From contig NZ_JAQSIO010000006.1 in NCBI RefSeq assembly GCF_028649455.1, positions 124,001-188,000 of the forward strand: a DNA stretch of 64,000 nucleotides. The letters run 5' to 3'. Position numbers and translations under genes: made by a program. The notes beneath the pieces were generated by a model. It was given only the letters and a program-made list of their open reading frames with translations. It was not told the DNA's origin and searched no databases. The stretch is from Curvibacter microcysteis (GTDB taxonomy: Bacteria > Pseudomonadota > Gammaproteobacteria > Burkholderiales > Burkholderiaceae_C). Of the stretch, positions 1-64,000 are shown one piece after another (position 1 is the first letter of the stretch; the number at the start of each line of letters is the position of its first letter).

Positions 1-320
1 ACCAGGCCGCCAGCACCCAGTTTGACGCCGCCAAAGTAACGCACCACGGTGGCCAGCACGCCTTCCAGGTCCTGGTGGCGCAGCACGTCCAGCATGGGGC
101 GGCCCGCCGTACCGCCCGGCTCGCCATCGTCCACCGCGGCGGACTGCCCGCCGGCCAGCAAGGCCCAGCAGACATGGGCGGCACCTGGGTGCTGGGCGCG
201 CAATTGCTGCACCACGGCCTGGGCGGCCGTGCGGTCGGCCATGGGCTGCACACAGCAAATGAAGCGGCTCTTTTTGATCACCAGTTCGGCGTGGGCGGGG
301 GCGGAGAGGGTGTGCGGCAT
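1..320 (-). CDS. yigZ: YigZ/IMPACT family protein, 3' end outside window
   Basis: About 106 N-terminal residues are present; the gene runs off the left edge. The family marker DDGEPGGTAG is visible, followed by a segment ending RYFGGVKLGAGGL, both typical of the UPF0029 N-terminal domain of bacterial YigZ. YigZ is related to eukaryotic IMPACT, a regulator of translation under stress; the exact bacterial role is not settled. The ATG is the first in frame and precedes AELVIKKSRFI, which matches the usual family N-terminus. It is divergent from the following thiol oxidoreductase gene, with about 135 bp between them. Confidence 0.88.
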   Translation of the reverse strand, partial: MPHTLSAPAHAELVIKKSRFICCVQPMADRTAAQAVVQQLRAQHPGAAHVCWALLAGGQSAAVDDGEPGGTAGRPMLDVLRHQDLEGVLATVVRYFGGVKLGAGGL

Positions 321-455
321 GGGGCGCAAAGCTTAACCTGAGCTCCGTTCGTGTTTGCTTTGCTGCCCAGCAAGGCTCGCCACTTTGGCCTACCATGCGG
401 CGATTCTTGATTTGTCTGTGGCGCTTCTGGGCGCTGCACCTTGCTGCGAGGCCCC

Positions 456-1109
456 ATGACCACTCCCACCGTGCTGAAGATTGATTTTGTTTCTGATGTG
501 TCCTGCCCCTGGTGCGCCATCGGCTTGAACGGCCTGCAAACAGCCTTGCAGCGCTTGGACGGTTCGGTGCAGGCAGAGCTGCACTTCCAACCCTTTGAGC
601 TCAACCCGCAGATGGGGCCAGAAGGCCAGGACATCTCCGAGCATTTGGCCCAGAAGTACGGCGCCACGCCCGAGCAGAGCGCCGCCAACCGCGAAGCCAT
701 CCGCCAACGTGGCGCATCGGTGGGTTTCGCCTTCAACATGGCCGCCCGTGACCGCATCTACAACACCTTTGACGCCCACCGCCTGCTGCATTGGGCCGAA
801 GGCGAAGGCCGGCAACTGGCGCTCAAGAAGGCCTTGTTTGACGCGTACTTCGGCGCGGGCCGCAACCCTTCAGACCCGGTGGTGTTGGTCGAATTGGCGG
901 CTGCCGTCGGTCTGGACGCCGACCGGGCACAGGCCATTCTGGCCAGCGATGAATTTGCTGGCGAGGTGCGGGACCAGGAGGCCTTCTACCAACAGCACGG
1001 CATCAACTCGGTGCCTGCCGTGATCATCAACGACCGGCATTTGATCCAGGGCGGTCAACCGCCTGAGGTGTTCGAGCAGGCACTGCGCCAGATCGCCGCT
1101 GGCGCCTGA
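456..1109 (+). CDS. DsbA-family (FrnE-like) thiol oxidoreductase
   Basis: A 217-residue cytoplasmic protein with a thioredoxin-fold active site CPWC at residues 17-20, preceded by DFVSDVS, and a C-terminal SVPAVIIND segment holding the cis-proline typical of DsbA/FrnE proteins. FrnE-type proteins are cytosolic disulfide isomerases or oxidoreductases linked to oxidative stress; some relatives are 2-hydroxychromene-2-carboxylate isomerases, but the CPWC pair favours redox chemistry. No signal peptide is seen. An in-frame ATG lies 15 bases upstream, but the chosen start gives the standard N-terminus directly before the first beta strand. The gene is convergent with glnE. Confidence 0.85.
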   Translation: MTTPTVLKIDFVSDVSCPWCAIGLNGLQTALQRLDGSVQAELHFQPFELNPQMGPEGQDISEHLAQKYGATPEQSAANREAIRQRGASVGFAFNMAARDRIYNTFDAHRLLHWAEGEGRQLALKKALFDAYFGAGRNPSDPVVLVELAAAVGLDADRAQAILASDEFAGEVRDQEAFYQQHGINSVPAVIINDRHLIQGGQPPEVFEQALRQIAAGA

Positions 1110-1115
1110 GCTGCG

Positions 1116-1150
1116 CAGGCCGGGGCTCAAGGCCCCGACCGGCCTGGTTT
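1116..1150. terminator. Possible shared terminator between convergent frnE-like gene and glnE
   Basis: CAGGCCGGGGC and GCCCC..GGCCTG form an interrupted GC-rich stem with a TCAAG loop and a 4-base bulge, followed by only TTT. It lies between two convergent genes and touches the glnE stop codon. The tail is short, so intrinsic termination is uncertain. Confidence 0.35.
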
Positions 1151-3861
1151 CATTCGAACACCGTCCTCCACAAGGCCTCGATGGCCTCGCGCTCGGTTTT
1201 CACCTGGTCCGGGTCGATCTGGGTCGGCTCTTCGTTGAGTCGGGCCTGGTGCTGGATGCGGCGCAGTTCTCGGTAGGCCACCGCCGCGCGCTCGCCCACA
1301 CCGGCGGGCAGCAGGCCGGTGGCTTCGGCGCGTTGCAGCAGTGCGATGTTGCCCACATTGGCGCGCAACTCGGGGTGCTGGGCCGATTGCGACAGCACCA
1401 GGTACTGCACGGCAAATTCGGCGTCCACCATGCCGCCCACACTGTGTTTGACGTCGAATTGGCCCGCCCGCACGGCATGGGCGCTGCGCACCCGTTCGCG
1501 CATGGTGACGATCTCCTGGCGCAAGGCCTGGGCGTCGCGCGGCGCGGTGATGACGGCCTCGCGCACCGCGTCAAAGCGGGCTTGTAAGGCGGGGCTGCCC
1601 AGCACAAAGCGGGCGCGGGTCATGGCCTGGTGTTCCCAGGTCCAGGCCGTGTTGCTGCCGCGCTGGGACTGGTACTTGGCATAGGCCTCGAAGGTGGTGA
1701 CCAGCAGGCCCGAGTTGCCGTTGGGGCGCAGCGCGGTGTCAATCTCGTACAGATCGCCTTCGCCGGTCTTCACGCTGAGCCAGTTGATCAGCTTGCGCAC
1801 AAAGGCGGCAAACACCTCGGGCGCACGCTCGTCCTCGTCTTCGTAAACGAAGACGATGTCCAGGTCACTGCCATAGCCCAGCTCTTTGCCGCCCAGCTTG
1901 CCGTAGCCAATGATGGCGAACTGCGGCAGGTCGGCGTCGCTGCGGTGGCGGTTCTTCAGGCGTTCCCAGCACCAGCGCACGGTGATTTGCAGCAAGGTGT
2001 CGGCCAGCAGGCTCAGGTCGTCGGCCACCTGTTCGACGCTCAGGCGACCCTCGACGTCGCGCGCCAGGGTGCGGAAGGTCTCCGCGTGGTGGGCGCGGCG
2101 CAGCAAGTTGAGCAGGGTCTCTTCGTCGTCTTCGCCGGTGGAGCGCAGCGAGTCGATGCGGCGTGACAGCTCGTCCTTGAACTCGGCCGGGTGGAAGCGT
2201 TCGCTGAGCATGGCGTCACTGGCCAGCTCATCGATCACCCCGGGGTGCTGCAGCAGGTAGCGTGCCGGCCAGCGGGCGGCGCCCAGCAGGTGCATCAGGC
2301 GTTCGTGCACCGCGGGGCGTTCCAGCAGCATGGCCAGGTAGCTTTCGCGGCGCAGCAGGGGCTCGAGCCAGTTGACCAGCTGCAAGGCGGATTCTTCCGT
2401 CACCCGGCCTTCACGCACCCACAGGCTGCTGCGCTGGATCAGGCGGATCAGGCGCGAGCGCACGTCCTCGCGCAAGGCCTGCACGCGGGGGTGGTCGCGC
2501 CAGGGCTTCAGGCGCTCGCGCAAACGCTCGGGGAGTTGGTCCAGCAGGCCCTCGATCTCGGCGGGCGGTTGTCCTCCCTTGGGGCCGCCGCAGCCACCGC
2601 CGCGGCAGCTTTTGCGCTCTTCGCTCTGGCCCAGCAGGATGTCGAACTCTTGCGCCACCAGTTCACGGTGCGCGTCGAGTTCATGCAAAAACGGGCAGTA
2701 GCTCTCGAAGCCCAGGGTCTGGGCCACCCATTTCAGGTCGTCGTCCTGGGTGGGCAGCACATGGGTTTGCTGGTCGTCCAGGTACTGGATGCGGTGCTCC
2801 ACCCGACGCAAAAAGGTATAGGCCCGGGCCAGTGCCTCGGCGGTCTCGGTGGGCATCAGGCCGGCGCGGGCCAGGCGTTGCAAAGCCTCCAAGGTGGGGC
2901 GGCAGCGCAGTTCGGGGTACTGGCCGCCGCGCACCACTTGCAGCAGTTGCACGGTGAATTCGATCTCGCGGATGCCGCCGCGCGACAGCTTGACGTCGTT
3001 GGCCCGCTCGGGGTGGCCGGCGCTGCGGCGCGCGGCATGTTCACGGATTTGGCGGTGCAGGATGCGCAAGGCCTCGAACACGCTGTAGTCCAGGTAGCGG
3101 CGGAACACAAAGGGCAGCACCACGCCGCGCAGTTGCTGCACGCCTGGGTTGCCCAGGCAGGCGCGCGGTGCAATGACCCGGCTCTTGAGCCAGGCAAAGC
3201 GTTCCCACTCGCGGCCCTGGACCTGGAAGTACTCCTCCAGCGCGCTCAGTGACACGGCGGCCGGCCCGGAGTTGCCGTTGGGGCGCAGCGCCAGGTCGAC
3301 GCGGAAGACAAAGCCGTGCTCGGTGGTGTCGCCAATCAGGCCAAAAATCATGCGCACGGCACGCGCAAAGTACTCATGGTGGGTGATGCGGCCGCGCCCA
3401 TCGGCCTGGCCGGCGGTTTCGCCGTCGTGGTCGTAGACGTAGATCAGGTCGATGTCGCTGGACACATTGAGTTCGCGTGCCCCCAGCTTGCCCATGCCGA
3501 TGACCCACAGCTCGGCGCGCTGGCCGTCCGGGCCCAGGGGGACGCCGTGCCGGCTGTCCAACTCTTGCTGCGCCTCGGTGCAAGCCACGTCCAGGGCCAA
3601 CTCGGCCAGCTCGGTGACCGCACGCGTGACGGTGTGGAGCGGGGCCTGCTGCTCGCAATCCAACACCACCAGGCGCTCCATGACCAGTTGGCGCAGGATG
3701 CGCAGGGCCGCACTGGTGTCGTACTGGCGCTCGCGCAAGGCGGCCAGGGCCTCGGCCATGCTGGCCCGGGTGGGGGTGCCCGGCGGCAACAAATGCAACA
3801 GGTTTTCGTAGCGGCGGCGCAGGCGTTGCACCAGTCGGGATTTTTCGGCTAAGGGCTGCAT
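1150..3861 (-). CDS. glnE: Bifunctional glutamine synthetase adenylyltransferase/adenylyl-removing enzyme
   Basis: A 903-residue protein that adds AMP to glutamine synthetase and removes it in response to PII and glutamine, tuning nitrogen assimilation. Two nucleotidyltransferase domains are visible. The N-terminal deadenylylase half has SSDIDLIYVYD and the C-terminal adenylylase half has GYGSDLDIVFVYED, each with the G/S-x-D-x-D metal site, and each is followed by ALRPNGNSG. It is somewhat shorter than the E. coli protein (about 946). The linker between the halves holds a glycine/cysteine-rich patch (SCRGGGCGGPKGG). An in-frame TTG lies 6 bases upstream; the ATG is preferred. It is followed on the opposite strand by yhdP. 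Confidence 0.95.
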   Translation of the reverse strand: MQPLAEKSRLVQRLRRRYENLLHLLPPGTPTRASMAEALAALRERQYDTSAALRILRQLVMERLVVLDCEQQAPLHTVTRAVTELAELALDVACTEAQQELDSRHGVPLGPDGQRAELWVIGMGKLGARELNVSSDIDLIYVYDHDGETAGQADGRGRITHHEYFARAVRMIFGLIGDTTEHGFVFRVDLALRPNGNSGPAAVSLSALEEYFQVQGREWERFAWLKSRVIAPRACLGNPGVQQLRGVVLPFVFRRYLDYSVFEALRILHRQIREHAARRSAGHPERANDVKLSRGGIREIEFTVQLLQVVRGGQYPELRCRPTLEALQRLARAGLMPTETAEALARAYTFLRRVEHRIQYLDDQQTHVLPTQDDDLKWVAQTLGFESYCPFLHELDAHRELVAQEFDILLGQSEERKSCRGGGCGGPKGGQPPAEIEGLLDQLPERLRERLKPWRDHPRVQALREDVRSRLIRLIQRSSLWVREGRVTEESALQLVNWLEPLLRRESYLAMLLERPAVHERLMHLLGAARWPARYLLQHPGVIDELASDAMLSERFHPAEFKDELSRRIDSLRSTGEDDEETLLNLLRRAHHAETFRTLARDVEGRLSVEQVADDLSLLADTLLQITVRWCWERLKNRHRSDADLPQFAIIGYGKLGGKELGYGSDLDIVFVYEDEDERAPEVFAAFVRKLINWLSVKTGEGDLYEIDTALRPNGNSGLLVTTFEAYAKYQSQRGSNTAWTWEHQAMTRARFVLGSPALQARFDAVREAVITAPRDAQALRQEIVTMRERVRSAHAVRAGQFDVKHSVGGMVDAEFAVQYLVLSQSAQHPELRANVGNIALLQRAEATGLLPAGVGERAAVAYRELRRIQHQARLNEEPTQIDPDQVKTEREAIEALWRTVFE

Positions 3862-3991
3862 GGTCAAAGGCCTTCAGGGCACGCCAGCAAGCAACCGGGT
3901 GGTTGCTGCTTTGATTCACATATCTTCATAGGGCCGCTGTCGGCCCTGGTTTCGCTGCGGGTCATAATTCCGGCCACATTCCATCCGCGAC

Positions 3992-6900
3992 ATGAACGAC
4001 ACCCTGCCCCTTCCAACCCGAGGACTGAAGATGGCCTCAGCCCTGGCGCGTTGGACCTTGCGGGTGTTGCTGGCTTTTTGGTTCGTGCTGGCGCTGTCCT
4101 GGGGGGCGCTGCACGGCTGGATTGTGCCCCGGATTGCTGAATTCCGTCCGCAGCTGGAAAGGCAAGCCAGCCGGGCTTTGGGGCTTCCTGTCCACATCGG
4201 TCACATCAGCGCCCGCAGCGAGGGTTTGATCCCCACCTTTGAGCTCGAAGACGTCACCTTGTCCGACATGCAAGGGCGGGATGCCCTGATCCTGCCGCGC
4301 GTGGTGGCGGCCCTGTCGCCGCGCTCCCTGTGGAACCTGGGTTTTCAACAGTTGTATGTGGACCGGCCCGAGCTGGAGGTGAGGCGCAGCGCCGACGGCC
4401 GCCTGCATGTGGCGGGCCTGGCCTTGGACGGGACGCCTGGGGATGGGGGCCAGATCGCGGATTGGGTGTTTTCTCAGGCCGAACTGGTGATCTCCGGCGG
4501 CATCGTCCACTGGACAGACGAACAGCGCGGCCTGGACACTTTGTCGCTGTCCGACCTCAGCCTGGTCATGCGCAACAGCCCCCGGCGCCACATCGCGCGC
4601 CTAGACGCCACCCCGCCGTCCCAGTGGGGCGAGCGTTTCAGCCTGGTGGCGCAATTTCGCCAGCCTCTGATCAGCGTGCACCGGGGCCGTTGGCAGGACT
4701 GGACCGGCCAGGTCTTCGCCCAGTTCAACCGTGTCGATGTGGCGCGCCTGCGCCAGCAAATTGACCCGGGGTTCGAAGTCAGCAGCGGCCAGGGCGCGCT
4801 GCGCCTGTGGGCCGATGTGGCCAAGGGCCAGCTCACTGGCGCCGTCGCGGACGTGGCCCTGGCCTCGGTCAATGTGCAGCTGGCGCCGGGCCTGGAGCCG
4901 CTGGCCTTGAGCTCGGTGCAGGGGCGCCTGGGCGGGCACCGCCTGCCCGGGGGCTTTGATTTCTCGACCAGCGGTTTGCAGTTCTTGACCGCCGATGGCC
5001 TGCGCTGGCCGGGGGGCAATGTGTTCGTCAGCTACACCCTGCCCCAGGCCAAACAGCCCGGGCGGGGCGAGTTCCGTGCCGACCGCATGGATCTGGCCGC
5101 CTTGAGCCAGATTGCCCACCGCGTGCCCTTGGGCGAGGCCACCCACCAGGCACTGGCCCGCCACGCGCCGCGCGGCCTGGTGCAGACCTTGCAAGCCCAG
5201 TGGCAAGGCCCGGCCGATGGGCCGGAGCGCTACAGCGTCAAAGGCCGCGTGGCCGGCCTGTCCCTCAGCGCCCGCGAGGGCCTGCCTGGGGTGCGGGGGC
5301 TGGACCTGGACTTTGACCTCACCCAGGCCGGTGGCAAGGCCGCTTTGCAGATGGCGGGTGGGCAATTTGACCTGCCTGGCGTGTTCGATGAGCCGGTGTT
5401 GCCCGTCGACCAGTTCGATGCCCAGTTGCAGTGGCAGCGTGAAGGGGATCGTCTGACGCTGCAGGTCGGCGATCTGCACTTTGCCAACCCCGACTTGCGC
5501 GGCGAGGCCCGCCTGCAGTGGCAAAGCGCCGACCCGGCCAAGTCCAGTGCCCGCTCCCGGTTTCCTGGTGTGCTGGACTTGAACGCCACCGTCAGCGAAG
5601 CCGACGGCGCCCGCATCCACCGCTACCTGCCGCTGTATTTGAATGCGGATGTGCGCCATTACGTGCAGGAAGCCGTCACGGCCGGCCGGGTCAGCCACGC
5701 GCAGTTCCGCATCAAGGGCGACCTGCATGACCTGCCTTTCGCCAACCCCAAGCAGGGCGAGTTCCGCATCAGCGCCAAGGTGCGCGACGCGGCCCTGACC
5801 TATGTGCCCAAGTCGATCATGCCGGCTGGCACCTTGCCCTGGCCGGCGCTCAGTGAGCTGCAAGGGGACTTGGTGTTCGATCGCCTGGGCATGTACGTCA
5901 AAGGCGCCAGCGCCCGCTTTGCCAATCACCCCGAACTGCAAATCACCAAGGTCGAGGCCGACATCCCCAACCTGATGCGCACCGTGGTCGGGGTGGATGC
6001 CACGGTCAAAGGCCCGCTGCCTGAAGTGGTGGCCTTGGTCAATGGCTCGGCCCTCAGCCGCTTGACCCACCAGGCCCTGGGCCAGGCCAGCGTCAGCGGG
6101 CCCACGGAGGTCAAACTCAAGCTGTCCCTGCCCATCAGCCAGATCGAGCGCACCAAGGTGCAAGGCAGCGTGGCCTTCACCGGCAGCAACGATTTGCGCA
6201 TCGCGCCGCAGGCACCGGGCTTGTCACGCCTGCGCGGCAGCGTGGCGTTTTCCGAGACCGGCTTCCAACTCAACAACGTGCAGGGCCGGGCCCTGGGGGG
6301 GGATCTCAAACTCGAGGGCGGCATGCGCCCGGCCCCAGCGGCCAGCCCGGGAGTGGCCTTGGGCGAGCCCCAGGTGCAGTTGCGCGCCAGCGGTGTGGCC
6401 ACGGCCGAAGGCCTGCGCCAGGCGGCGGAGCTGGGCTTTGTCGCCAAGCTAGCCGAGCACGCCAGTGGCAGTGCGCCCTACACCCTGGCCCTGGGCTTTT
6501 ACCAGGGCCAGCCGGAAATCCAGGTGCAAAGCAGCTTGCAAGGCTTGGCACTGAACCTGCCCGCGCCCCTGAACAAGCCAGCCGATGTCGCCCTGCCGCT
6601 GCGTTTTGACAACAGCTTGCTGCGCGATGCGGGCGCGGGGGGACCCTTGCGCGATCAGTTGCAGGTGGAGCTGGGCCGATTGATGTCGGTGCACTACCTG
6701 CGCGACCTGTCCGGTCCCCAGGCCCGCGTGTTGCAGGGCAGCGTGGCGGTGGGCTTGGCCGCTGGTGAAGCCGCGCCCCTGCCAGCCAGCGGCGTGATGG
6801 CCAGCGTGCAACTGCCCCAGCTGGACCTGGACGCTTGGGAGCACGTGCTGACCCGTGCTGGCGGGCCGGGTCGACCCAATGCAGCAGCACCCGCCAGCAA

Positions 6901-8074
6901 CGCGGCCGACGCCGCCACCCAAAGCTACCTGCCCACGGCCATGGCGGTGCGCGCGGGCGAGCTGACCGCGGACGGCCGCCAATTGCACAACGTGGTGCTG
7001 GGCAGCACCCGCGAGGGCGCGATGTGGCGCGCCAACCTGGACGCTCAGGAGCTCAATGGCTACCTCGAGTACCGCCCGCCCGGCGGCACCGGGGCCGGGC
7101 GCTTGTTCGCGCGCCTGTCGCGCCTGAAGCTGGCGCAAAGCACGCAAAACGAGGTCGAAGCCCTGCTCGACGAGCAGCCCGCCACCATCCCCGCGCTGGA
7201 CATCGTGGTCGACGATTTCGAGCTGCGCGGCAAGCGCCTGGGGCGGGTCGAGATCGAAGCCGTCAACCGAGGTGGCGACACGGCCCAGCGCGAGTGGCGG
7301 CTCAACAAGTTCAACCTCATCACGCCCGAGGCCACCTTCACCGCCACTGGCAATTGGGCCCAGGTGGGCGCGTCGCGCCTGAGCCGCTCGCTGCAAGAGC
7401 ACCGGCGCACCGTGATGAATTTCCGCCTCGACGTGCGCGACGCCGGCGAACTGCTCAAGCGTTTGGGCATGGCCGGCGTGGTGCGGCAGGGCCATGGGCT
7501 GATGGAAGGTCAGGTGGCCTGGTTGGGTTCGCCCCTGTCGCTGGACTACCCCAGCCTGGCCGGCCAGATCAGCATCAACCTGGAATCGGGGCAGTTTCTC
7601 AAGGCCGATCCGGGCCTGGCCAAGCTGCTGGGGGTGCTCAGCCTGCAGGCCTTGCCACGCCGACTGACGCTCGACTTCCGCGACGTCTTCAGCCAGGGCT
7701 TTTCCTTTGACCTGGTGCGTGGCGACGCACGCATCGAGCAGGGCCGGGCCAGCACCAACAACCTGCAAATGAAGGGCGTCAATGCGGCGGTGTTGATGGA
7801 AGGCTCGGCCGATTTGGCGCGTGAAACCCAGGACCTCAAGGTGGTGGTGGTGCCCGAGGTGAATGCCGGCACGGCCTCGCTGGTGGCCACCGCCATCAAC
7901 CCCGCCATCGGCCTGGGCACCTTCCTGGCGCAGATGTTCCTGCGCCGCCCGCTGATGGAAGCGGCCACGCAAGAATTCCACATCGATGGCAGCTGGACCG
8001 AGCCGCGCATCGTCAAGGTCGAACGCCCCGCGCGCGAGGCCAGCCCTACTTCCAACGGAGCCCTCCACCCATGA
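3992..8074 (+). CDS. yhdP: YhdP family AsmA-like envelope protein
   Basis: A 1360-residue protein with one N-terminal membrane anchor (about residues 20-42) and a very long beta-rich periplasmic body. The length, the anchor, the repetitive AsmA-like sequence and the C-terminal segment (TASLVATAINPAIGLGTFLA, then QEFHIDGSWTEP) match the YhdP/TIGR02099 family. AsmA-like proteins such as YhdP, TamB and YdbH are bridge-like carriers of phospholipid between inner and outer membranes. In betaproteobacteria this gene is commonly near glnE and a Nit-type hydrolase, as here. Its stop overlaps the next start by 4 bases (ATGA), suggesting translational coupling. Confidence 0.88.
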   Translation: MNDTLPLPTRGLKMASALARWTLRVLLAFWFVLALSWGALHGWIVPRIAEFRPQLERQASRALGLPVHIGHISARSEGLIPTFELEDVTLSDMQGRDALILPRVVAALSPRSLWNLGFQQLYVDRPELEVRRSADGRLHVAGLALDGTPGDGGQIADWVFSQAELVISGGIVHWTDEQRGLDTLSLSDLSLVMRNSPRRHIARLDATPPSQWGERFSLVAQFRQPLISVHRGRWQDWTGQVFAQFNRVDVARLRQQIDPGFEVSSGQGALRLWADVAKGQLTGAVADVALASVNVQLAPGLEPLALSSVQGRLGGHRLPGGFDFSTSGLQFLTADGLRWPGGNVFVSYTLPQAKQPGRGEFRADRMDLAALSQIAHRVPLGEATHQALARHAPRGLVQTLQAQWQGPADGPERYSVKGRVAGLSLSAREGLPGVRGLDLDFDLTQAGGKAALQMAGGQFDLPGVFDEPVLPVDQFDAQLQWQREGDRLTLQVGDLHFANPDLRGEARLQWQSADPAKSSARSRFPGVLDLNATVSEADGARIHRYLPLYLNADVRHYVQEAVTAGRVSHAQFRIKGDLHDLPFANPKQGEFRISAKVRDAALTYVPKSIMPAGTLPWPALSELQGDLVFDRLGMYVKGASARFANHPELQITKVEADIPNLMRTVVGVDATVKGPLPEVVALVNGSALSRLTHQALGQASVSGPTEVKLKLSLPISQIERTKVQGSVAFTGSNDLRIAPQAPGLSRLRGSVAFSETGFQLNNVQGRALGGDLKLEGGMRPAPAASPGVALGEPQVQLRASGVATAEGLRQAAELGFVAKLAEHASGSAPYTLALGFYQGQPEIQVQSSLQGLALNLPAPLNKPADVALPLRFDNSLLRDAGAGGPLRDQLQVELGRLMSVHYLRDLSGPQARVLQGSVAVGLAAGEAAPLPASGVMASVQLPQLDLDAWEHVLTRAGGPGRPNAAAPASNAADAATQSYLPTAMAVRAGELTADGRQLHNVVLGSTREGAMWRANLDAQELNGYLEYRPPGGTGAGRLFARLSRLKLAQSTQNEVEALLDEQPATIPALDIVVDDFELRGKRLGRVEIEAVNRGGDTAQREWRLNKFNLITPEATFTATGNWAQVGASRLSRSLQEHRRTVMNFRLDVRDAGELLKRLGMAGVVRQGHGLMEGQVAWLGSPLSLDYPSLAGQISINLESGQFLKADPGLAKLLGVLSLQALPRRLTLDFRDVFSQGFSFDLVRGDARIEQGRASTNNLQMKGVNAAVLMEGSADLARETQDLKVVVVPEVNAGTASLVATAINPAIGLGTFLAQMFLRRPLMEAATQEFHIDGSWTEPRIVKVERPAREASPTSNGALHP

Positions 8075-8886
8075 AAGTCGCAGCCCTCCAGATGGTGTCG
8101 GCCACCAGCGTGGACGCCAATTTGCAGGCCGCCCGCGCACTGCTGCAGCAGGCCGCCGAGCAAGGCGCCGAGCTGGCCGTGCTGCCCGAGTATTTTTGCC
8201 TGCTGGGCGCGCGCGACACCGACAAGCTGGCGGTGCAGGAGCGCCCGGGCCAAGGTCCCATCCAGGACTTCCTGGCCCGCGCGGCGCGCGAGCTGGGCTT
8301 GTGGATCGTGGGCGGCACCCTGCCGCTCAGCACGGCCCAGCCCGAACGCGTGACCAACAGCTGCCTGGTCTGGTCACCGGCGGGCGACTGCGTGAGCCGC
8401 TACGACAAGATCCACCTGTTTTGCTTTGACAACGGGCGTGAGCGCTACGACGAGTCGCGCGTGCTCGAAGCCGGGCACCAGCCCGCGTGTTTTGACCTGC
8501 CCTCGCGTGACGGTCACACCTGGCGCATCGGCTTGTCGATTTGCTACGACCTGCGCTTTCCCGAGCTGTACCGTGCTTACGCCCGCGATGGCGCCCAACT
8601 GATGTTGGTGCCCAGCGCCTTCACCTACACCACGGGCCAGGCCCACTGGGAGCTGCTGCTGCGCGCCCGTGCGGTCGAGAACCTGGCCTATGTGCTGGCG
8701 CCAGCCCAGGGTGGCGTGCACGAAAGCGGCCGCCATACCTGGGGCCACAGCCTGGCTGTCAGCCCTTGGGGCGAGCTGCTGGCCGAGCAGGCCCAGGGCC
8801 CGGGCGCGGTGATGGCCGAGCTGGATGCCGCGGTGCTGCAGCGCTGCCGTGCACAACTGCCCGCTTTGGGCCACCGCGTTCTGTGA
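8071..8886 (+). CDS. Carbon-nitrogen hydrolase, Nit1/Nit2 type
   Basis: A 271-residue nitrilase-superfamily protein. The Glu-Lys-Cys catalytic triad is visible as E40 (VLPEYF), K113 (RYDKIHLF) and C158 (LSICYDLRFPELYR). The sequence around the triad fits the Nit1/Nit2 branch: deaminated-glutathione amidase or omega-amidase, which remove the amide from side products of metabolic enzymes. True nitrile hydrolysis is unlikely for this branch. It overlaps yhdP upstream and the histidine kinase gene downstream by 4 bases each, so the three are probably one transcript. Confidence 0.88.
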   Translation: MKVAALQMVSATSVDANLQAARALLQQAAEQGAELAVLPEYFCLLGARDTDKLAVQERPGQGPIQDFLARAARELGLWIVGGTLPLSTAQPERVTNSCLVWSPAGDCVSRYDKIHLFCFDNGRERYDESRVLEAGHQPACFDLPSRDGHTWRIGLSICYDLRFPELYRAYARDGAQLMLVPSAFTYTTGQAHWELLLRARAVENLAYVLAPAQGGVHESGRHTWGHSLAVSPWGELLAEQAQGPGAVMAELDAAVLQRCRAQLPALGHRVL

Positions 8887-10922
8887 GCGGGCCGAGCTCA
8901 ACCCTGCTGCCTGGGCGTGCCGATGAGGCCCGCCTGCTGCCCCTGGGCTGGCGGCGCTGGATCCTGTGGCTGCTGCTGGCGGTGCTGGTGCTGTTGATGC
9001 TGGGCGTGATGGTCTACCTGGCCGGGCGCTACGAGGCCAGCCAGGTGCAGGCCCGCATCGAGCGCGACACCTCGGACGCGGTGACCGACATCCGCAGCGG
9101 CCTCACACGCAATGTGCAAAGCCTGCAGGCTTTGCAGGCCAGCAACCCCACCCCCAACTCCTGGGCCATCGAGGCCGCCGAGCTGTTGCGCGAGCACCGC
9201 GAAATCGTGCGCATCGAGTGGCGCGACAGCGCGCTGCACACCCTGTCCCAGGTCGACACCCCTTACCGCAGCAGCTTGTTTGACCGCAGCGGTCGCGAGA
9301 GCGCTCAGACCGATGTGGCCCTGGCCTGCGCCACGGCGCGGCGCTTCAACGGTCCGGCGTATTCCAGCTCCTATTTCGTGCCCCGCATTGACGGCCTGGG
9401 CCTGGAGGTGGTCGAGCTGTGCATGCCCTTGATCAGCTCGGGTCGCGTCTCTGGGTATGTGCTGGCCACCTACGCGCTGCAAGAGGTGCTGTCCAACCTG
9501 GTGGGCAAGCAGCTGACGCGCAGCCAGGAACTTTCCTTCACCGAGGCCGACGGCACCCGCTTGGCCTTGCATGGCTCGGCGCGGCGTGGCACGCGCATGT
9601 TCACCGCCCAGCAGCTGCTGGACCTGCCGGGCAACACCTTGGTGCTGCGCCTGGACAGCTGGCACAGCGCGCCCAGCCTGTTCCCGAATGTCATGACGGC
9701 GCTGGTCACGGCCATGGCGATTGCCCTGGTGTCGGTGTTGGTGCTGCTGGCCAAGGACACCCGCCGGCGCCTGGCGGCCGAGCGTGACCTGGCCGACGCC
9801 CTGGCTTTTCGCAAGGCCATGGAGGACTCCCTGGTCACCGGTTTGCGCGCGCGCGACCTGCAAGGCCACATCACCTACGTGAACCCGGCGTTTTGCCAGA
9901 TGGTGGGCTTTGGCTCGGACGAACTGCTGGGCCACGGCATGCCCGCGCCCTACTGGCCGCCGGACCTGGTCAGCGAGTACGAGCAGCGCCAGGCCATTCG
10001 CCTGGCGGGCAACGTGCCGCCACGCGAAGGCTTTGAGTCGGTCTTCATGCGCAAGGACGGCAGCCGCTTCCCGGTGCTGGTGATCGAGGCCCCGCTGATC
10101 AACGCCCAAGGCCTGCAGACCGGCTGGATGAGCGCCTTCCTGGACATCAGCGAGCAGCGCCGCATCGAAGAGCTGTCGCGCGCCTCGCAAGAGCGCCTGC
10201 AGGCCACGGCCCGCCTGGCCACGGTGGGCGAGATGGCCTCGCTGCTCAGCCACGAACTCAACCAGCCGTTGGCGGCCATCTCCAGCTACGCCACCGGCTC
10301 CATGAACCTGCTGCGCCAGGGCGACAGCACGGTCACGCCGGACATCGAAATGGCTTTGCGCCGCATCGCCGAGCAGGCCGAGCGCGCCGGGCGTGTGATC
10401 AAGAGCGTGCACGACTTTGTGCGCCGGCGCGATCAGGCCCGCGAGGCCGTGCCCGCGCGCCGCTTGCTGGAGGCCATCATGCCCCTGGTCACCTTGCAGG
10501 CCCGCAAGCTGGGCGTGCGCGTGGTCACCGAGATCGAACCCGGCCTGCCCGAGGTCATGTGCGACCGCACCATGGTCGAGCAGGTGCTGCTCAACCTGGC
10601 CCGCAACGGCATGCAGGCCATGGACCAACCCGAGATCCGCGACCGCGTGCTGCGCATCCAGGCGCGCAAGGCCGCGTCGAACGAGGCCAATGGCTGGCTG
10701 GAATGGTCGGTGGCCGACCAGGGCGCCGGCATTCCCGACGAGGTCGGCCAGCAGCTGTTCACGCCTTTTTTCACCACCAAGGCCGAGGGCATGGGCCTGG
10801 GCCTGAGCCTGTGCCGCACGGTGGTGGAACAGCACGGCGGCTACCTGGGCTTCGAGCGGCTCTCGCCAACCGGTACGATCTTTCGCTTCACCCTGCCCGT
10901 CAAGAAAACCCCGGCGCCCTGA
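8883..10922 (+). CDS. Membrane PAS-domain sensor histidine kinase
   Basis: A 679-residue kinase. In order: a membrane helix near residues 20-42, a periplasmic sensing region of about 220 residues, a second helix near 268-290, a PAS domain near 310-420, and HisKA with phospho-acceptor H457 in SHELNQPLAAI. The HATPase domain follows, with NLARNGMQAM, DQGAGIP and GMGLGLSLC. The HELNQPLAAI box is typical of the FixL/TodS/DctB-like kinase group. The GTG start overlaps the stop of the Nit gene (GTGA); no better start lies near. The partner is surely the FixJ-type regulator immediately downstream. The signal is unknown. Confidence 0.9.
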   Translation: MSGPSSTLLPGRADEARLLPLGWRRWILWLLLAVLVLLMLGVMVYLAGRYEASQVQARIERDTSDAVTDIRSGLTRNVQSLQALQASNPTPNSWAIEAAELLREHREIVRIEWRDSALHTLSQVDTPYRSSLFDRSGRESAQTDVALACATARRFNGPAYSSSYFVPRIDGLGLEVVELCMPLISSGRVSGYVLATYALQEVLSNLVGKQLTRSQELSFTEADGTRLALHGSARRGTRMFTAQQLLDLPGNTLVLRLDSWHSAPSLFPNVMTALVTAMAIALVSVLVLLAKDTRRRLAAERDLADALAFRKAMEDSLVTGLRARDLQGHITYVNPAFCQMVGFGSDELLGHGMPAPYWPPDLVSEYEQRQAIRLAGNVPPREGFESVFMRKDGSRFPVLVIEAPLINAQGLQTGWMSAFLDISEQRRIEELSRASQERLQATARLATVGEMASLLSHELNQPLAAISSYATGSMNLLRQGDSTVTPDIEMALRRIAEQAERAGRVIKSVHDFVRRRDQAREAVPARRLLEAIMPLVTLQARKLGVRVVTEIEPGLPEVMCDRTMVEQVLLNLARNGMQAMDQPEIRDRVLRIQARKAASNEANGWLEWSVADQGAGIPDEVGQQLFTPFFTTKAEGMGLGLSLCRTVVEQHGGYLGFERLSPTGTIFRFTLPVKKTPAP

Positions 10923-10955
10923 CCTGGGACGCGCTCACGCACTGCACCAACGCTT

Positions 10956-11585
10956 ATGGAACCCTCGCTTGACGCTACTGTTTACATCGTGGACGACGAC
11001 GCCGGCGTGCGCGACGCCCTGGCCTGGCTGTTGCGCTCGCGCCGCCTCCTCAGCGAGGTCTTTGACAGCGCCGAGAGCTTTGACCGCGTGCTGCAATCGC
11101 GCCCCGCGCCCACCCAGCCTTGCTGCCTGTTGCTCGATGTGCGCATGCCCGGCATGAGCGGCCTGGCCTTGTTCGAGCAGCTCATCGAGCGCGGCCTGCA
11201 AGACGCCATGCCGGTGATCTTCCTGACCGGCCACGCCGACGTGCCCACGGCGGTTGACTCGGTCAAGCGCGGCGCCTTTGACTTCTGTGAAAAGCCGTTT
11301 TCCGACAACGCCCTGGTCGACCGCATCGAGCAGGCCCTGCGGCGCTCGGCCGAGGTCTTGGCCACGCGGCGCCAGCGCGTGGGCCTGCAAACCCGCCTGA
11401 CCGAGCTGACCGACCGCGAGCGTGACGTGATGCGCCTGGTCATCGAGGGCCTGCCCAACAAGCTGATCGCTGACCAACTGGACATCAGCGTGCGCACGGT
11501 GGAAGTGCACCGTTCGCGCGTGTTCGACAAGATGAACGTCAAGTCGGCCGTCGAGCTGGCCAATCTGCTGCGCAGCCTGGACTGA
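10956..11585 (+). CDS. FixJ-type response regulator (REC + LuxR HTH)
   Basis: A 209-residue response regulator. The receiver domain starts with YIVDDDAGV (acidic pocket) and has phospho-acceptor D61 in LLLDVRMPGMSG, T in FLTGHAD and K in CEKPF. The C-terminal LuxR/FixJ helix-turn-helix spans about residues 145-205 (LTDRERDVMRLVIEG, then VRTVEVHRSRVFDKM). It starts 33 bases after the kinase gene, so the pair is one two-component system. The target is not known; the periplasmic protein gene directly downstream is an obvious candidate. Confidence 0.92.
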   Translation: MEPSLDATVYIVDDDAGVRDALAWLLRSRRLLSEVFDSAESFDRVLQSRPAPTQPCCLLLDVRMPGMSGLALFEQLIERGLQDAMPVIFLTGHADVPTAVDSVKRGAFDFCEKPFSDNALVDRIEQALRRSAEVLATRRQRVGLQTRLTELTDRERDVMRLVIEGLPNKLIADQLDISVRTVEVHRSRVFDKMNVKSAVELANLLRSLD

Positions 11586-11610
11586 GCACGGGGCCCCTGC
11601 GCGGGCGCCT

Positions 11611-11631
11611 CCGCTTGTGGCCGACAAGCGG
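11611..11631 (+). other. Stem-loop between response regulator and SUOX-fold gene
   Basis: CCGCTTGT and ACAAGCGG form an 8-bp perfect stem around a 5-base loop, without a T-run. It could stabilise or attenuate a transcript reading into the next gene. A second GC-rich inverted repeat (GCCCGGG/CCCGGGC) lies at 11655-11670. Confidence 0.4.
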
Positions 11632-11684
11632 CTCATGCAGAATTTCGCCCACCCGCCCGGGCCCCCGGGCGCAGAAAGCCTTGC

Positions 11685-12269
11685 ATGAAAAAACGCCATT
11701 TCCTGTCCCTTGCTGGCGCGGCCGGCGCGCTGCTGCCCACCCTGCCCAGCCAGGCCCAAGCGGCCAGCGACGAACCCGTGCTGCTGACCGTCAGCGGGGC
11801 TGTGGGCAAGCCCAATCGGGGTCCTTTGGACAAGGTCATCGACCAGATGATGGGCAAGCACGGCATCGAGTTCAGCCAGGCCACCACCTTCACGGCTTCG
11901 GCCCTGGCGGCGCTGCCCGCGGTCAGCATCCAGCCCGCGCTGGAGTACGACAACAAACCACACCAGTTGAGCGGGCCGTTGCTGACCACGGTGCTGCAAG
12001 CCGCAGGCGTGGTGTTGACGCCCACGCGCCATATCGAGCTGCGCGCGGTGGATGGCTACAACGTCGCACTCAGCGTGGCCGACATCCAGGCGCGCCAAAT
12101 GATGGTGGCCACGCGCATCGACGGTCGCCCCATGGCCTTGGGGGGCCTGGGCCCGCTGTGGGCCGTTTTCGACCCCGCCAAGCTGCCCGCCTTGAAGGGC
12201 AAACCCGCCAGCGAAGGCTTTGCCAAGGCGCCCTGGGGCCTATACCACATCGGCGTCAAGGCGGCTTGA
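11685..12269 (+). CDS. Periplasmic SUOX-fold (molybdopterin oxidoreductase-like) protein without cysteine
   Basis: A 194-residue protein with a cleavable signal peptide (MKKRHFLSLAGAAGALLP, cleavage probably after SQAQA). The body (LLTVSGAVGKPNRG near the start, IELRAVDGYNVALS in the middle, GLYHIGVKAA at the end) resembles the oxidoreductase molybdopterin-binding (SUOX/YedY) fold reduced to its core. The mature protein has no cysteine, so the molybdenum-ligating Cys of true enzymes is absent. The signal peptide has KRHFL where a Tat signal would have RRxFL. Its position behind a two-component system with a periplasmic sensor suggests a ligand-binding or sensory role; that is inference. Confidence 0.7.
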   Translation: MKKRHFLSLAGAAGALLPTLPSQAQAASDEPVLLTVSGAVGKPNRGPLDKVIDQMMGKHGIEFSQATTFTASALAALPAVSIQPALEYDNKPHQLSGPLLTTVLQAAGVVLTPTRHIELRAVDGYNVALSVADIQARQMMVATRIDGRPMALGGLGPLWAVFDPAKLPALKGKPASEGFAKAPWGLYHIGVKAA

Positions 12270-12353
12270 GCGCGGCCAGCGCAAGCCGTGTTGGGCGTGG
12301 GGAGCCCCGGGCGGGCGGGTCAGAGGCCCCGCGCGAGGCCCCGGTCAGTTTGC

Positions 12354-12995
12354 TCAGTTGGAGCGCTCGCCGACAAAAATCTCCACACGCCGGTTGCGCC
12401 CCCGGCCTTCCACGGTGTCGTTGCTGGCCACTGGCTGGCTGGCGCCCCGGCCTTCGATCTGGATGCGTTCGAAAGCCACGCCGCGTGCGGCCAGGTAGTC
12501 GCGCGTGCTGGCGGCCCGGTCCTGCGACAGGGGCCGGTTGACGGCGTCACTGCCCGTGCTGTCCGTGTGACCCACGATGCGCACCTCGGCGCGCGGGTTG
12601 TTGCGCAGGCTGGTGGCGAACTGGTCCAGGATGGGGCGCAGGTTGGGTTTGATGGCGGCGCTGCCGGTGTCAAACGAGATGTCGCTGGGGATGTTGAGCT
12701 GCAGTTGGTTGTCGCTCGTCTGGGTCACGGTCACGCCCGTGCCCTGGGTGGCTTGTTCCATGGTGCGCTTTTGCTCGTCCATGTGGCGCGACCAGATGTA
12801 GGTGCCCAGGGCCCCGATGCCGGCGCCCAACACCGCCCCCGTACCGGCGCTGCCCCCCGTGGCGGAGCTCAACACGGCGCCCGCCAAGGCCCCCACGCCA
12901 GCGCCCGTGGTGGTGCGGCGTTGGTTCTCGCTCATGTCGGCGCAAGCGCCCAACAGGGTGGCTGCCGCCAGGGCGGTGAGCAGGGTTTTCTTCAT
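12354..12995 (-). CDS. OmpA-family lipoprotein with glycine zipper (YiaD-like)
   Basis: A 213-residue lipoprotein. The signal peptide ends in lipobox LGAC (Cys18). A glycine-rich hydrophobic zipper follows (residues about 32-65, GAGVGALAGAVL then GAVLGAGIGALG). The C-terminal OmpA domain has SDISFDTGSAAIKP, VGHTDSTG and GRNRRVEIFV, the usual peptidoglycan-binding residues. It probably ties the outer membrane to the cell wall. It is convergent with the SUOX-fold gene and upstream of the small membrane protein gene on the same strand. Confidence 0.92.
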   Translation of the reverse strand: MKKTLLTALAAATLLGACADMSENQRRTTTGAGVGALAGAVLSSATGGSAGTGAVLGAGIGALGTYIWSRHMDEQKRTMEQATQGTGVTVTQTSDNQLQLNIPSDISFDTGSAAIKPNLRPILDQFATSLRNNPRAEVRIVGHTDSTGSDAVNRPLSQDRAASTRDYLAARGVAFERIQIEGRGASQPVASNDTVEGRGRNRRVEIFVGERSN

Positions 12996-13081
12996 CGTCA
13001 GTCTCCAGGATGGGGGCGCAGGAGCCCCCGGGTTGAGACTGCTTTGTAGCTGCTTTAAGCTGCCAATCGTCGGTTTTGGCT

Positions 13082-13219
13082 TTACTTTTTGTGAGAATCT
13101 GTGTCTTTTTCGTCCGGTGGCGGTAGTTCACCTTTTTGGCGACCAGAAAACATGGTCCACCAGACAATCAAGACCAGCACGGCCAGCGCCAGCAGGGCTT
13201 CAAGCAAAATCAGACCCAT
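13082..13219 (-). CDS. Small single-pass membrane protein, 45 residues
   Basis: MGLILLEALLALAVLVLIVW begins the protein: a single strongly hydrophobic helix (residues 2-22), then WTMFSGRQKGELPPPDEKD, a short charged and proline-containing tail ending in DSHKK. A good Shine-Dalgarno (AGGAG) lies 10 bases before the ATG, which supports real translation. No function is recognised; the tail should be cytoplasmic if the N-terminus is outside. The ATG overlaps the ATG of divergent mltA by two bases (CATG), an unusual arrangement that leaves no intergenic promoter space. Confidence 0.7.
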   Translation of the reverse strand: MGLILLEALLALAVLVLIVWWTMFSGRQKGELPPPDEKDTDSHKK

Positions 13220-14381
13220 GATCAAAAGACTCCTGTGGAATGCCGCGACAGTCCTCATTGTAGGAATGCTGGCCTCCTGTGCCAGCCGCTTGCCGGCCCC
13301 CAGCAGCCCCCCTGAAACCAGCCTCCCGGCGCCGGTGGTCACGCCGTCCGCGCCCCTGGAGGCCGATGACAACCAGCCTTTGCCCGTGCCGCGCGTGCAA
13401 GGCAACAGCCGCTGGGTGCCGGTGCGCTGGTCGGACTTGCCGGGCTTCAAGGACGACAACCTGTTCGAGGCTTGGACCGCCTGGGTCAAAAGTTGCGAGC
13501 GGCCTGGCCCGGTCTTTGCCCCCTTGTGCGCCGAGGTGCGTCAACTCAGCATCGCCACCCCGGAAGAGCAGCGCCAGTGGCTGCTGCGGCGCCTGCAGCC
13601 GCACCGGGTGGAGTCCTTGGACGGCCAGGCCGAGGGCTTGCTGACCAGCTACTACGAGCCCGTGATCCCGGCCAGCCGCCTGCCCGGCAAGGGCTACACC
13701 GTGCCGCTGTACCGCGCGCCCGCCAGCCTGGGCCAGCGCCGCCCCTGGTACACGCGCCAGGAGATCGAAACCCAGGCCGACGCCCAGGCCGCCTTGCGCG
13801 GGCGCGAGATCGCCTGGATCGCCGACCCGGTCGAGGCCATGGTGCTGCACATCCAGGGCTCGGGCCGCCTGCGCATCACCGAGCCCGACGGTAGCCAGCG
13901 CATGGTGCGTCTGGCGTTTGCGGCCACCAACGACCAGCCTTACAAAAGCATTGGCCGCTGGCTGCTCGACCAGAACCTGACACGCGACGCCACCTGGCCA
14001 GGCATCCGCCAGTGGATTTCGCAGAACCCGCAGCGCAGCAACGAGCTGCTGTGGAGCAACCCGCGCTACGTGTTCTTCAAGGAAGAGGCCTTGTCCGGCA
14101 CCGATCCCTCTCAAGGTCCGCGCGGTGCCCAGGGCGTGGAGCTGACGCCCGGCCGCTCGATCGCGGTGGAGCGCCAGAACATCCCTTATGGCACGCCGGT
14201 GTGGCTGGTTTCCAGCGGTCCCACGGCCCAGCTGCAGCGCTTGGTGCTGGCGCAGGACACGGGCAGCGCCATCATCGGCCCGGTGCGGGCCGACTACTTT
14301 GCCGGCTGGGGCGCCGACGCGGGCGAGCTGGCCGGCCGCCTCAAGCAGCCGCTGCGCTTGTGGGTGTTGTGGCCGCGCTGA
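13218..14381 (+). CDS. mltA: Membrane-bound lytic murein transglycosylase A
   Basis: A 387-residue lipoprotein that cuts peptidoglycan between MurNAc and GlcNAc to leave 1,6-anhydro ends. The start is set by the lipoprotein signal MIKRLLWNAATVLIVG and lipobox LASC (Cys21). The MltA domain is followed by the 3D domain with LAQDTGSAIIGPVRADYFAG, which carries the catalytic Asp in QDTGSAI. The spacer after the signal is proline-rich. No clear Shine-Dalgarno precedes this ATG, unlike its divergent neighbour. It is convergent with the Lrp-type regulator. Confidence 0.93.
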   Translation: MIKRLLWNAATVLIVGMLASCASRLPAPSSPPETSLPAPVVTPSAPLEADDNQPLPVPRVQGNSRWVPVRWSDLPGFKDDNLFEAWTAWVKSCERPGPVFAPLCAEVRQLSIATPEEQRQWLLRRLQPHRVESLDGQAEGLLTSYYEPVIPASRLPGKGYTVPLYRAPASLGQRRPWYTRQEIETQADAQAALRGREIAWIADPVEAMVLHIQGSGRLRITEPDGSQRMVRLAFAATNDQPYKSIGRWLLDQNLTRDATWPGIRQWISQNPQRSNELLWSNPRYVFFKEEALSGTDPSQGPRGAQGVELTPGRSIAVERQNIPYGTPVWLVSSGPTAQLQRLVLAQDTGSAIIGPVRADYFAGWGADAGELAGRLKQPLRLWVLWPR

Positions 14382-14393
14382 GCACACTCGGCT

Positions 14394-14894
14394 TCAACGT
14401 GGCGCCGAGGTCTTGCCCTGGGGCAAGAGGTGGCCCAGGGGCAAGGCGCTGTTGGCTTTCACCTCGCCCAGCGAGAAGCTGGTGTGCAGGTCCTTCACAT
14501 TGGGCAGGTTGATCAGGCTCTTGAGCGCAAAGCGCGAGAAGCTGTCCAGGTCCTGCGCCACCACCTGCAACTCAAAGGTGCCAGTGCCGCTGATGTAGTG
14601 GCAGGAGATCACCTCGGGCAGCTCGCGCACCGCGTCTTCCAGGCGCTTGGTGGCGTCGCCGGTGTTGCGTTCGGCGTCCAGGCGCACAAAGGCCAGCACG
14701 CCCAGGCCGATCTTGTGGCGGTCGATCTCGGCCCGGTAGCCCTTGATGAAGCCTGCCTCCTCCAGCGCCCGCACGCGGCGCCAGCACGGCGCGGCCGACA
14801 GGCCCACGCGCTGGGCCAGTTCGGCGTTGGTGAGCCGGGCGTCGGCCTGCAGCTCGATGAGGATGGCGATGTCGAATTTGTCCAGGGTGTTCAT
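14394..14894 (-). CDS. Lrp/AsnC family transcriptional regulator
   Basis: A 166-residue regulator. The N-terminal winged helix-turn-helix (residues 3-60: LDKFDIAILIELQADARL, then LSAAPCWRRVRALEEAGFI) is followed by a RAM/AsnC ligand domain (LAFVRLDAERN, then CHYISGTGTFELQVVAQD). The ATG chosen gives the standard MNTLDKFD start; an upstream in-frame ATG would add 11 residues. It is divergent from the indolepyruvate oxidoreductase gene. In related genomes such pairs are regulator and target, with an aromatic or branched amino acid as likely effector (inference). Confidence 0.92.
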   Translation of the reverse strand: MNTLDKFDIAILIELQADARLTNAELAQRVGLSAAPCWRRVRALEEAGFIKGYRAEIDRHKIGLGVLAFVRLDAERNTGDATKRLEDAVRELPEVISCHYISGTGTFELQVVAQDLDSFSRFALKSLINLPNVKDLHTSFSLGEVKANSALPLGHLLPQGKTSAPR

Positions 14895-14991
14895 GGGGTG
14901 TCGGCCGGTCGGCAAAAAGCGCATCAAGGGAGGCTGGACAGCGCCTGCAGAGGCCTGAAGCAGCCAGGGCTGAATTGCCGTGAAAACCCTT

Positions 14992-15041
14992 GATTTGGAT
15001 AAATCTTTCTCAGAACTGAATTATGGGGAAGATTTGATCTT
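14992..15041. promoter_or_regulatory. AT-rich divergent control region with two inverted repeats
   Basis: The 297-base gap between the Lrp-type regulator and the oxidoreductase holds an AT-rich patch with two short palindromes. GATTT-GGAT-AAATC is at 14992-15005 and AAGAT-TTG-ATCTT at 15029-15041, with centres about 36 bases apart, near three and a half helical turns. This fits cooperative binding by an Lrp-family octamer; it is a prediction. A good Shine-Dalgarno (AGGAG) precedes the oxidoreductase start. Confidence 0.4.
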
Positions 15042-15191
15042 TTGATGCCTTTTTGAGGGAATAGAACGCAAAGACATATCTGGGCCCGCCGCATACACTC
15101 ATTCGAACCTCGCCACGTCAGGCCCAGCGCGCTGGACCGGCGTCAAAAAAGCAACAAGCGGCAGGCCCCCGTGCCGCGCCAGGAGACAACG

Positions 15192-18100
15192 ATGAACGCC
15201 CCCTTACCCGACCACATTCGCCGCGCCTTGGAAACGGTGACGCTGGACGACAAATACAGCCTGGACTACGGCCGCGCCTTCATGAGCGGGGTGCAGGCCC
15301 TGGTCAAGCTGCCCATGCTTCAGCGCCTGCGCGACGCCCAGCAGGGCAAGAACACGGCGGGCTTCATCAGCGGTTACCGGGGCTCGCCCCTGGGCGGCTA
15401 CGACCAGGCCCTCTGGAAGGCCAGCCCTTACCTGAAGGCGCAGAACATCGTGTTCCAACCCGGCGTCAACGAAGAGTTGGCCGCCACCGCGCTGTGGGGC
15501 ACGCAGCAACTGGGCTTCGCGCCCGAGGGCACGCAAAAATTCGATGGGGTGTTTGGCATTTGGTACGGCAAGGGCCCGGGCGTGGACCGCTGCTCCGACG
15601 TCTTCAAGCACGCCAACATGGCTGGCACCACGCCTTGGGGTGGGGTGATCGCGGTGGCGGGCGACGACCACATCTCCAAAAGCTCCACCGCCGCGCACCA
15701 GAGCGACCACATCTTCAAGGCCTGCGGCTTCCCGGTGTTCTTCCCGTCCACCGTGCAGGAAATCCTGGACCTGGGCCTGCATGCCTTTGCGCTGAGCCGC
15801 TATGCCGGCGTCTGGTCGGGCATGAAGACCATCCAAGAGATCGTCGAGTCCAGCGCCACCGCCATGATCGATCCGGACCGGGTGCAGATCCAGATCCCGA
15901 CCGACTTCGAGATCCCCCCGGGTGGCGTGCACATCCGCTGGCCCGACCACGCGCTGGACCAGGAAGCCCGCCTGTTCGACACCAAGTGGTACGCCGCCCT
16001 GGCCTACATCCGCGCCAACCGCCTCAACTACACCGCCGTCCAGGGGCCCCATGACCGCCTGGGCATCATGGCCAGCGGCAAGGCCTGGAACGACATGCGC
16101 CAAGCCCTGGTCGACCTGGGCCTGGACGACAACGCCTGCCGCGCCCTGGGCATCCGCCTGCACAAGGTGGGCGTGGTCTGGCCGCTGGAGGCCCAACTGA
16201 CCCGCGAATTCGCCACTGGCCTGCAAGAGATCCTGGTGGTGGAGGAAAAGCGCCAGGTCATCGAGTACCAGCTCAAGGAAGAGCTCTACAACTGGCGTCC
16301 CGACGTGCGCCCCAATGTGCTGGGCAAGTTCGACGAGGGCGAGGGCGAATTCAGTGGCGGCGAATGGTCGCGTCCCAACCCTTCTGCCAACACCTTGCTG
16401 CGCGCCAACGCCGACCTGTCGCCTGCGCTGATCGCACGTGCCATCGCCAAGCGCCTGCAGCGCCTGGGCCTTTTGGTGCCGGGCAGTGACCTGGCCACCC
16501 GGGTGCAGACCCAGCTGGCCCTGCTGGAGGCCAAGCAGCGTTCCATGCAGGTGATCGAGGTCAACGGCGTGCAAGGCGCCGACCGCCAGCCCTGGTTCTG
16601 CTCGGGTTGCCCGCACAACACCAGCACCGTGGTCCCTGAAGGCTCACGCGCCATGGCCGGCATCGGTTGCCACTTCATGGCCACCTGGATGGACCGCAGC
16701 ACCGTGGGCTTCACGCAGATGGGCGGCGAGGGCGTGCCTTGGACGGGCCAGCAGCCCTTCAGCACCGAGCAGCATGTGTTCGCCAACCTGGGCGACGGCA
16801 CCTACTTCCACAGCGGGCTGCTGGCGGTGCGCCAAAGCATCGCCTCGGGGGTCAACATCACCTACAAGATCCTTTACAACGACGCGGTGGCCATGACGGG
16901 CGGCCAGCAGGTCGGTGAGCGCCCCGAGGGCCACTCGGTGCTGCAGATCGCGCAAAGCATGCGCGCCGAGGGCGCCCAAAAAATCACCATCGTCACCGAC
17001 GAACTCGAGAAGTACGCCGGCGTGCAAGGCCTGCCCGAGGGCATCGCCATCCAGCACCGTGACACCCTGGACGCGGTGCAGCGCGCCTTCCGTGAGCTCA
17101 AGGGCACCACGGTCATCATTTACGACCAGACCTGCGCCACCGAAAAGCGCCGCCGCCGCAAGCGCGGCACGATGGTCGACCCGGCCCAGCGCGTGATCAT
17201 CAACGAGCTGGTCTGCGAGGGCTGCGGCGACTGCGGCGTGCAGTCCAACTGCCTGAGCGTGGAGCCGCTGGAGACCGAGTTCGGTCGCAAGCGCACCATC
17301 AACCAAAGCAGTTGCAACAAGGACACCTCCTGCCTGAAGGGCTTCTGCCCGAGCTTCATCACCGTCGAAGGTGGCCAGCTCAAGAAGAAGGCCAAGGGCC
17401 AAGCCGTGTCGCCGTTCGAGCTGGGCGCCGTGCCCGAGCCGCTGCTGCGCGGCATCCCGGCCACGCATGGCGGGGTCTGGGGCATTGTGGTGGCGGGTGT
17501 CGGGGGCACCGGCGTCATCACCATCGGCCAACTGCTGGGCGTGGCCGCCCACATCGAGGGCAAGGGCATCGTCACGCAAGACGCTGCGGGCCTGGCCCAA
17601 AAGGGCGGCGCCACCTGGAGCCATGTGCTGATCGCCGAGCGTCAGGACGACATCCGCACCACCCGCGTCAGCGTGGCTGCGGCCGACCTGGTGCTGGGTT
17701 GCGACCCGCTGGTGGCGGCAGGCAAGGAAACCCTGGCCCGCATGCGCGAAGGCCGCACCTTCGTCGCCCTCAATTCGCACAGCACGCCCACGGCCGCTTT
17801 TGTGCGCAATGCCGAATGGCAAAACCCCGCCGATGCCTGCCTTGCCCAAATCCAGCAGGCGGTGGGCGCCGGCCTGGGCGCGTTTGACGCCGAAGGCGTG
17901 GCCAGCCGCCTGATGGGCGACAGCATTTACGTCAACCCCATGATCCTGGGCTACGCCTGGCAAAAAGGCTGGATCCCGCTGGGCCTGGCCTCGCTGACCC
18001 GGGCCATCGAGCTCAATGGCGTGGCGGTCGAGGCCAACAAGGCCGCCTTCCATTGGGGCCGTCAGGCCGCGCACGCCCCGGCGGCGGTGCAGGCCCTGCT

Positions 18101-18785
18101 GGCCCCCACCCAGGTGCTGCAGTTCAAGCCGCGTGAGACCGTGGCTTCGCTGGTGGCGCGCCGGGTGGAGTTCCTCACCGCTTACCAGGACGCGGCCTAC
18201 GCCAGCACCTACCAAGCTTTGGTGGCCCAGGTGCAGCAGGTCGAGGGCGCGCTGGGCAAGACCGCGCTGAGCGAGTCCGTGGCGCGCTACCTGTTCAAGC
18301 TGATGGCCTACAAAGACGAGTATGAAGTGGCCCGCCTGCACACCGACCCGGCCTTCCTGGCGCGTGTGAACAGCATGTTCGAGGGCGACTTCACACTCAA
18401 CTTCCACCTGGCGCCGCCGCTGACGGCGAAGAAGAACGACAAGGGTCAGTTGCTCAAGAAGAAGTACGGCCCGGCCATGTTGACGGGCTTCCGCTGGCTG
18501 GCGCGGCTCAAGGGCCTGCGTGGCACGGCCTTCGATGTGTTTGGGCGCACCGAAGAGCGCCGCACCGAGCGTGCCCTGATCACCGAGTACCGCGCCTTGG
18601 TCGAGGAGCTGTGCCGGGGCCTGAGCGCCGATAACCACGCTTTGGCCCTTGAGTTGGCCCGTTTGCCTGAGCAAATCAAGGGTTACGGCCACGTCAAGGA
18701 GCGCAATCTGCACGCCGCGCGCCAGCGCTGGCAGGCCTTGTTGGCCCAGTGGCGCGGCCAGGCGCCGAGCCGTCAAGCGGCCTGA
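15192..18785 (+). CDS. Indolepyruvate ferredoxin oxidoreductase, fused alpha/beta type
   Basis: A 1197-residue 2-oxoacid:ferredoxin oxidoreductase with all functions in one chain. It decarboxylates aryl or branched 2-oxoacids from amino acid transamination to acyl-CoA, passing electrons to ferredoxin. In order: a pyrimidine-binding domain (GFISGYRGSPLGGYD), a TPP-binding domain (GDGTYFHSG, then YNDAVAMTGGQ), a ferredoxin-like cluster motif (CEGCGDCGVQSNC) and a C-terminal gamma domain (VAGVGGTGVITIGQLLG, AGLAQKGGATWSH). The start follows AGGAG and gives MNAPLPDH. It is likely controlled by the divergent Lrp-type regulator and is followed by a strong terminator. Confidence 0.95.
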   Translation: MNAPLPDHIRRALETVTLDDKYSLDYGRAFMSGVQALVKLPMLQRLRDAQQGKNTAGFISGYRGSPLGGYDQALWKASPYLKAQNIVFQPGVNEELAATALWGTQQLGFAPEGTQKFDGVFGIWYGKGPGVDRCSDVFKHANMAGTTPWGGVIAVAGDDHISKSSTAAHQSDHIFKACGFPVFFPSTVQEILDLGLHAFALSRYAGVWSGMKTIQEIVESSATAMIDPDRVQIQIPTDFEIPPGGVHIRWPDHALDQEARLFDTKWYAALAYIRANRLNYTAVQGPHDRLGIMASGKAWNDMRQALVDLGLDDNACRALGIRLHKVGVVWPLEAQLTREFATGLQEILVVEEKRQVIEYQLKEELYNWRPDVRPNVLGKFDEGEGEFSGGEWSRPNPSANTLLRANADLSPALIARAIAKRLQRLGLLVPGSDLATRVQTQLALLEAKQRSMQVIEVNGVQGADRQPWFCSGCPHNTSTVVPEGSRAMAGIGCHFMATWMDRSTVGFTQMGGEGVPWTGQQPFSTEQHVFANLGDGTYFHSGLLAVRQSIASGVNITYKILYNDAVAMTGGQQVGERPEGHSVLQIAQSMRAEGAQKITIVTDELEKYAGVQGLPEGIAIQHRDTLDAVQRAFRELKGTTVIIYDQTCATEKRRRRKRGTMVDPAQRVIINELVCEGCGDCGVQSNCLSVEPLETEFGRKRTINQSSCNKDTSCLKGFCPSFITVEGGQLKKKAKGQAVSPFELGAVPEPLLRGIPATHGGVWGIVVAGVGGTGVITIGQLLGVAAHIEGKGIVTQDAAGLAQKGGATWSHVLIAERQDDIRTTRVSVAAADLVLGCDPLVAAGKETLARMREGRTFVALNSHSTPTAAFVRNAEWQNPADACLAQIQQAVGAGLGAFDAEGVASRLMGDSIYVNPMILGYAWQKGWIPLGLASLTRAIELNGVAVEANKAAFHWGRQAAHAPAAVQALLAPTQVLQFKPRETVASLVARRVEFLTAYQDAAYASTYQALVAQVQQVEGALGKTALSESVARYLFKLMAYKDEYEVARLHTDPAFLARVNSMFEGDFTLNFHLAPPLTAKKNDKGQLLKKKYGPAMLTGFRWLARLKGLRGTAFDVFGRTEERRTERALITEYRALVEELCRGLSADNHALALELARLPEQIKGYGHVKERNLHAARQRWQALLAQWRGQAPSRQAA

Positions 18786-18838
18786 GGGGCGACACGCGGG
18801 CGTCATGGGGCGCCGCTTCAATGGCCTCAGGGCCCAGC

Positions 18839-18865
18839 GGCCGGGTGGCGACACCCGGCCTTTTT
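18839..18865 (+). terminator. Intrinsic terminator after indolepyruvate oxidoreductase
   Basis: A perfect 9-bp stem GGCCGGGTG/CACCCGGCC with a GCGA tetraloop is followed directly by TTTTT. Confidence 0.9.
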
Positions 18866-19075
18866 CATGGTGGCCCGTGCTTGTGGCCCAGCCCGCTATT
18901 CGGCCGTCGCCTGATCCCTTCAGCCGCAGGCCTTGAAAAAGGCCAGTGCCGCTGTCAAATCCCTGGCCAGGCAGGGGGATGGTCCCGGCTTACAATCTGC
19001 CAGCACCCGCCCGCCTGGCTCCGGCCTGGGCGGGCCGGCAAGCTTTGTTTTTTGTCACCCCTTGTGGAGTCTTTT

Positions 19076-19408
19076 GTGTTCATTTCTTCCGCTTTTGCCC
19101 AAACGGCCCCGGCCGCTGCCGCCGGTGGCGACATCATGTCCTCCGTGACCAGCATGCTGCCCCTGGTGCTGATGTTTGTGGTGCTGTACTTCGTCATGAT
19201 CCGCCCCCAGATGAAGCGCCAAAAAGAACACCGCGCCATGATTGACGCGCTGGCCAAGGGCGACGAAGTCGTGACCTCCGGCGGTCTGCTGGGCAAGGTC
19301 TCCAAGATGGGTGAAACCCACCTGGGCCTGGAAGTGGCCAATGGCGTGGAAGTGCAAATCCAGCGCAGCGCCGTGGTCCAAGTGCTGCCCAAGGGCTCGG
19401 TGAAGTAA
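19076..19408 (+). CDS. yajC: Preprotein translocase subunit YajC
   Basis: A 110-residue inner membrane protein. One helix (LPLVLMFVVLYFVMIRPQMK, about residues 24-43) is followed by a cytoplasmic domain starting RQKEHRAMIDALAKGDEVVT, the standard YajC arrangement. YajC associates with SecDF and supports Sec-dependent export. The start is GTG (giving FISSAFAQTAPAA), preceded by TGGAG; the next in-frame ATG is too far inside. It heads the yajC-secD-secF group. Confidence 0.93.
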   Translation: MFISSAFAQTAPAAAAGGDIMSSVTSMLPLVLMFVVLYFVMIRPQMKRQKEHRAMIDALAKGDEVVTSGGLLGKVSKMGETHLGLEVANGVEVQIQRSAVVQVLPKGSVK

Positions 19409-19534
19409 ACCAGCCATGGCCCACCAGGCAAACCGCTCTCTGCGCTTGCCTGTCTGGCCGGCCCTGCCTTCGGCGGCGTGTGCTGCCGAGCGCTGGGCCA
19501 ACTTTCTTTTCATTAGTCAGGTATCAGCGCGATC

Positions 19535-21418
19535 ATGAACCGTTACCCGGTCTGGAAATACGCGATCATCTTGGTCGTGTTGCTCGTAGGGGTGCTCTAC
19601 ACCCTGCCCAATTTCTTCGGCGAATCTCCGGCCGTGCAAGTGTCTTCGGGCAAGGCAACGATCAAGATCGACACCGGCACGGTGCAGCGCGTGCAAGACG
19701 CGCTGGGCGCGGCGGGCCTCAAGGCCGATGCGCTGACCTTTGACGGCAACTCCATCAAGGCGCGCTTTCTCACCCCCGACGACCAGCTCAAGGCCAAGGA
19801 CGCGCTGCAGCACGCCCTGGTGCCTGACGCCAGCGACCCGTCCTATGTGGTGGCGCTGAACCTGCTCTCCAGCACCCCGTCTTGGCTCAGCGCCTTGCAC
19901 GCCGCGCCCATGTACCTGGGCCTGGACCTGCGCGGTGGTGTGCACTTCATGCTGCAAGTCGACATGGCGGCCGCCTTGACCAAGAAGGCCGACTCGCTGG
20001 CGGGCGACATCCGCTCCCTGCTGCGCGAGAAAACCGTGCGCCATGGCGGCATCAGCCGCAACGGCCAGGTGGTCGAGGTCAAGGCACGTGACGCCCAGAC
20101 CGTGCAGGCTGCGCGCAACGCCATCGCCGACCAGTTCCCCGAGTTGCTGCTGACCGACGCCCCCGATGGCACCGAATTCGTATTGCGCGCCGCGCTCAAG
20201 CCCGAAGCCGCGCGCAAGGTGCAGGAGATGGCGCTCAAGCAGAACATCACCACGCTGCACAACCGGATCAACGAACTCGGCGTGTCCGAGCCCGTGATCC
20301 AGCAGCAAGGCGTGGACCGCATCGTGGTTCAACTGCCTGGCGTGCAGGACACGGCCAAGGCCAAGGACATCCTGGGCCGCACCGCGACCCTGGAAGTGCG
20401 CATGGTCGACGAAAGTTCGGACGCCCGCTCGGCTGAAACCGGCCGCGCCCCCGTCCCGTTTGGCAGCGAACGCTACCCCGACCGCAACGGCCAGTCCCTG
20501 GTGGTCAAGAAGCAGTTCATCCTGACCGGTGAGAACCTGACCGACGCTCAGCCCGGCTTTGACAGCCAGACCCAGGAGCCCACCGTCAACCTGACGCTGG
20601 ACGCCAAGGGCTCGCGCATCTTCCGCGACGTCACGCGGGAGAACGTGGGCAAGCGCATGGCCATCATCTTGTTCGAAAAGGGCAAGGGCGAGGTCGTGAC
20701 CGCCCCGGTGATCCGCTCTGAAATCGGCGGCGGCCGGGTCCAGATCTCGGGCCGCATGACGGCCATGGAAGCTACCGACACCTCCTTGCTGCTGCGCGCG
20801 GGCTCGCTGGCCGCGCCGATGGAAATCATCGAAGAACTCACCATCGGCCCCACGCTGGGTGCCGAGAACATCTCCAAGGGCCTGCACAGCGTGACCTGGG
20901 GCTTTGTGGTGATCTGCGTCTTCATGTGCGTCTACTACATGATGTTCGGCGTCTTCTCCAGCCTGGCCCTGGGCCTGAATCTGCTGCTGCTGATGGCCGT
21001 GCTGTCCATGCTGCAGGCCACGCTGACCCTGCCCGGCATCGCCGCCATGGCGCTGGCGCTGGGCATGGCCATTGACTCCAACGTGCTGATCAACGAGCGC
21101 GTGCGCGAAGAGTTGCGCGCCGGTGCGGCGCCGCAAGCGGCCATCCACGCCGGTTACGACCGCGCCTGGGCCACCATCCTGGACTCCAACATCTCGACCC
21201 TGATCGTGGGCCTGGCCTTGCTGGCCTTCGGCTCCGGCCCGGTGCGCGGGTTTGCCGTGGTGCACTGCATCGGCATCTTGACCTCGATGTTCTCGGCCGT
21301 GTTCTTCTCGCGCGGCCTGGTCAACCTTTGGTATGGCCGTCAGAAGAAGCTCAAGTCCGTGGCCATTGGCACGGTGTGGCGTCCCGACGGTGGCACGGCG
21401 CTGAGCCGGGCTGAATGA
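19535..21418 (+). CDS. secD: Protein translocase subunit SecD
   Basis: A 627-residue RND-family membrane protein that, with SecF, uses the proton gradient to pull exported chains across the inner membrane. An N-terminal helix (YAIILVVLLVGVLYTLPNFF) is followed by the P1 head starting LGLDLRGGVHFMLQVDM. The C-terminal helices include the conserved LALGMAIDSNVLINERVREE and GFAVVHCIGILTSMFSAVFF. The length is close to the E. coli protein (615). It lies 126 bases after yajC and 78 before secF. Confidence 0.97.
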   Translation: MNRYPVWKYAIILVVLLVGVLYTLPNFFGESPAVQVSSGKATIKIDTGTVQRVQDALGAAGLKADALTFDGNSIKARFLTPDDQLKAKDALQHALVPDASDPSYVVALNLLSSTPSWLSALHAAPMYLGLDLRGGVHFMLQVDMAAALTKKADSLAGDIRSLLREKTVRHGGISRNGQVVEVKARDAQTVQAARNAIADQFPELLLTDAPDGTEFVLRAALKPEAARKVQEMALKQNITTLHNRINELGVSEPVIQQQGVDRIVVQLPGVQDTAKAKDILGRTATLEVRMVDESSDARSAETGRAPVPFGSERYPDRNGQSLVVKKQFILTGENLTDAQPGFDSQTQEPTVNLTLDAKGSRIFRDVTRENVGKRMAIILFEKGKGEVVTAPVIRSEIGGGRVQISGRMTAMEATDTSLLLRAGSLAAPMEIIEELTIGPTLGAENISKGLHSVTWGFVVICVFMCVYYMMFGVFSSLALGLNLLLLMAVLSMLQATLTLPGIAAMALALGMAIDSNVLINERVREELRAGAAPQAAIHAGYDRAWATILDSNISTLIVGLALLAFGSGPVRGFAVVHCIGILTSMFSAVFFSRGLVNLWYGRQKKLKSVAIGTVWRPDGGTALSRAE

Positions 21419-21496
21419 ACCGGGCCGACTGAAACAGGCAGACTGAATCCGGCCGCGCGCCCCTGAGGGCAGCGCGGCCCAGCAAGGACCCAAGCG

Positions 21497-22450
21497 ATGG
21501 AATTTTTCAAGATCCGCAAAGACATCCCGTTCATGAAGAACGCGCTGGTGTTCAACGTGATTTCCTTTCTCACCTTTGCCGCAGCGCTGTTCTTCCTGCT
21601 CACGCGCGGCTTGCACCTGTCGGTGGAGTTCACCGGCGGCACCGTGATGCACGTCAGCTACACCCAGGCGGCTCAGCTGGAGAAGGTCCGCACCTCGGTG
21701 GCGGGCCTGGGCTTCTCGGACGTGCAGGTGCAGAACTTCGGCAGCTCCAAGGACGTGATGATCCGCCTGCCGGCTCAAAAAGGCGTCAGCTCGGCCCAGC
21801 AAAGCGAGCAGGTCATGGGCGCGCTGAAGGCCCTGGACGCTGAAGCCACGCTGCGCCGCACGGAATTTGTCGGCCCGCAGGTGGGTGAAGAACTGGCCCA
21901 CGATGGCCTCAAGGCCCTGGGCGTGGTGGTGCTGGGCATCATGATTTACTTGGCCGTGCGCTTCGAGTGGAAGTTCGCCGTGGCGGCCATCATCGCCAAC
22001 TTGCACGACGTGATCATCATCCTGGGCTTTTTTGCCTTCTTCCAGTGGGAGTTCTCGCTGGCCGTGCTGGCCGCGGTGCTGGCCGTGCTGGGCTACTCGG
22101 TCAACGAGTCGGTGGTGATTTTTGACCGGATCCGCGAGAACTTCCGCCGTTTCCGCAAGATGAACACAGTCGAGATCATCGACAACGCCATCACCTCCAC
22201 CATCAGCCGCACCATCATCACCCACGGATCGACCCAGATCATGGTGTTGTCCATGTTGCTTTTTGGTGGCCAGACCCTGCACTATTTCGCCATGGCCCTG
22301 ACCATCGGCATTTTGTTCGGTATCTATTCCTCGGTCTTCGTGGCCGCGGCGATTGCCATGTGGCTGGGCATCAAGCGCGAAGACTTGGTCAAGGGCCCGG
22401 TGCGCAAGGACGAAGACCCCTCCGACCCCAACGCCGGGGCCACGGTCTGA
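21497..22450 (+). CDS. secF: Protein translocase subunit SecF
   Basis: A 317-residue partner of SecD. It has an N-terminal helix (residues about 15-35), the P4 domain with VEFTGGTVMHVSYTQ, and five C-terminal helices including YSVNESVVIFDRIRENFRR and TSTISRTIITHGSTQIMVL-like segments typical of SecF. It is transcribed with yajC and secD. The following DUF1631 gene starts 29 bases later and may be on the same message. Confidence 0.97.
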   Translation: MEFFKIRKDIPFMKNALVFNVISFLTFAAALFFLLTRGLHLSVEFTGGTVMHVSYTQAAQLEKVRTSVAGLGFSDVQVQNFGSSKDVMIRLPAQKGVSSAQQSEQVMGALKALDAEATLRRTEFVGPQVGEELAHDGLKALGVVVLGIMIYLAVRFEWKFAVAAIIANLHDVIIILGFFAFFQWEFSLAVLAAVLAVLGYSVNESVVIFDRIRENFRRFRKMNTVEIIDNAITSTISRTIITHGSTQIMVLSMLLFGGQTLHYFAMALTIGILFGIYSSVFVAAAIAMWLGIKREDLVKGPVRKDEDPSDPNAGATV

Positions 22451-22479
22451 CCTGCCTGATCCACAGGAGCTGAGCACCG

Positions 22480-24891
22480 ATGGCCACTTACGCTGCGACC
22501 ACGCCTCCCGGTGAGCTGGGGGCGCAGGTACGCAAGCGTTTCATCGATGTGCTCCTGCAAGGCTTGCCGGCGCTGGCCGAAGCCTGTGACACCCAACTGC
22601 TGGCGCTGGCTTCCCAGACCGGCACGGCGCGCGACATGCAGGCCCACCGTGATGCCTGGCTGGCCTGGCAAGACCAGCGTCCCAGCTTGCTGGCGGGCTT
22701 GCGCCAGGCCTGGCAGGGGGCTGCCAAGCCTTCTTCGCCGTCCCCCGCGCCGCGTGCAGCGAACTTCGATGTGCTCAACCTGGAGTTGCTCGGCGACGAC
22801 GTGGTCGAGAACAAGATCATGTCCTCGCGCCTGGCGGCCTCGCTGTCCGAGCGTGTGGCCCTGGAGTGGGGTGAGCTGCGCGGCCGCCTGCAGGAATTGC
22901 AAGCGGGCGAGGAGCTGCCCGCCAACGATGTGCTGCGCGTCGAGACCCTGGTCCAGCTGATGGTGGAACAGTGGGTGAAGTGCGAGCTGTCGCGCGACAG
23001 CCTGGTGGCCGTGTTCGAGCGCCTCAAGGGTTTGATGGCGGCCCAGTTGCGCGAGGCCTACCGCCAGGCCAACACCTGGCTCATGCAGCGCGGTGTGGTG
23101 GCCAATGACGATCTGCGGGCCCGCGTGAAGCGCGCGCCCTCCTCGGCTGGCCTGGAGCTGAGCTCCCAGTCGGCCACCTTGATGTCGACCGCGCAAGACC
23201 TGCACTCGGCCCGCACCGGCCTGGGCAGCGGGGGCGGCCGCATCGAAGACACCCGCTTGCTGACCGCCACCACCCCCTTGTTGCGCGCCCGGGCGCGGGC
23301 GCATGGTCTGATGGGGCAGCTGCAGCGTTTGCTGATGCGCTCGGTGGGCGATGTGCCCGGCGGCTTCTCGAGCGGCCGCGCGTCGGTGTTGGCAGGCCCC
23401 GCCTCAGGCGCCGGGTCTTTCACGGGATCGGGTTCTGGGGGGATGGGCGTGGCGGGCGGCCTGGGCGCTGGTCTGCAATTGTCCGGCGTGGCCAGCGAAG
23501 CGCTGGCTCAGGCGCTGGCGCAGGCCCCGCTGCTGCAGCAACGCCGCGACGGCGCGCCCATGTCGGACGTGCTGGTGCTCGACGCCACGGCCGGCGGTGT
23601 GGCCGCGGCCGCGGGTGCGGTGCGCGAGAAGTCGGCCGAGCTCAAGAAGAAGACCTCTAATCCGGCGGAGAAGGCCACGATTGAGATCGTGGCCTTGATG
23701 TTCCAAAGCATCCTGTCCGAAGAGCGCCTGCCGCCCACCATCCGGGTCTGGTTTGCCCGCCTTCAGGTGCCGGTGTTGCGCGTGGCCCTGGCCGAGCCCG
23801 AGTTCTTTGAGAACCTCAGCCACCCAGCCCGTTTGCTGATCGACCGCATGGGCTCTTGCGTGCTGGGCTTTGATGACAACGCCATCGCCGACTCGGCCCT
23901 GGAGGCCGAGATCCGCCGCGTGGTGCAGGTGATCGAGCAGTACCCTGAAACCGGCCGCCGCGTGTTCCAGCTGGTGCACGACGAGTTCCAGCGCTTCCTC
24001 GACCGATTCCTGACCGAGAAGAGCAAGACCTCGCGCCTGGTCTCGGTGGCCCAGCAGGTGGAGCAAAAAGAAACCCTGGGCATCCAGTACACCATCGAGC
24101 TGCGCAACATGCTCAAGGACATGCCGGTGCGCGACGAGGTGCGCGACTTCCTGTTCAAGGTCTGGTCCGAGGTGCTGGCCTTGTCGGCGGTGCGCAGCGG
24201 GCCCCAGCACGAGACCACGGTCTTGTTCAAAAAGACCGCGGCCGATCTGGTGTGGGCTGCCAGCGCCAAGCCCAACCGGGCCGATCGCGCGCGCGTCATC
24301 CACGACCTGCCCATGCTGCTGCAGCGCCTGCGCCAGGGCCTGAGCCTGCTGGGCGTGAATGGCAGCGCGCAAGAGGCGCACATCAAGATCCTCAGCGAGA
24401 CCTTGGCGGACGCCTTCCTGTCCAAGACCGAAGCCATCCCCCAGGCCACCATCGACGCCATGGCCAAGCGCCTGACCCACCTCGAGGACTACGTCACCGA
24501 AGAGGGCCTGGACGAGTTGCCGCTGGACGCCGAAAGCCTGGAGGTCATGCTGGGCGTGGACTCCACTTCGCTCACCGTGGTGGTGGGTGGCGGCGGGCAG
24601 GCCAGCGAAGACATGTTGGCCTGGGCGCTGGAATTGCAGCCGGGTTTGTGGTTCACGCTGGACCACAATGGCTCGACGACCCAGGTGCAGTACGCCTGGC
24701 GCAGCGAGCGCCGACAGCTGCACTTGTTTGCCTCCCTGGATGGCGGCAGCTACCTGATCCAGCTGCGCCGCCTGGCGGCTTACCTGCAAGCCGGCTTGCT
24801 GGTGCCGCAGGAAGAAGAAACGCTGACCTTGCGCGCCACGCGCGAGGCCTTGGCCAAGCTCGACGCCAACCCGGAGCGCTTGCTCAGCTGA
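22480..24891 (+). CDS. DUF1631 family protein
   Basis: An 803-residue cytoplasmic protein with no signal peptide or clear membrane helix. Long acidic alpha-helical stretches (MLKDMPVRDEVRDFLFKVWS; LIDRMGSCVLGFDDNAIADS) resemble DUF1631, a family common in beta- and gammaproteobacteria and sometimes mislabelled thymidine phosphorylase. A flexible glycine/serine/alanine-rich linker lies near residues 300-335 and separates an N-terminal from a larger C-terminal helical part. The extreme C-terminus, with WFTLDHNGSTTQVQYAWRS, looks PilZ-like, which would suit c-di-GMP signalling, but this is tentative. Shine-Dalgarno AGGAG is present. Confidence 0.65.
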   Translation: MATYAATTPPGELGAQVRKRFIDVLLQGLPALAEACDTQLLALASQTGTARDMQAHRDAWLAWQDQRPSLLAGLRQAWQGAAKPSSPSPAPRAANFDVLNLELLGDDVVENKIMSSRLAASLSERVALEWGELRGRLQELQAGEELPANDVLRVETLVQLMVEQWVKCELSRDSLVAVFERLKGLMAAQLREAYRQANTWLMQRGVVANDDLRARVKRAPSSAGLELSSQSATLMSTAQDLHSARTGLGSGGGRIEDTRLLTATTPLLRARARAHGLMGQLQRLLMRSVGDVPGGFSSGRASVLAGPASGAGSFTGSGSGGMGVAGGLGAGLQLSGVASEALAQALAQAPLLQQRRDGAPMSDVLVLDATAGGVAAAAGAVREKSAELKKKTSNPAEKATIEIVALMFQSILSEERLPPTIRVWFARLQVPVLRVALAEPEFFENLSHPARLLIDRMGSCVLGFDDNAIADSALEAEIRRVVQVIEQYPETGRRVFQLVHDEFQRFLDRFLTEKSKTSRLVSVAQQVEQKETLGIQYTIELRNMLKDMPVRDEVRDFLFKVWSEVLALSAVRSGPQHETTVLFKKTAADLVWAASAKPNRADRARVIHDLPMLLQRLRQGLSLLGVNGSAQEAHIKILSETLADAFLSKTEAIPQATIDAMAKRLTHLEDYVTEEGLDELPLDAESLEVMLGVDSTSLTVVVGGGGQASEDMLAWALELQPGLWFTLDHNGSTTQVQYAWRSERRQLHLFASLDGGSYLIQLRRLAAYLQAGLLVPQEEETLTLRATREALAKLDANPERLLS

Positions 24892-24918
24892 TTGGCCGTG
24901 CCCGACGGGGCCGGCAGT

Positions 24919-25416
24919 TCAGTGCAGGGTGCGTTGGGTGGGCGAGCTGCACAGCTCGTCGAGCACCAGCGCGTTGGGCTGGTGGTTGAACTGCCAGAAC
25001 ACCATCAAGATGATGACCTTCAGGGCCTCCAGCGTGAGGGCCCGGCCCGAGGTGGCGACCGCGTGCTCCATCACCACCTCATGCAGGGCCGGTGGCAGGC
25101 CACCCGCGGCCTGCAAGAAGTGGATGAAGCCCAGGCCTTCGGCCCCCAGGTGCTCCAGTTCATGCGACGTGTAGGCGCGCAGGCTGGTGGCCTGCGGCGC
25201 GAGCCAGGCCAGGGCGCTGGCTTGCTTGTTGGCGTTGGGGCGCTGGCGGCGCAGCGTGGCGGCGGCCTCTTGCAGGCCTTCCAGCCAATCCAGGGCCTGT
25301 TCGACCTCGGTCTCGTCAAAGCCCTCGGAATTCAGCTTGTCGCTGAGTTGCTTGAGCTCGGGGCAGTTGTCGCCTTGCCCATAGTTTTCGTACACAAACG
25401 CCAGAACTTCCATCAT
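24919..25416 (-). CDS. smg: Smg protein (DUF494)
   Basis: A 165-residue protein starting MMEVLAFVYENYGQGDNCPE, the characteristic DUF494/Smg N-terminus, followed by helical segments (FDETEVEQALDWLEGLQEA) and a C-terminal VIMEHAV-type region. The function is not established. In many proteobacteria smg lies directly beside dprA, as here, and often near def and fmt, also seen a few kilobases away. The start may be the first or second of two adjacent ATGs. Confidence 0.9.
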   Translation of the reverse strand: MMEVLAFVYENYGQGDNCPELKQLSDKLNSEGFDETEVEQALDWLEGLQEAAATLRRQRPNANKQASALAWLAPQATSLRAYTSHELEHLGAEGLGFIHFLQAAGGLPPALHEVVMEHAVATSGRALTLEALKVIILMVFWQFNHQPNALVLDELCSSPTQRTLH

Positions 25417-25451
25417 GCGCGGAATATAGCCGACTTGCCCAAGCCCGCTTT

Positions 25452-26756
25452 TCAGGCCAGTCCGACGCGCTGGAACAGCCCACCCGGCAGGCGCGCCACC
25501 TGACCGTCCAGCTCCAGCGTGAGCAAACGGGCTTGCAGCTCGGGCGTGGGCAGGCCGCTGCGGGCTTGCAGCGCGTCCAACGAGCTGGGGCCATGGCCCA
25601 GAGCGGCCAGCAGGGCATCGGGGTCGTGGGGCATGGCACGGCTGGCCGTGGGTTCAGCGGGCGTGTCGGTCGCGGGGCGCTCGGTGTTGGGCATGGCTTG
25701 GGGTTGGGGGTTGTGGCGGGCCCGTGCCGCTGCAGCGTTGGCGCGGCTTCGGGCCGGTGAGCTGCGGGTCTGAACCCTGGGGGCCAGCGTCTGCCAGGGC
25801 ATTTCTTCGACGATGTCCTGCACCGTCTCGACCAGCTTGGCGCCCTGGCGGATCAGCGCGTGACAGCCCCGGGAATGGGGCGCGTGGATGGAGCCCGGGA
25901 TGGCCAACACCTCCCTGCCTTGTTCCGCGGCCAAACGCGCGGTGACCAGGGAGCCCGAGGCCAAAGCGGCTTCGACCACCAGCGTGCCTTGCGACAACGC
26001 TGCAATCAAGCGGTTGCGCTGGGGGAAGTTGCCCGGCAGCGGCGGCGTGCCCAAAGGGTATTCGCTGAGCAGCAGGCCGCGTTGGGCGATTTGGTGCGCC
26101 AGGGCCTGGTGTTGGCGTGGGTAGACCCGATCCAGCCCGGTGCCCACCACCGCGAGGGTGGGCCAGTGTGGTGTCGGGTCCGGCACAGCCAGTGCGCCCC
26201 GGTGGGCCGCCCCATCAATGCCCAGGGCCAGGCCCGAAACGATGGTCACGCCTTGCGTCGCCAGCGCCTGGGCAAAGGCTTGGGCGGTCTCCAGGCCTTG
26301 CGGACTGGCCGCACGGCTGCCCACCATGGCCAGCGCTTGGGCGCCCCGCCCCCAGGTGGATGGGGCCTCTGGGCCGGCCGGGGTCGGGGCTGCAGGGGGC
26401 GCTGCGGCGTCGATCAGGTACAGCAGCAGCGGCGGGTCGTCCAGGGCCAACAGGGCGCTGGGGTAGTCGGGGTCGGCCAGGCTCAGCACGCGGTGGCGCA
26501 GGCCGGGGGCGGGCGCTTGCAGCCAACGCCAGGTGCGTTCCAGCAGCTCGGGCAGTGTCTCGGGCACCGTGTGCAGCGAGCGGATCTGGGCCGGGCTGAG
26601 CAGCGGGGACAGGGCCGCGCTGGATTGTTCAAACAAGCCCTCAGGCAGACCGAAGGTACTGAGTAAGCGATACGCGCTTTGCTTGCCCAGGCCAGGGCTG
26701 AGCGTGAGCCGAAGCCAAGCCGAGATTTCCTCGCGGCTGGGCAGGGCTTGGGGCAT
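25452..26756 (-). CDS. dprA: DNA-processing protein DprA
   Basis: A 434-residue protein that binds incoming single-stranded DNA and loads RecA during natural transformation. In order: an N-terminal SAM-like helical domain (LSPGLGKQSAYRLLSTFGLP), a Rossmann-like domain (VGSRAASPQG, VSGLALGIDGAAHRGAL, LSEYPLGTPPLPGNFPQRNR, GSLVTARLAAEQGREVLAIP), then a low-complexity alanine/arginine linker and a C-terminal winged helix (DALLAALGHGPSSLDAL to LPGGLFQRV). A separate alanine-rich insertion sits before the Rossmann core. It shares orientation with smg and the LysM gene. Confidence 0.95.
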   Translation of the reverse strand: MPQALPSREEISAWLRLTLSPGLGKQSAYRLLSTFGLPEGLFEQSSAALSPLLSPAQIRSLHTVPETLPELLERTWRWLQAPAPGLRHRVLSLADPDYPSALLALDDPPLLLYLIDAAAPPAAPTPAGPEAPSTWGRGAQALAMVGSRAASPQGLETAQAFAQALATQGVTIVSGLALGIDGAAHRGALAVPDPTPHWPTLAVVGTGLDRVYPRQHQALAHQIAQRGLLLSEYPLGTPPLPGNFPQRNRLIAALSQGTLVVEAALASGSLVTARLAAEQGREVLAIPGSIHAPHSRGCHALIRQGAKLVETVQDIVEEMPWQTLAPRVQTRSSPARSRANAAAARARHNPQPQAMPNTERPATDTPAEPTASRAMPHDPDALLAALGHGPSSLDALQARSGLPTPELQARLLTLELDGQVARLPGGLFQRVGLA

Positions 26757-26798
26757 TCAGCCTCGCGGGGGACGGTGCTGCGCAGGCATGGGCGCTGC

Positions 26799-28097
26799 TC
26801 AGAGCGGGTGGATCAGCCGGTCGCCGACGCGCACGGTTTGCTTGATCTCGAGGATCAGCGCATAGGACACGCGATCGAAGGTGCGGAACACCATCAGCAG
26901 CCCGTTGCGCTCATCAGGCAGCTTCACGCGGGTGCGCTGGTCGTCGGTCTTGTCGATCATGCGCGCGCCCTCGGTCAGGATGGCCAGCACATGGCCGGCC
27001 TCGATGCCGTCGCGTTTGCCCAGGTTGATGGCCACGACCTGGTTTTGCGCCGCATTGGCCACAGCGCTGCCGTAGACCGAAGCGATGCGGCCGCCGGTGA
27101 TGGGCATCTCAGGGGCGCGCGGCACGTAGTTGACCAGTTGGCGCGGCGGCTCGGGCAGCAGGCGGTCGCCCGCGCGGATTTCTTCTTTGATCGAGACGAT
27201 GTCGATGGTGGCGGGCACCACCTCGCCGGGCGCGGGCTTGGGCGCTTCGGTGGGGTAGCCTTGGTCCGACACGCGGCTGTCCGGGAAGGGGCGCAGCGGC
27301 GGGCTGGCCTCGGGGGCGTCTTGGGTGCTTTCGCTGCGCTCCAGGCGGGCTCGGCCCAGGTACTGGGCTTCGTAGCCGAGGATTTCGCCGTTGTTGGGGT
27401 TCTTGATGGGCTTGGCGCTGCGAAACACGCGGAAGTCGCGCGGCAGGCCGGGTCCGATCACCAGTGGGGTGTTGGCTTCACCCCGGGCGTAGGCGCGGTC
27501 ACCACGGCTGATCAGCACGCGATCGTCCTGGCCGGCCACGATGTGCGGGGCCTCGAGCAAGGTGCGCTCGTCGACCACCACCGGCTCGGCCAGGAAGGGT
27601 TCGATCAGCTGGATGCGCAGTGTGGGCAGGGCGTTGGCCGACAACGCTTCGGTGCGGGTGCGCGGCACCACCTTCACGGTGGGGATCTCACCGCCGTCGC
27701 TGCTGTTGTTGTTGCTGCGCAGGCTCAGTCGGGCCAGGCCACCTTGGCGGATCAGGTAGAGGGTTTGGCCGGGGTAGATCAGGTGGGGGTTGCTGACGTC
27801 CTGGCGGTTCATGCCCCACAGTTCGGGCCAGCGCCAGGGCTTGCTCAGGTACAGGCCCGAGATGCCCCACAAGGTGTCACCGGCCTTGACGGTGTAGCTG
27901 TCGGGCGCATTGGCGGCGAGTTCGCTGACGGGCACGCCGTTCTGGGCCACGCGCTCGGCCGTGGCTTTTTGCTCGGAGGTGACGGGGTAGCGTTGGGCCC
28001 AGCTGGGCGTGCTCATCAGGCCCAGCAGCGAAAGGGCGGAGAAGGTCATCCGCCGGCGCTGGAATTGCACCGCTGCTTGGTTGAGTTGGTTTGGCAT
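26799..28097 (-). CDS. Secreted LysM-domain protein
   Basis: A 432-residue exported protein with a signal peptide ending near STPSWAQ (residue about 35). One LysM domain (about 67-117: SYTVKAGDTLWGISGLYLS, then LIYPGQTLYLI) should bind peptidoglycan. The remaining 300 residues are beta-rich with repeated RAGDRLLPEP and VRVGDRLIHPL-type phrases, resembling the family found next to dprA in many Burkholderiales. No catalytic motif is seen. It is divergent from def, about 170 bases apart. Confidence 0.88.
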   Translation of the reverse strand: MPNQLNQAAVQFQRRRMTFSALSLLGLMSTPSWAQRYPVTSEQKATAERVAQNGVPVSELAANAPDSYTVKAGDTLWGISGLYLSKPWRWPELWGMNRQDVSNPHLIYPGQTLYLIRQGGLARLSLRSNNNSSDGGEIPTVKVVPRTRTEALSANALPTLRIQLIEPFLAEPVVVDERTLLEAPHIVAGQDDRVLISRGDRAYARGEANTPLVIGPGLPRDFRVFRSAKPIKNPNNGEILGYEAQYLGRARLERSESTQDAPEASPPLRPFPDSRVSDQGYPTEAPKPAPGEVVPATIDIVSIKEEIRAGDRLLPEPPRQLVNYVPRAPEMPITGGRIASVYGSAVANAAQNQVVAINLGKRDGIEAGHVLAILTEGARMIDKTDDQRTRVKLPDERNGLLMVFRTFDRVSYALILEIKQTVRVGDRLIHPL

Positions 28098-28266
28098 TCC
28101 TGTCGCTCCCGGGGTCCGCCATTGAAGGTGGGCGTCAACCCGGCGGAATCATCACAAATCGGCTCAGATTTTGCGCCCAAGCCCTTGATTGGGCAATGAA
28201 AAATCGGTGCGCCTCAGCCAGCGATCACAAAAGTGGCGAAAATAGCGACAACTGCTGCGAAACGCC

Positions 28267-28776
28267 ATGGCTCTTTTACCCATTCTCTGCTACCCCGACC
28301 CCCGCCTGACCAAGGTGGCCAAACCCGTCACGGTTTTTGACGAGCGCCTTCAAGCGCGCGTCCAAGACATGTTCGAGACCATGTACGACGCCAAGGGCAT
28401 TGGCCTGGCAGCGACCCAGGTCGACTACCACGAGCGCCTGATCGTCATCGACGTGTCCGAAGACCGTGATCAGCCCCTGGTGCTGATCAACCCCGAGATC
28501 GTCTGGTCCAGCCCCGAGCGCCACCTCAACGAAGAAGGTTGCCTCTCGGTGCCCGGCATTTACGACGGTGTGGAACGCGCCAACGAGGTGCGCGTGAAGG
28601 CCCTGGACGCGCAAGGCGAGTCGCGTGAAATCAGCGCTGACGGCCTGCTGGCGGTCTGCATTCAGCACGAGATGGACCACCTCATGGGCAAGGTGTTTGT
28701 CGAGTACCTGTCGCCCCTCAAGCGCAACCGCATCAAGACCAAGCTGATCAAGGCCCAGCGCGAGGCCCGCGAGTGA
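28267..28776 (+). CDS. def: Peptide deformylase
   Basis: A 169-residue metalloenzyme that removes the formyl group from new proteins. All three motifs are present: [14 protein letters not shown] (motif 1), [11 protein letters not shown] (motif 2, metal Cys) and [12 protein letters not shown] (motif 3, HExxH-type metal site). The start gives [16 protein letters not shown]. Its stop overlaps the next gene's GTG start by 4 bases. Confidence 0.97.
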
Positions 28777-29303
28777 GCTTCACCCAGGCCGGTTCCCGCC
28801 GCGCCGGCCTGTTGGCGGCGCTCGCTGTGGCCGCGGGTCTGCTGTCGGCCTGCGCGGGCACGCCGGTGTTTCGTTTCCCGTCCTCACAGCCCTTGGGCTC
28901 GACCCGGGCCGACGTGCTGAGCCGCCTGGGCCCGCCCACCGCGACCTACGCCTTGGCGGCGGGCGAGCGGCTGCAGTATTCCTTCTTGCCCGCGGGCACG
29001 GCGGTCTACAACCTGGACCTGGACGCCCAGGGCCGCTTGCAGCGCATCGACCAGCCCCTGGAAAAAAACCGCCTTGATACCGACCTGGTGATCGACCAGA
29101 CCCAGGCCGCAGACATCCGCCGCCGCTATGGTGCGCCGGTGCGTGTGGACCACGTGGCCCGTTTTGAGGGCGATGTGTGGGTCTACCGCTTCCTGGACCT
29201 GAACGAAGCTTTTTATGCCTACCTGCACCTGGACCCCCAAGGCGTGTTGCGCCGCGTGGTCTACCAGCAGGTGCGCGATTCGGGCGAGCGCCTGTTACGT
29301 TGA
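28773..29303 (+). CDS. Outer membrane lipoprotein, SmpA/BamE-like
   Basis: A 176-residue predicted lipoprotein. Signal [20 protein letters not shown] is followed by lipobox LSAC. A BamE/SmpA-like region follows, with the hallmark [15 protein letters not shown] (compare the V-x-x-G-M-x-x-x-V-x-x-x-L-G phrase) and a second similar half ([16 protein letters not shown]). The role may be outer membrane maintenance; substrate unknown. The GTG start is inferred from overlap with the def stop (GTGA). It separates def from fmt, which are usually adjacent. Confidence 0.72.
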
Positions 29304-29307
29304 CCTA

Positions 29308-29322
29308 GCCCCCGCAGGGGGC
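29308..29322 (+). other. Small hairpin just upstream of fmt start
   Basis: GCCCCC-GCA-GGGGGC forms a 6-bp stem 8 bases before the fmt ATG, covering the place where a Shine-Dalgarno would lie. It may limit free ribosome entry and favour coupling to the upstream gene. No T-run is present, so it is not a terminator. Confidence 0.35.
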
Positions 29323-29330
29323 CCGAGACC

Positions 29331-30308
29331 ATGAGAGTGATTTTTGCCGGCACGCCGGAATTTGCGCGGGTCGCGCTGGAGCGCCTGCATGCGGCGGGCT
29401 TCGAGATCGCCCTGGTGATGACCCAGCCCGACCGCCCCGCCGGGCGCGGCATGAAGCTGCAGCCCTCGCCGGTCAAACAGTGGGCCTTGGACCATGGCGT
29501 GCCCGTGGCCCAGCCGCGCAGCCTGCGCCTGGACGGCAAGTACCCCGAGGAGGCCGCAGCGGGCCGAGACGCCATCCTGGCGGCCCAGGCCGATGTGATG
29601 GTGGTGGCCGCTTACGGCCTGATCCTGCCGCAGTGGGTGCTGGACACCCCGCCGCTGGGCTGCCTGAACATCCACGCCTCCTTGTTGCCGCGTTGGCGCG
29701 GGGCGGCCCCCATCCACCGCGCCATCGAGGCTGGTGACTCCGACACGGGCGTCACCATCATGCAAATGGATGCGGGCCTGGACACCGGCGACATGCTGCT
29801 CATCGAGCGCCTGGCCATCGCCCCCGAGGACAGCACCGCCACCTTGCACGATCGCCTGGCCGAGCTGGGTGGGCGCATGGTGGTGGAGGCCTTGCAACGC
29901 GCGCCCGGTGGCGGCCTGATCCGCACGCCGCAGCCCGCTGACGGCATCACCTACGCGCACAAGATCGAAAAAGCCGAGGCGCACATCGACTGGGCTTTGA
30001 GCGCCGATCAAATCGCCCGCCGCGTGCGCGCTTTTGACCCCTTCCCCGGCGCGCAGACGGCGCTGGGCAGCGAGGTGATCAAGGTGTGGGCGGCGGCCGT
30101 GGCCGACGGCCCAGCCGTGCCGGCTGCGGGCACGGTGCCCGGCCAGGTCCTGGCGCTGGACGCCGACTCGGTGGCCGTGCAATGCGGCCAAGGCGTGCTG
30201 CGCCTGCGGGTGCTGCAGCGGGCTGGCGGCAAGCGCTTGCCGGTGGCGGACTTCTTGCGGGGTTTTGCCCTGAGCCCGGGCGCCGTGCTCGGCCAGGCCG
30301 CGGCCTGA
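29331..30308 (+). CDS. fmt: Methionyl-tRNA formyltransferase
   Basis: A 325-residue enzyme that formylates initiator Met-tRNA from 10-formyl-THF. The N-terminal domain begins [20 protein letters not shown] and carries the folate site with [20 protein letters not shown] and the catalytic N-H-D set (N, H in NIHAS and D in MDAGLDTGD). The C-terminal OB-like domain with [10 protein letters not shown] binds tRNA. It cooperates with def upstream. Confidence 0.97.
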
Positions 30309-30321
30309 ACGGAGCCTGCCG

Positions 30322-31059
30322 ATGTTTTTGCGCGCCGCCCATTACCGCCATCCGGCTTTTGCCCAGGGGGTGAAGGACATGTGGCCCCAGGCCCCTGGCA
30401 TTGCCGCCTGGGGTTTGATGACCGGCGTGGCCATGGTCAAGTCGGGCATGAGCGTGTTCGAGTCGGTGCTCATGACCTTGCTGGTGTTTGCCGGCAGCTC
30501 GCAGTTGGCGGCCATCCCGCTGCTGGTGGCCAACGCGCCAGCCTGGGTGATCTTGGCCACCGGCTTTTGCGTCAACCTGCGCTTTGTGGTGTTCAGCCTG
30601 CACCTTCGGCCCTACCTGATGCACCTGCCGCGCTGGGAACGCCTGATGCACGGCTACCTGACGGCCGACCTGACCTATGTGCTGTTCACCCGCCGCTACC
30701 CCAAGCCCGGCAGCACGCCCGAGCAGCAGCTGGCGCAGGCCGCCTACCTGGCGGGCAACTGCGTGATCAACTGGGGCAGCTGGATGCTGGCCAGCCTGAT
30801 CGGGGTGGGCCTGGCCAATTTCATTCCCACCCAATGGGGCCTGGGTTTCGCCGGCATCTTGTGCCTGATCGGCATCCTGTGCTCGCTGGGCAGCACCCGC
30901 TTGCGCGGGGTGGCGGCGGCCGTGGCGGGCGTGGCTGCGGTGGTGGCGTATTCGCTGCCGCTCAAGCTCAACATCGTGGTGGCCATTGCAGTGGCCGTGT
31001 TGCTGTGCCTGGGACTGGAGCGCCTGCAGCCGCACCGCCCGAGCGCACCAGGCCACTGA
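30322..31059 (+). CDS. azlC: AzlC family branched-chain amino acid exporter subunit
   Basis: A 245-residue multi-pass membrane protein. The conserved early segment MTGVAMVKSGMSVFESVLMT and LLVFAGSSQLAAIPLLV, then WVILATGFCVNLRFVVFSLH, match AzlC (YgaZ-like). AzlC-AzlD/YgaZ-YgaH pairs export branched-chain amino acids. It starts 13 bases after fmt and is followed 25 bases later by azlD, so the two form a pair. Confidence 0.92.
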   Translation: MFLRAAHYRHPAFAQGVKDMWPQAPGIAAWGLMTGVAMVKSGMSVFESVLMTLLVFAGSSQLAAIPLLVANAPAWVILATGFCVNLRFVVFSLHLRPYLMHLPRWERLMHGYLTADLTYVLFTRRYPKPGSTPEQQLAQAAYLAGNCVINWGSWMLASLIGVGLANFIPTQWGLGFAGILCLIGILCSLGSTRLRGVAAAVAGVAAVVAYSLPLKLNIVVAIAVAVLLCLGLERLQPHRPSAPGH

Positions 31060-31084
31060 GGCTGCGGCCAGAAAGACCTGAACC

Positions 31085-31420
31085 ATGGGACAAACCGACG
31101 GTTGGAGCGTGGCCGTGATCGTGGGCCTGGCCTGTGTGACCGTGATTGCACGCAGCTTTTTCTTCATCTCCAGCAAGCCCTGGAGCTTGCCGCACTGGGC
31201 CCAGCGCGGCCTGCAGTACGCCCCGATTGCCGCCTTGGCTGCGGTGGTCGTGCCTGAGGTGGTGATGGTGCAGGGCCAGCTCACGCCCACGCTGCAGGAC
31301 GCGCGCCTGTACGCGGCCCTGGCCGGTGCCGCGGTTTACTTCTGGCGCAAAAACGTGCTGATCACCATCGTGGTGGGCATGGCGGTGTTCCTGCCCTTGC
31401 ACCTCGGCTTGGGTTGGTGA
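31085..31420 (+). CDS. azlD: AzlD family branched-chain amino acid exporter subunit
   Basis: A 111-residue protein with four predicted membrane helices, including VIVGLACVTVIARSFFFIS, YAPIAALAAVVVPEVVMV and VLITIVVGMAVFLPLHLGLG. Size and order after azlC identify it as the small partner of the exporter. Confidence 0.88.
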   Translation: MGQTDGWSVAVIVGLACVTVIARSFFFISSKPWSLPHWAQRGLQYAPIAALAAVVVPEVVMVQGQLTPTLQDARLYAALAGAAVYFWRKNVLITIVVGMAVFLPLHLGLGW

Positions 31421-31510
31421 GCGGCCGCGCGCAACGGGCCCGTCTGTCAGGGCCCTGAAGGACTAGCTTCTAAAATGGTTGGGTTTGTCCAGAACTCAAC
31501 CTAAGAAGCC

Positions 31511-32704
31511 ATGAACGTCATCCGTTTCTCCGACCTGTGTGCCAGCGGCAAAGTCCGTGACCAGCGCGTCTTCATCCGTGCCGACCTGAACGTGCCGCAA
31601 GACGACGCCGGGAACATCACCGAAGACACCCGCATCCGCGCCAGCGTGCCCTGCATCCAGATGGCCCTGGACGCCGGTGCGGCCGTGATGGTGACCTCCC
31701 ACCTGGGCCGCCCGACCGAGGGCGAGTTCAAGCCCGAAGACTCGCTGGCCCCGGTGGCCAAGCGCCTGGCCGAGCTGCTGGGCCGCGACGTGCCCCTGGT
31801 CTCCAACTGGGTCGATGGCGTGACTGTGGCCCCGGGCCAGGTCGTGCTGCTGGAAAACTGCCGCCTCAACGTGGGCGAAAAGAAGAACAAGCCTGAGCTG
31901 GCCCACAAGCTGGCTGCGCTGTGCGACATCTTCGTCAACGACGCGTTCGGCACCGCCCACCGCGCCGAAGGCACGACCTACGGCATCGCCCAATTCGCCC
32001 CCGTGGCCTGCGCCGGCCCGCTGCTGGCCGCTGAGATCGACGCCATCACCAAGGCCCTGGCCCACCCGCAGCGTCCGCTGGTGGCCATCGTGGCCGGCTC
32101 CAAGGTGAGCACCAAGCTGACCATCTTGAAGAGCCTGGCCGACAAGGTGGACCAGCTCATCGTGGGTGGTGGCATTGCCAACACCTTCATGCTGGCCGCC
32201 GGCCTGAAGATCGGCAAGAGCCTGGCCGAGCCCGACCTGCTGGACCAGGCCAAGGCCGTGATCGAGGCCATGAAGGCGCGTGGCGCCGAGGTGCCGATTC
32301 CCACCGACGTGGTGGTGGCCAAGACCTTCTCGGCCGACGCCGTGGCCACCGTCAAGCAAGCCTCTGACGTGGCCGACGACGACCTCATCCTGGACATCGG
32401 TCCCGACACGGCGGCCCGACTGGCCACCCAACTCAAGGCCGCTGGCACCATCGTCTGGAACGGCCCGGTGGGCGTGTTCGAGTTCGCCGCTTTCGAGAAC
32501 GGCACCAAGGCCATCGCGCAGGCGATTGCCGACTCCAGCGCCTTCAGCATCGCCGGCGGTGGCGACACCCTGGCTGCGATCGCCAAGTACGGCATCGAGA
32601 AGCAAGTGGGCTACATCTCCACCGGCGGCGGCGCCTTCCTCGAAGTGCTGGAGGGCAAGACCCTGCCGGCCTTTGACATCCTGTCGCAGCGCGCCGCGGG
32701 CTGA
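31511..32704 (+). CDS. pgk: Phosphoglycerate kinase
   Basis: A 397-residue glycolytic/gluconeogenic enzyme converting 1,3-bisphosphoglycerate plus ADP to 3-phosphoglycerate plus ATP. Visible motifs: [57 protein letters not shown], and the nucleotide site with [10 protein letters not shown] and [14 protein letters not shown] element (31471-31476) lies 35 bases before the start and is the likely -10. The downstream hairpin terminator is shared with the convergent desaturase gene. Confidence 0.97.
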
Positions 32705-32750
32705 TCGCCCTGGTCCTGTGCTGCCGGCCTGGCGCCGGCGGCGCCCATGA

Positions 32751-32787
32751 AAAAAGCCACAGTGCCCGCCAGGGCCTGTGGCTTTTT
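32751..32787. terminator. Bidirectional terminator between pgk and desaturase gene
   Basis: AAAAAGCCACAG and CTGTGGCTTTTT form a 12-bp perfect inverted repeat with a 13-base loop, with A-run and T-run on opposite sides, so it can end transcription from both convergent genes. Confidence 0.9.
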
Positions 32788-32811
32788 GCATTGTCAGGGT
32801 CGGCTGAAAAC

Positions 32812-33924
32812 TCAGGCGGCCACGGGCAGGGCTTGCGGCTCGCTGGTGGCGCGGCCCTTGAAGTCGGTCCAGCAGCGGCGCGAGAAGTCATACAGCTTGC
32901 AAGCGCGCGCCGTGCGGAAGTACCAGGCCCACGAGAAGGGCTGGACGATGATGCGGCCCGGCAGCAGGTCTTCCAGCATCTTTTGCGCGTCCTTCAGGCG
33001 GTACAGGGGGATGCTCATGTCCACGTGGTGGGCCGTGTGCTCCATGATGTGGTGCAGCACCGCGCCGATCTGGAACGGGAAGGTCAGGTGCACGGTGGTC
33101 GACACAAAGGGCTGGGCGCGCGTCCAGGCGGCCTTGTTGTCATGCCAGGACACCTTCACATGGGTGTGGTGCACATAGACGACGAAGCCAATCATGGCGA
33201 ACCAGAACAGCATCGGCACCACAAAGCCCAACACCAGCAGCAGCGCAATCGACTGGCTGGTGGCCAGGGCAGCAGCCACCAGGCCGGCGATCCAGACCAG
33301 ACCGTAGGCAGACACGCCCACGCAGTCCCAGAAGAACAGCGGACGGCGGGTGCCCATGCTCGACTGGTTGGGGAAGAACATCTTCTTCCACCAGATTTCG
33401 ACCATGTAGTACAGGCCCGGCGCCCAACCGCTGCGGTAGAGGCGTTCCATGAAGCGGCGGCCCGGTGTCATGGCGTCGAACTCGGCCTGGGTCTTGGGCT
33501 CCCACACAAAGTCCACGCCCTTGAGGTTGGTGAAGCCATGGTGCACCACGTTGTGGCCCACGTCCCACAGGCTGTAGGGGGTGATGGAGGGCAAAAACGC
33601 AATGCGGCCCAGCCACTTGTTCAGTTGGCGGTGCGGCGTCAGGCTTTGGTGGCAGGCGTCGTGGCCGATGATGAACAGGCGGCCCAGCACAAAGCCAGCG
33701 GCCAGGCCGCACAGCAGCTTGAGACCCACATGCTCCAGCGACACCACGCCATACAGGCAGGCGGCGAGCAAGGCGTAGTCAAAGGCCAGCAGCACAAAAG
33801 CCCACCAAGTGGTGCGTTCGGACAGCGGGATCAGCCAGGAGCGGATGATCTTGCGATGGGGCAGCGGCGCGTCCGGGGCCAGCGGCGCCGGAAGCTCTTG
33901 GGAAGGGGTCTGAATTGCGGTCAT
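32812..33924 (-). CDS. Membrane fatty acid desaturase
   Basis: A 370-residue multi-pass di-iron enzyme. The three histidine boxes are present: HDACH (box 1), HNVVHH (box 2) and HTAHH (box 3), with hydrophobic hairpins before and after. Such acyl-lipid desaturases insert double bonds in membrane fatty acids, using ferredoxin or a similar donor; regiospecificity cannot be read from sequence. The gene is opposite in direction to the flanking pgk and pyk genes. Confidence 0.88.
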   Translation of the reverse strand: MTAIQTPSQELPAPLAPDAPLPHRKIIRSWLIPLSERTTWWAFVLLAFDYALLAACLYGVVSLEHVGLKLLCGLAAGFVLGRLFIIGHDACHQSLTPHRQLNKWLGRIAFLPSITPYSLWDVGHNVVHHGFTNLKGVDFVWEPKTQAEFDAMTPGRRFMERLYRSGWAPGLYYMVEIWWKKMFFPNQSSMGTRRPLFFWDCVGVSAYGLVWIAGLVAAALATSQSIALLLVLGFVVPMLFWFAMIGFVVYVHHTHVKVSWHDNKAAWTRAQPFVSTTVHLTFPFQIGAVLHHIMEHTAHHVDMSIPLYRLKDAQKMLEDLLPGRIIVQPFSWAWYFRTARACKLYDFSRRCWTDFKGRATSEPQALPVAA

Positions 33925-34164
33925 GGTCGCCTATTGGTTCTGCGGCAAGTCCCGGATGGTAGGGCTTTGACAAGACAAGCCGTTGACCGGGCTCAAACCG
34001 GGCGCATGTTTTGGGCGCCCTGGCATGCCCCTGCTGCTCGTCGGGTCTTGTGCGGCGGCCGGCCCCTGGGGCGCCTGGGACAAACCCGGTTTGGGGCTTT
34101 TCGTACCGACTTGGTAACTCGTTCCATGTAAAAATGGAAATTAAGTTACAGGAGACACCCCTTC

Positions 34165-35601
34165 ATGAGCACCCGCCGCGCCACCAAAATCGTTGCCACC
34201 TTGGGCCCCGCGTCCAGCGACCCGGACCTGCTGGAGAAGATGATCCGAGCGGGCGTCAACGTCGTGCGCCTCAACTTCAGCCACGGCAAGGCGCAGGACC
34301 ACATCGACCGCGCCGCCCTGGTGCGCGCCGCCGCCCAGCGCGCTGGCCGTGAAGTGGCCATCATGGCCGACCTGCAAGGCCCCAAGATTCGCGTCGGCAA
34401 GTTTGCCGAAGGCAAGGTCATGCTGGAGGCTGGTGCCTCGTTTGTGCTCGACGCTTCGCGCACCGAACCCGGCGACCTGCAAGGCGTGGGCCTGGACTAC
34501 AAAGAACTGCCGCGCGACGTCAAAGCCGGCGACCTGCTGCTGCTCAACGACGGCCTGATCGTGTTGACCGTGACGGCCGTGCGCGGCGAGCAAGTCCACA
34601 CCGTGGTCAAGCTCGGCGGCGAACTGTCCAACAACAAAGGCATCAACAAGCAAGGCGGCGGCCTCACTGCCCCGGCCCTGACCGGCAAGGACATGGAAGA
34701 CATCCGCACCGCGATGAGCTTCCAGGCCGACTACGTGGCCGTCAGCTTCCCCAAGAACGCCACCGACATGGAAATGGCCCGCCAGCTGTGCAATGTGGCG
34801 GCTGCCGAGTACCGCCACAAGCCGGGCCTGATCGCCAAGATCGAGCGCGCTGAAGCCATTCCGCGCCTCGAGGAGATCCTGGCCGCCAGCGACGGCATCA
34901 TGGTCGCGCGGGGCGACCTGGCCGTGGAAGTGGGCAACGCCGTGGTGCCTGCCCTGCAAAAACGCATGATCAAGCTGGCGCGCGAGAACGACAAAGTCGT
35001 GATCACCGCCACCCAGATGATGGAAAGCATGATCACCAACCCGGTGCCCACCCGCGCCGAGGTCAGCGACGTGGCCAACGCCGTGCTGGATGGCACCGAC
35101 GCGGTCATGCTGTCGGCCGAAACCGCCGCCGGCAAGTACCCGCTCGAAACGGTCGAAGAAATGGCCAAGATCTGCAGCGCCGCCGAGTCGGCCGAGCAAG
35201 TCGAGCTGGATGCGGACTTCCTGGGCAAATCCTTCACCCGCATTGACCAGTCCATCGCCATGGGCGCGCTGTTCACCGCCCACCACCTGGGCGCCAAGGC
35301 CATCGTGGCCATGACCGACAGCGGCTCCACCGCCTTGTGGATGAGCCGCCACCGCATCCATGTGCCGATCTATGCGCTGACCCCGAAGGTGGCCACGCAG
35401 CGCCGCATGGCCTTGTTCCGCAACGTGCGCCCGCTGTTGATGGACACCAGCGGCGACCGCGACACCGCCCTCGTGCAAGCCGAAGCCCACCTCAAGAAGC
35501 GCGGCATCGTCAACAGCGGCGACGTCTACGCCATCACCTGCGGCGAGCCGATGGGCGCGCCGGGCGGCACCAACATGCTCAAAATCTGCTGCGTGGGCTG
35601 A
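34165..35601 (+). CDS. pyk: Pyruvate kinase
   Basis: A 478-residue enzyme converting phosphoenolpyruvate and ADP to pyruvate and ATP. Motifs: [15 protein letters not shown] at the start, VRLNFSHG, the active-site block with [10 protein letters not shown] and [14 protein letters not shown], and [10 protein letters not shown]. The C-terminal domain ends [13 protein letters not shown] good Shine-Dalgarno (AGGAGA) precedes the ATG. It is followed by a GC-rich hairpin and then fba. Confidence 0.97.
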
Positions 35602-35608
35602 TTGGCGC

Positions 35609-35631
35609 GGCCCGGCCAGCCCGGCCGGGCC
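35609..35631 (+). other. GC-rich hairpin after pyk
   Basis: GGCCCGGCC and GGCCGGGCC form a 9-bp stem around a 5-base loop eight bases after the pyk stop codon. There is no T-run, so it is more likely an mRNA 3' barrier or a weak or Rho-assisted terminator. Confidence 0.4.
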
Positions 35632-35789
35632 CCCGTCGAAAGGCTGGCGCCAGGCCTGGCCTGGCCCAGTTGATGCTTGAAGTGCGGGGTTCTGCCCTGC
35701 CTGCGGCTAAAATCGCAGGAGTTACGGCGCGGTTACCATGCAATTTGGTCGCGCCGGTCTGGTTTCATCACTTCTCACGGATCACCACC

Positions 35790-36854
35790 ATGCCTCTCGT
35801 TTCCATGCGCGAACTGCTGGACCATGCCGCTGTCAACGGCTATGGCATCCCGGCCTTCAACGTCAACAACCTGGAGCAAGTCCAGGCCGTGATGGCTGCG
35901 GCCGACGAAGTGGGTGCGCCGGTCATCCTGCAAGCCAGCGCCGGTGCGCGCAAGTACGCGGGCGAGAGCTTCATCAAGCACCTGATCCAGGCCGCCTGCG
36001 AAGCGTACCCCCACATCCCCCTGGTCATGCACCAAGACCACGGCACCAGCCCCAAGATTTGCCAAGGCGCGATCGACCTGGGCTTTGGCTCGGTGATGAT
36101 GGATGGCTCGCTGATGGAAGACGGCAAGACCCCGTCGAGCTTTGACTACAACGTCGAAGTGACCCGCAAGGTCGTCGAAATGGCCCACAAGACCGGCGTC
36201 ACCGTCGAAGGTGAACTGGGCTGCCTGGGCAACCTCGAAACCGGCGACGCCGGCGAAGAAGACGGCATCGGCGCCGTCGGCAAGCTGGACCACAGCCAGA
36301 TGCTGACCGACCCCGAAGAAGCCGCCACCTTCGTGAAGGCCACCCAACTGGACGCGCTGGCGATTGCCATCGGCACCAGCCACGGCGCCTACAAGTTCAG
36401 CCGCAAGCCCACCGGCGACATCCTGGCCATCAGCCGCGTCAAGGAAATCAACGCCCGCATCCCCAACACCCACCTGGTGATGCACGGCTCGTCGTCGGTG
36501 CCGCAAGAGCTGCTGGCCATCATCAACCAGTACGGCGGCAAGATGAAGGAAACCTACGGCGTGCCCGTCGAGGAAATCCAGGAAGCCATCAAGTACGGCG
36601 TGCGCAAGATCAACATCGACACCGACATCCGCCTGGCCATGACCGGCGCGGTGCGCAAGTTCCTGTTTGAGAACCCCGACAAGTTCGACGCCCGCGAGTG
36701 GCTCAAGCCCGCCCGCGAAGCCGCCAAGCAAGTCTGCAAGCAGCGTTACCTGGAATTCGGTTGCGAAGGTCAAGGTGGCAAGATCAAGGGCCAGACCCTG
36801 CAGGTCATGGCCGCCCAGTACGCCCAAGGCGCTCTGGCCCAGGTCGTGAACTGA
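35790..36854 (+). CDS. fba: Class II fructose-bisphosphate aldolase
   Basis: A 354-residue zinc aldolase interconverting fructose-1,6-bisphosphate with two triose phosphates. Metal-site segments are visible: [31 protein letters not shown] and [10 protein letters not shown], with [17 protein letters not shown] near the end. This pattern is the betaproteobacterial class II (CbbA-like) type. The start [19 protein letters not shown] is the family N-terminus; an open frame continues upstream but has no homology. A TAAAAT box at 35708-35713 is a likely -10. A strong terminator follows. Confidence 0.95.
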
Positions 36855-36881
36855 TTTGCGATAATCACGCTGAATAGCGCG

Positions 36882-36910
36882 AGCCCGTTGACTGTTCAAC
36901 GGGCTTTTTT
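36882..36910 (+). terminator. Intrinsic terminator after fba
   Basis: AGCCCGTTGA/TCAACGGGCT, a 10-bp perfect stem with a CTGT loop, is followed by TTTTTT. It lies 28 bases after the fba stop. Confidence 0.92.
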
Positions 36911-36947
36911 CATTTCTGGGTTGCCGAATATTTCTCACGCCAAAGCC

Positions 36948-37859
36948 ATGTCCTCCGCCCTGCACACTTCCGCTCTGACTTCCCTGCCCCTGCTCGCCCG
37001 AGGCAAGGTGCGTGACAACTACGCCGTGGGCACCGACCGCATCCTGATGGTGGCCAGCGACCGCCTCTCGGCCTTTGACGTCATCATGGGCGAGCCCATC
37101 CCGGGCAAGGGCGAGCTGCTGACCCAGATGGCCTTGTTCTGGTTCGACAAGCTGGGCCACCTGTGCCCCAACCACCTGACGGGTGACGCCCCGGAGAGCG
37201 TGGTCAGCGCCGACGAAGTGGCCCAGGTCACGGGTCGTTCCATGCTGGTCAAGCGCCTCAAGCCCATCCCGGTCGAGGCCGTGGTGCGCGGCTACCTGGC
37301 CGGCAGCGGCTGGAAGGAATACCAAGAGAACCGCCATGTCTGTGGCGTGCCCCTGCCCGAAGGCCTGAAGAACGCCTCGCGCCTGCCGCAGCCCATCTAC
37401 ACGCCTGCGGCCAAGGCCGAAGCGGGTGAGCACGACGAAAACATCACCTTCGAGCGCACGGTCGAGATGATTGGTCTGGACCTGGCCACCCGCATCCGTG
37501 ACATCAGCATCGCCATCTACCAGGCCGCTGCCGAGATCGCGCTGACCAAGGGCATGATCATTGCCGACACCAAGTTCGAGTTTGGCTTGGACACCGATGG
37601 CACCTTGGTGCTAATGGATGAGGTGTTGACCCCGGACAGCTCGCGTTACTGGCCCGTCGAAGGCTACGACGCCGCCTTTGCTGCCGGCGAAAACCCGCCC
37701 AGCTACGACAAGCAATTCGTGCGCGACTGGCTGGAAGCCGTGCGCATCAATGGCGCGCCCTGGAACAAGACCGCCCCCTCGCCCCGCCTGCCGCGCGAGG
37801 TCATCGAAAAAACCGCCGCCAAGTACCGCGAAGCCCTGGAGCGCCTGACCGCCGCCTGA
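36948..37859 (+). CDS. purC: Phosphoribosylaminoimidazole-succinocarboxamide synthase
   Basis: A 303-residue SAICAR synthase joining aspartate to CAIR in purine synthesis. Motifs: [13 protein letters not shown] (nucleotide-binding loop), [40 protein letters not shown] and [16 protein letters not shown]. It is longer than E. coli PurC (237) and fits the form common in betaproteobacteria. The ATG 60 bases inside the open frame gives [16 protein letters not shown] and clears the fba terminator. Confidence 0.95.
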
Positions 37860-38067
37860 GCGGCATGAAGCCAGCGCCGCGCCCGGCTCAGGCTGGGCGC
37901 ATCTCCCCTGTCGCCCAGGCCAGGCAGTGTTGCATGGCGATCAGGCCGTCCCTTCTGGGAGTCCGCCACCCACACGCACAGGAGGCACGAGGCATTCACC
38001 CCAGCGTGTGAATGAGCCCCTCTCAGTTCGAGCAAGTCGGTATTGAGTGGAGATCAGGCCGGCGCCG

Positions 38068-38105
38068 GGCCGCCCCCAAGGCGGCCTGCGGCCCCCTCGG
38101 GGGGC
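38068..38105. repeat. Double GC palindrome, probable dispersed extragenic repeat
   Basis: Two adjacent hairpins, GGCCGCC-N5-GGCGGCC (38068-38086) and GCCCCC-TCG-GGGGGC (38091-38105), lie in the 280-base gap between purC and the thioredoxin gene. They are followed by GGGAGCGACACGCAGTG. From memory, this layout recurs after genes in Comamonadaceae genomes; within this window only one copy was seen. The rest of the gap (37860-38067) holds no gene I can support. Confidence 0.55.
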
Positions 38106-38139
38106 AGGGAGCGACACGCAGTGCGCGACCGTGGGGGCC

Positions 38140-39096
38140 TCAATTCAAGGCCATGCTCAGCTTGCGGCGATAACGGGCCACCAGCTCGGCTTGCGGGTCC
38201 AGCGCGGCCACGCTCTTGCCAGCCAACTCGATCCCGCCGGCGGACTTGCCACTGGCGTCCGCGCTGGCCTTGGGCTTGGGTGGGGTCAGCAGCTCCAGCA
38301 AGGCCACATAGGTCTTGCGCGCGGCTTCTTCGTTCCAGGTCTTGTCGCGCATGATGATCTCCAGCAGCTCGTCCATGGCGCCGGTGGAGTCGCCCGCTGC
38401 GATCAGCACGCGGGCCTTGGCAAATCGGGTGTCGAAATCGCGCTTGTTCTCGGCGATCTTGGCGTCGAAGGCCGCCAGCTCCCACTGACCGCGCTCGTCG
38501 CTGCCGACAAACGCCAAGGCTTCCATCCAGTGCAGCAAGGCTTCAAAGCGCAGCGGCTTGGGGATGCGCGTCAGCGGCTCGGCGATCAGCGCCCGGGCCT
38601 CTTCAAAAATACCGCTGCCGATCAGCAGGCGCGCATAGTCGTAGCGGGCCTCGTCGTTGCTCGGGTCGGCGGCCAGCGCGTCGGCCAGCTTCGCCATGGC
38701 CGCTTCGGTGTCGCCCGCTTCGAGCAGGGCCTCGGCCTCTTCGGTTTCTGCTTCGGCTTGCAGGACTTCTTCCGAGGGCAGGTGCTTGTCCAGGAAGGCC
38801 CGCAGTTCAGCGGGCGGGATGGCGCCCATGAAGCCGTCCACCGGCTTGCCACCCATCAGCAAGATGCAGGTGGGCAGGCTGCGGATGCCGAAGGCGCTGG
38901 CCAGCTGCTGCTCTTCGTCGGCGTTGATCTTCACCAGGATGAAGCGGCCGGCGTACTCTTCTTCGAGCTTTTCCAGCATCGGGCCCAGCTGTTTGCAGGG
39001 GCCGCACCAGTCGGCCCAGAAGTCCACCAGCACGGGGGTTTGCATCGAAGCAGCGATGACTTCGGTTTCAAAGTTTTGGATCGTGACGTCAATCAT
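38140..39096 (-). CDS. YbbN/CnoX-type thioredoxin with TPR tail
   Basis: A 318-residue fusion of an N-terminal thioredoxin domain (active site WCGPC at residues 30-34, cis-Pro in RSLPTCIL) and a C-terminal helical TPR-like region from about residue 115. This is the CnoX (YbbN) layout, a redox-linked chaperone that protects proteins from hypochlorite and hands clients to GroEL or DnaK. E. coli YbbN has SxxC; here both cysteines are present, so thiol chemistry should be intact. It is divergent from purE. Confidence 0.9.
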
Positions 39097-39203
39097 TTCG
39101 TAGCCTTCTGGGCCTAAAAGTAAAATTCAAGGTTGCAACCCGGCGCACCCGGTTGTGGCAGACCAAAATCGGCCTGCCAACCCGCGCCGAACCCAACAGC
39201 CCT

Positions 39204-39698
39204 ATGACAAGCATTCAAATTGGCGTGGTCATGGGTTCCAGCAGCGACTGGGACACCATGCAGCATGCAGTCCAGATTCTCCAGCAATTCGGCATCGCCC
39301 ACGAAGCCCGCGTGGTCTCGGCCCACCGCATGCCGGACGACATGTTCGCCTACGCCGAATCGGCGGCCGGTCGTGGCCTCAAGGCCATCATCGCCGGGGC
39401 CGGCGGTGCAGCCCACCTGCCCGGCATGATCGCGGCCAAAACCACGGTGCCGGTGCTCGGCGTGCCGGTGGCCAGCCGCCACCTGCAAGGTGTGGATTCG
39501 CTGCACAGCATTGTGCAGATGCCCAAGGGCATCCCGGTGGCCACGTTCGCCATCGGCACCGCGGGTGCCGCCAACGCGGCCCTGTTCGCGGTGGCCCTGC
39601 TGGCCAATGAAAGCCCCGAGCTGCGCCAGCGCCTGGAGGCCTTCCGCGCCGAGCAGACCGAAGTGGCCCGCGCCATGACCTTGCCGCCCGTCGCATGA
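39204..39698 (+). CDS. purE: 5-(carboxyamino)imidazole ribonucleotide mutase
   Basis: A 164-residue class I PurE that converts N5-CAIR to CAIR in purine synthesis. Motifs: [31 protein letters not shown] and [17 protein letters not shown], then [20 protein letters not shown]. Class I enzymes need PurK, which follows with a 4-base overlap. A TAAAAT element at 39121-39126 in the divergent gap may be its -10. Confidence 0.97.
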
Positions 39699-40873
39699 GC
39701 CGCGCCCCCTTGCTCCCCGCCGTGCAGGCGGAAACCACCCTCGGCGTGCTCGGGGGCGGCCAGCTGGGCCGCATGTTCGTCCATGCCGCGCAGCAAATGG
39801 GTTACTTCACGGCGGTGTTGGACCCCGATCCCAGCAGCCCGGCCGGCCGCGTCAGCCACCACCACATCCAGACCGACTACCTGGACCCGCAAGGCCTGGC
39901 CGAGCTGGCCCGCCTGTCCTGCGCGGTGACCACCGAGTTCGAGAACGTGCCCGCGCAAGCGCTGGAGCAACTGGCCGCCACGCGCCCGGTGGCCCCCGCC
40001 GCGTCGGCCGTGGCCATTGCCCAGGACCGCGCCCGTGAAAAGGCCCATTTCGTGGCCTGTGGCGTGCCCTGCGCGCCCTACGCCGTGATCGACACCCCGG
40101 CCCAACTGGCGGCGGTCGACGAGTCCCTGCTGCCCGGCATCCTGAAGACGGCGCGCCTGGGCTATGACGGCAAGGGCCAGGTCCGCGTCAAGACGCGTGA
40201 GGAGCTCAACGCCGCCTGGGCCGGGCTCAAGCAAGTGCCTTGCGTGCTCGAAAAAATGCTGCCCCTGGCCAGCGAGTGCTCGGTCATCGTGGCGCGTGGC
40301 GCCGACGGTGCCATGGTCAACTTCCCGGTGCAGCGCAACCTGCACCGCGAGGGCATTCTGGCGGTGACCGAGGTGTTCGAGGGCAACCTGCCCGCCGCGC
40401 TGGCCGAGCAGGCCGTGGCGGCTGCGCGTTCGGTGGCCACGGGCCTCGACTACGTGGGCGTGCTGTGCGTCGAATTCTTTGTGCTGGCCGATGGCTCCCT
40501 GGTGGTCAACGAGATCGCGCCGCGCCCGCACAACAGCGGCCACTACACGATCGACGGCTGCGACCTGTCCCAGTTCGACCTGCAGGTGCGGGCCATGGTG
40601 GGCCTGCCCCTGGTGCAGCCGCGCCTGCACAGCCCCTCCATCATGCTCAACCTCTTGGGCGACCTGTGGTTTGCACCGGGCGCGAACGAGGCTGTCACGC
40701 CCCCCTGGGACCGCGTGCTGGCCTTGCCAGGCACCCACCTGCACCTGTACGGCAAGCTCGACGCCAAGCGGGCCCGCAAGATGGGCCACCTCAACATCAC
40801 CGCCGCCACGCCCGAAGCGGCGCGCGCTGTGGCCTTGCAGGCCGCTGCCGTGCTGGGCCTGGAAGCGTTTTGA
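39695..40873 (+). CDS. purK: N5-carboxyaminoimidazole ribonucleotide synthase
   Basis: A 392-residue ATP-grasp enzyme making N5-CAIR from AIR, bicarbonate and ATP, feeding PurE. Visible: [20 protein letters not shown] at the N-terminus, [30 protein letters not shown] and the ATP-grasp metal site [18 protein letters not shown]. It overlaps purE by 4 bases (ATGA). Confidence 0.96.
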
Positions 40874-40890
40874 ACGATGAGGGACGCAGC

Positions 40891-41880
40891 ATGATCCTCG
40901 ATGGGCAAGACAGCGCCTCGGTGCAGGCCGCCGCGCAGGCCCTGGCCGCCGGTGAGCTGGTGGGCCTGCCCACCGAGACCGTCTACGGCCTGGCCTCCGA
41001 CGCCAGCCGCGATGACGCCGTGGCCAAGATTTACCAGGCCAAGGGCCGACCTGCCGACCACCCCTTGATCGTCCACGTGGCCGACGCCGCGGGCGCAGAC
41101 CACTTCGCCCACCAGGTGCCCGACTTTGCCCGTGCCCTGATGCAGGCTTTTTGGCCGGGGCCGCTGACCCTGATCCTGCCGCGCCGCCCCGAGGCAGGTG
41201 CGGCCGCAGCCGGTGGCCAGGACTCGGTGGGCCTGCGTTGCCCCTCACACCCGGTGGCCACGGCCGTGCTGCGCGCCTGCGTGGCCTTGGGCGTGCACGG
41301 CCTGGCCGCGCCCAGCGCCAACCTGTTTGGCCGCGTCAGCCCGACCACCGCCGCCCATGTGCAAGGTGAGTTCGGCCCGGACCTGCTGGTGCTCGATGGG
41401 GGCGCCTGCCAGGTGGGCATTGAGTCGACCATCGTGGACTGCACGCGTGGCGCACCGGTGCTGCTGCGCCCGGGGGGCATCACGCGCGATCAGATCGAGG
41501 CCGCCTGCGGTCAGGCCCTGCGCACCCGCGAGGAACTGGCCAGCCCCGACCCGCGGGCCTCGGGCACGCTGGAGGCGCATTACGCGCCCCTGGCCAAGGT
41601 GCGTCTGATGGACGCCCAGGCCTTGCAGACCGCCTTGGACGTGCTGGGCCCGCAGGCCAGCGGGATGGCCGTGTACGCACGCAGCCCTGTGCGCCCAGCC
41701 AGTGGGCAGGTCTTGGTGCGCCGCATGCCCGACGACGCCGAGGCCACGGCGCAACAACTCTTTGCCGCCTTGCGCGGTTTTGACGAGGCCGGGGTCAAGC
41801 TGATCTGGGTCGAAACCCCGCCGGCGGGCGCGGCCTGGGAAGGCGTGCGCGATCGTTTACAACGGGCCGCTGCGGCCTGA
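40891..41880 (+). CDS. L-threonylcarbamoyladenylate synthase (Sua5/TsaC)
   Basis: A 329-residue enzyme making threonylcarbamoyl-AMP from threonine, bicarbonate and ATP for the t6A base in tRNAs reading ANN codons. The YrdC domain (about 1-205) includes LVGLPTETVYGLASDA, KIYQAKGRPADHPLIVH and the SPTTAAHV region. The extra C-terminal domain makes this the long Sua5 form rather than short TsaC. Its start lies 17 bases after purK. TsaB, its pathway partner, lies at 48.4 kb. Confidence 0.93.
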   Translation: MILDGQDSASVQAAAQALAAGELVGLPTETVYGLASDASRDDAVAKIYQAKGRPADHPLIVHVADAAGADHFAHQVPDFARALMQAFWPGPLTLILPRRPEAGAAAAGGQDSVGLRCPSHPVATAVLRACVALGVHGLAAPSANLFGRVSPTTAAHVQGEFGPDLLVLDGGACQVGIESTIVDCTRGAPVLLRPGGITRDQIEAACGQALRTREELASPDPRASGTLEAHYAPLAKVRLMDAQALQTALDVLGPQASGMAVYARSPVRPASGQVLVRRMPDDAEATAQQLFAALRGFDEAGVKLIWVETPPAGAAWEGVRDRLQRAAAA

Positions 41881-41933
41881 AGGCCAGGGTGGCCTGTGCT
41901 CGTTAAACTACCCGGCATCTTTTGGAGATTTCA

Positions 41934-42872
41934 ATGACTGGAAAATGGTTGCGCCGCGCTGTGTTGCTGGCGGCTTGTGCATCGGCTGCCGTGCTCACCG
42001 CTTGCGGCTCCAGCACCATCGAATCGGCTTTGGCCCCTTCGCGTTTCATCGCTTTTGGTGACGGCCTGAGTGACCTGGGCCAATCGGGCTCGCGCTACAC
42101 CGTCAACGACGGCACCGTCAACGTCTGGACCCAGCAAGTGGCAACCAGCTACGGCCTGAACCTGAGCACGGTGTCGGCCGGTGGCAAGAGCTACGCCCGT
42201 GGCCACGCGCGCCTGATCAGCACGACCGACGACGTGGGGGGCAGCACCCTGTCGGTCAAGCAACAGGTGGACGCCTTCCTGGCCGCCGACAAGTTCGGTG
42301 GCAACGACGTGGTCTTCATCAACGGCGGCCTGGGCGACCTGCTGGCCCAGTACGCTGCCAGCACCGACGCCACGGCACTGAGCAACGTCATGTCCCAAGC
42401 CGGTACCGACCTGGGCACGCAAGTGCGCCGCCTGGTCACGGCGGGCGCCAAGTACGTGGTGGTGTCGGGCCTGTACGACGTGAGCAAGTCGCCCTGGGGC
42501 GTGGCTTCGGGCCAGGCCAGCAACATCAGCTCGGCCGTGCTGAAGTTCAACAGCGCCCTGCTGCTGAGCATCAACGACCTGGGCGCCAATGTGCTCTACA
42601 TCGACGCGGCCTACTACTACAACCTGGTGATCGCCAGCCCGAGCGGCTATTCCTTGACCGACTCGACCAACATCGCCTGCACCTCGGTGGACAGCGGCAA
42701 GGGCATCGGCATTGGCACCAGCCAAGTCAACGCCAGCCTGTGCACCACCAGCACGCTGGCCAGCGGTGTCGACTACACCAAGTACACCTTTGCCGACAAG
42801 GTTTACTTCACCCCGGCCGCGCAAACCCTCTACGGCACCTATGCCTACGGTCGCATGAAGTCGCGCTGGTAA
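41934..42872 (+). CDS. GDSL/SGNH-fold lipoprotein with altered catalytic motifs
   Basis: A 312-residue predicted lipoprotein: signal MTGKWLRRAVLLAACASAAV and lipobox LTAC (Cys24). The body resembles the phospholipase/lecithinase-type SGNH hydrolases: FIAFGDGLSDLGQ (block I), FINGGLGDLLAQYAA (block III) and FADKVYFTPAAQTLYG (block V). In each block the expected catalytic residue is changed: GDSL Ser is Gly44, the GxND Asn is Gly, and the DxxH His is replaced (DKVYFT). The fold is likely kept but hydrolysis doubtful. A good Shine-Dalgarno (GGAG) precedes the ATG. A strong terminator follows. Confidence 0.72.
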   Translation: MTGKWLRRAVLLAACASAAVLTACGSSTIESALAPSRFIAFGDGLSDLGQSGSRYTVNDGTVNVWTQQVATSYGLNLSTVSAGGKSYARGHARLISTTDDVGGSTLSVKQQVDAFLAADKFGGNDVVFINGGLGDLLAQYAASTDATALSNVMSQAGTDLGTQVRRLVTAGAKYVVVSGLYDVSKSPWGVASGQASNISSAVLKFNSALLLSINDLGANVLYIDAAYYYNLVIASPSGYSLTDSTNIACTSVDSGKGIGIGTSQVNASLCTTSTLASGVDYTKYTFADKVYFTPAAQTLYGTYAYGRMKSRW

Positions 42873-42936
42873 GCCAATCGGGGAGCGCTGTGGGGCCGTG
42901 GCCTCCTCAGCGCTCACCAGGCGTCCATGGCATCCA

Positions 42937-42964
42937 CCAGCGTCACCTGACGCTGGTTTTTTTT
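42937..42964 (+). terminator. Intrinsic terminator after the SGNH-fold lipoprotein gene
   Basis: CCAGCGTCA/TGACGCTGG, a 9-base inverted repeat whose innermost pair opens into a small loop, is followed by eight T residues. Confidence 0.88.
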
Positions 42965-42991
42965 CGCCCGCCCGGCCTTCGGGCGAGGGCC

Positions 42992-43020
42992 AAAAAAAAA
43001 GCCGACCCCGGGAGGTCGGC
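42992..43020 (-). terminator. Intrinsic terminator of ompW-like gene
   Basis: On the minus strand GCCGACC/GGTCGGC with a 6-base loop is followed by nine T residues, placed downstream of the leftward OmpW gene. Confidence 0.87.
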
Positions 43021-43063
43021 CCAACACGGGGCCGCAGCCCCAAGCCTCAGAAGCGCATCGGAC

Positions 43064-43783
43064 TCAGAAGCGGTAGCCGGCGGCCACAGTCAACACCACA
43101 GGGTGGAAGTTGATGTCCATGACCCGGGCGGCGCCCGCGGTGGTGGCGGTCAGCTTGGTCTTGACCCGCGCAGTGGCCACCGAGCCGTGGATCGACCACT
43201 TGTCATTGATGCGGTAGTCCAGGCCCACTTGCGCGGCCAGGCCCCAGGAGTCGCTGAGCTGGATGTCGGTCGGCCCGCCGTTGAGCGAGTTGCCGGTCGG
43301 GGTGGAGCGGCGCTCGTCGAAGCGGGTGTAGTTCAGGCCCAGGCCCACAAAGGGGCGCAGCGCGCTGCTGCTGTCACCAAAGCTGTAGTTGAGGAACACC
43401 GTGGGCGCCAGTTGCCGGATGCGCGCAATGGTCTGGCCTTGGTAGGCCGACACCACATAGCCCGGCACGATGCTGGGGTTGAGCTTGGCGGTGACGTCGT
43501 GGGTGGGCGGCAGGCCCAGGGCCAACTCCACCTCAAAGCGGTCGTCGATCTTGCGTGCCACGGAGAAGAACAGCGTGCTTTCGTTCTTCACCTCCAGGCT
43601 GATGCCCGAGTTGGGCTTGAACAAAAACGGGCCGGTCGCGTCCGAAGCCGAGGAGTGGGGCGCGATGTTGGAGTAGCCCACGCGCACGGTGTAATCCTGG
43701 CTTTGGGCTTGCGCCTGGGTGTGCAGGCCCGCCAGGGCCAGGGTCAGGGCGGCGGCGCCGCCCAGGGACTTGCAAATGGTCAT
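43064..43783 (-). CDS. OmpW family outer membrane protein
   Basis: A 239-residue beta-barrel protein with a signal peptide (cleavage near QAQAQ, residue about 27). The pattern YTVRVGYSNIAPHSS at the mature start, LPPTHDVTAK, RQLAPTVFLNYSFGD, RPFVGLGLNYTRFDE and a final VAAGYRF (C-terminal Phe for the BAM machine) is typical of OmpW. OmpW forms a small hydrophobic channel. AGGAG precedes the start. Confidence 0.9.
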   Translation of the reverse strand: MTICKSLGGAAALTLALAGLHTQAQAQSQDYTVRVGYSNIAPHSSASDATGPFLFKPNSGISLEVKNESTLFFSVARKIDDRFEVELALGLPPTHDVTAKLNPSIVPGYVVSAYQGQTIARIRQLAPTVFLNYSFGDSSSALRPFVGLGLNYTRFDERRSTPTGNSLNGGPTDIQLSDSWGLAAQVGLDYRINDKWSIHGSVATARVKTKLTATTAGAARVMDINFHPVVLTVAAGYRF

Positions 43784-43807
43784 GATGAGGTCTCCTGGGA
43801 TCGGGGG

Positions 43808-45421
43808 TCAGACGCCGGCAGCCAGCACTTGCTGGAAGAAGCCACGGGCCGCCACGGTGCAGAAAGGCGGCACCAAACCGCCGTGGTAGGACTGGATCAC
43901 GGCGCTGGCACCCCCATCGGTGGCACCCGCAGCGACGGCCGCTGCCGCGGTCGCGGCCTTGGCGGTGGCGAAGCCAACCTTGGCGGCGGCAAACGGATCG
44001 CTGGCGCTGGTGGCGGCGGAGTCCACGTCCAGCACCGACAGCAGACCGGTGCCGGCGGCCATGGCCGAAGGTGCCGTCCACAGCTTTTGCATCAGCTGGG
44101 TGTTGACGCTGAAGTACACCGTCGGGTCGCTGTTGCCGCCGCACATCAGCACCGGGCGGGTGGGCGTCCAGTTGCGCAGGTCATTGCGCTTGAAGGCTTG
44201 GCGCAGCGGGTTGCCTGGCGCGCTGGCGGGCAGGCCGGTGGTGCTGGCTGGCAAGGCGCCATCGGGGTTGGCCATGGCGTCCATCAGGTAGCTCAGGCGC
44301 GAGGCATTGGTCACCAGGGGGCTGCTGCCAAAGCCCAGGGCGAACAGCGGCGCCTGGGCGGCGGGCGTGGTCGGCGGGGTGATGGCGTTGAGCGTGGCCT
44401 GCAGTGCCGCTGGCGAGCCCGCAGGCGCGGTGGGCGGCGTGCTGCTGAACAGCGCGGTCTGCGGCAGCTTGCCTTGCTGCAGCAGGGTCGTCAGCGAGCT
44501 GGTGCTGGGCAGCAGGGACTCGATGCCGGTGGCGTAGGCCGTGCTGTAAATGTCGGTGGTGGCGCTGTACAGGTTGCCGTAGGCTTTTTGGAAGCTGGTG
44601 GTCAGCATCGGCGTGAAGATGGTCGAGCCCAGGTTCACGTTGCCGTAGTAGACCGAGTCCACCAAAGCCGCCAGCGCATAGGGGCCGGACATCGGTGCCG
44701 AGGCCGTCACGGTCTGGCCGGCGGCCTGCAATGCCTTGTGGGTGGCCATGGCCACATGGCCGCCTTGCGAGTAGCCACTGATGAACAGCTTGCCGGAGTC
44801 GCTGGTGCCCACGTTGGGCAGGGCGGTGCGGGCAGCCGCCAGTGCGTCGATCATGTCCTTGGACTGCTGGTCGGCGTTCAGGTAGGGGTGGTAGCTGAGC
44901 TTGGACGCGTCGTAGCCCGCGTAGTTGGGCGCCACCACGATGAAGCCTTGGGCCGCAAAGGTGGCGGCCACCAGCAGGCTTTCGGTGTAGGCCGAGCCTG
45001 CGGAATCCAGCACGTTGGCCAGGTTGTAGGCTTTGTCGGTGGTGGTGCCGTGGGCGTACAGCACGATGGGGCGCGGGCCGCTGCAGGCGGCTTCGGTGCC
45101 GGTGGGCACCATCAAGGCGCCGGTGGCATTGGTGGCTTCGCCGGCGCCGCCAACGGTGCCGTATTGCAGGTAGCGGAAGTCGACACCGCACTTGGGCGTG
45201 CCGGCCACGGCCAGCAAGGACTTGCCGCTGCTGCTGGCGCTGAGCTGGCTTTGCAGCACGGCGGCAGTCAGTCCGGTGACGCGCAGCGGCGGGTTGAATT
45301 GCAGCGAGCCGCGGGCTCCGCTGTTGTCGGTGCTGGTGCTGCCGCCGGTGTCAGAGCCGCCGCCGCAGGCTGCGAGCATGAGGGCGGCGATGACCGGGGC
45401 GAGGCCGGTGTAAGGGCGCAT
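43808..45421 (-). CDS. Secreted lipase-type alpha/beta hydrolase (lipoprotein)
   Basis: A 537-residue exported protein: signal MRPYTGLAPVIAALM, lipobox LAAC, then a GGGSDTGGSTSTDNSG flexible stretch. The catalytic part has YAHGTTT (oxyanion side), APNYAGYDASKLSYHPY, nucleophile Ser in GYSQGGHVA, and late ADP/His candidates (VLMCGGNSDPTVY; IQSYHGG). This matches the secretory lipase/prolyl-oligopeptidase-like group that cuts esters. A 12-bp palindrome sits in its promoter. It lies 24 bases upstream of the ompW-like gene on the same strand, so the two may be cotranscribed. Confidence 0.82.
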   Translation of the reverse strand: MRPYTGLAPVIAALMLAACGGGSDTGGSTSTDNSGARGSLQFNPPLRVTGLTAAVLQSQLSASSSGKSLLAVAGTPKCGVDFRYLQYGTVGGAGEATNATGALMVPTGTEAACSGPRPIVLYAHGTTTDKAYNLANVLDSAGSAYTESLLVAATFAAQGFIVVAPNYAGYDASKLSYHPYLNADQQSKDMIDALAAARTALPNVGTSDSGKLFISGYSQGGHVAMATHKALQAAGQTVTASAPMSGPYALAALVDSVYYGNVNLGSTIFTPMLTTSFQKAYGNLYSATTDIYSTAYATGIESLLPSTSSLTTLLQQGKLPQTALFSSTPPTAPAGSPAALQATLNAITPPTTPAAQAPLFALGFGSSPLVTNASRLSYLMDAMANPDGALPASTTGLPASAPGNPLRQAFKRNDLRNWTPTRPVLMCGGNSDPTVYFSVNTQLMQKLWTAPSAMAAGTGLLSVLDVDSAATSASDPFAAAKVGFATAKAATAAAAVAAGATDGGASAVIQSYHGGLVPPFCTVAARGFFQQVLAAGV

Positions 45422-45442
45422 GGGGTGTCTCCTGTTAAAATA

Positions 45443-45454
45443 GAACGATCGTTC
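45443..45454. promoter_or_regulatory. TetR-type operator-like palindrome before the lipase gene
   Basis: GAACGATCGTTC is a perfect 12-bp palindrome 22 bases upstream of the leftward lipase start, just upstream of a minus-strand TATTTT that could be its -10. AACGATCGTT-like sites are typical of TetR-family repressors of lipid and fatty-acid genes. No TetR gene lies beside it in the window. Prediction only. Confidence 0.45.
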
Positions 45455-45563
45455 GTTTTTGCAGGATCCATCGTAGGCCCACCCAGACAGAAGGGGCAGC
45501 GGGAAAGTACCAGTGGCGCGCGTTGCCCCGGCTGGCAGCGGGTGACCCGGTCGCGGGGGCGCT

Positions 45564-45827
45564 TCAGTGCCGGTCGCGGTAGCGCAATTTCATCCCTAGG
45601 ATGCTGGCCGCCAGCGCCAGGGTGACGGCGTTGGCTGCCACGATGGGCCAGGCGCCCAGGGTCAGGCCATAGACCAGCCACAGCGCCACCCCGGTGGTGA
45701 ACACGCTGTACATGCCCAGCGAAATGCCGCGCACATCGCGCGTTTTGAAGGTCAGCCAGGCCTGGGGCACAAAGCTGCAGGTGGTCAGGCAGGCGGCCAG
45801 GTAGCCAATCAGGTCAGACAAAGACAT
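45564..45827 (-). CDS. SemiSWEET/PQ-loop transporter
   Basis: An 87-residue protein with three predicted membrane helices, starting MSLSDLIGYLAACLTTCSF. The PQ motif (SFVPQAWLTFKTRDVRGIS) and size match bacterial SemiSWEET, which forms a dimer that moves sugars by alternating access. The ATG is preferred over a TTG 15 bases upstream. It lies between the lipase gene and dacB on the same strand. Confidence 0.88.
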   Translation of the reverse strand: MSLSDLIGYLAACLTTCSFVPQAWLTFKTRDVRGISLGMYSVFTTGVALWLVYGLTLGAWPIVAANAVTLALAASILGMKLRYRDRH

Positions 45828-45870
45828 GGTGAGTCCGTTCAATGCGAGAGGGCGGGCGGGGCGGCGCGGC

Positions 45871-47346
45871 TCAGGGGCTGGCGCTCAGGTTCTGGTCGCG
45901 GGCGGTCCAGTCGATCAGGGCTTCGATGACCGGGCGCAGCGCCCCGGCCTGGGGGTGGTTGGCCAGGGCCACCAGGGCGTAACGCCGGCCGCTGGCGCCG
46001 TGCACCACGCCCGCCACGGCGGTCACGTCGCGCAGGCTGCCGGTTTTCAGGTGGGCGGCACCGACCACGCCGTTTTGCCCTTGGCCCCAGCGCCGCATCG
46101 TGCCGTCCACGCCGCTCAGGGGCAGTGAGGACAGCAGCTCCGGCATGGTGCCGCCCGCCCAGGCGGCTTGCAGCACCCGGGCCAGGGCCTGGGCGCTGAT
46201 GCGGGTCTCGCGGCTCAGGCCTGAGCCGTTGTCGATCACGGGGGCGTCGGCCTCGCCAAAGCGGCTGCGCCACCACTGGCCCATCAGCTCGCGCGAGCCT
46301 TCGGGGGTGCCCACCCCTTTTTGCGCCAGGCTCAAGGTCAGGAACAGCTGCTGCGCCATCACGTTGTTGCTGAACTTGTTGATGTCGCGGATCACCTCGG
46401 CCAGCGGCGGCGAGGCCAGGCTGAAGACCGGCTTCAGGCCGGCGGGCACACGCCCGTCGCGCACTTGGCCGCCCAGGCGCCCGCCCAGGTCCTGCCACAG
46501 GGCGGCGATGGCGCGCGCGTTGTAGCTGGCCGGGTCGGCATAGGCCTGAGGCCAGAGTTTTTCACCGCAGCTGGCCGGGTAGCCGCCCGCCAGGCTGAGG
46601 CGTGCCGGGTCGCTGAGCTGGGCTTTCAGCCCGGTGCGCCAGTCGCCGCAGTCGCCGGCCAGCAGGGGCACGCTGGCGGTCCATTGAACGCCGGCCAGGG
46701 GCGGGTCCAGTTGCACATGGGCCACGCCGGCGGCGGGGTCAGGCACGAAAGTCAGCACCAGGGAGCGGTAGTTGATGAGCAGCGCGTCCGAGGCCGCGTT
46801 GTAGGGCTTGAGGGGCTCGCCATCAAAGTCAGCCGGGTTGCTGGCGGGCAAATCAAAGGCGCTGCGGTCGAGCACGATGTCGCCGCTGATCTGGCGGATG
46901 CCCAGGCCTTGCACGCGGCGCAGCAGCAGCCACAGGCGCTCCAGCACCAGCTTGGGATCGCCCTGCCCTTTGATGACCAGGTTGCCTTGCAGGGTGCCGT
47001 CCCGCACTGGGCCGTCCAGGTAAACCGGGGTGTTCCAGCTGTAGGCCGGGCCCAGCAAGTCCAGCGCGGCCTGGGTGGTCAGCAGCTTCATCACGGAGGC
47101 CGGGTTCATGGGCGCGTTGGGGCGCAGCGCCAGCCGGGGCGCGCGCTTGTTGCCCAGTTCGGTGACCAGCAGGCTGACCGATTCGCGCGGCAGGCGGGAG
47201 CGGGTCAGCGCGGCCTCGATCTCAGTCGGCAGTGGGGCCTGGGCGGCGGCCAGCCCGGCGCCGCCCCAACAGGCGGCGCACAGGCCCCACCAGAGGGCGC
47301 GTCGCAGCGGGCGCACAAAGCCAGAAAAAACAGGGAATGAAGACAT
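45871..47346 (-). CDS. dacB: D-alanyl-D-alanine carboxypeptidase/endopeptidase (PBP4, S13 family)
   Basis: A 491-residue periplasmic penicillin-binding protein that trims or cuts peptidoglycan cross-links. It has a signal peptide (cleavage near GLAAAQA). The three active-site motifs are SVMK (in NPASVMKLLTTQAALDLLG), SNN (KFSNNVMAQQLFLT) and KTG (AAHLKTGSLRDVTAVAG). The long insert between the first two motifs is typical of class C PBPs such as DacB. The ATG giving MSSFPVFSG is chosen; the open frame extends 90 bases further upstream. Confidence 0.94.
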   Translation of the reverse strand: MSSFPVFSGFVRPLRRALWWGLCAACWGGAGLAAAQAPLPTEIEAALTRSRLPRESVSLLVTELGNKRAPRLALRPNAPMNPASVMKLLTTQAALDLLGPAYSWNTPVYLDGPVRDGTLQGNLVIKGQGDPKLVLERLWLLLRRVQGLGIRQISGDIVLDRSAFDLPASNPADFDGEPLKPYNAASDALLINYRSLVLTFVPDPAAGVAHVQLDPPLAGVQWTASVPLLAGDCGDWRTGLKAQLSDPARLSLAGGYPASCGEKLWPQAYADPASYNARAIAALWQDLGGRLGGQVRDGRVPAGLKPVFSLASPPLAEVIRDINKFSNNVMAQQLFLTLSLAQKGVGTPEGSRELMGQWWRSRFGEADAPVIDNGSGLSRETRISAQALARVLQAAWAGGTMPELLSSLPLSGVDGTMRRWGQGQNGVVGAAHLKTGSLRDVTAVAGVVHGASGRRYALVALANHPQAGALRPVIEALIDWTARDQNLSASP

Positions 47347-47453
47347 GGAAACAGCAGGTTGAAGGCGCGTCGCAGTGTCGCATGAAGCCGGTTGATCCCG
47401 GCCTGCTGCGCCCGGCTTGAAACGCAGTCGGCCCATTTCAGGATAATCCCCCC

Positions 47454-48437
47454 ATGCGTTTTTCTTCCCGCACGGTGGGCTTGGCCGCCGCCGTCGTCAC
47501 GGTCCTGATCTGGACCGCCTTCATCGTCATCGCCCGAGCCTCGGCGCAACGCAGCCTCACCCCTTTTGACATCGCCTTCCTGCGCATTGTCGGGGCCTCG
47601 GCTGTGCTCATGCCCTGGGCGCTGTGGCGGGCGCGCCAGGCGCGTGCCGAGGGGCGCTTTGGCGGCAGCCTGGGCGGCTTGTCACCCTTGGGGCTGGGAC
47701 AGACCGCCCTGCTGGGCGTGTTTGGTGGCCTGGCCTATGCGGTGCTGGCCTATGGCGGTTTCTTTTTTGCCCCGGCCGCGCACGGCTCGGTGCTGATGCC
47801 CGGCAGCCTGCCTTTGTGGGCTTCCCTGCTCAGCGTGGCTTTGCTGGGCGAGCGCTTCGCCGGTGCCCGTTTGCTGGGCTTGGGCCTGATCGTGCTGGGC
47901 GACCTGATGGTGGGCGGCGCCAGCCTGTGGGCCGCCCTGAGCGGCCAGGGCGCGGGCGATGTCTGGAAGGGTGACCTGCTCTTCATGGCCGCCAGCAGCT
48001 GCTGGGCCACTTACAGCGTGCTGGTGCGCCGCGAGGGCGTGGACGCCGTGCGCGCCACCATGGCCGTCACCGCCTTCGCCTTGGTGTCCTATGTGCCGGT
48101 CTATGCGCTGCTCACCAGCCTGGGGGCGCTGCCCAGTCACTTGTTGAAGGCCCCGGTGGGTGAGGTGGTGTTCCAGTTGCTGTTCCAGGGCGTGGGCTCG
48201 GTGGTGATTTCAGGCATCACTTTCACGCGCATGATTCAGCACTTTGGCCCGGTGCGCTCGACCATGATCACCGCCCTGGTGCCTGGCCTGTCCGCCTTGG
48301 GCGCGGTCGCCTTGTTGGGCGAGCCCCTGGTTTGGAACCTGCTCGCCGGCCTGGCCCTGGTCACCCTGGGCATTGCCTGTGGCGTGCGGGCCCGACCCCA
48401 GCCTTTGGCGCCCACCTCTCCTTTGACTGTGAAATGA
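47454..48437 (+). CDS. EamA/DMT family transporter
   Basis: A 327-residue protein with about ten predicted membrane helices in two EamA repeats. The first has AAVVTVLIWTAFIVIARASA at its start and GSVLMPGSLPLWASLLS; the second has LFMAASSCWATYSVLVRREG and ITALVPGLSALGAVALLGEP. It exports an unknown small metabolite. Its stop overlaps the tsaB start (ATGA) if the upstream tsaB ATG is used. Confidence 0.9.
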   Translation: MRFSSRTVGLAAAVVTVLIWTAFIVIARASAQRSLTPFDIAFLRIVGASAVLMPWALWRARQARAEGRFGGSLGGLSPLGLGQTALLGVFGGLAYAVLAYGGFFFAPAAHGSVLMPGSLPLWASLLSVALLGERFAGARLLGLGLIVLGDLMVGGASLWAALSGQGAGDVWKGDLLFMAASSCWATYSVLVRREGVDAVRATMAVTAFALVSYVPVYALLTSLGALPSHLLKAPVGEVVFQLLFQGVGSVVISGITFTRMIQHFGPVRSTMITALVPGLSALGAVALLGEPLVWNLLAGLALVTLGIACGVRARPQPLAPTSPLTVK

Positions 48438-49144
48438 ACCCCATGAAATTCCTGGCCTTTGACACCAGCACCGAGCGCCTGTCCCTGGCCGTGGGCCACG
48501 GCGACGCGGTCTGGGCCGAGTCGGCCCCCGGCGGCGCCCAGTCTTCGGCGACCCTGATCCCTGCTTTGTTGGCCTTGCTGCAGCAGGCCGGGCTGCGGCT
48601 GGACCAGCTTGACGCGATCGTGTTTGGCAGTGGCCCGGGTTCCTTCACCGGTCTGCGCACCGCCTGTTCGGTGGCCCAGGGCCTGGCCTTTGGGGCCAAC
48701 CTGCCGGTGCTGCCCATCAGCACCTTGCTGGCGGTGGCCGAAGAGGCGCGTCACCAGCAAGGCGCCACCCGCGTGGTGGCCGCGCTGGACGCGCGCATGG
48801 ACGAGGTCTACCACGCGGCTTTTGAATGGCGTGACGGCGCCGAGCCTGGCTGGCTGGCGCCGGCCGACTTCAACCTGGGCGCGCCCGAGTCGGTGCCCCT
48901 GCCCGAGGGCTGGGTGCTGGCGGGCAGCGCGGCCCAGGCCTACCCTGGCCGCATGGCCGGTGGCGCCGACAGCCTGGCCCTGTTGCCCACGGCCAGCGCC
49001 CTGCTGCGCCTGGCGCCGGCGCTGTGGCGCGCCGGCCAGGCCGTGCCGGCGGATGAGGCTTTGCCCTTGTACATCCGCGATAAAGTCGCCAAAACCACGC
49101 TTGAACGCGAAGCTGAAAAAGCTGCCCAAGTCCCCCACCCATGA
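48434..49144 (+). CDS. tsaB: tRNA t6A37 modification factor TsaB
   Basis: A 236-residue ASKHA-fold protein that supports TsaD in attaching threonylcarbamoyl to A37 of tRNA. It has FLAFDTSTERLSLAVG at the start and the nucleotide-site phrase GSGPGSFTGLRTACSVAQGL, then DARMDEVYHAAF. The start may be the first ATG or the one 9 bases later (MKFLAFDT). It overlaps rimI by 4 bases, the usual partner order in proteobacteria. Confidence 0.95.
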   Translation: MNPMKFLAFDTSTERLSLAVGHGDAVWAESAPGGAQSSATLIPALLALLQQAGLRLDQLDAIVFGSGPGSFTGLRTACSVAQGLAFGANLPVLPISTLLAVAEEARHQQGATRVVAALDARMDEVYHAAFEWRDGAEPGWLAPADFNLGAPESVPLPEGWVLAGSAAQAYPGRMAGGADSLALLPTASALLRLAPALWRAGQAVPADEALPLYIRDKVAKTTLEREAEKAAQVPHP

Positions 49145-49605
49145 GTGCCGTCATGCCCGTGCGCGAAGCCCGTTTTGAGACCTTGACCGAGGCCTGGCTG
49201 GACCAGGTCATGGCGGTGGAGCAAGTGGCCTACACCCACCCCTGGACGCGGGGCAACTTTCTGGACTCGGTCAAGGCCGGTTACCAGGCCCAGGTGCTGG
49301 TGGGCGAAGACACTGTGATTGGCTACTTTGTGGCCATGAAGGGCGTGGACGAGGTGCACCTGCTCAACATCACCGTGGCGCCGACTTTCCAGCGCCAGGG
49401 CTGGTCGCGCGTGATGCTGGACGCCCTGGACACCTGGTCGCGCGGCCAGGGCGCGCAGTGGGTGTGGCTGGAGGTGCGCGTGTCCAACCCGCGCGCCCGC
49501 ACGGTGTACGAACAACATGGCTACCAGCGCATGGGTGTGCGCAAGGCCTATTACCCGGCGCTCGATGGGCGCGAGGACGCCTTGGTGATGAGCTTCAAAC
49601 TATGA
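49141..49605 (+). CDS. rimI: Ribosomal protein S18 alanine N-acetyltransferase
   Basis: A 154-residue GNAT acetyltransferase. The acetyl-CoA loop is visible as VAPTFQRQGWSRVMLDAL, and the C-terminal RVSNPRARTVYEQHGY and RKAYYP segments are typical of RimI, which acetylates the N-terminal alanine of ribosomal protein S18. It overlaps tsaB upstream and the UDG-like gene downstream by 4 bases each. Confidence 0.93.
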   Translation: MSAVMPVREARFETLTEAWLDQVMAVEQVAYTHPWTRGNFLDSVKAGYQAQVLVGEDTVIGYFVAMKGVDEVHLLNITVAPTFQRQGWSRVMLDALDTWSRGQGAQWVWLEVRVSNPRARTVYEQHGYQRMGVRKAYYPALDGREDALVMSFKL

Positions 49606-50390
49606 CCCTGAACCTTGATGCGCGCCAGCGCGCCATGCTGGAAGAAATGCACGTCCCGTTCTGGTGGCCCGAGCCGCCCCTGGCGGGCGAGTTGCTGGCG
49701 CCCCCAGGCCCAGAGGTGGCCACTTCCGCCTCGGCGCCGAGGGCCCCCCAGGCCGATTGGCCAGCGGCCCACGATGCCCCCGCAGCGGTCCGGGCGCCCG
49801 CCCCGCCCACGCCAGCCCCTGCACCGGTGCCCGCTCCGGTGGCGCGCGCCGTGCCCGCGCCACCCCCGGCGATGCGCCCCGGGCCTGCTTCCTCGGCCCA
49901 GGCGCCCAGCCTTTGGCAATTGCACCCGGCCCAGGCCTTGTTCGGCACCCCGCCCGTGCCCGGTGGTTTCCTGCTGGTCACCGAGGCCGTCTGGCCCGGC
50001 GAGGACCCGCTGGCCGACAGCGCCGGCGCGGCCGGCCAGTTGCTGGCCAACATGCTGCGCGCCATGCGCCTGCACCAGCCCCCGCGCGCCTGGCTGGCGG
50101 GCCTGAGCCGGCGTCCGGCCGGTGAGGCCGCCGAGCCCCTGCCGTGGCGCGAGTTGCTGCAAGCCCAGCAACCGGGTCTGGTGCTGCTGATGGGGCGCAC
50201 CGCGGCCCGCGAGGCCCTGGGCCGCGACGAACCGCTGGGCCGCCTGCGGGGCCAGGTGCACGACCTGCATGGCGTGCCAGCCATCGTCACCTACGACGCG
50301 TCCTACCTGCTGCGCACCCAGGCCGACAAGGCCCGGGCCTGGGCCGATCTGTGCCTGGCGCTGAGCCAGCCCGGCGTGGCCCTTGCTTGA
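49602..50390 (+). CDS. Degenerate family-4 uracil-DNA-glycosylase-like protein
   Basis: A 262-residue protein. An N-terminal tail with a proline/alanine-rich region (about residues 42-105) precedes a domain aligning by eye to family-4 [22 protein letters not shown] (residues about 125-143) stands where VGEAPGxxED lies, with [12 protein letters not shown] after it, and [11 protein letters not shown] with [10 protein letters not shown] (D232) stands where RG and HPSYLLR lie. The catalytic His is Asp, the motif-1 phrase is broken, and the whole protein has one cysteine, so the 4Fe-4S cluster cannot form. The position after rimI is where betaproteobacteria carry a UDG-like gene. A catalytic role is doubtful. 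Confidence 0.65.
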
Positions 50391-50393
50391 GGG

Positions 50394-50412
50394 GCGCCCT
50401 GCAGCAGGGCGC
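50394..50412 (+). other. Hairpin after the UDG-like gene
   Basis: GCGCCCTG-CAG-CAGGGCGC, an 8-bp perfect stem with a 3-base loop, lies four bases after the stop codon. It has no T-run and may act as a 3' barrier. Confidence 0.4.
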
Positions 50413-50544
50413 TCAAAAGGGTGTTCAAAAGGGCGAAGCAGCCCTCCTGCACCCCGGGCGCGACCCGCGTCCAGGGACGCCTGCCAAGCCCTCGGATCCG
50501 AGCCGCGCAGCCCGTGTGCAACGCGGGCTCTTAAAATGGCGGCC

Positions 50545-51369
50545 ATGACCTTCCTCGACATGCTCCGCGCCGCCGAGCAACAAAACGGCTCCATGCTCTG
50601 TGTGGGCCTGGACCCCGAACCCACCCGCTTCCCGGCCCAGCTCAAGGGCGACGCCAACAAGATCTACGACTTCTGCGCCCGCATCGTGGATGCCACGGCC
50701 GATCTCGCCATCGCCTTCAAGCCACAGATCGCCTACTTCGCGGCCCACCGCGCCGAAGGCCAGCTGGAGCGCCTGATGGAGCACATGCGCCGGGTCGCCC
50801 CGCACGTGCCCATCATCCTGGACGCCAAGCGCGGCGACATCGGCTCCACCGCCGAGCAGTACGCCAAAGAGGCGTTTGACCGCTACGGCGCCGACGCCGT
50901 GACCCTGTCGCCCTTCATGGGTTTTGACTCGGTCATGCCCTACCTCAAGTACGAAGGCAAAGGCGCCTTCTTGCTGTGCCGCACCTCCAACCCCGGCGGT
51001 GACGACCTGCAAAACCAGCGCCTGGCCTCGGTCGATGGCCAGCCCCTGCTGTACGAACACGTGGCGCGCCTGGCCCAAGGTTCCTGGAACCTGAATGGCC
51101 AATTGGGCCTGGTGGTGGGCGCCACCTACCCCGCCGAGATCGAACGCGTGCGCGCCCTGGCGCCCACGCTGCCCTTGTTGATCCCAGGCGTGGGGGCCCA
51201 GGGCGGCGACGCCGTGGCCACGGTGCGTGCAGGCTGGAAGCCGGGCGCGCCCATCGTCGTCAACTCCTCCCGCGCCATCCTGTACGCCTCCTCGGGCGAT
51301 GACTTCCAGGAAGCCGCTCGCCGCGAAGCCCTGCGCACGCGCGACCTGCTGCAAGCCGCCCGCGGCTGA
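50545..51369 (+). CDS. pyrF: Orotidine 5'-phosphate decarboxylase, type 2
   Basis: A 274-residue enzyme making UMP from OMP. The type-2 signature [15 protein letters not shown] carries the catalytic Lys/Asp pair, with [13 protein letters not shown] near the start and [13 protein letters not shown] later. Two ATGs lie in frame, at 50536 and 50545. A -10-like TAAAAT occupies 50532-50537 and overlaps the first, which favours the second (MTFLDML). If that -10 is real, the transcript would begin about at the start codon. Confidence 0.93.
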
Positions 51370-51376
51370 GGCCGCC

Positions 51377-52303
51377 ATGAGCGCGCCGGCGTCCACCCGC
51401 CCCCCGCTGCAGCTTCAGTGGCTGGAAGACCTGGTGGCGCTGGCGCAAACCCACAGCTTCACGCGCGCGGCCGCGCTGCGCCACGTCACCCACCCGGCGT
51501 TCGGGCGCCGCATTCGGGCGCTGGAGGACTGGGCGGGTACCCCCCTGGTCACACGCGGGGCCGGTCCGGTGGCGCTGACCGCTGCGGGCGAGAGCCTGCT
51601 GCAAGACGCGCGTGGCCTGCTGCAAGGGCTGAGCCAGGCGCATGAGTCCCTCCTGGGGGCCGCCGGCCGCACCCAGCACACCCTGACCCTGGCCACCGGG
51701 CGCACCTTGGCGCGCACCCTGGTGGCCGACTGGCTGCGTCAGCTGCAGCCCTGCCTGGCTCAGGCCCAGGTGTTGATCCGTACCCGCTCCCTGGCCGACA
51801 CGGTGCGCATGTTGGAGCGCGGCGAGGTCGACTTCATGCTGACCTACCACCACCCCTTGCTGGCCTGGCCGATTCAGGCGCGCCAGTACAGCCACCTGAC
51901 CCTGGCCCACGACGAGCTGATCCCGGTGTGCCGCGCTGACGCCCAGGGCGTGCCCCACATCCCGCATCTGGCCGAGCAGCCCTGGCCCTACCTGGCCTAT
52001 GCCGACAGCCTGGCCTTGGGGCGCCTGGTGCAGGACCACTTGGCCAACCATCCGCAGGCGCCCGCGTTGCGCCGCGTGATCGAGTGCGACTCCGCCGACG
52101 CGCTGCTGGAGTACGCCTTGCAGGGCCTGGGCGTGGCCTGGTTGCCGGCCTCGCTGGTGATGGCGGCCTGCCACAGCGGCACCTTGTGCCGTGTGGGCTC
52201 GGCGCGGCTGGCCGTGCGATTTGAGGTGCGGCTGTACCGCCCCAAGCGCCGCCTCTCGCCGCTGGCCGAGCGTGTCTGGCAGCTCACCGAGGCGCAGCAC
52301 TGA
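51377..52303 (+). CDS. LysR-type transcriptional regulator (HypT/YjiE-like)
   Basis: A 308-residue regulator. The N-terminal helix-turn-helix (LEDLVALAQTHSFTRAAALR, then HVTHPAFGRRIRALEDWAG) resembles the subgroup containing E. coli HypT (YjiE, hypochlorite response). The periplasmic-binding-type effector domain follows from about residue 100. The ATG is 8 bases after the pyrF stop. Unlike the usual divergent layout, it points the same way as the transporter-type genes that follow; its targets are unknown. Confidence 0.88.
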   Translation: MSAPASTRPPLQLQWLEDLVALAQTHSFTRAAALRHVTHPAFGRRIRALEDWAGTPLVTRGAGPVALTAAGESLLQDARGLLQGLSQAHESLLGAAGRTQHTLTLATGRTLARTLVADWLRQLQPCLAQAQVLIRTRSLADTVRMLERGEVDFMLTYHHPLLAWPIQARQYSHLTLAHDELIPVCRADAQGVPHIPHLAEQPWPYLAYADSLALGRLVQDHLANHPQAPALRRVIECDSADALLEYALQGLGVAWLPASLVMAACHSGTLCRVGSARLAVRFEVRLYRPKRRLSPLAERVWQLTEAQH

Positions 52304-52462
52304 ACCTGCCCGCGCCTGGCGGGTGTTGGTGAGGCGTGCCAGATCGGCACCGCTTGGGGCCTATTCAGCACCTGGGAGCCCCCAGGTCTGCGGGACAATC
52401 GATGCGCTGACGCCCTGGCGGCGCGGCCCCCGCCCCTGACCTTTGACCGACCGGAGCCGTTC

Positions 52463-53452
52463 ATGACCTCTGTGCAAACCCCTTCTTGGCGCCGCCGCGC
52501 CCTCTGGCCCGTGCTGGGTGCCCTGGCCTTGGCGGCCAGTGGGGCCCAGGCCGACAGCTACCCCGACAAGCCCATCACCCTGGTGGTGGGTTACCCGCCT
52601 GGGGGCAGCACCGACCTGATGGCGCGCACGCTGGCGCCCGAGCTGTCCAAGCGCCTGGGCACGCCCGTGGTGATCGAGAACTTGGGCGGTGCGGGCGGTG
52701 CCATCGGCGCCCAAAAAGTGGCCAGCGCATTGGCCGATGGCTACACCTTGCTGGTCGCGGCCAACAATGAGATCGCCATCAAGCGCCTGGTGGCGCCCGC
52801 CAGCGTCAAGTACGAGCAGCGCGACTTCACGCCCCTGGGCTTGATCGCTTCCCAGCCCATGGTGCTGGTGGCCTCGCCCAAAACTGGCGTCAAGACCACG
52901 GCGGAATTCCTCAAACTGGTCAAGGCCAACCCGGGCAAGTTCACTTATGGCACGTCGGGCGTGGGCACGGCCCTGCACCTGGCTGGCGAGATGATGAAGG
53001 ACCAGGGCGGCCTGTTCATGACCCACATCCCCTACCGCGGCGTGGCGCCGCTGACCACCGACTTGCTGGGCAGCAATGTGGACTTCGGCGTGTTTGTGTT
53101 GTCCAGCGGCCTGCCCCTGATCCAAAGCGGCAAGCTGATCGCGCTGGGCACCACCGAGCGCCGCCGCGCCCAGGCCACGCCCGAGGTGCCCGCCATTGCC
53201 GAGACCCCGGCGCTCAAGGGCATCGACATCAGCTCCTGGTTTGCCTTGCTGGGCCCGGCCCGCCTGCCCGAGCCGGTGCTGGTCAAGCTCAAGAAGGCGC
53301 TGGCCGAATCGCTGCAAGCCCCGGACTTGCGCAAAAAGCTCGAAGAAACCGGCTCGGCGATCGCCGCGCCTCAGCTCGACCTGGGCAAGTTCATGGCCGA
53401 AGAAACCGCCAAGTACAAGCGCATCGTCGAATTTGCCCGCATCGAAGAATGA
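52463..53452 (+). CDS. Bug-family tripartite tricarboxylate transporter substrate-binding protein
   Basis: A 329-residue periplasmic protein with a signal peptide (cleavage near SGAQADSYP, residue about 31). The family phrases YPDKPITLVVGYPPGGSTDL, LGTPVVIENLGGAGGAIGAQ and THIPYRGVAPLTTDLLGSNV identify a TctC/Bug protein, which binds carboxylates. No TctA/TctB membrane genes lie nearby, as is common for the expanded Bug proteins of Burkholderiales. It overlaps the next gene by 4 bases if that gene uses its first ATG. Confidence 0.92.
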   Translation: MTSVQTPSWRRRALWPVLGALALAASGAQADSYPDKPITLVVGYPPGGSTDLMARTLAPELSKRLGTPVVIENLGGAGGAIGAQKVASALADGYTLLVAANNEIAIKRLVAPASVKYEQRDFTPLGLIASQPMVLVASPKTGVKTTAEFLKLVKANPGKFTYGTSGVGTALHLAGEMMKDQGGLFMTHIPYRGVAPLTTDLLGSNVDFGVFVLSSGLPLIQSGKLIALGTTERRRAQATPEVPAIAETPALKGIDISSWFALLGPARLPEPVLVKLKKALAESLQAPDLRKKLEETGSAIAAPQLDLGKFMAEETAKYKRIVEFARIEE

Positions 53453-54456
53453 GTCCGTCCATGAGTCCCACGTCCCGTTTCACGCGCGCCCAGGTGGCGC
53501 CCCTGTCCTTTGACCTGCCATGCCCCGAGCTGGGCGCCTGGCGTGCTGGCAACACCGGGGTCGAGGGCGTCTGGCAGTTTGACGGTGCCGAGCCGGGCCG
53601 CCACGTCATGATCAGCGCCCTGGTGCATGGCAACGAGCTGTGTGGCGCCTGGGCCTTGTTGGGCCTGTTGCAGGCCGGCCTGCGCCCGCAGCGCGGTCGC
53701 CTGACTTTGGCGTTCTGTAACCTGGCTGCCTTCGACCGCTTTGACCCGGCTCAGCCCGATGCCGCGCGCTTTGTCGAGGAGGACCTGAACCGCCAATGGC
53801 GGGTCGAGCGCATGGTCGCCGGTGGCAGCCAGGAGCGCCGGCGCGCGGCCGAACTGCGCCCCTTTGTCGAGCAGGCCGACTGGCTGCTGGACCTGCACTC
53901 CATGCACGAGCCCGGCCAGCCCCTGCTGCTGACCGGCGTGCAGCCGCGCAACCTGGCGCTGGCACGTGCCCTGGCCGCGCCCGAGCACATCGTGGTCGAC
54001 GCGGGGCATCAAGACGGCGTGCGCATGCGCGACTTTGGCCGCTTCGGCGAGCTGAGCGACAACGGCACCCGCTCGCTGTTGATTGAATGTGGCTTTCATG
54101 GCGACCCGGCCAGCCGCCGCGTGGCGCAGGACGCTTGCGTGCGCTTTTTGCAGGTCTCGGAGGCGCTGGACGGCGCTCAGCTGGACGCGGCCTTGCCCGG
54201 CTGGCGTCAGCCGCCCGCCCCGCGCCAATGGGCGCTGGAGGTGACCGGCCCGGTGGTGGCGCGCAGCGAGCAATTCGCCTTCACCGAAGCCTTTGTCGGC
54301 CTGGAGTGCATCGCTCAGGCCGGCACGGTCATTGGCGACAACGACGGCCAGCCCGTGACCACGCCCTATGACGACTGCGTGCTGGTCATGCCTTCGGTGC
54401 GTCAGGCGCGCGCGGGTGTGACCGTGGTGCGCTTTGCGCGCCGCCGCCTCTTGTAA
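53449..54456 (+). CDS. Succinylglutamate desuccinylase/aspartoacylase family amidohydrolase
   Basis: A 335-residue zinc hydrolase of the AstE/AspA type. The metal ligands are visible as LVHGNELCG (HxxE) and the later His in LLDLHSM, with VEEDLNRQW between them and the catalytic Glu in LLIECGFHGD. A C-terminal beta domain follows. Such enzymes release a free amine from N-acyl amino acids or similar. The start is either the ATG overlapping the upstream stop or the one 12 bases later. Pairing with the Bug protein suggests uptake and processing of an acylated acid (inference). Confidence 0.82.
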   Translation: MSPSMSPTSRFTRAQVAPLSFDLPCPELGAWRAGNTGVEGVWQFDGAEPGRHVMISALVHGNELCGAWALLGLLQAGLRPQRGRLTLAFCNLAAFDRFDPAQPDAARFVEEDLNRQWRVERMVAGGSQERRRAAELRPFVEQADWLLDLHSMHEPGQPLLLTGVQPRNLALARALAAPEHIVVDAGHQDGVRMRDFGRFGELSDNGTRSLLIECGFHGDPASRRVAQDACVRFLQVSEALDGAQLDAALPGWRQPPAPRQWALEVTGPVVARSEQFAFTEAFVGLECIAQAGTVIGDNDGQPVTTPYDDCVLVMPSVRQARAGVTVVRFARRRLL

Positions 54457-54463
54457 GCGGGTC

Positions 54464-55399
54464 TCAGCGGGGGCGACGCAGCCAGAGCAGCCAGCGTTCG
54501 CCGCCCAGCACGCAAGCCAGGGCGGCCACCACCAGCGCAATGCCCGCCCACTGCCAGGCGGTGATGACCTCGCCCAGCAGCACATAGCCGGCGCTCAGGC
54601 CCACCACGGGCACGCCCAGGCTGAAAGGGGCCACCCGGTTGGCCGCATGGCGCTGCATCAGCCGCGTCCACAGCATGTAGCCCAGCACGCTGGCCATCCA
54701 GGCCAGGTAGGCCAGCGACAGCCAGGCTTCCCAAGGCGCTTGCAGCCAGTGCCAGCGCAGCGCGGGCGGGTCCACCGCCAGGGACAGCGCCACAAAGGGC
54801 AGGATGGGCACCAGGCAGCTCCAGACCACAAAGCCCAAGGGGTCGAGGTGGGGGCTGTCTTCGCGCGCCTTGCGGATCACGATGTTGGAGCTGGCCCACA
54901 GCGCCGCAGCGCACAGGTTGAGCACAAAGCCCCAGAAGGTGGTGTGGCCCGCGTCGCCCTCCGGCCCCAGGTAGTTGAGCCCAAAGCACATCAGGCCCAG
55001 GCAGGCCAGCAGCAGGCCTATCTGCAGTGCGCGGCCTGCTTGCTCACGCAGCAGCCAAAAGCCCAGCACGGCGGTGATGAAGACCTGGGTCTGCAGCAGC
55101 ACCGAGGCCAGGCCGGCGGTCATGCCCACCTGCAAGGCGAAAAACAGAAAGCCGAATTGGCCCACGCCCTGCGTCAGGCCATAGAGCAGGAGCCACTTCC
55201 ATGCCACCTGGGGGCGACGCACCAGCAGCACCAAAGGAAAGGCCGCCACCAGGTAGCGCGCGGCCCCCAGCTGGAAGGGGGTGAAGTCGCGCAGCCCGAT
55301 CTTCATGGCCACGAAGTTCAGCCCCCAGATCACCACCACGCACAGGGCCGACAGCAACTCTCGGTGGCTGAAGCGCAGTGGGGCGGCGTCGGCGCTCAA
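54464..55399 (-). CDS. EamA/DMT family transporter
   Basis: A 311-residue protein with about ten predicted helices. EamA repeats are visible: LLSALCVVVIWGLNFVAMKI at the start, LGAARYLVAAFPLVLLVRRP, QVGMTAGLASVLLQTQVFIT and APFSLGVPVVGLSAGYVLLG. It is the close kin type of E. coli EamA (YdeD), an O-acetylserine/cysteine exporter, but substrate cannot be assigned. It overlaps the upstream thioesterase gene by 4 bases and is convergent with the amidohydrolase gene. Confidence 0.9.
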   Translation of the reverse strand: MSADAAPLRFSHRELLSALCVVVIWGLNFVAMKIGLRDFTPFQLGAARYLVAAFPLVLLVRRPQVAWKWLLLYGLTQGVGQFGFLFFALQVGMTAGLASVLLQTQVFITAVLGFWLLREQAGRALQIGLLLACLGLMCFGLNYLGPEGDAGHTTFWGFVLNLCAAALWASSNIVIRKAREDSPHLDPLGFVVWSCLVPILPFVALSLAVDPPALRWHWLQAPWEAWLSLAYLAWMASVLGYMLWTRLMQRHAANRVAPFSLGVPVVGLSAGYVLLGEVITAWQWAGIALVVAALACVLGGERWLLWLRRPR

Positions 55400-55848
55400 T
55401 GCGGCGCCTGGGGGTTGGCCTTGGCGGCTTCGATGTGGGCTTGGGCGCGCTGCGCCAGGGCGATGTCACCGGGTGTTTCGGGCGTGAAACCGTCCACCGG
55501 GATGGGCTGGCCGTGCGAGTCCACCGACACGAACACGATCAGGCATTCGGTGGTCTTGGCCATCTGGCCGCTCTTCATGTCGCCGCTGCGCACCTCGACC
55601 GAGATGTTCATGCTGGTCTTACCGGTGTAGGCCAGGCGGGCTTCGACCTCGACCAGGTCGCCAATCATGATCGGGCGGTGAAAGCGGATGCCGCCCACGA
55701 AAACCGTCACGCAGTAGCGTTTGGACCAGCTGGTGGCGCAGGCGTAGCCGGCTTCGTCGATCCATTTCATGACGGTGCCGCCATGGACTTTGCCCCCGAA
55801 GTTGACGGTGCTGGGCTCGGCGAGGAAGCGAAGAACGATGGAGTGCAT
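55396..55848 (-). CDS. Acyl-CoA thioesterase (hotdog fold, YciA/BACH-like)
   Basis: A 150-residue hotdog thioesterase. PSTVNFGGKVHGGTVMKWID holds the N-G/H-GG-D active-site pattern, with Asp in the long helix, and CVTVFVGGIRFHRPIMIGD and GKTSMNISVEVRSGD follow, as in YciA. It splits acyl-CoA to free acid and CoA. The start MHSIVLRFLAEP is the family N-terminus. The opposite-strand EAL gene lies 238 bases away; that gap holds no gene and only weak AT-rich stretches. Confidence 0.9.
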   Translation of the reverse strand: MHSIVLRFLAEPSTVNFGGKVHGGTVMKWIDEAGYACATSWSKRYCVTVFVGGIRFHRPIMIGDLVEVEARLAYTGKTSMNISVEVRSGDMKSGQMAKTTECLIVFVSVDSHGQPIPVDGFTPETPGDIALAQRAQAHIEAAKANPQAPH

Positions 55849-56086
55849 GGGTCGTGGACTGAGGCTTAAAGCCCGCATTATTCCCGACCAATGGCATTTC
55901 AACAGCGGCTCGGCGGAACTGAGCGGCGCAGGGTGGGGCCGTCGGTCGGATCGAACTGGGTGAAATCCTCGCCCACCGCAAGAATCATTTTTCCCAATCG
56001 ATGTTTCTCGGTCCCGGGAGGGTGGGGGGATGGGCCCCACGGGGACGGCAGCACGCTCACTGATCCAATGCCCAAAGGAGCTCGGC

Positions 56087-58066
56087 ATGGCCCTCGGCCT
56101 GGTTGACCTGATGTTTGAATCGCTCAAGCGGCTCGCCCCAGACGCGCCCTTGCTGTGTTTGCAAGGCGGGGCCCTGGTTGGGCTGCTGGCCGCTGTGCTG
56201 CTGGTGTCCCGGCGTCTTAATCTGAGGCTGCCCGAGCGCAGCCTGGCCATGGGGGTGGCGGTGGGCTTGACCGGCTACGTGGTGGGGGCCTTGGCCTCAA
56301 CCTATGGCGAAGGGGTGGTCCGCCCCACCCTGGTGATCGATTTTTTGTTTCTGGGAGCGTTTCTGGGCGGGCGCGTCGGGGGGCTGGCCTGTTTTGCCTT
56401 GGTGGAGCTGGCCCGCTGGCAATTCGCAGGCATCTTGCACCCCTTGGCCGCGCTGGCCGATGGTTCGGTCCATGTGATGGCGGGTTGGCTCATGCGCCAT
56501 GTGCTGGACCCGCAGGCCTTGTTGCCACTGCGCCTGCGAACCGTCTGTTTGGTTTGGGTCATGCGTTTGGCCTCCACCGTGGTGGGCGCCATGGTCGGTT
56601 CGTTGATCAGCGATTCGCCGGACGAGGTCTTGATCAGCGTCTGGCAGGGGCGGTCCACCGTGCTGCCCATCTCCTTCATCATCATCTACAGCCTGCTGCA
56701 GTTGCTCAGCAATGACGCGCAAATCGACGCGCAACACGCCCGCGAGCAGGAGGCCCTGCGCCTGGACCCGGTCAGCGGACTGGCCAACCGGCGCGCCCTC
56801 AACGAGTTCATGGTCCAGTCTTGGCAAGGAACAGCCGAGCGCCCGGCCTGTTTGGCGGTGCTGGAGCTGGGCAATGTGCGCGATTTTCTGTCGCGCTACG
56901 GCCATGAACAGGCCTGCCAGCAGTGGCGCGCCAGTGGGCTGGAGCAGGGGGGGGCTTTGTTGCAGGAGGTGCTGTGGCGCTTGCGGGTGTACCGGCCCTG
57001 GGCCTTCCAGTACAGCGATTTTTCCCTGGGCCTGTTCCTGGATGGCGTCAGCCTGCCCCACCTGGAAGCCAGCCGCGAACTCGAGCCCGTGTTGCTGCGT
57101 TGCGAGCAGGGCCTGGCCGAGGCCTGGCCAGGCTTTCGGCCGGTGCTGCGCTGTGCCGTGGTGGAGCTGGCCAGCCCGTCTCAGACCGAGGGCCTCACCG
57201 TGCCTTACCGCGAAATCACCATGGCCCTCAACTCCTTGTTTGCAGGCGTGGCCTACTTCAACGGGCTGATGCAGCGCGACACCGCGCTGGACGCCTTCAT
57301 CGAGTCCCAACTGGGTTTTTGGAGCGACCCCGCGCGCATGCCGATCTGGCTGCAGCCCAAGCTCAACCTGGTCAGCGGCCAGGTGATGGGGGCCGAGGCG
57401 CTGCTGCGCCTGAACGACCCGCAGGAGCGCCCCATCGCACCCATGCGCGTGATCTCCGCGCTGCGCCGCTGTGGTCGCTTGTTTGAGTTCGAGTGGGCTT
57501 CGGTGACGGCGGTGGTCCATCTGCTGCGGCGCTTCGGTCGGGGCTTGCCTGGGGTGTCGATGGCGGTCAATGTGTCGGCCGAGTCGCTGCGTCGGCAGGG
57601 GTTTTCCGAGGCGGTGTGGCGCTTGCTGGCGCAGTGCCAGGTGCCCCCGGATCAGTTGCGGCTGGAGATCGTCGAGTGGAGTGAGCTGGTCAACGACCCC
57701 CAGGTGCGTGACAACCTGCAAGACCTGAGCGCGCGCGGCGTACCCCTGTCGATCGACGACTTTGGCACCGGTTACTCCAACCTGTTGCTGCTCACGCGCT
57801 TTCCGTTTTCGGAGGTGAAGATTGACCAGACCCTGGTCAATTCCCTGGACGACCTCAAGTCGCTGGCGGTGGTGGAGCACATCGTCGAGCTGGCCCACCG
57901 CTGCCAGGCCTCGGTGGTGGCCGAAGGGGTGGAGACCCCCAGCCTGGCGGCCCAGGTGCGATCGCTGGGGGCGGACATGGGCCAGGGCTATTTGTTCTCG
58001 CAGGCCTTGCCGCCCGACGAATTTTTAGCCTACTGCCAGCGCCCGCCCGAGGTGCTGCCGGCCTGA
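56087..58066 (+). CDS. Membrane c-di-GMP phosphodiesterase-type protein (5TM + degenerate GGDEF + EAL)
   Basis: A 659-residue protein. N-terminal part (about 1-215): five or six hydrophobic segments resembling a 5TMR-LYT receptor (LVIDFLFLGAFLGGRVGGLA). A GGDEF-like domain (225-385) keeps DPVSGLANRRALNEF but has SDFSLGLFLDG where GGDEF would lie, so cyclase activity is unlikely. The EAL domain (about 405-655) keeps GAEALLR (E437), MAVNVSAESL, LEIVEWSE, DDFGTGYSNL, KIDQ and AEGVETP, so it should cut c-di-GMP. AAAGGAG precedes the ATG by 6 bases. Confidence 0.88.
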   Translation: MALGLVDLMFESLKRLAPDAPLLCLQGGALVGLLAAVLLVSRRLNLRLPERSLAMGVAVGLTGYVVGALASTYGEGVVRPTLVIDFLFLGAFLGGRVGGLACFALVELARWQFAGILHPLAALADGSVHVMAGWLMRHVLDPQALLPLRLRTVCLVWVMRLASTVVGAMVGSLISDSPDEVLISVWQGRSTVLPISFIIIYSLLQLLSNDAQIDAQHAREQEALRLDPVSGLANRRALNEFMVQSWQGTAERPACLAVLELGNVRDFLSRYGHEQACQQWRASGLEQGGALLQEVLWRLRVYRPWAFQYSDFSLGLFLDGVSLPHLEASRELEPVLLRCEQGLAEAWPGFRPVLRCAVVELASPSQTEGLTVPYREITMALNSLFAGVAYFNGLMQRDTALDAFIESQLGFWSDPARMPIWLQPKLNLVSGQVMGAEALLRLNDPQERPIAPMRVISALRRCGRLFEFEWASVTAVVHLLRRFGRGLPGVSMAVNVSAESLRRQGFSEAVWRLLAQCQVPPDQLRLEIVEWSELVNDPQVRDNLQDLSARGVPLSIDDFGTGYSNLLLLTRFPFSEVKIDQTLVNSLDDLKSLAVVEHIVELAHRCQASVVAEGVETPSLAAQVRSLGADMGQGYLFSQALPPDEFLAYCQRPPEVLPA

Positions 58067-58089
58067 GCCGGCTCAGACCTCGAACCCCC

Positions 58090-61029
<2,940 letters not shown>

Positions 61030-61166
61030 AAGGTTCCGAACTGAGGAAAACCCTCCATGATAGAGATGCTGGCACGGTTTGGTACAGCGTGACCTGGCGG
61101 GCTTCACCGACAATACGGTTTTTGTGCCTTGTGGCGCCCTCGGCGCCAGATCGATTCTTCCCATTC

Positions 61167-62381
61167 ATGACCGCCTCTACCGCCATGACCGCGCTGGAGC
61201 GACGCTCCACCGTGTCGCTGGCCTTCATCTTTGCCCTGCGCATGCTGGGCCTGTTCCTGGTGCTGCCGGTGTTTGCCCTGGAAGCGCGCAAATACCCGGG
61301 TGGCGACGATCCGGCCCTGGTCGGCCTGGCCATGGGCATTTACGGCCTGACCCAGGGTGTCCTGCAGATCCCGTTTGGCATGGCCTCAGACCGCCTGGGC
61401 CGCAAGCCTGTCATCGTGGCGGGCCTGTTGCTGTTTGCCCTGGGCAGCGCGCTGGCCGCCGGGGCGGACAGCCTCACGGGCCTGGTGCTGGCGCGGGCCG
61501 TCCAGGGCGCGGGCGCCATTTCCGCTGCCGTCACGGCCTTGCTGGCCGACCAGACCCGCGACGCGGTGCGGACCAAGGCCATGGCCGTGATCGGGGCCAG
61601 CATTGGCCTGGTGTTTGCCTTGTCTTTGGTGCTGGCCCCCCTGCTCACCGCCTGGCTGGGGCTGTCCGGCCTGTTTGTGCTGATCGGCAGCCTGGCCTTG
61701 GTCGGCGTGGCCGTGGTGCTGTGGCGTGTGCCCGCTGCGCCGCCCCTGCCGGCCGACGCCCGGCGTGCCAGTCTGGGGGAGGTGCTGCGCTTCAAACCCC
61801 TGCTGCGCTTGGATTTTGGCGTTTTCATGCTGCACGCGGTGCAGCTGTCCATGTGGGTGGCCGTGCCGGCGCTGCTGGTGGGCGCTGGTCTGGACAAGGC
61901 GCAGCATTGGCAGGTCTACCTGCCGGCGGTGCTGGCGTCGTTTGTGGTCATGGGCGGCGTGTTGTTTCCGCTGGAGCGGCGTGGCCACCTGAAGCCCGTG
62001 TTCCTGGGCGCCATCGCCCTGATCGCGCTGGTGCAACTGGGGTTTGGCCTGGTCGCGGGGGCGCAGCCCAGCCTGTGGGTGCTTGGGGGCCTGTTGTTCG
62101 CGTTTTTCTGTGGCTTCAATGTGCTGGAGGCTAGCCAGCCCAGCCTCGCCTCGCGCATCGCGCCAGCGCACCTGCGGGGCACGGCGCTGGGCGTGTACAA
62201 CACCTTGCAGTCGCTGGGCCTGTTTGTCGGCGGCGCGGCTGGGGGGTGGCTGGTGCGCTCGGTGGGGCCAGCGGGCTTGTTCGGCGTCTGTGCTTTGGCC
62301 ATGCTGGCTTGGTTGCTGGTGGCCTGGCCCATGAGTGCGCCGGGGCGCTCCGGCTTGGCTTCTGAGCCACACGCTTCATAA
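61167..62381 (+). CDS. MFS transporter
   Basis: A 404-residue protein with twelve predicted helices. The MFS loop 2-3 motif is visible as GMASDRLGRKPVIVAGLLLF. Helix 1 is FIFALRMLGLFLVLPVFALE and helices 4-5 include LVLARAVQGAGAISAAVTAL. It is the type common in front of ssb in betaproteobacteria (YajR-like); the substrate is unknown. The start gives MTASTAMTALERRS. Confidence 0.9.
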   Translation: MTASTAMTALERRSTVSLAFIFALRMLGLFLVLPVFALEARKYPGGDDPALVGLAMGIYGLTQGVLQIPFGMASDRLGRKPVIVAGLLLFALGSALAAGADSLTGLVLARAVQGAGAISAAVTALLADQTRDAVRTKAMAVIGASIGLVFALSLVLAPLLTAWLGLSGLFVLIGSLALVGVAVVLWRVPAAPPLPADARRASLGEVLRFKPLLRLDFGVFMLHAVQLSMWVAVPALLVGAGLDKAQHWQVYLPAVLASFVVMGGVLFPLERRGHLKPVFLGAIALIALVQLGFGLVAGAQPSLWVLGGLLFAFFCGFNVLEASQPSLASRIAPAHLRGTALGVYNTLQSLGLFVGGAAGGWLVRSVGPAGLFGVCALAMLAWLLVAWPMSAPGRSGLASEPHAS

Positions 62382-62408
62382 TCTCGCCCTGAATCGGAGA
62401 ATTGAGTC

Positions 62409-62939
62409 ATGGCATCCATCAATAAAGTCATCATCGTCGGCAACCTGGGGCGCGACCCCGAGATCCGCACCTTCCCCAGCGGCGACCAAGTGGCCAACGT
62501 CACCATCGCCACCACGGACAAGTGGAAGGACAAGCAGACCGGCGAAATGAAAGAAGCCACCGAATGGCACCGCGTGGTGTTCAACGGTCGCTTGGCTGAA
62601 ATCGTCGGCCAGTACCTGCGCAAAGGCTCGCAGGTGTATGTGGAAGGTTCGCTGCGCACCCGCAAGTGGACCGACCAGTCTGGCGTTGAAAAATACAGCA
62701 CCGAGATCCGCGCCGACCAGATGCAAATGCTGGGTGGCCGCCAAGGCATGGGCGGTCCCTCGGGTGACGACGGCGGCTACGGCGGTGGTCAAGGCGGTGG
62801 CTATGAAGCCGCCCCGCGCCGCGCCCCGGCCGCTGCGGCCCCGCGCGCGCCGGCTCCCCGTCCTGCCCCGGCCCCCGCGCCCATGGCCAGCCGCCCGTCT
62901 TCGGGCTTTGACGACATGGATGACGACATTCCTTTCTGA
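62409..62939 (+). CDS. ssb: Single-stranded DNA-binding protein
   Basis: A 176-residue protein. The N-terminal OB fold (1-110: [40 protein letters not shown]) is followed by a flexible glycine-rich and then alanine/proline-rich linker (about 115-165). The acidic tip DDMDDDIPF recruits repair and replication partners. GGAGA precedes the ATG. A strong terminator follows 29 bases after the stop. Confidence 0.97.
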
Positions 62940-62967
62940 GGCCCTGCCCTGAACGCTGAAGTTTGAG

Positions 62968-62999
62968 AGCCCCGGGTGCCTGGCACCCGGGGCTTTTTT
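62968..62999 (+). terminator. Intrinsic terminator after ssb
   Basis: AGCCCCGGGTG and CACCCGGGGCT form an 11-bp perfect stem around a 5-base loop, followed by six T residues. Confidence 0.93.
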
Positions 63000-63040
63000 A
63001 TGGGCGACGTGATGAGGTGCGTGTTCAGCCCAGCGCTTGA

Positions 63041-63439
63041 AGCCACCCCTGGTGCAGCACATCGATCGCCCAAATCCTCATCCTTTGCAAGACCTACCCT
63101 TCGCCCCGCGTCCAGTACGCCGAAACATCGTGCGTGGCAGGCCTCACCGAGCAGGGGCCGTTGATGCGTTTGTACCCGGTGCCTTTTCGACTGATCTCCG
63201 ATGAGCAACAGTTTCGGACGTGGCAGTGGATTCAAGCCCGGGTTGAGAAGGCCCGCGACGACCCCCAACCGGAGAGTCACCGTGTGTACATTGACACGAC
63301 GACCTTGGCACACGCCCAACAGGCGCCGCTGTTTTGGGCGGCGACATCAGGTGCCAGGTGGCGGGGGGAGGGCGCGCCATGCCGCGCTGCTGCATGCGCC
63401 ACGCAGCTGCGGTGGCGCAGGCTGTGGTCCGCCTCATAG
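63041..63439 (+). pseudogene. Decayed fragment of a conserved hypothetical gene
   Basis: The 550 bases after ssb hold no intact gene. One frame, open from 63041 to a TAG at 63437, reads ILILCKTYPSP, then ETSCVAGLTE, LMRLYPVPFRLISDEQQF and WQWIQARVEKARDDPQPESH, a pattern I recall from a conserved hypothetical family. It has no plausible start codon before the first conserved residues, and the similarity fades after VYIDT (about 63296), running into unrelated arginine/alanine-rich sequence. It is read as a truncated remnant. The function of the intact family is not known to me. The stretch 63440-63552 holds nothing I can support. Confidence 0.55.
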
Positions 63440-63552
63440 CAAGCCAGGCAGGCCGTTGTGCTTGGGCTCAGTTCGGCCAGCCCCAGCCCGGATTCGCGCA
63501 CGGCACTGTCGCCACGGCGGGCGAGCCGCTGGGGCGTGCCGTCCCATGGCCC

Positions 63553-64000
63553 TCAGCGCGCCACCCAGCCTCCGCACACCGGAAACACCTGGCCCACAAA
63601 GCAGTCGGCCGCGTCGCTGCACAGGTAGGCGGCGAACAGAGCGTCTTCGCGCGCGCCGACCAGGCGGCCCAGTGGCACCTCGCGCGCCAGGCGCTCTTGA
63701 AAGCGCGGGTTGGCCTGCACCGAGGGCGGGAAGTAGGTGGGGTTGTCGACAAAGTTCTGCGCGATGGCATTGACCTGGATGTGGCTGGGGGCCAGTTCCA
63801 CCCCCAAGGCCTGCACATACGCCAGCTGGGCCCCGCGCGCGGCGCTGTAGGTGGACGCCCGTTTCATGCCGCGCAGGGCCGAGGCGCTGCCCATGACCAG
63901 AACCTTGCCGCGTCCGCGCGACAGCATGCCCGGGACAGCGGCCTGCACCAAGCGGGGCAGCGGGTCGACCAGTGCGGCAAACACCTCGCGCCATTCCAGC
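63553..64000 (-). CDS. SDR-fold protein with halohydrin-dehalogenase-type triad, N-terminus outside window
   Basis: About 148 C-terminal residues of a short-chain dehydrogenase/reductase-fold protein; the start lies beyond the right edge. The catalytic line reads GSASALRGMKR then ASTYSAARGAQ: Ser-x12-Tyr-x3-Arg, with Tyr at 63847-63849 and Arg at 63835-63837. Ordinary SDRs have Tyr-x3-Lys. Ser-Tyr-Arg is the triad of halohydrin dehalogenases (HheA/B/C), which lack NAD(P) and close vicinal haloalcohols to epoxides. IAQNFVDNPTYFPP sits where their halide-site loop lies, and VPLGRLVGAREDALFAAYL and GGWVAR fit the C-terminus. The missing N-terminus prevents checking the loss of the glycine-rich NAD motif. 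Confidence 0.7.
   Translation of the reverse strand, partial: LEWREVFAALVDPLPRLVQAAVPGMLSRGRGKVLVMGSASALRGMKRASTYSAARGAQLAYVQALGVELAPSHIQVNAIAQNFVDNPTYFPPSVQANPRFQERLAREVPLGRLVGAREDALFAAYLCSDAADCFVGQVFPVCGGWVAR

Follow-up and report, generated by a model that had tools for sequence, protein, structure and literature searches.

Does the gene that runs off the right edge of this stretch of Curvibacter microcysteis DNA encode a halohydrin dehalogenase (HHDH) and, if so, of which subtype? HHDHs are used biocatalysts that remove the halogen from halogenated alcohols. The window, i.e., the whole stretch of 64,000 nucleotides that was analyzed, corresponds to positions 124001-188000 of contig C6 in a 4.8 Mb genome of 21 contigs. 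An open reading frame at 63553-64000 on the minus strand (read from 63999 to 63553) was found to be open into the window edge and to specify 148 residues plus a stop. The complete gene was recovered from the same contig at C6 187556-188233 (minus strand, 226 codons), with its start codon 233 bases beyond the edge at window position 64233 (C6 188233). By ORF reading and contig extension, the 3' part of this putative D-type HHDH gene (63553..64000, minus strand) encodes residues 79-226 of 226 and the stop codon. Two features of this part had led the first-pass annotation to propose a candidate HHDH, and both were located as described. These were a Ser-x12-Tyr-x3-Arg triad, here S116-x12-Y129-x3-R133 at 63835..63888 (minus strand; codons of Ser 63886-63888, Tyr 63847-63849 and Arg 63835-63837), and an AQNFVDNPTYF loop (A158-F168) read from the sequence at 63730..63762 (minus strand). 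The loop presumably lies at the halide pocket, as in HheC.

The HHDH fingerprints T-x4-F/Y-x-G (motif 1) and S-x12-Y-x3-R (motif 2, the catalytic triad), together with their SDR (short-chain dehydrogenase/reductase) counterparts, were taken as defined in PMC11976700. Beyond the window edge, where the first-pass annotation had proposed to look for T-x4-F/Y-x-G in place of TGxxxGxG, motif 1 was found as T13-QANE-F18-M-G20 (TQANEFMG, residues 13-20) and TGxxxGxG was absent; the glycine-rich motif that the annotation had named as grounds for rejection has been lost. Neither SDR motif, TG-x3-[G/A]-x-G or Y-x3-K, was detected in the complete 226-aa protein. When the protein was shuffled 100,000 times, motif 1 arose somewhere in the sequence in 2.0% of the shuffles and motif 2 in 1.2%, so the two motifs alone are modest evidence, and it is the full-length homology to HheD2 that we regard as decisive. 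By phmmer search of the PDB, the best match was 7b73 (E = 7e-101), identified as the halohydrin dehalogenase HheD2 in PMC9629495 and PMC5892878. It was followed by 8xxb, HheB (1e-53), 6a41 (named only 'dehalogenase'), HheA entries and one more HHDH, and the first ordinary SDR appeared at 1e-20. HheG (5o30, 3e-17) and HheC (1pwx, 7e-16) came among ordinary SDRs such as FabG or after them, and for this reason the score alone cannot set off the whole HHDH family; by this measure the tie of the window protein is to the D and B types. Identities to the window protein were 70% for HheD2 (over 219 residues), 61% for 8xxb, 46% for HheB, 32% for HheC, 31% for 6a41 and 30% for HheA2.

SDRs of the same genome served as a control. 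Of 42 matches to a Pfam SDR model in this genome, one was the HHDH, and 30 of the others were examined as loci. Motif 1 (within the first 60 residues) and motif 2 were each found in 0 of these 30, with TGxxx[GA]xG present in 24 and S-x9-15-Y-x3-K in 26. A maximum-likelihood tree was built from 37 rows, i.e., 16 of the 80 hheD loci described below, 12 of the 30 SDR loci, six PDB chains, two phage proteins and the window protein. Alignment A1 held 31 proteins, excluding L003 (the same gene), L007 and nine family-survey matches that came without a locus, and a copy with an in-frame stop (L104) was kept out of alignments and tree alike. In the tree, the 25 HHDH-type rows, including the window protein, stood apart from the 12 SDRs (support 100/98), and A/C-type rows split from B/D-type rows (98/98). 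The B, D and phage rows formed one open fork (98/98) without internal order, with HheB on a long branch; long branches were flagged by the tree program, and our claim is limited to the gross split. Placement in a tree with HheA to HheG, as the first-pass annotation had proposed, was thus borne out in part: in a tree covering types A, B, C and D, the protein groups with the HHDHs apart from SDRs, and the B and D rows share one open fork. The window gene is under purifying selection relative to its counterpart in Curvibacter sp. HBC61 (dN 0.071, dS 0.55, ratio 0.13). AlphaFold models of the HBC61 protein (90% identical; pLDDT 83.4, pTM 0.85) and of a phage homologue (pLDDT 83.0) displayed the alternating strand-helix layout expected of the fold. 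They add little, since both are least reliable directly after the catalytic Ser and at the C-terminus, as is a segment of the 158-168 loop in the HBC61 model.

On this evidence we consider it about 93% probable that the product of the window gene is an HheD, a halohydrin dehalogenase of type D. An ordinary NAD(P)-dependent SDR that acquired a chance Lys-to-Arg change would fit the database matches, as Pfam returned generic SDR matches only and, among the best 25 of 184 NCBIfam matches, none reached its cut-off. Such a protein is extremely improbable here, given that the glycine-rich motif is absent, T-x4-F-x-G stands in its place and the protein groups with HHDHs. The choice between subtypes D and B calls for more discussion. 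HheD to HheD6 are counted as experimentally verified in PMC4989007, which gives newer D members as 57-95% identical to these; the 70% identity to HheD2, the sole verified HheD compared, falls inside this range. Since subtype D has these verified members, the suggestion of an unstudied SDR branch is wrong. In the same paper HHDH subtypes are described as <30% identical to each other, a statement at odds with the 46% identity between the window protein and HheB, and the B/D boundary deserves care because of this misfit. An HheB-type enzyme, which the first-pass annotation had suggested as one option, draws on HheB being, at 46%, the closest of the named structures that are not of type D, and on the single clade of B and D rows apart from A/C (98/98), in which the place of HheB is unsettled. 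It is nevertheless very improbable, for the window protein is 70% identical to HheD2 versus 46% to HheB, shares its loop with HheD2 where HheB has AQHWTQNKEYF, and carries Phe in motif 1 instead of the Tyr of HheB. The marks of subtype B, namely closest similarity to HheB and a Tyr in motif 1, were not found in this protein (46% identity, Phe18). The first-pass proposal of an HHDH is thus upheld in its main idea, with D as the subtype in place of B. The D-type assignment makes the window protein an ordinary further member of an already described subtype.

By homology to HheC and HheD2, Ser116 would hold the hydroxyl of a vicinal haloalcohol while Tyr129, its pKa lowered by Arg133, would take the proton; the oxygen would then displace the halide, closing an epoxide ring. 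On leaving, the halide would enter a pocket found where SDRs have the NAD(P) site, with T13-F18-G20 and probably also the 158-168 loop as its lining. In the reverse reaction, an epoxide could be opened with halide, azide, cyanide or nitrite. This scheme follows the HheC mechanism as given in section 4 of PMC4989007, in which Tyr, with a pKa lowered by Arg, acts as base on a hydroxyl positioned by Ser, and the SDR cofactor site is occupied by the halide. Equivalents of these three residues and of those of motif 1 are present in the window protein, and from this homology we infer dehalogenase activity, substrate and role.

The HHDH gene is convergent with ssb (NCBIfam match above cut-off) and divergent from the gene of a 138-aa protein that has no Pfam match, past which lie a 552-aa ORF and then a 1521-aa ORF, taken by eye for bcsC. 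No pathway gene adjoins the HHDH gene among these neighbors (ssb, the 138-aa protein and further unrelated genes), no Rfam match was found in window positions 62900-64000, and the gene is probably transcribed alone. Between the ssb and HHDH blastn blocks there is a gap of ~550 bases (window 63000-63549), compared to 33 in Curvibacter sp. HBC61; it holds a 101-aa ORF (63134-63439) that has no Pfam match and is possibly a gene fragment. An insertion here, or a loss in HBC61, appears to account for the difference. Long ORFs were also seen antisense to hheD (L002:835-1851, plus strand, opposite the window gene; L036:5980-6753, minus strand), probably a composition effect. Such ORFs apparently took the place of hheD in a naive ORF picker, with the result that the gene was overlooked in 36 of 80 loci.

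The distribution of hheD was surveyed at several depths. The gene was detected in 5 of 9 genomes of the genus, in 39 of 299 of the family and, at E <= 1e-50, in 4 of 398 of a phylum sample (this genome included, all four in its own family); the two large surveys scored only the best few candidates per genome, so that misses are possible and their counts are lower bounds. A pattern search of the GTDB species collection hit 512 stretches, 480 of them within a loose tblastn limit (E <= 1e-3) that might admit ordinary SDRs too. The best 80 of the 480 are 73-90% identical to the window protein in this one scan, and the earlier remark that the family is small is dated. Motif 1 was found in 78 and motif 2 in all of these 80 loci, either SDR motif in none, and the exact AQNFVDNPTYF in 68; the two departures from motif 1 were an Ile for Thr (L114) and a Leu for the aromatic residue (L085). 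Some of the 80 are metagenome-assembled genomes labeled Chloroflexi, Acidobacteria or Deltaproteobacteria, labels given here as deposited and open to misbinning. The hheD of Hydrogenophaga intermedia MER 62 (L104:6001-6678) has an in-frame stop and is either a decayed copy or a sequencing error. The nearest named relative is that of Curvibacter sp. HBC61 (90%), with the same gene order on both sides of the locus. Plasmids yielded one match in 72,556 records, at 44% identity. Thus, hheD is patchy, not rare. No report was found in a literature search on HHDH with Curvibacter.

To examine gene neighborhoods, all ORFs outside the HHDH gene were clustered, with the HHDH gene found in 80 of 80 loci after replacement of an earlier ORF picker that had kept it in only 44. 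A conserved operon was rejected: the largest neighbor clusters covered 6 of 80 loci, a lower bound since many loci end at contig ends. No neighbor family recurs beyond these 6 loci, and the neighborhoods thus do not point to a native role. Five of the 80 loci have an alpha/beta hydrolase gene on the hheD strand, 86-193 bases upstream in four and 2.4 kb downstream in the other (L054:612-1535 and its relatives in L046, L066, L068 and L087; four Thauera and one Desulfatitalea). The L054 protein, the sole member scanned, had a Pfam match, and none of its 17 NCBIfam matches reached cut-off; it is possible that this hydrolase is an epoxide hydrolase partner of hheD in those loci. No alpha/beta hydrolase or epoxide hydrolase gene adjoins the window HHDH gene, and an epoxide hydrolase domain of the EHN type was absent from this genome by profile search for that type. 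As of 2016, only two known HHDH genes sat with an epoxide hydrolase gene, and other physiological functions were held possible (PMC4989007).

We next compared hheD carriers and non-carriers for a type II haloacid dehalogenase, of which this genome has one above cut-off (L157, G000:C1:763122-763715). Among the 299 family genomes it was present in 35 of 39 carriers versus 152 of 260 non-carriers (p 7.5e-5, odds ratio 6.2, ignoring kinship and genome size). Two control families, the only ones used and picked without a prior rule, leaned in the same direction more weakly (Ldh_2, 22/39 versus 107/260, p 0.084, odds ratio 1.85; Asp_Arg_Hydrox, 14/39 versus 63/260, p 0.17, odds ratio 1.75), and the EHN epoxide hydrolase gave 5/39 versus 18/260 (p 0.2, odds ratio 1.98); none of these three differences was significant. 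Counted by genus, the haloacid dehalogenase was found in 29 of 31 versus 69 of 110 (p 0.0007), or in 27 of 31 by a stricter count (p 0.009), kinship again ignored; which of the 39 carriers hold each protein family was read by eye from lists. The enrichment is a lead only, because it is uncorrected for kinship. It bears on the possibility, compatible with the HHDH typing, that the native job of the enzyme is another reaction, e.g., of an endogenous epoxide with a non-halide nucleophile, and that dehalogenation is a side activity. Such a role would suit the lack of any neighbor recurring beyond 6 of 80 loci, the other physiological functions that PMC4989007 (2016) does not exclude, and the D-like copies in phage, whereas the more frequent haloacid dehalogenase in hheD carriers speaks against it, with the same weak lean in the controls and kinship ignored. 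We give this other native job a substantial though minority chance.

The most unusual by-product of the analysis was the phage homologue. A D-like protein with 51% identity to the window protein was found on six IMG/VR contigs; five of these (L115-L119) share one protein, encoded at L118:4983-5669, and the sixth (L120:4983-5669) encodes one 78% identical to it. The HHDH-like gene of L118 is flanked by a phrog_11903 gene and a head-tail adaptor; a tail sheath follows downstream, and a virion protein and a second sheath or sheath-stabilizer match precede it upstream. By eye, L120 has the same ORFs on either side of its copy. The contig is phage DNA, since the gene sits amid these structural genes. 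Motif 2 is intact in the phage proteins and motif 1 reads T-x4-M-M-G in both lineages, with Met in place of the aromatic residue that contacts the halide in HheC. Between the two lineages pN was 0.158 with synonymous sites saturated (pS 0.78), and the neighboring adaptor gene was more conserved still (pN 0.053). The homologue is under purifying selection and has been kept at the same place in two lineages with its Ser-Tyr-Arg. Among the 12 of 60 records listed, the sheath had its highest identities (42-44%, across roughly half of the protein) with phages of Sinorhizobium and Agrobacterium whose genomes measure 469-490 kb. The corresponding pair of genes is separated by ~1.6 kb in Pseudomonas phage PA5oct, compared to 3.1 kb in L118. 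A T4 portal model found no match in the 88 kb phage record, nor in any control genome, and is therefore uninformative. Of 50,697 phage records, 34 matched, all below 60% identity and at 26-39% in the 30 listed. PHROGs files the phage homologue with FabG-like reductases, and no report of a phage HHDH was found among the papers listed by a literature search on HHDH or haloalcohol dehalogenase with phage, virus or AMG.

As a speculation, and one we think unlikely to hold as a whole, D-type HHDHs might be patchily inherited, solitary enzymes for an unrecognized natural epoxide or haloalcohol, rather than mainly pollutant degraders. Their usefulness would be such that large tailed phages keep a copy of their own, with Met for the halide-touching aromatic residue and hence perhaps another nucleophile. 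For the window gene itself the outcome is an annotation correction and not a discovery: automatic pipelines are likely to miss the protein as an HHDH, because the best 25 of its 184 NCBIfam matches fall below cut-off and even the PDB entry of HheD2 bears the name of a short-chain dehydrogenase. The loci gathered provide a ready set of D-type sequences, and there are three handles on the native role: no neighbor recurs, carriers show an uncorrected statistical link to the type II haloacid dehalogenase, and phages have copies of their own. It is the phage homologues and the native role, rather than the gene itself, that merit follow-up.

Compared to known systems, the window protein most resembles HheD2 (PDB 7b73, subtype D, from a gammaproteobacterium), with 70% identity over 219 residues, both motifs and an identical AQNFVDNPTYF loop, although ~30% of residues differ. 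PDB 8xxb, deposited as 'Short-chain dehydrogenase/reductase SDR', is 61% identical and has both motifs. HheB (PDB 4zd6, subtype B) likewise has both motifs and shares a clade with the D rows at 46% identity, but differs in the Tyr of motif 1, its AQHWTQNKEYF loop and a lower score. HheC (PDB 1pwx) and HheA2 (PDB 1zmo) have the Ser-Tyr-Arg triad and T-x4-F-x-G in common with the window protein, yet are 30-32% identical to it and belong to a separate clade; the HheC gene shares an operon with that of an epoxide hydrolase (PMC11976700).
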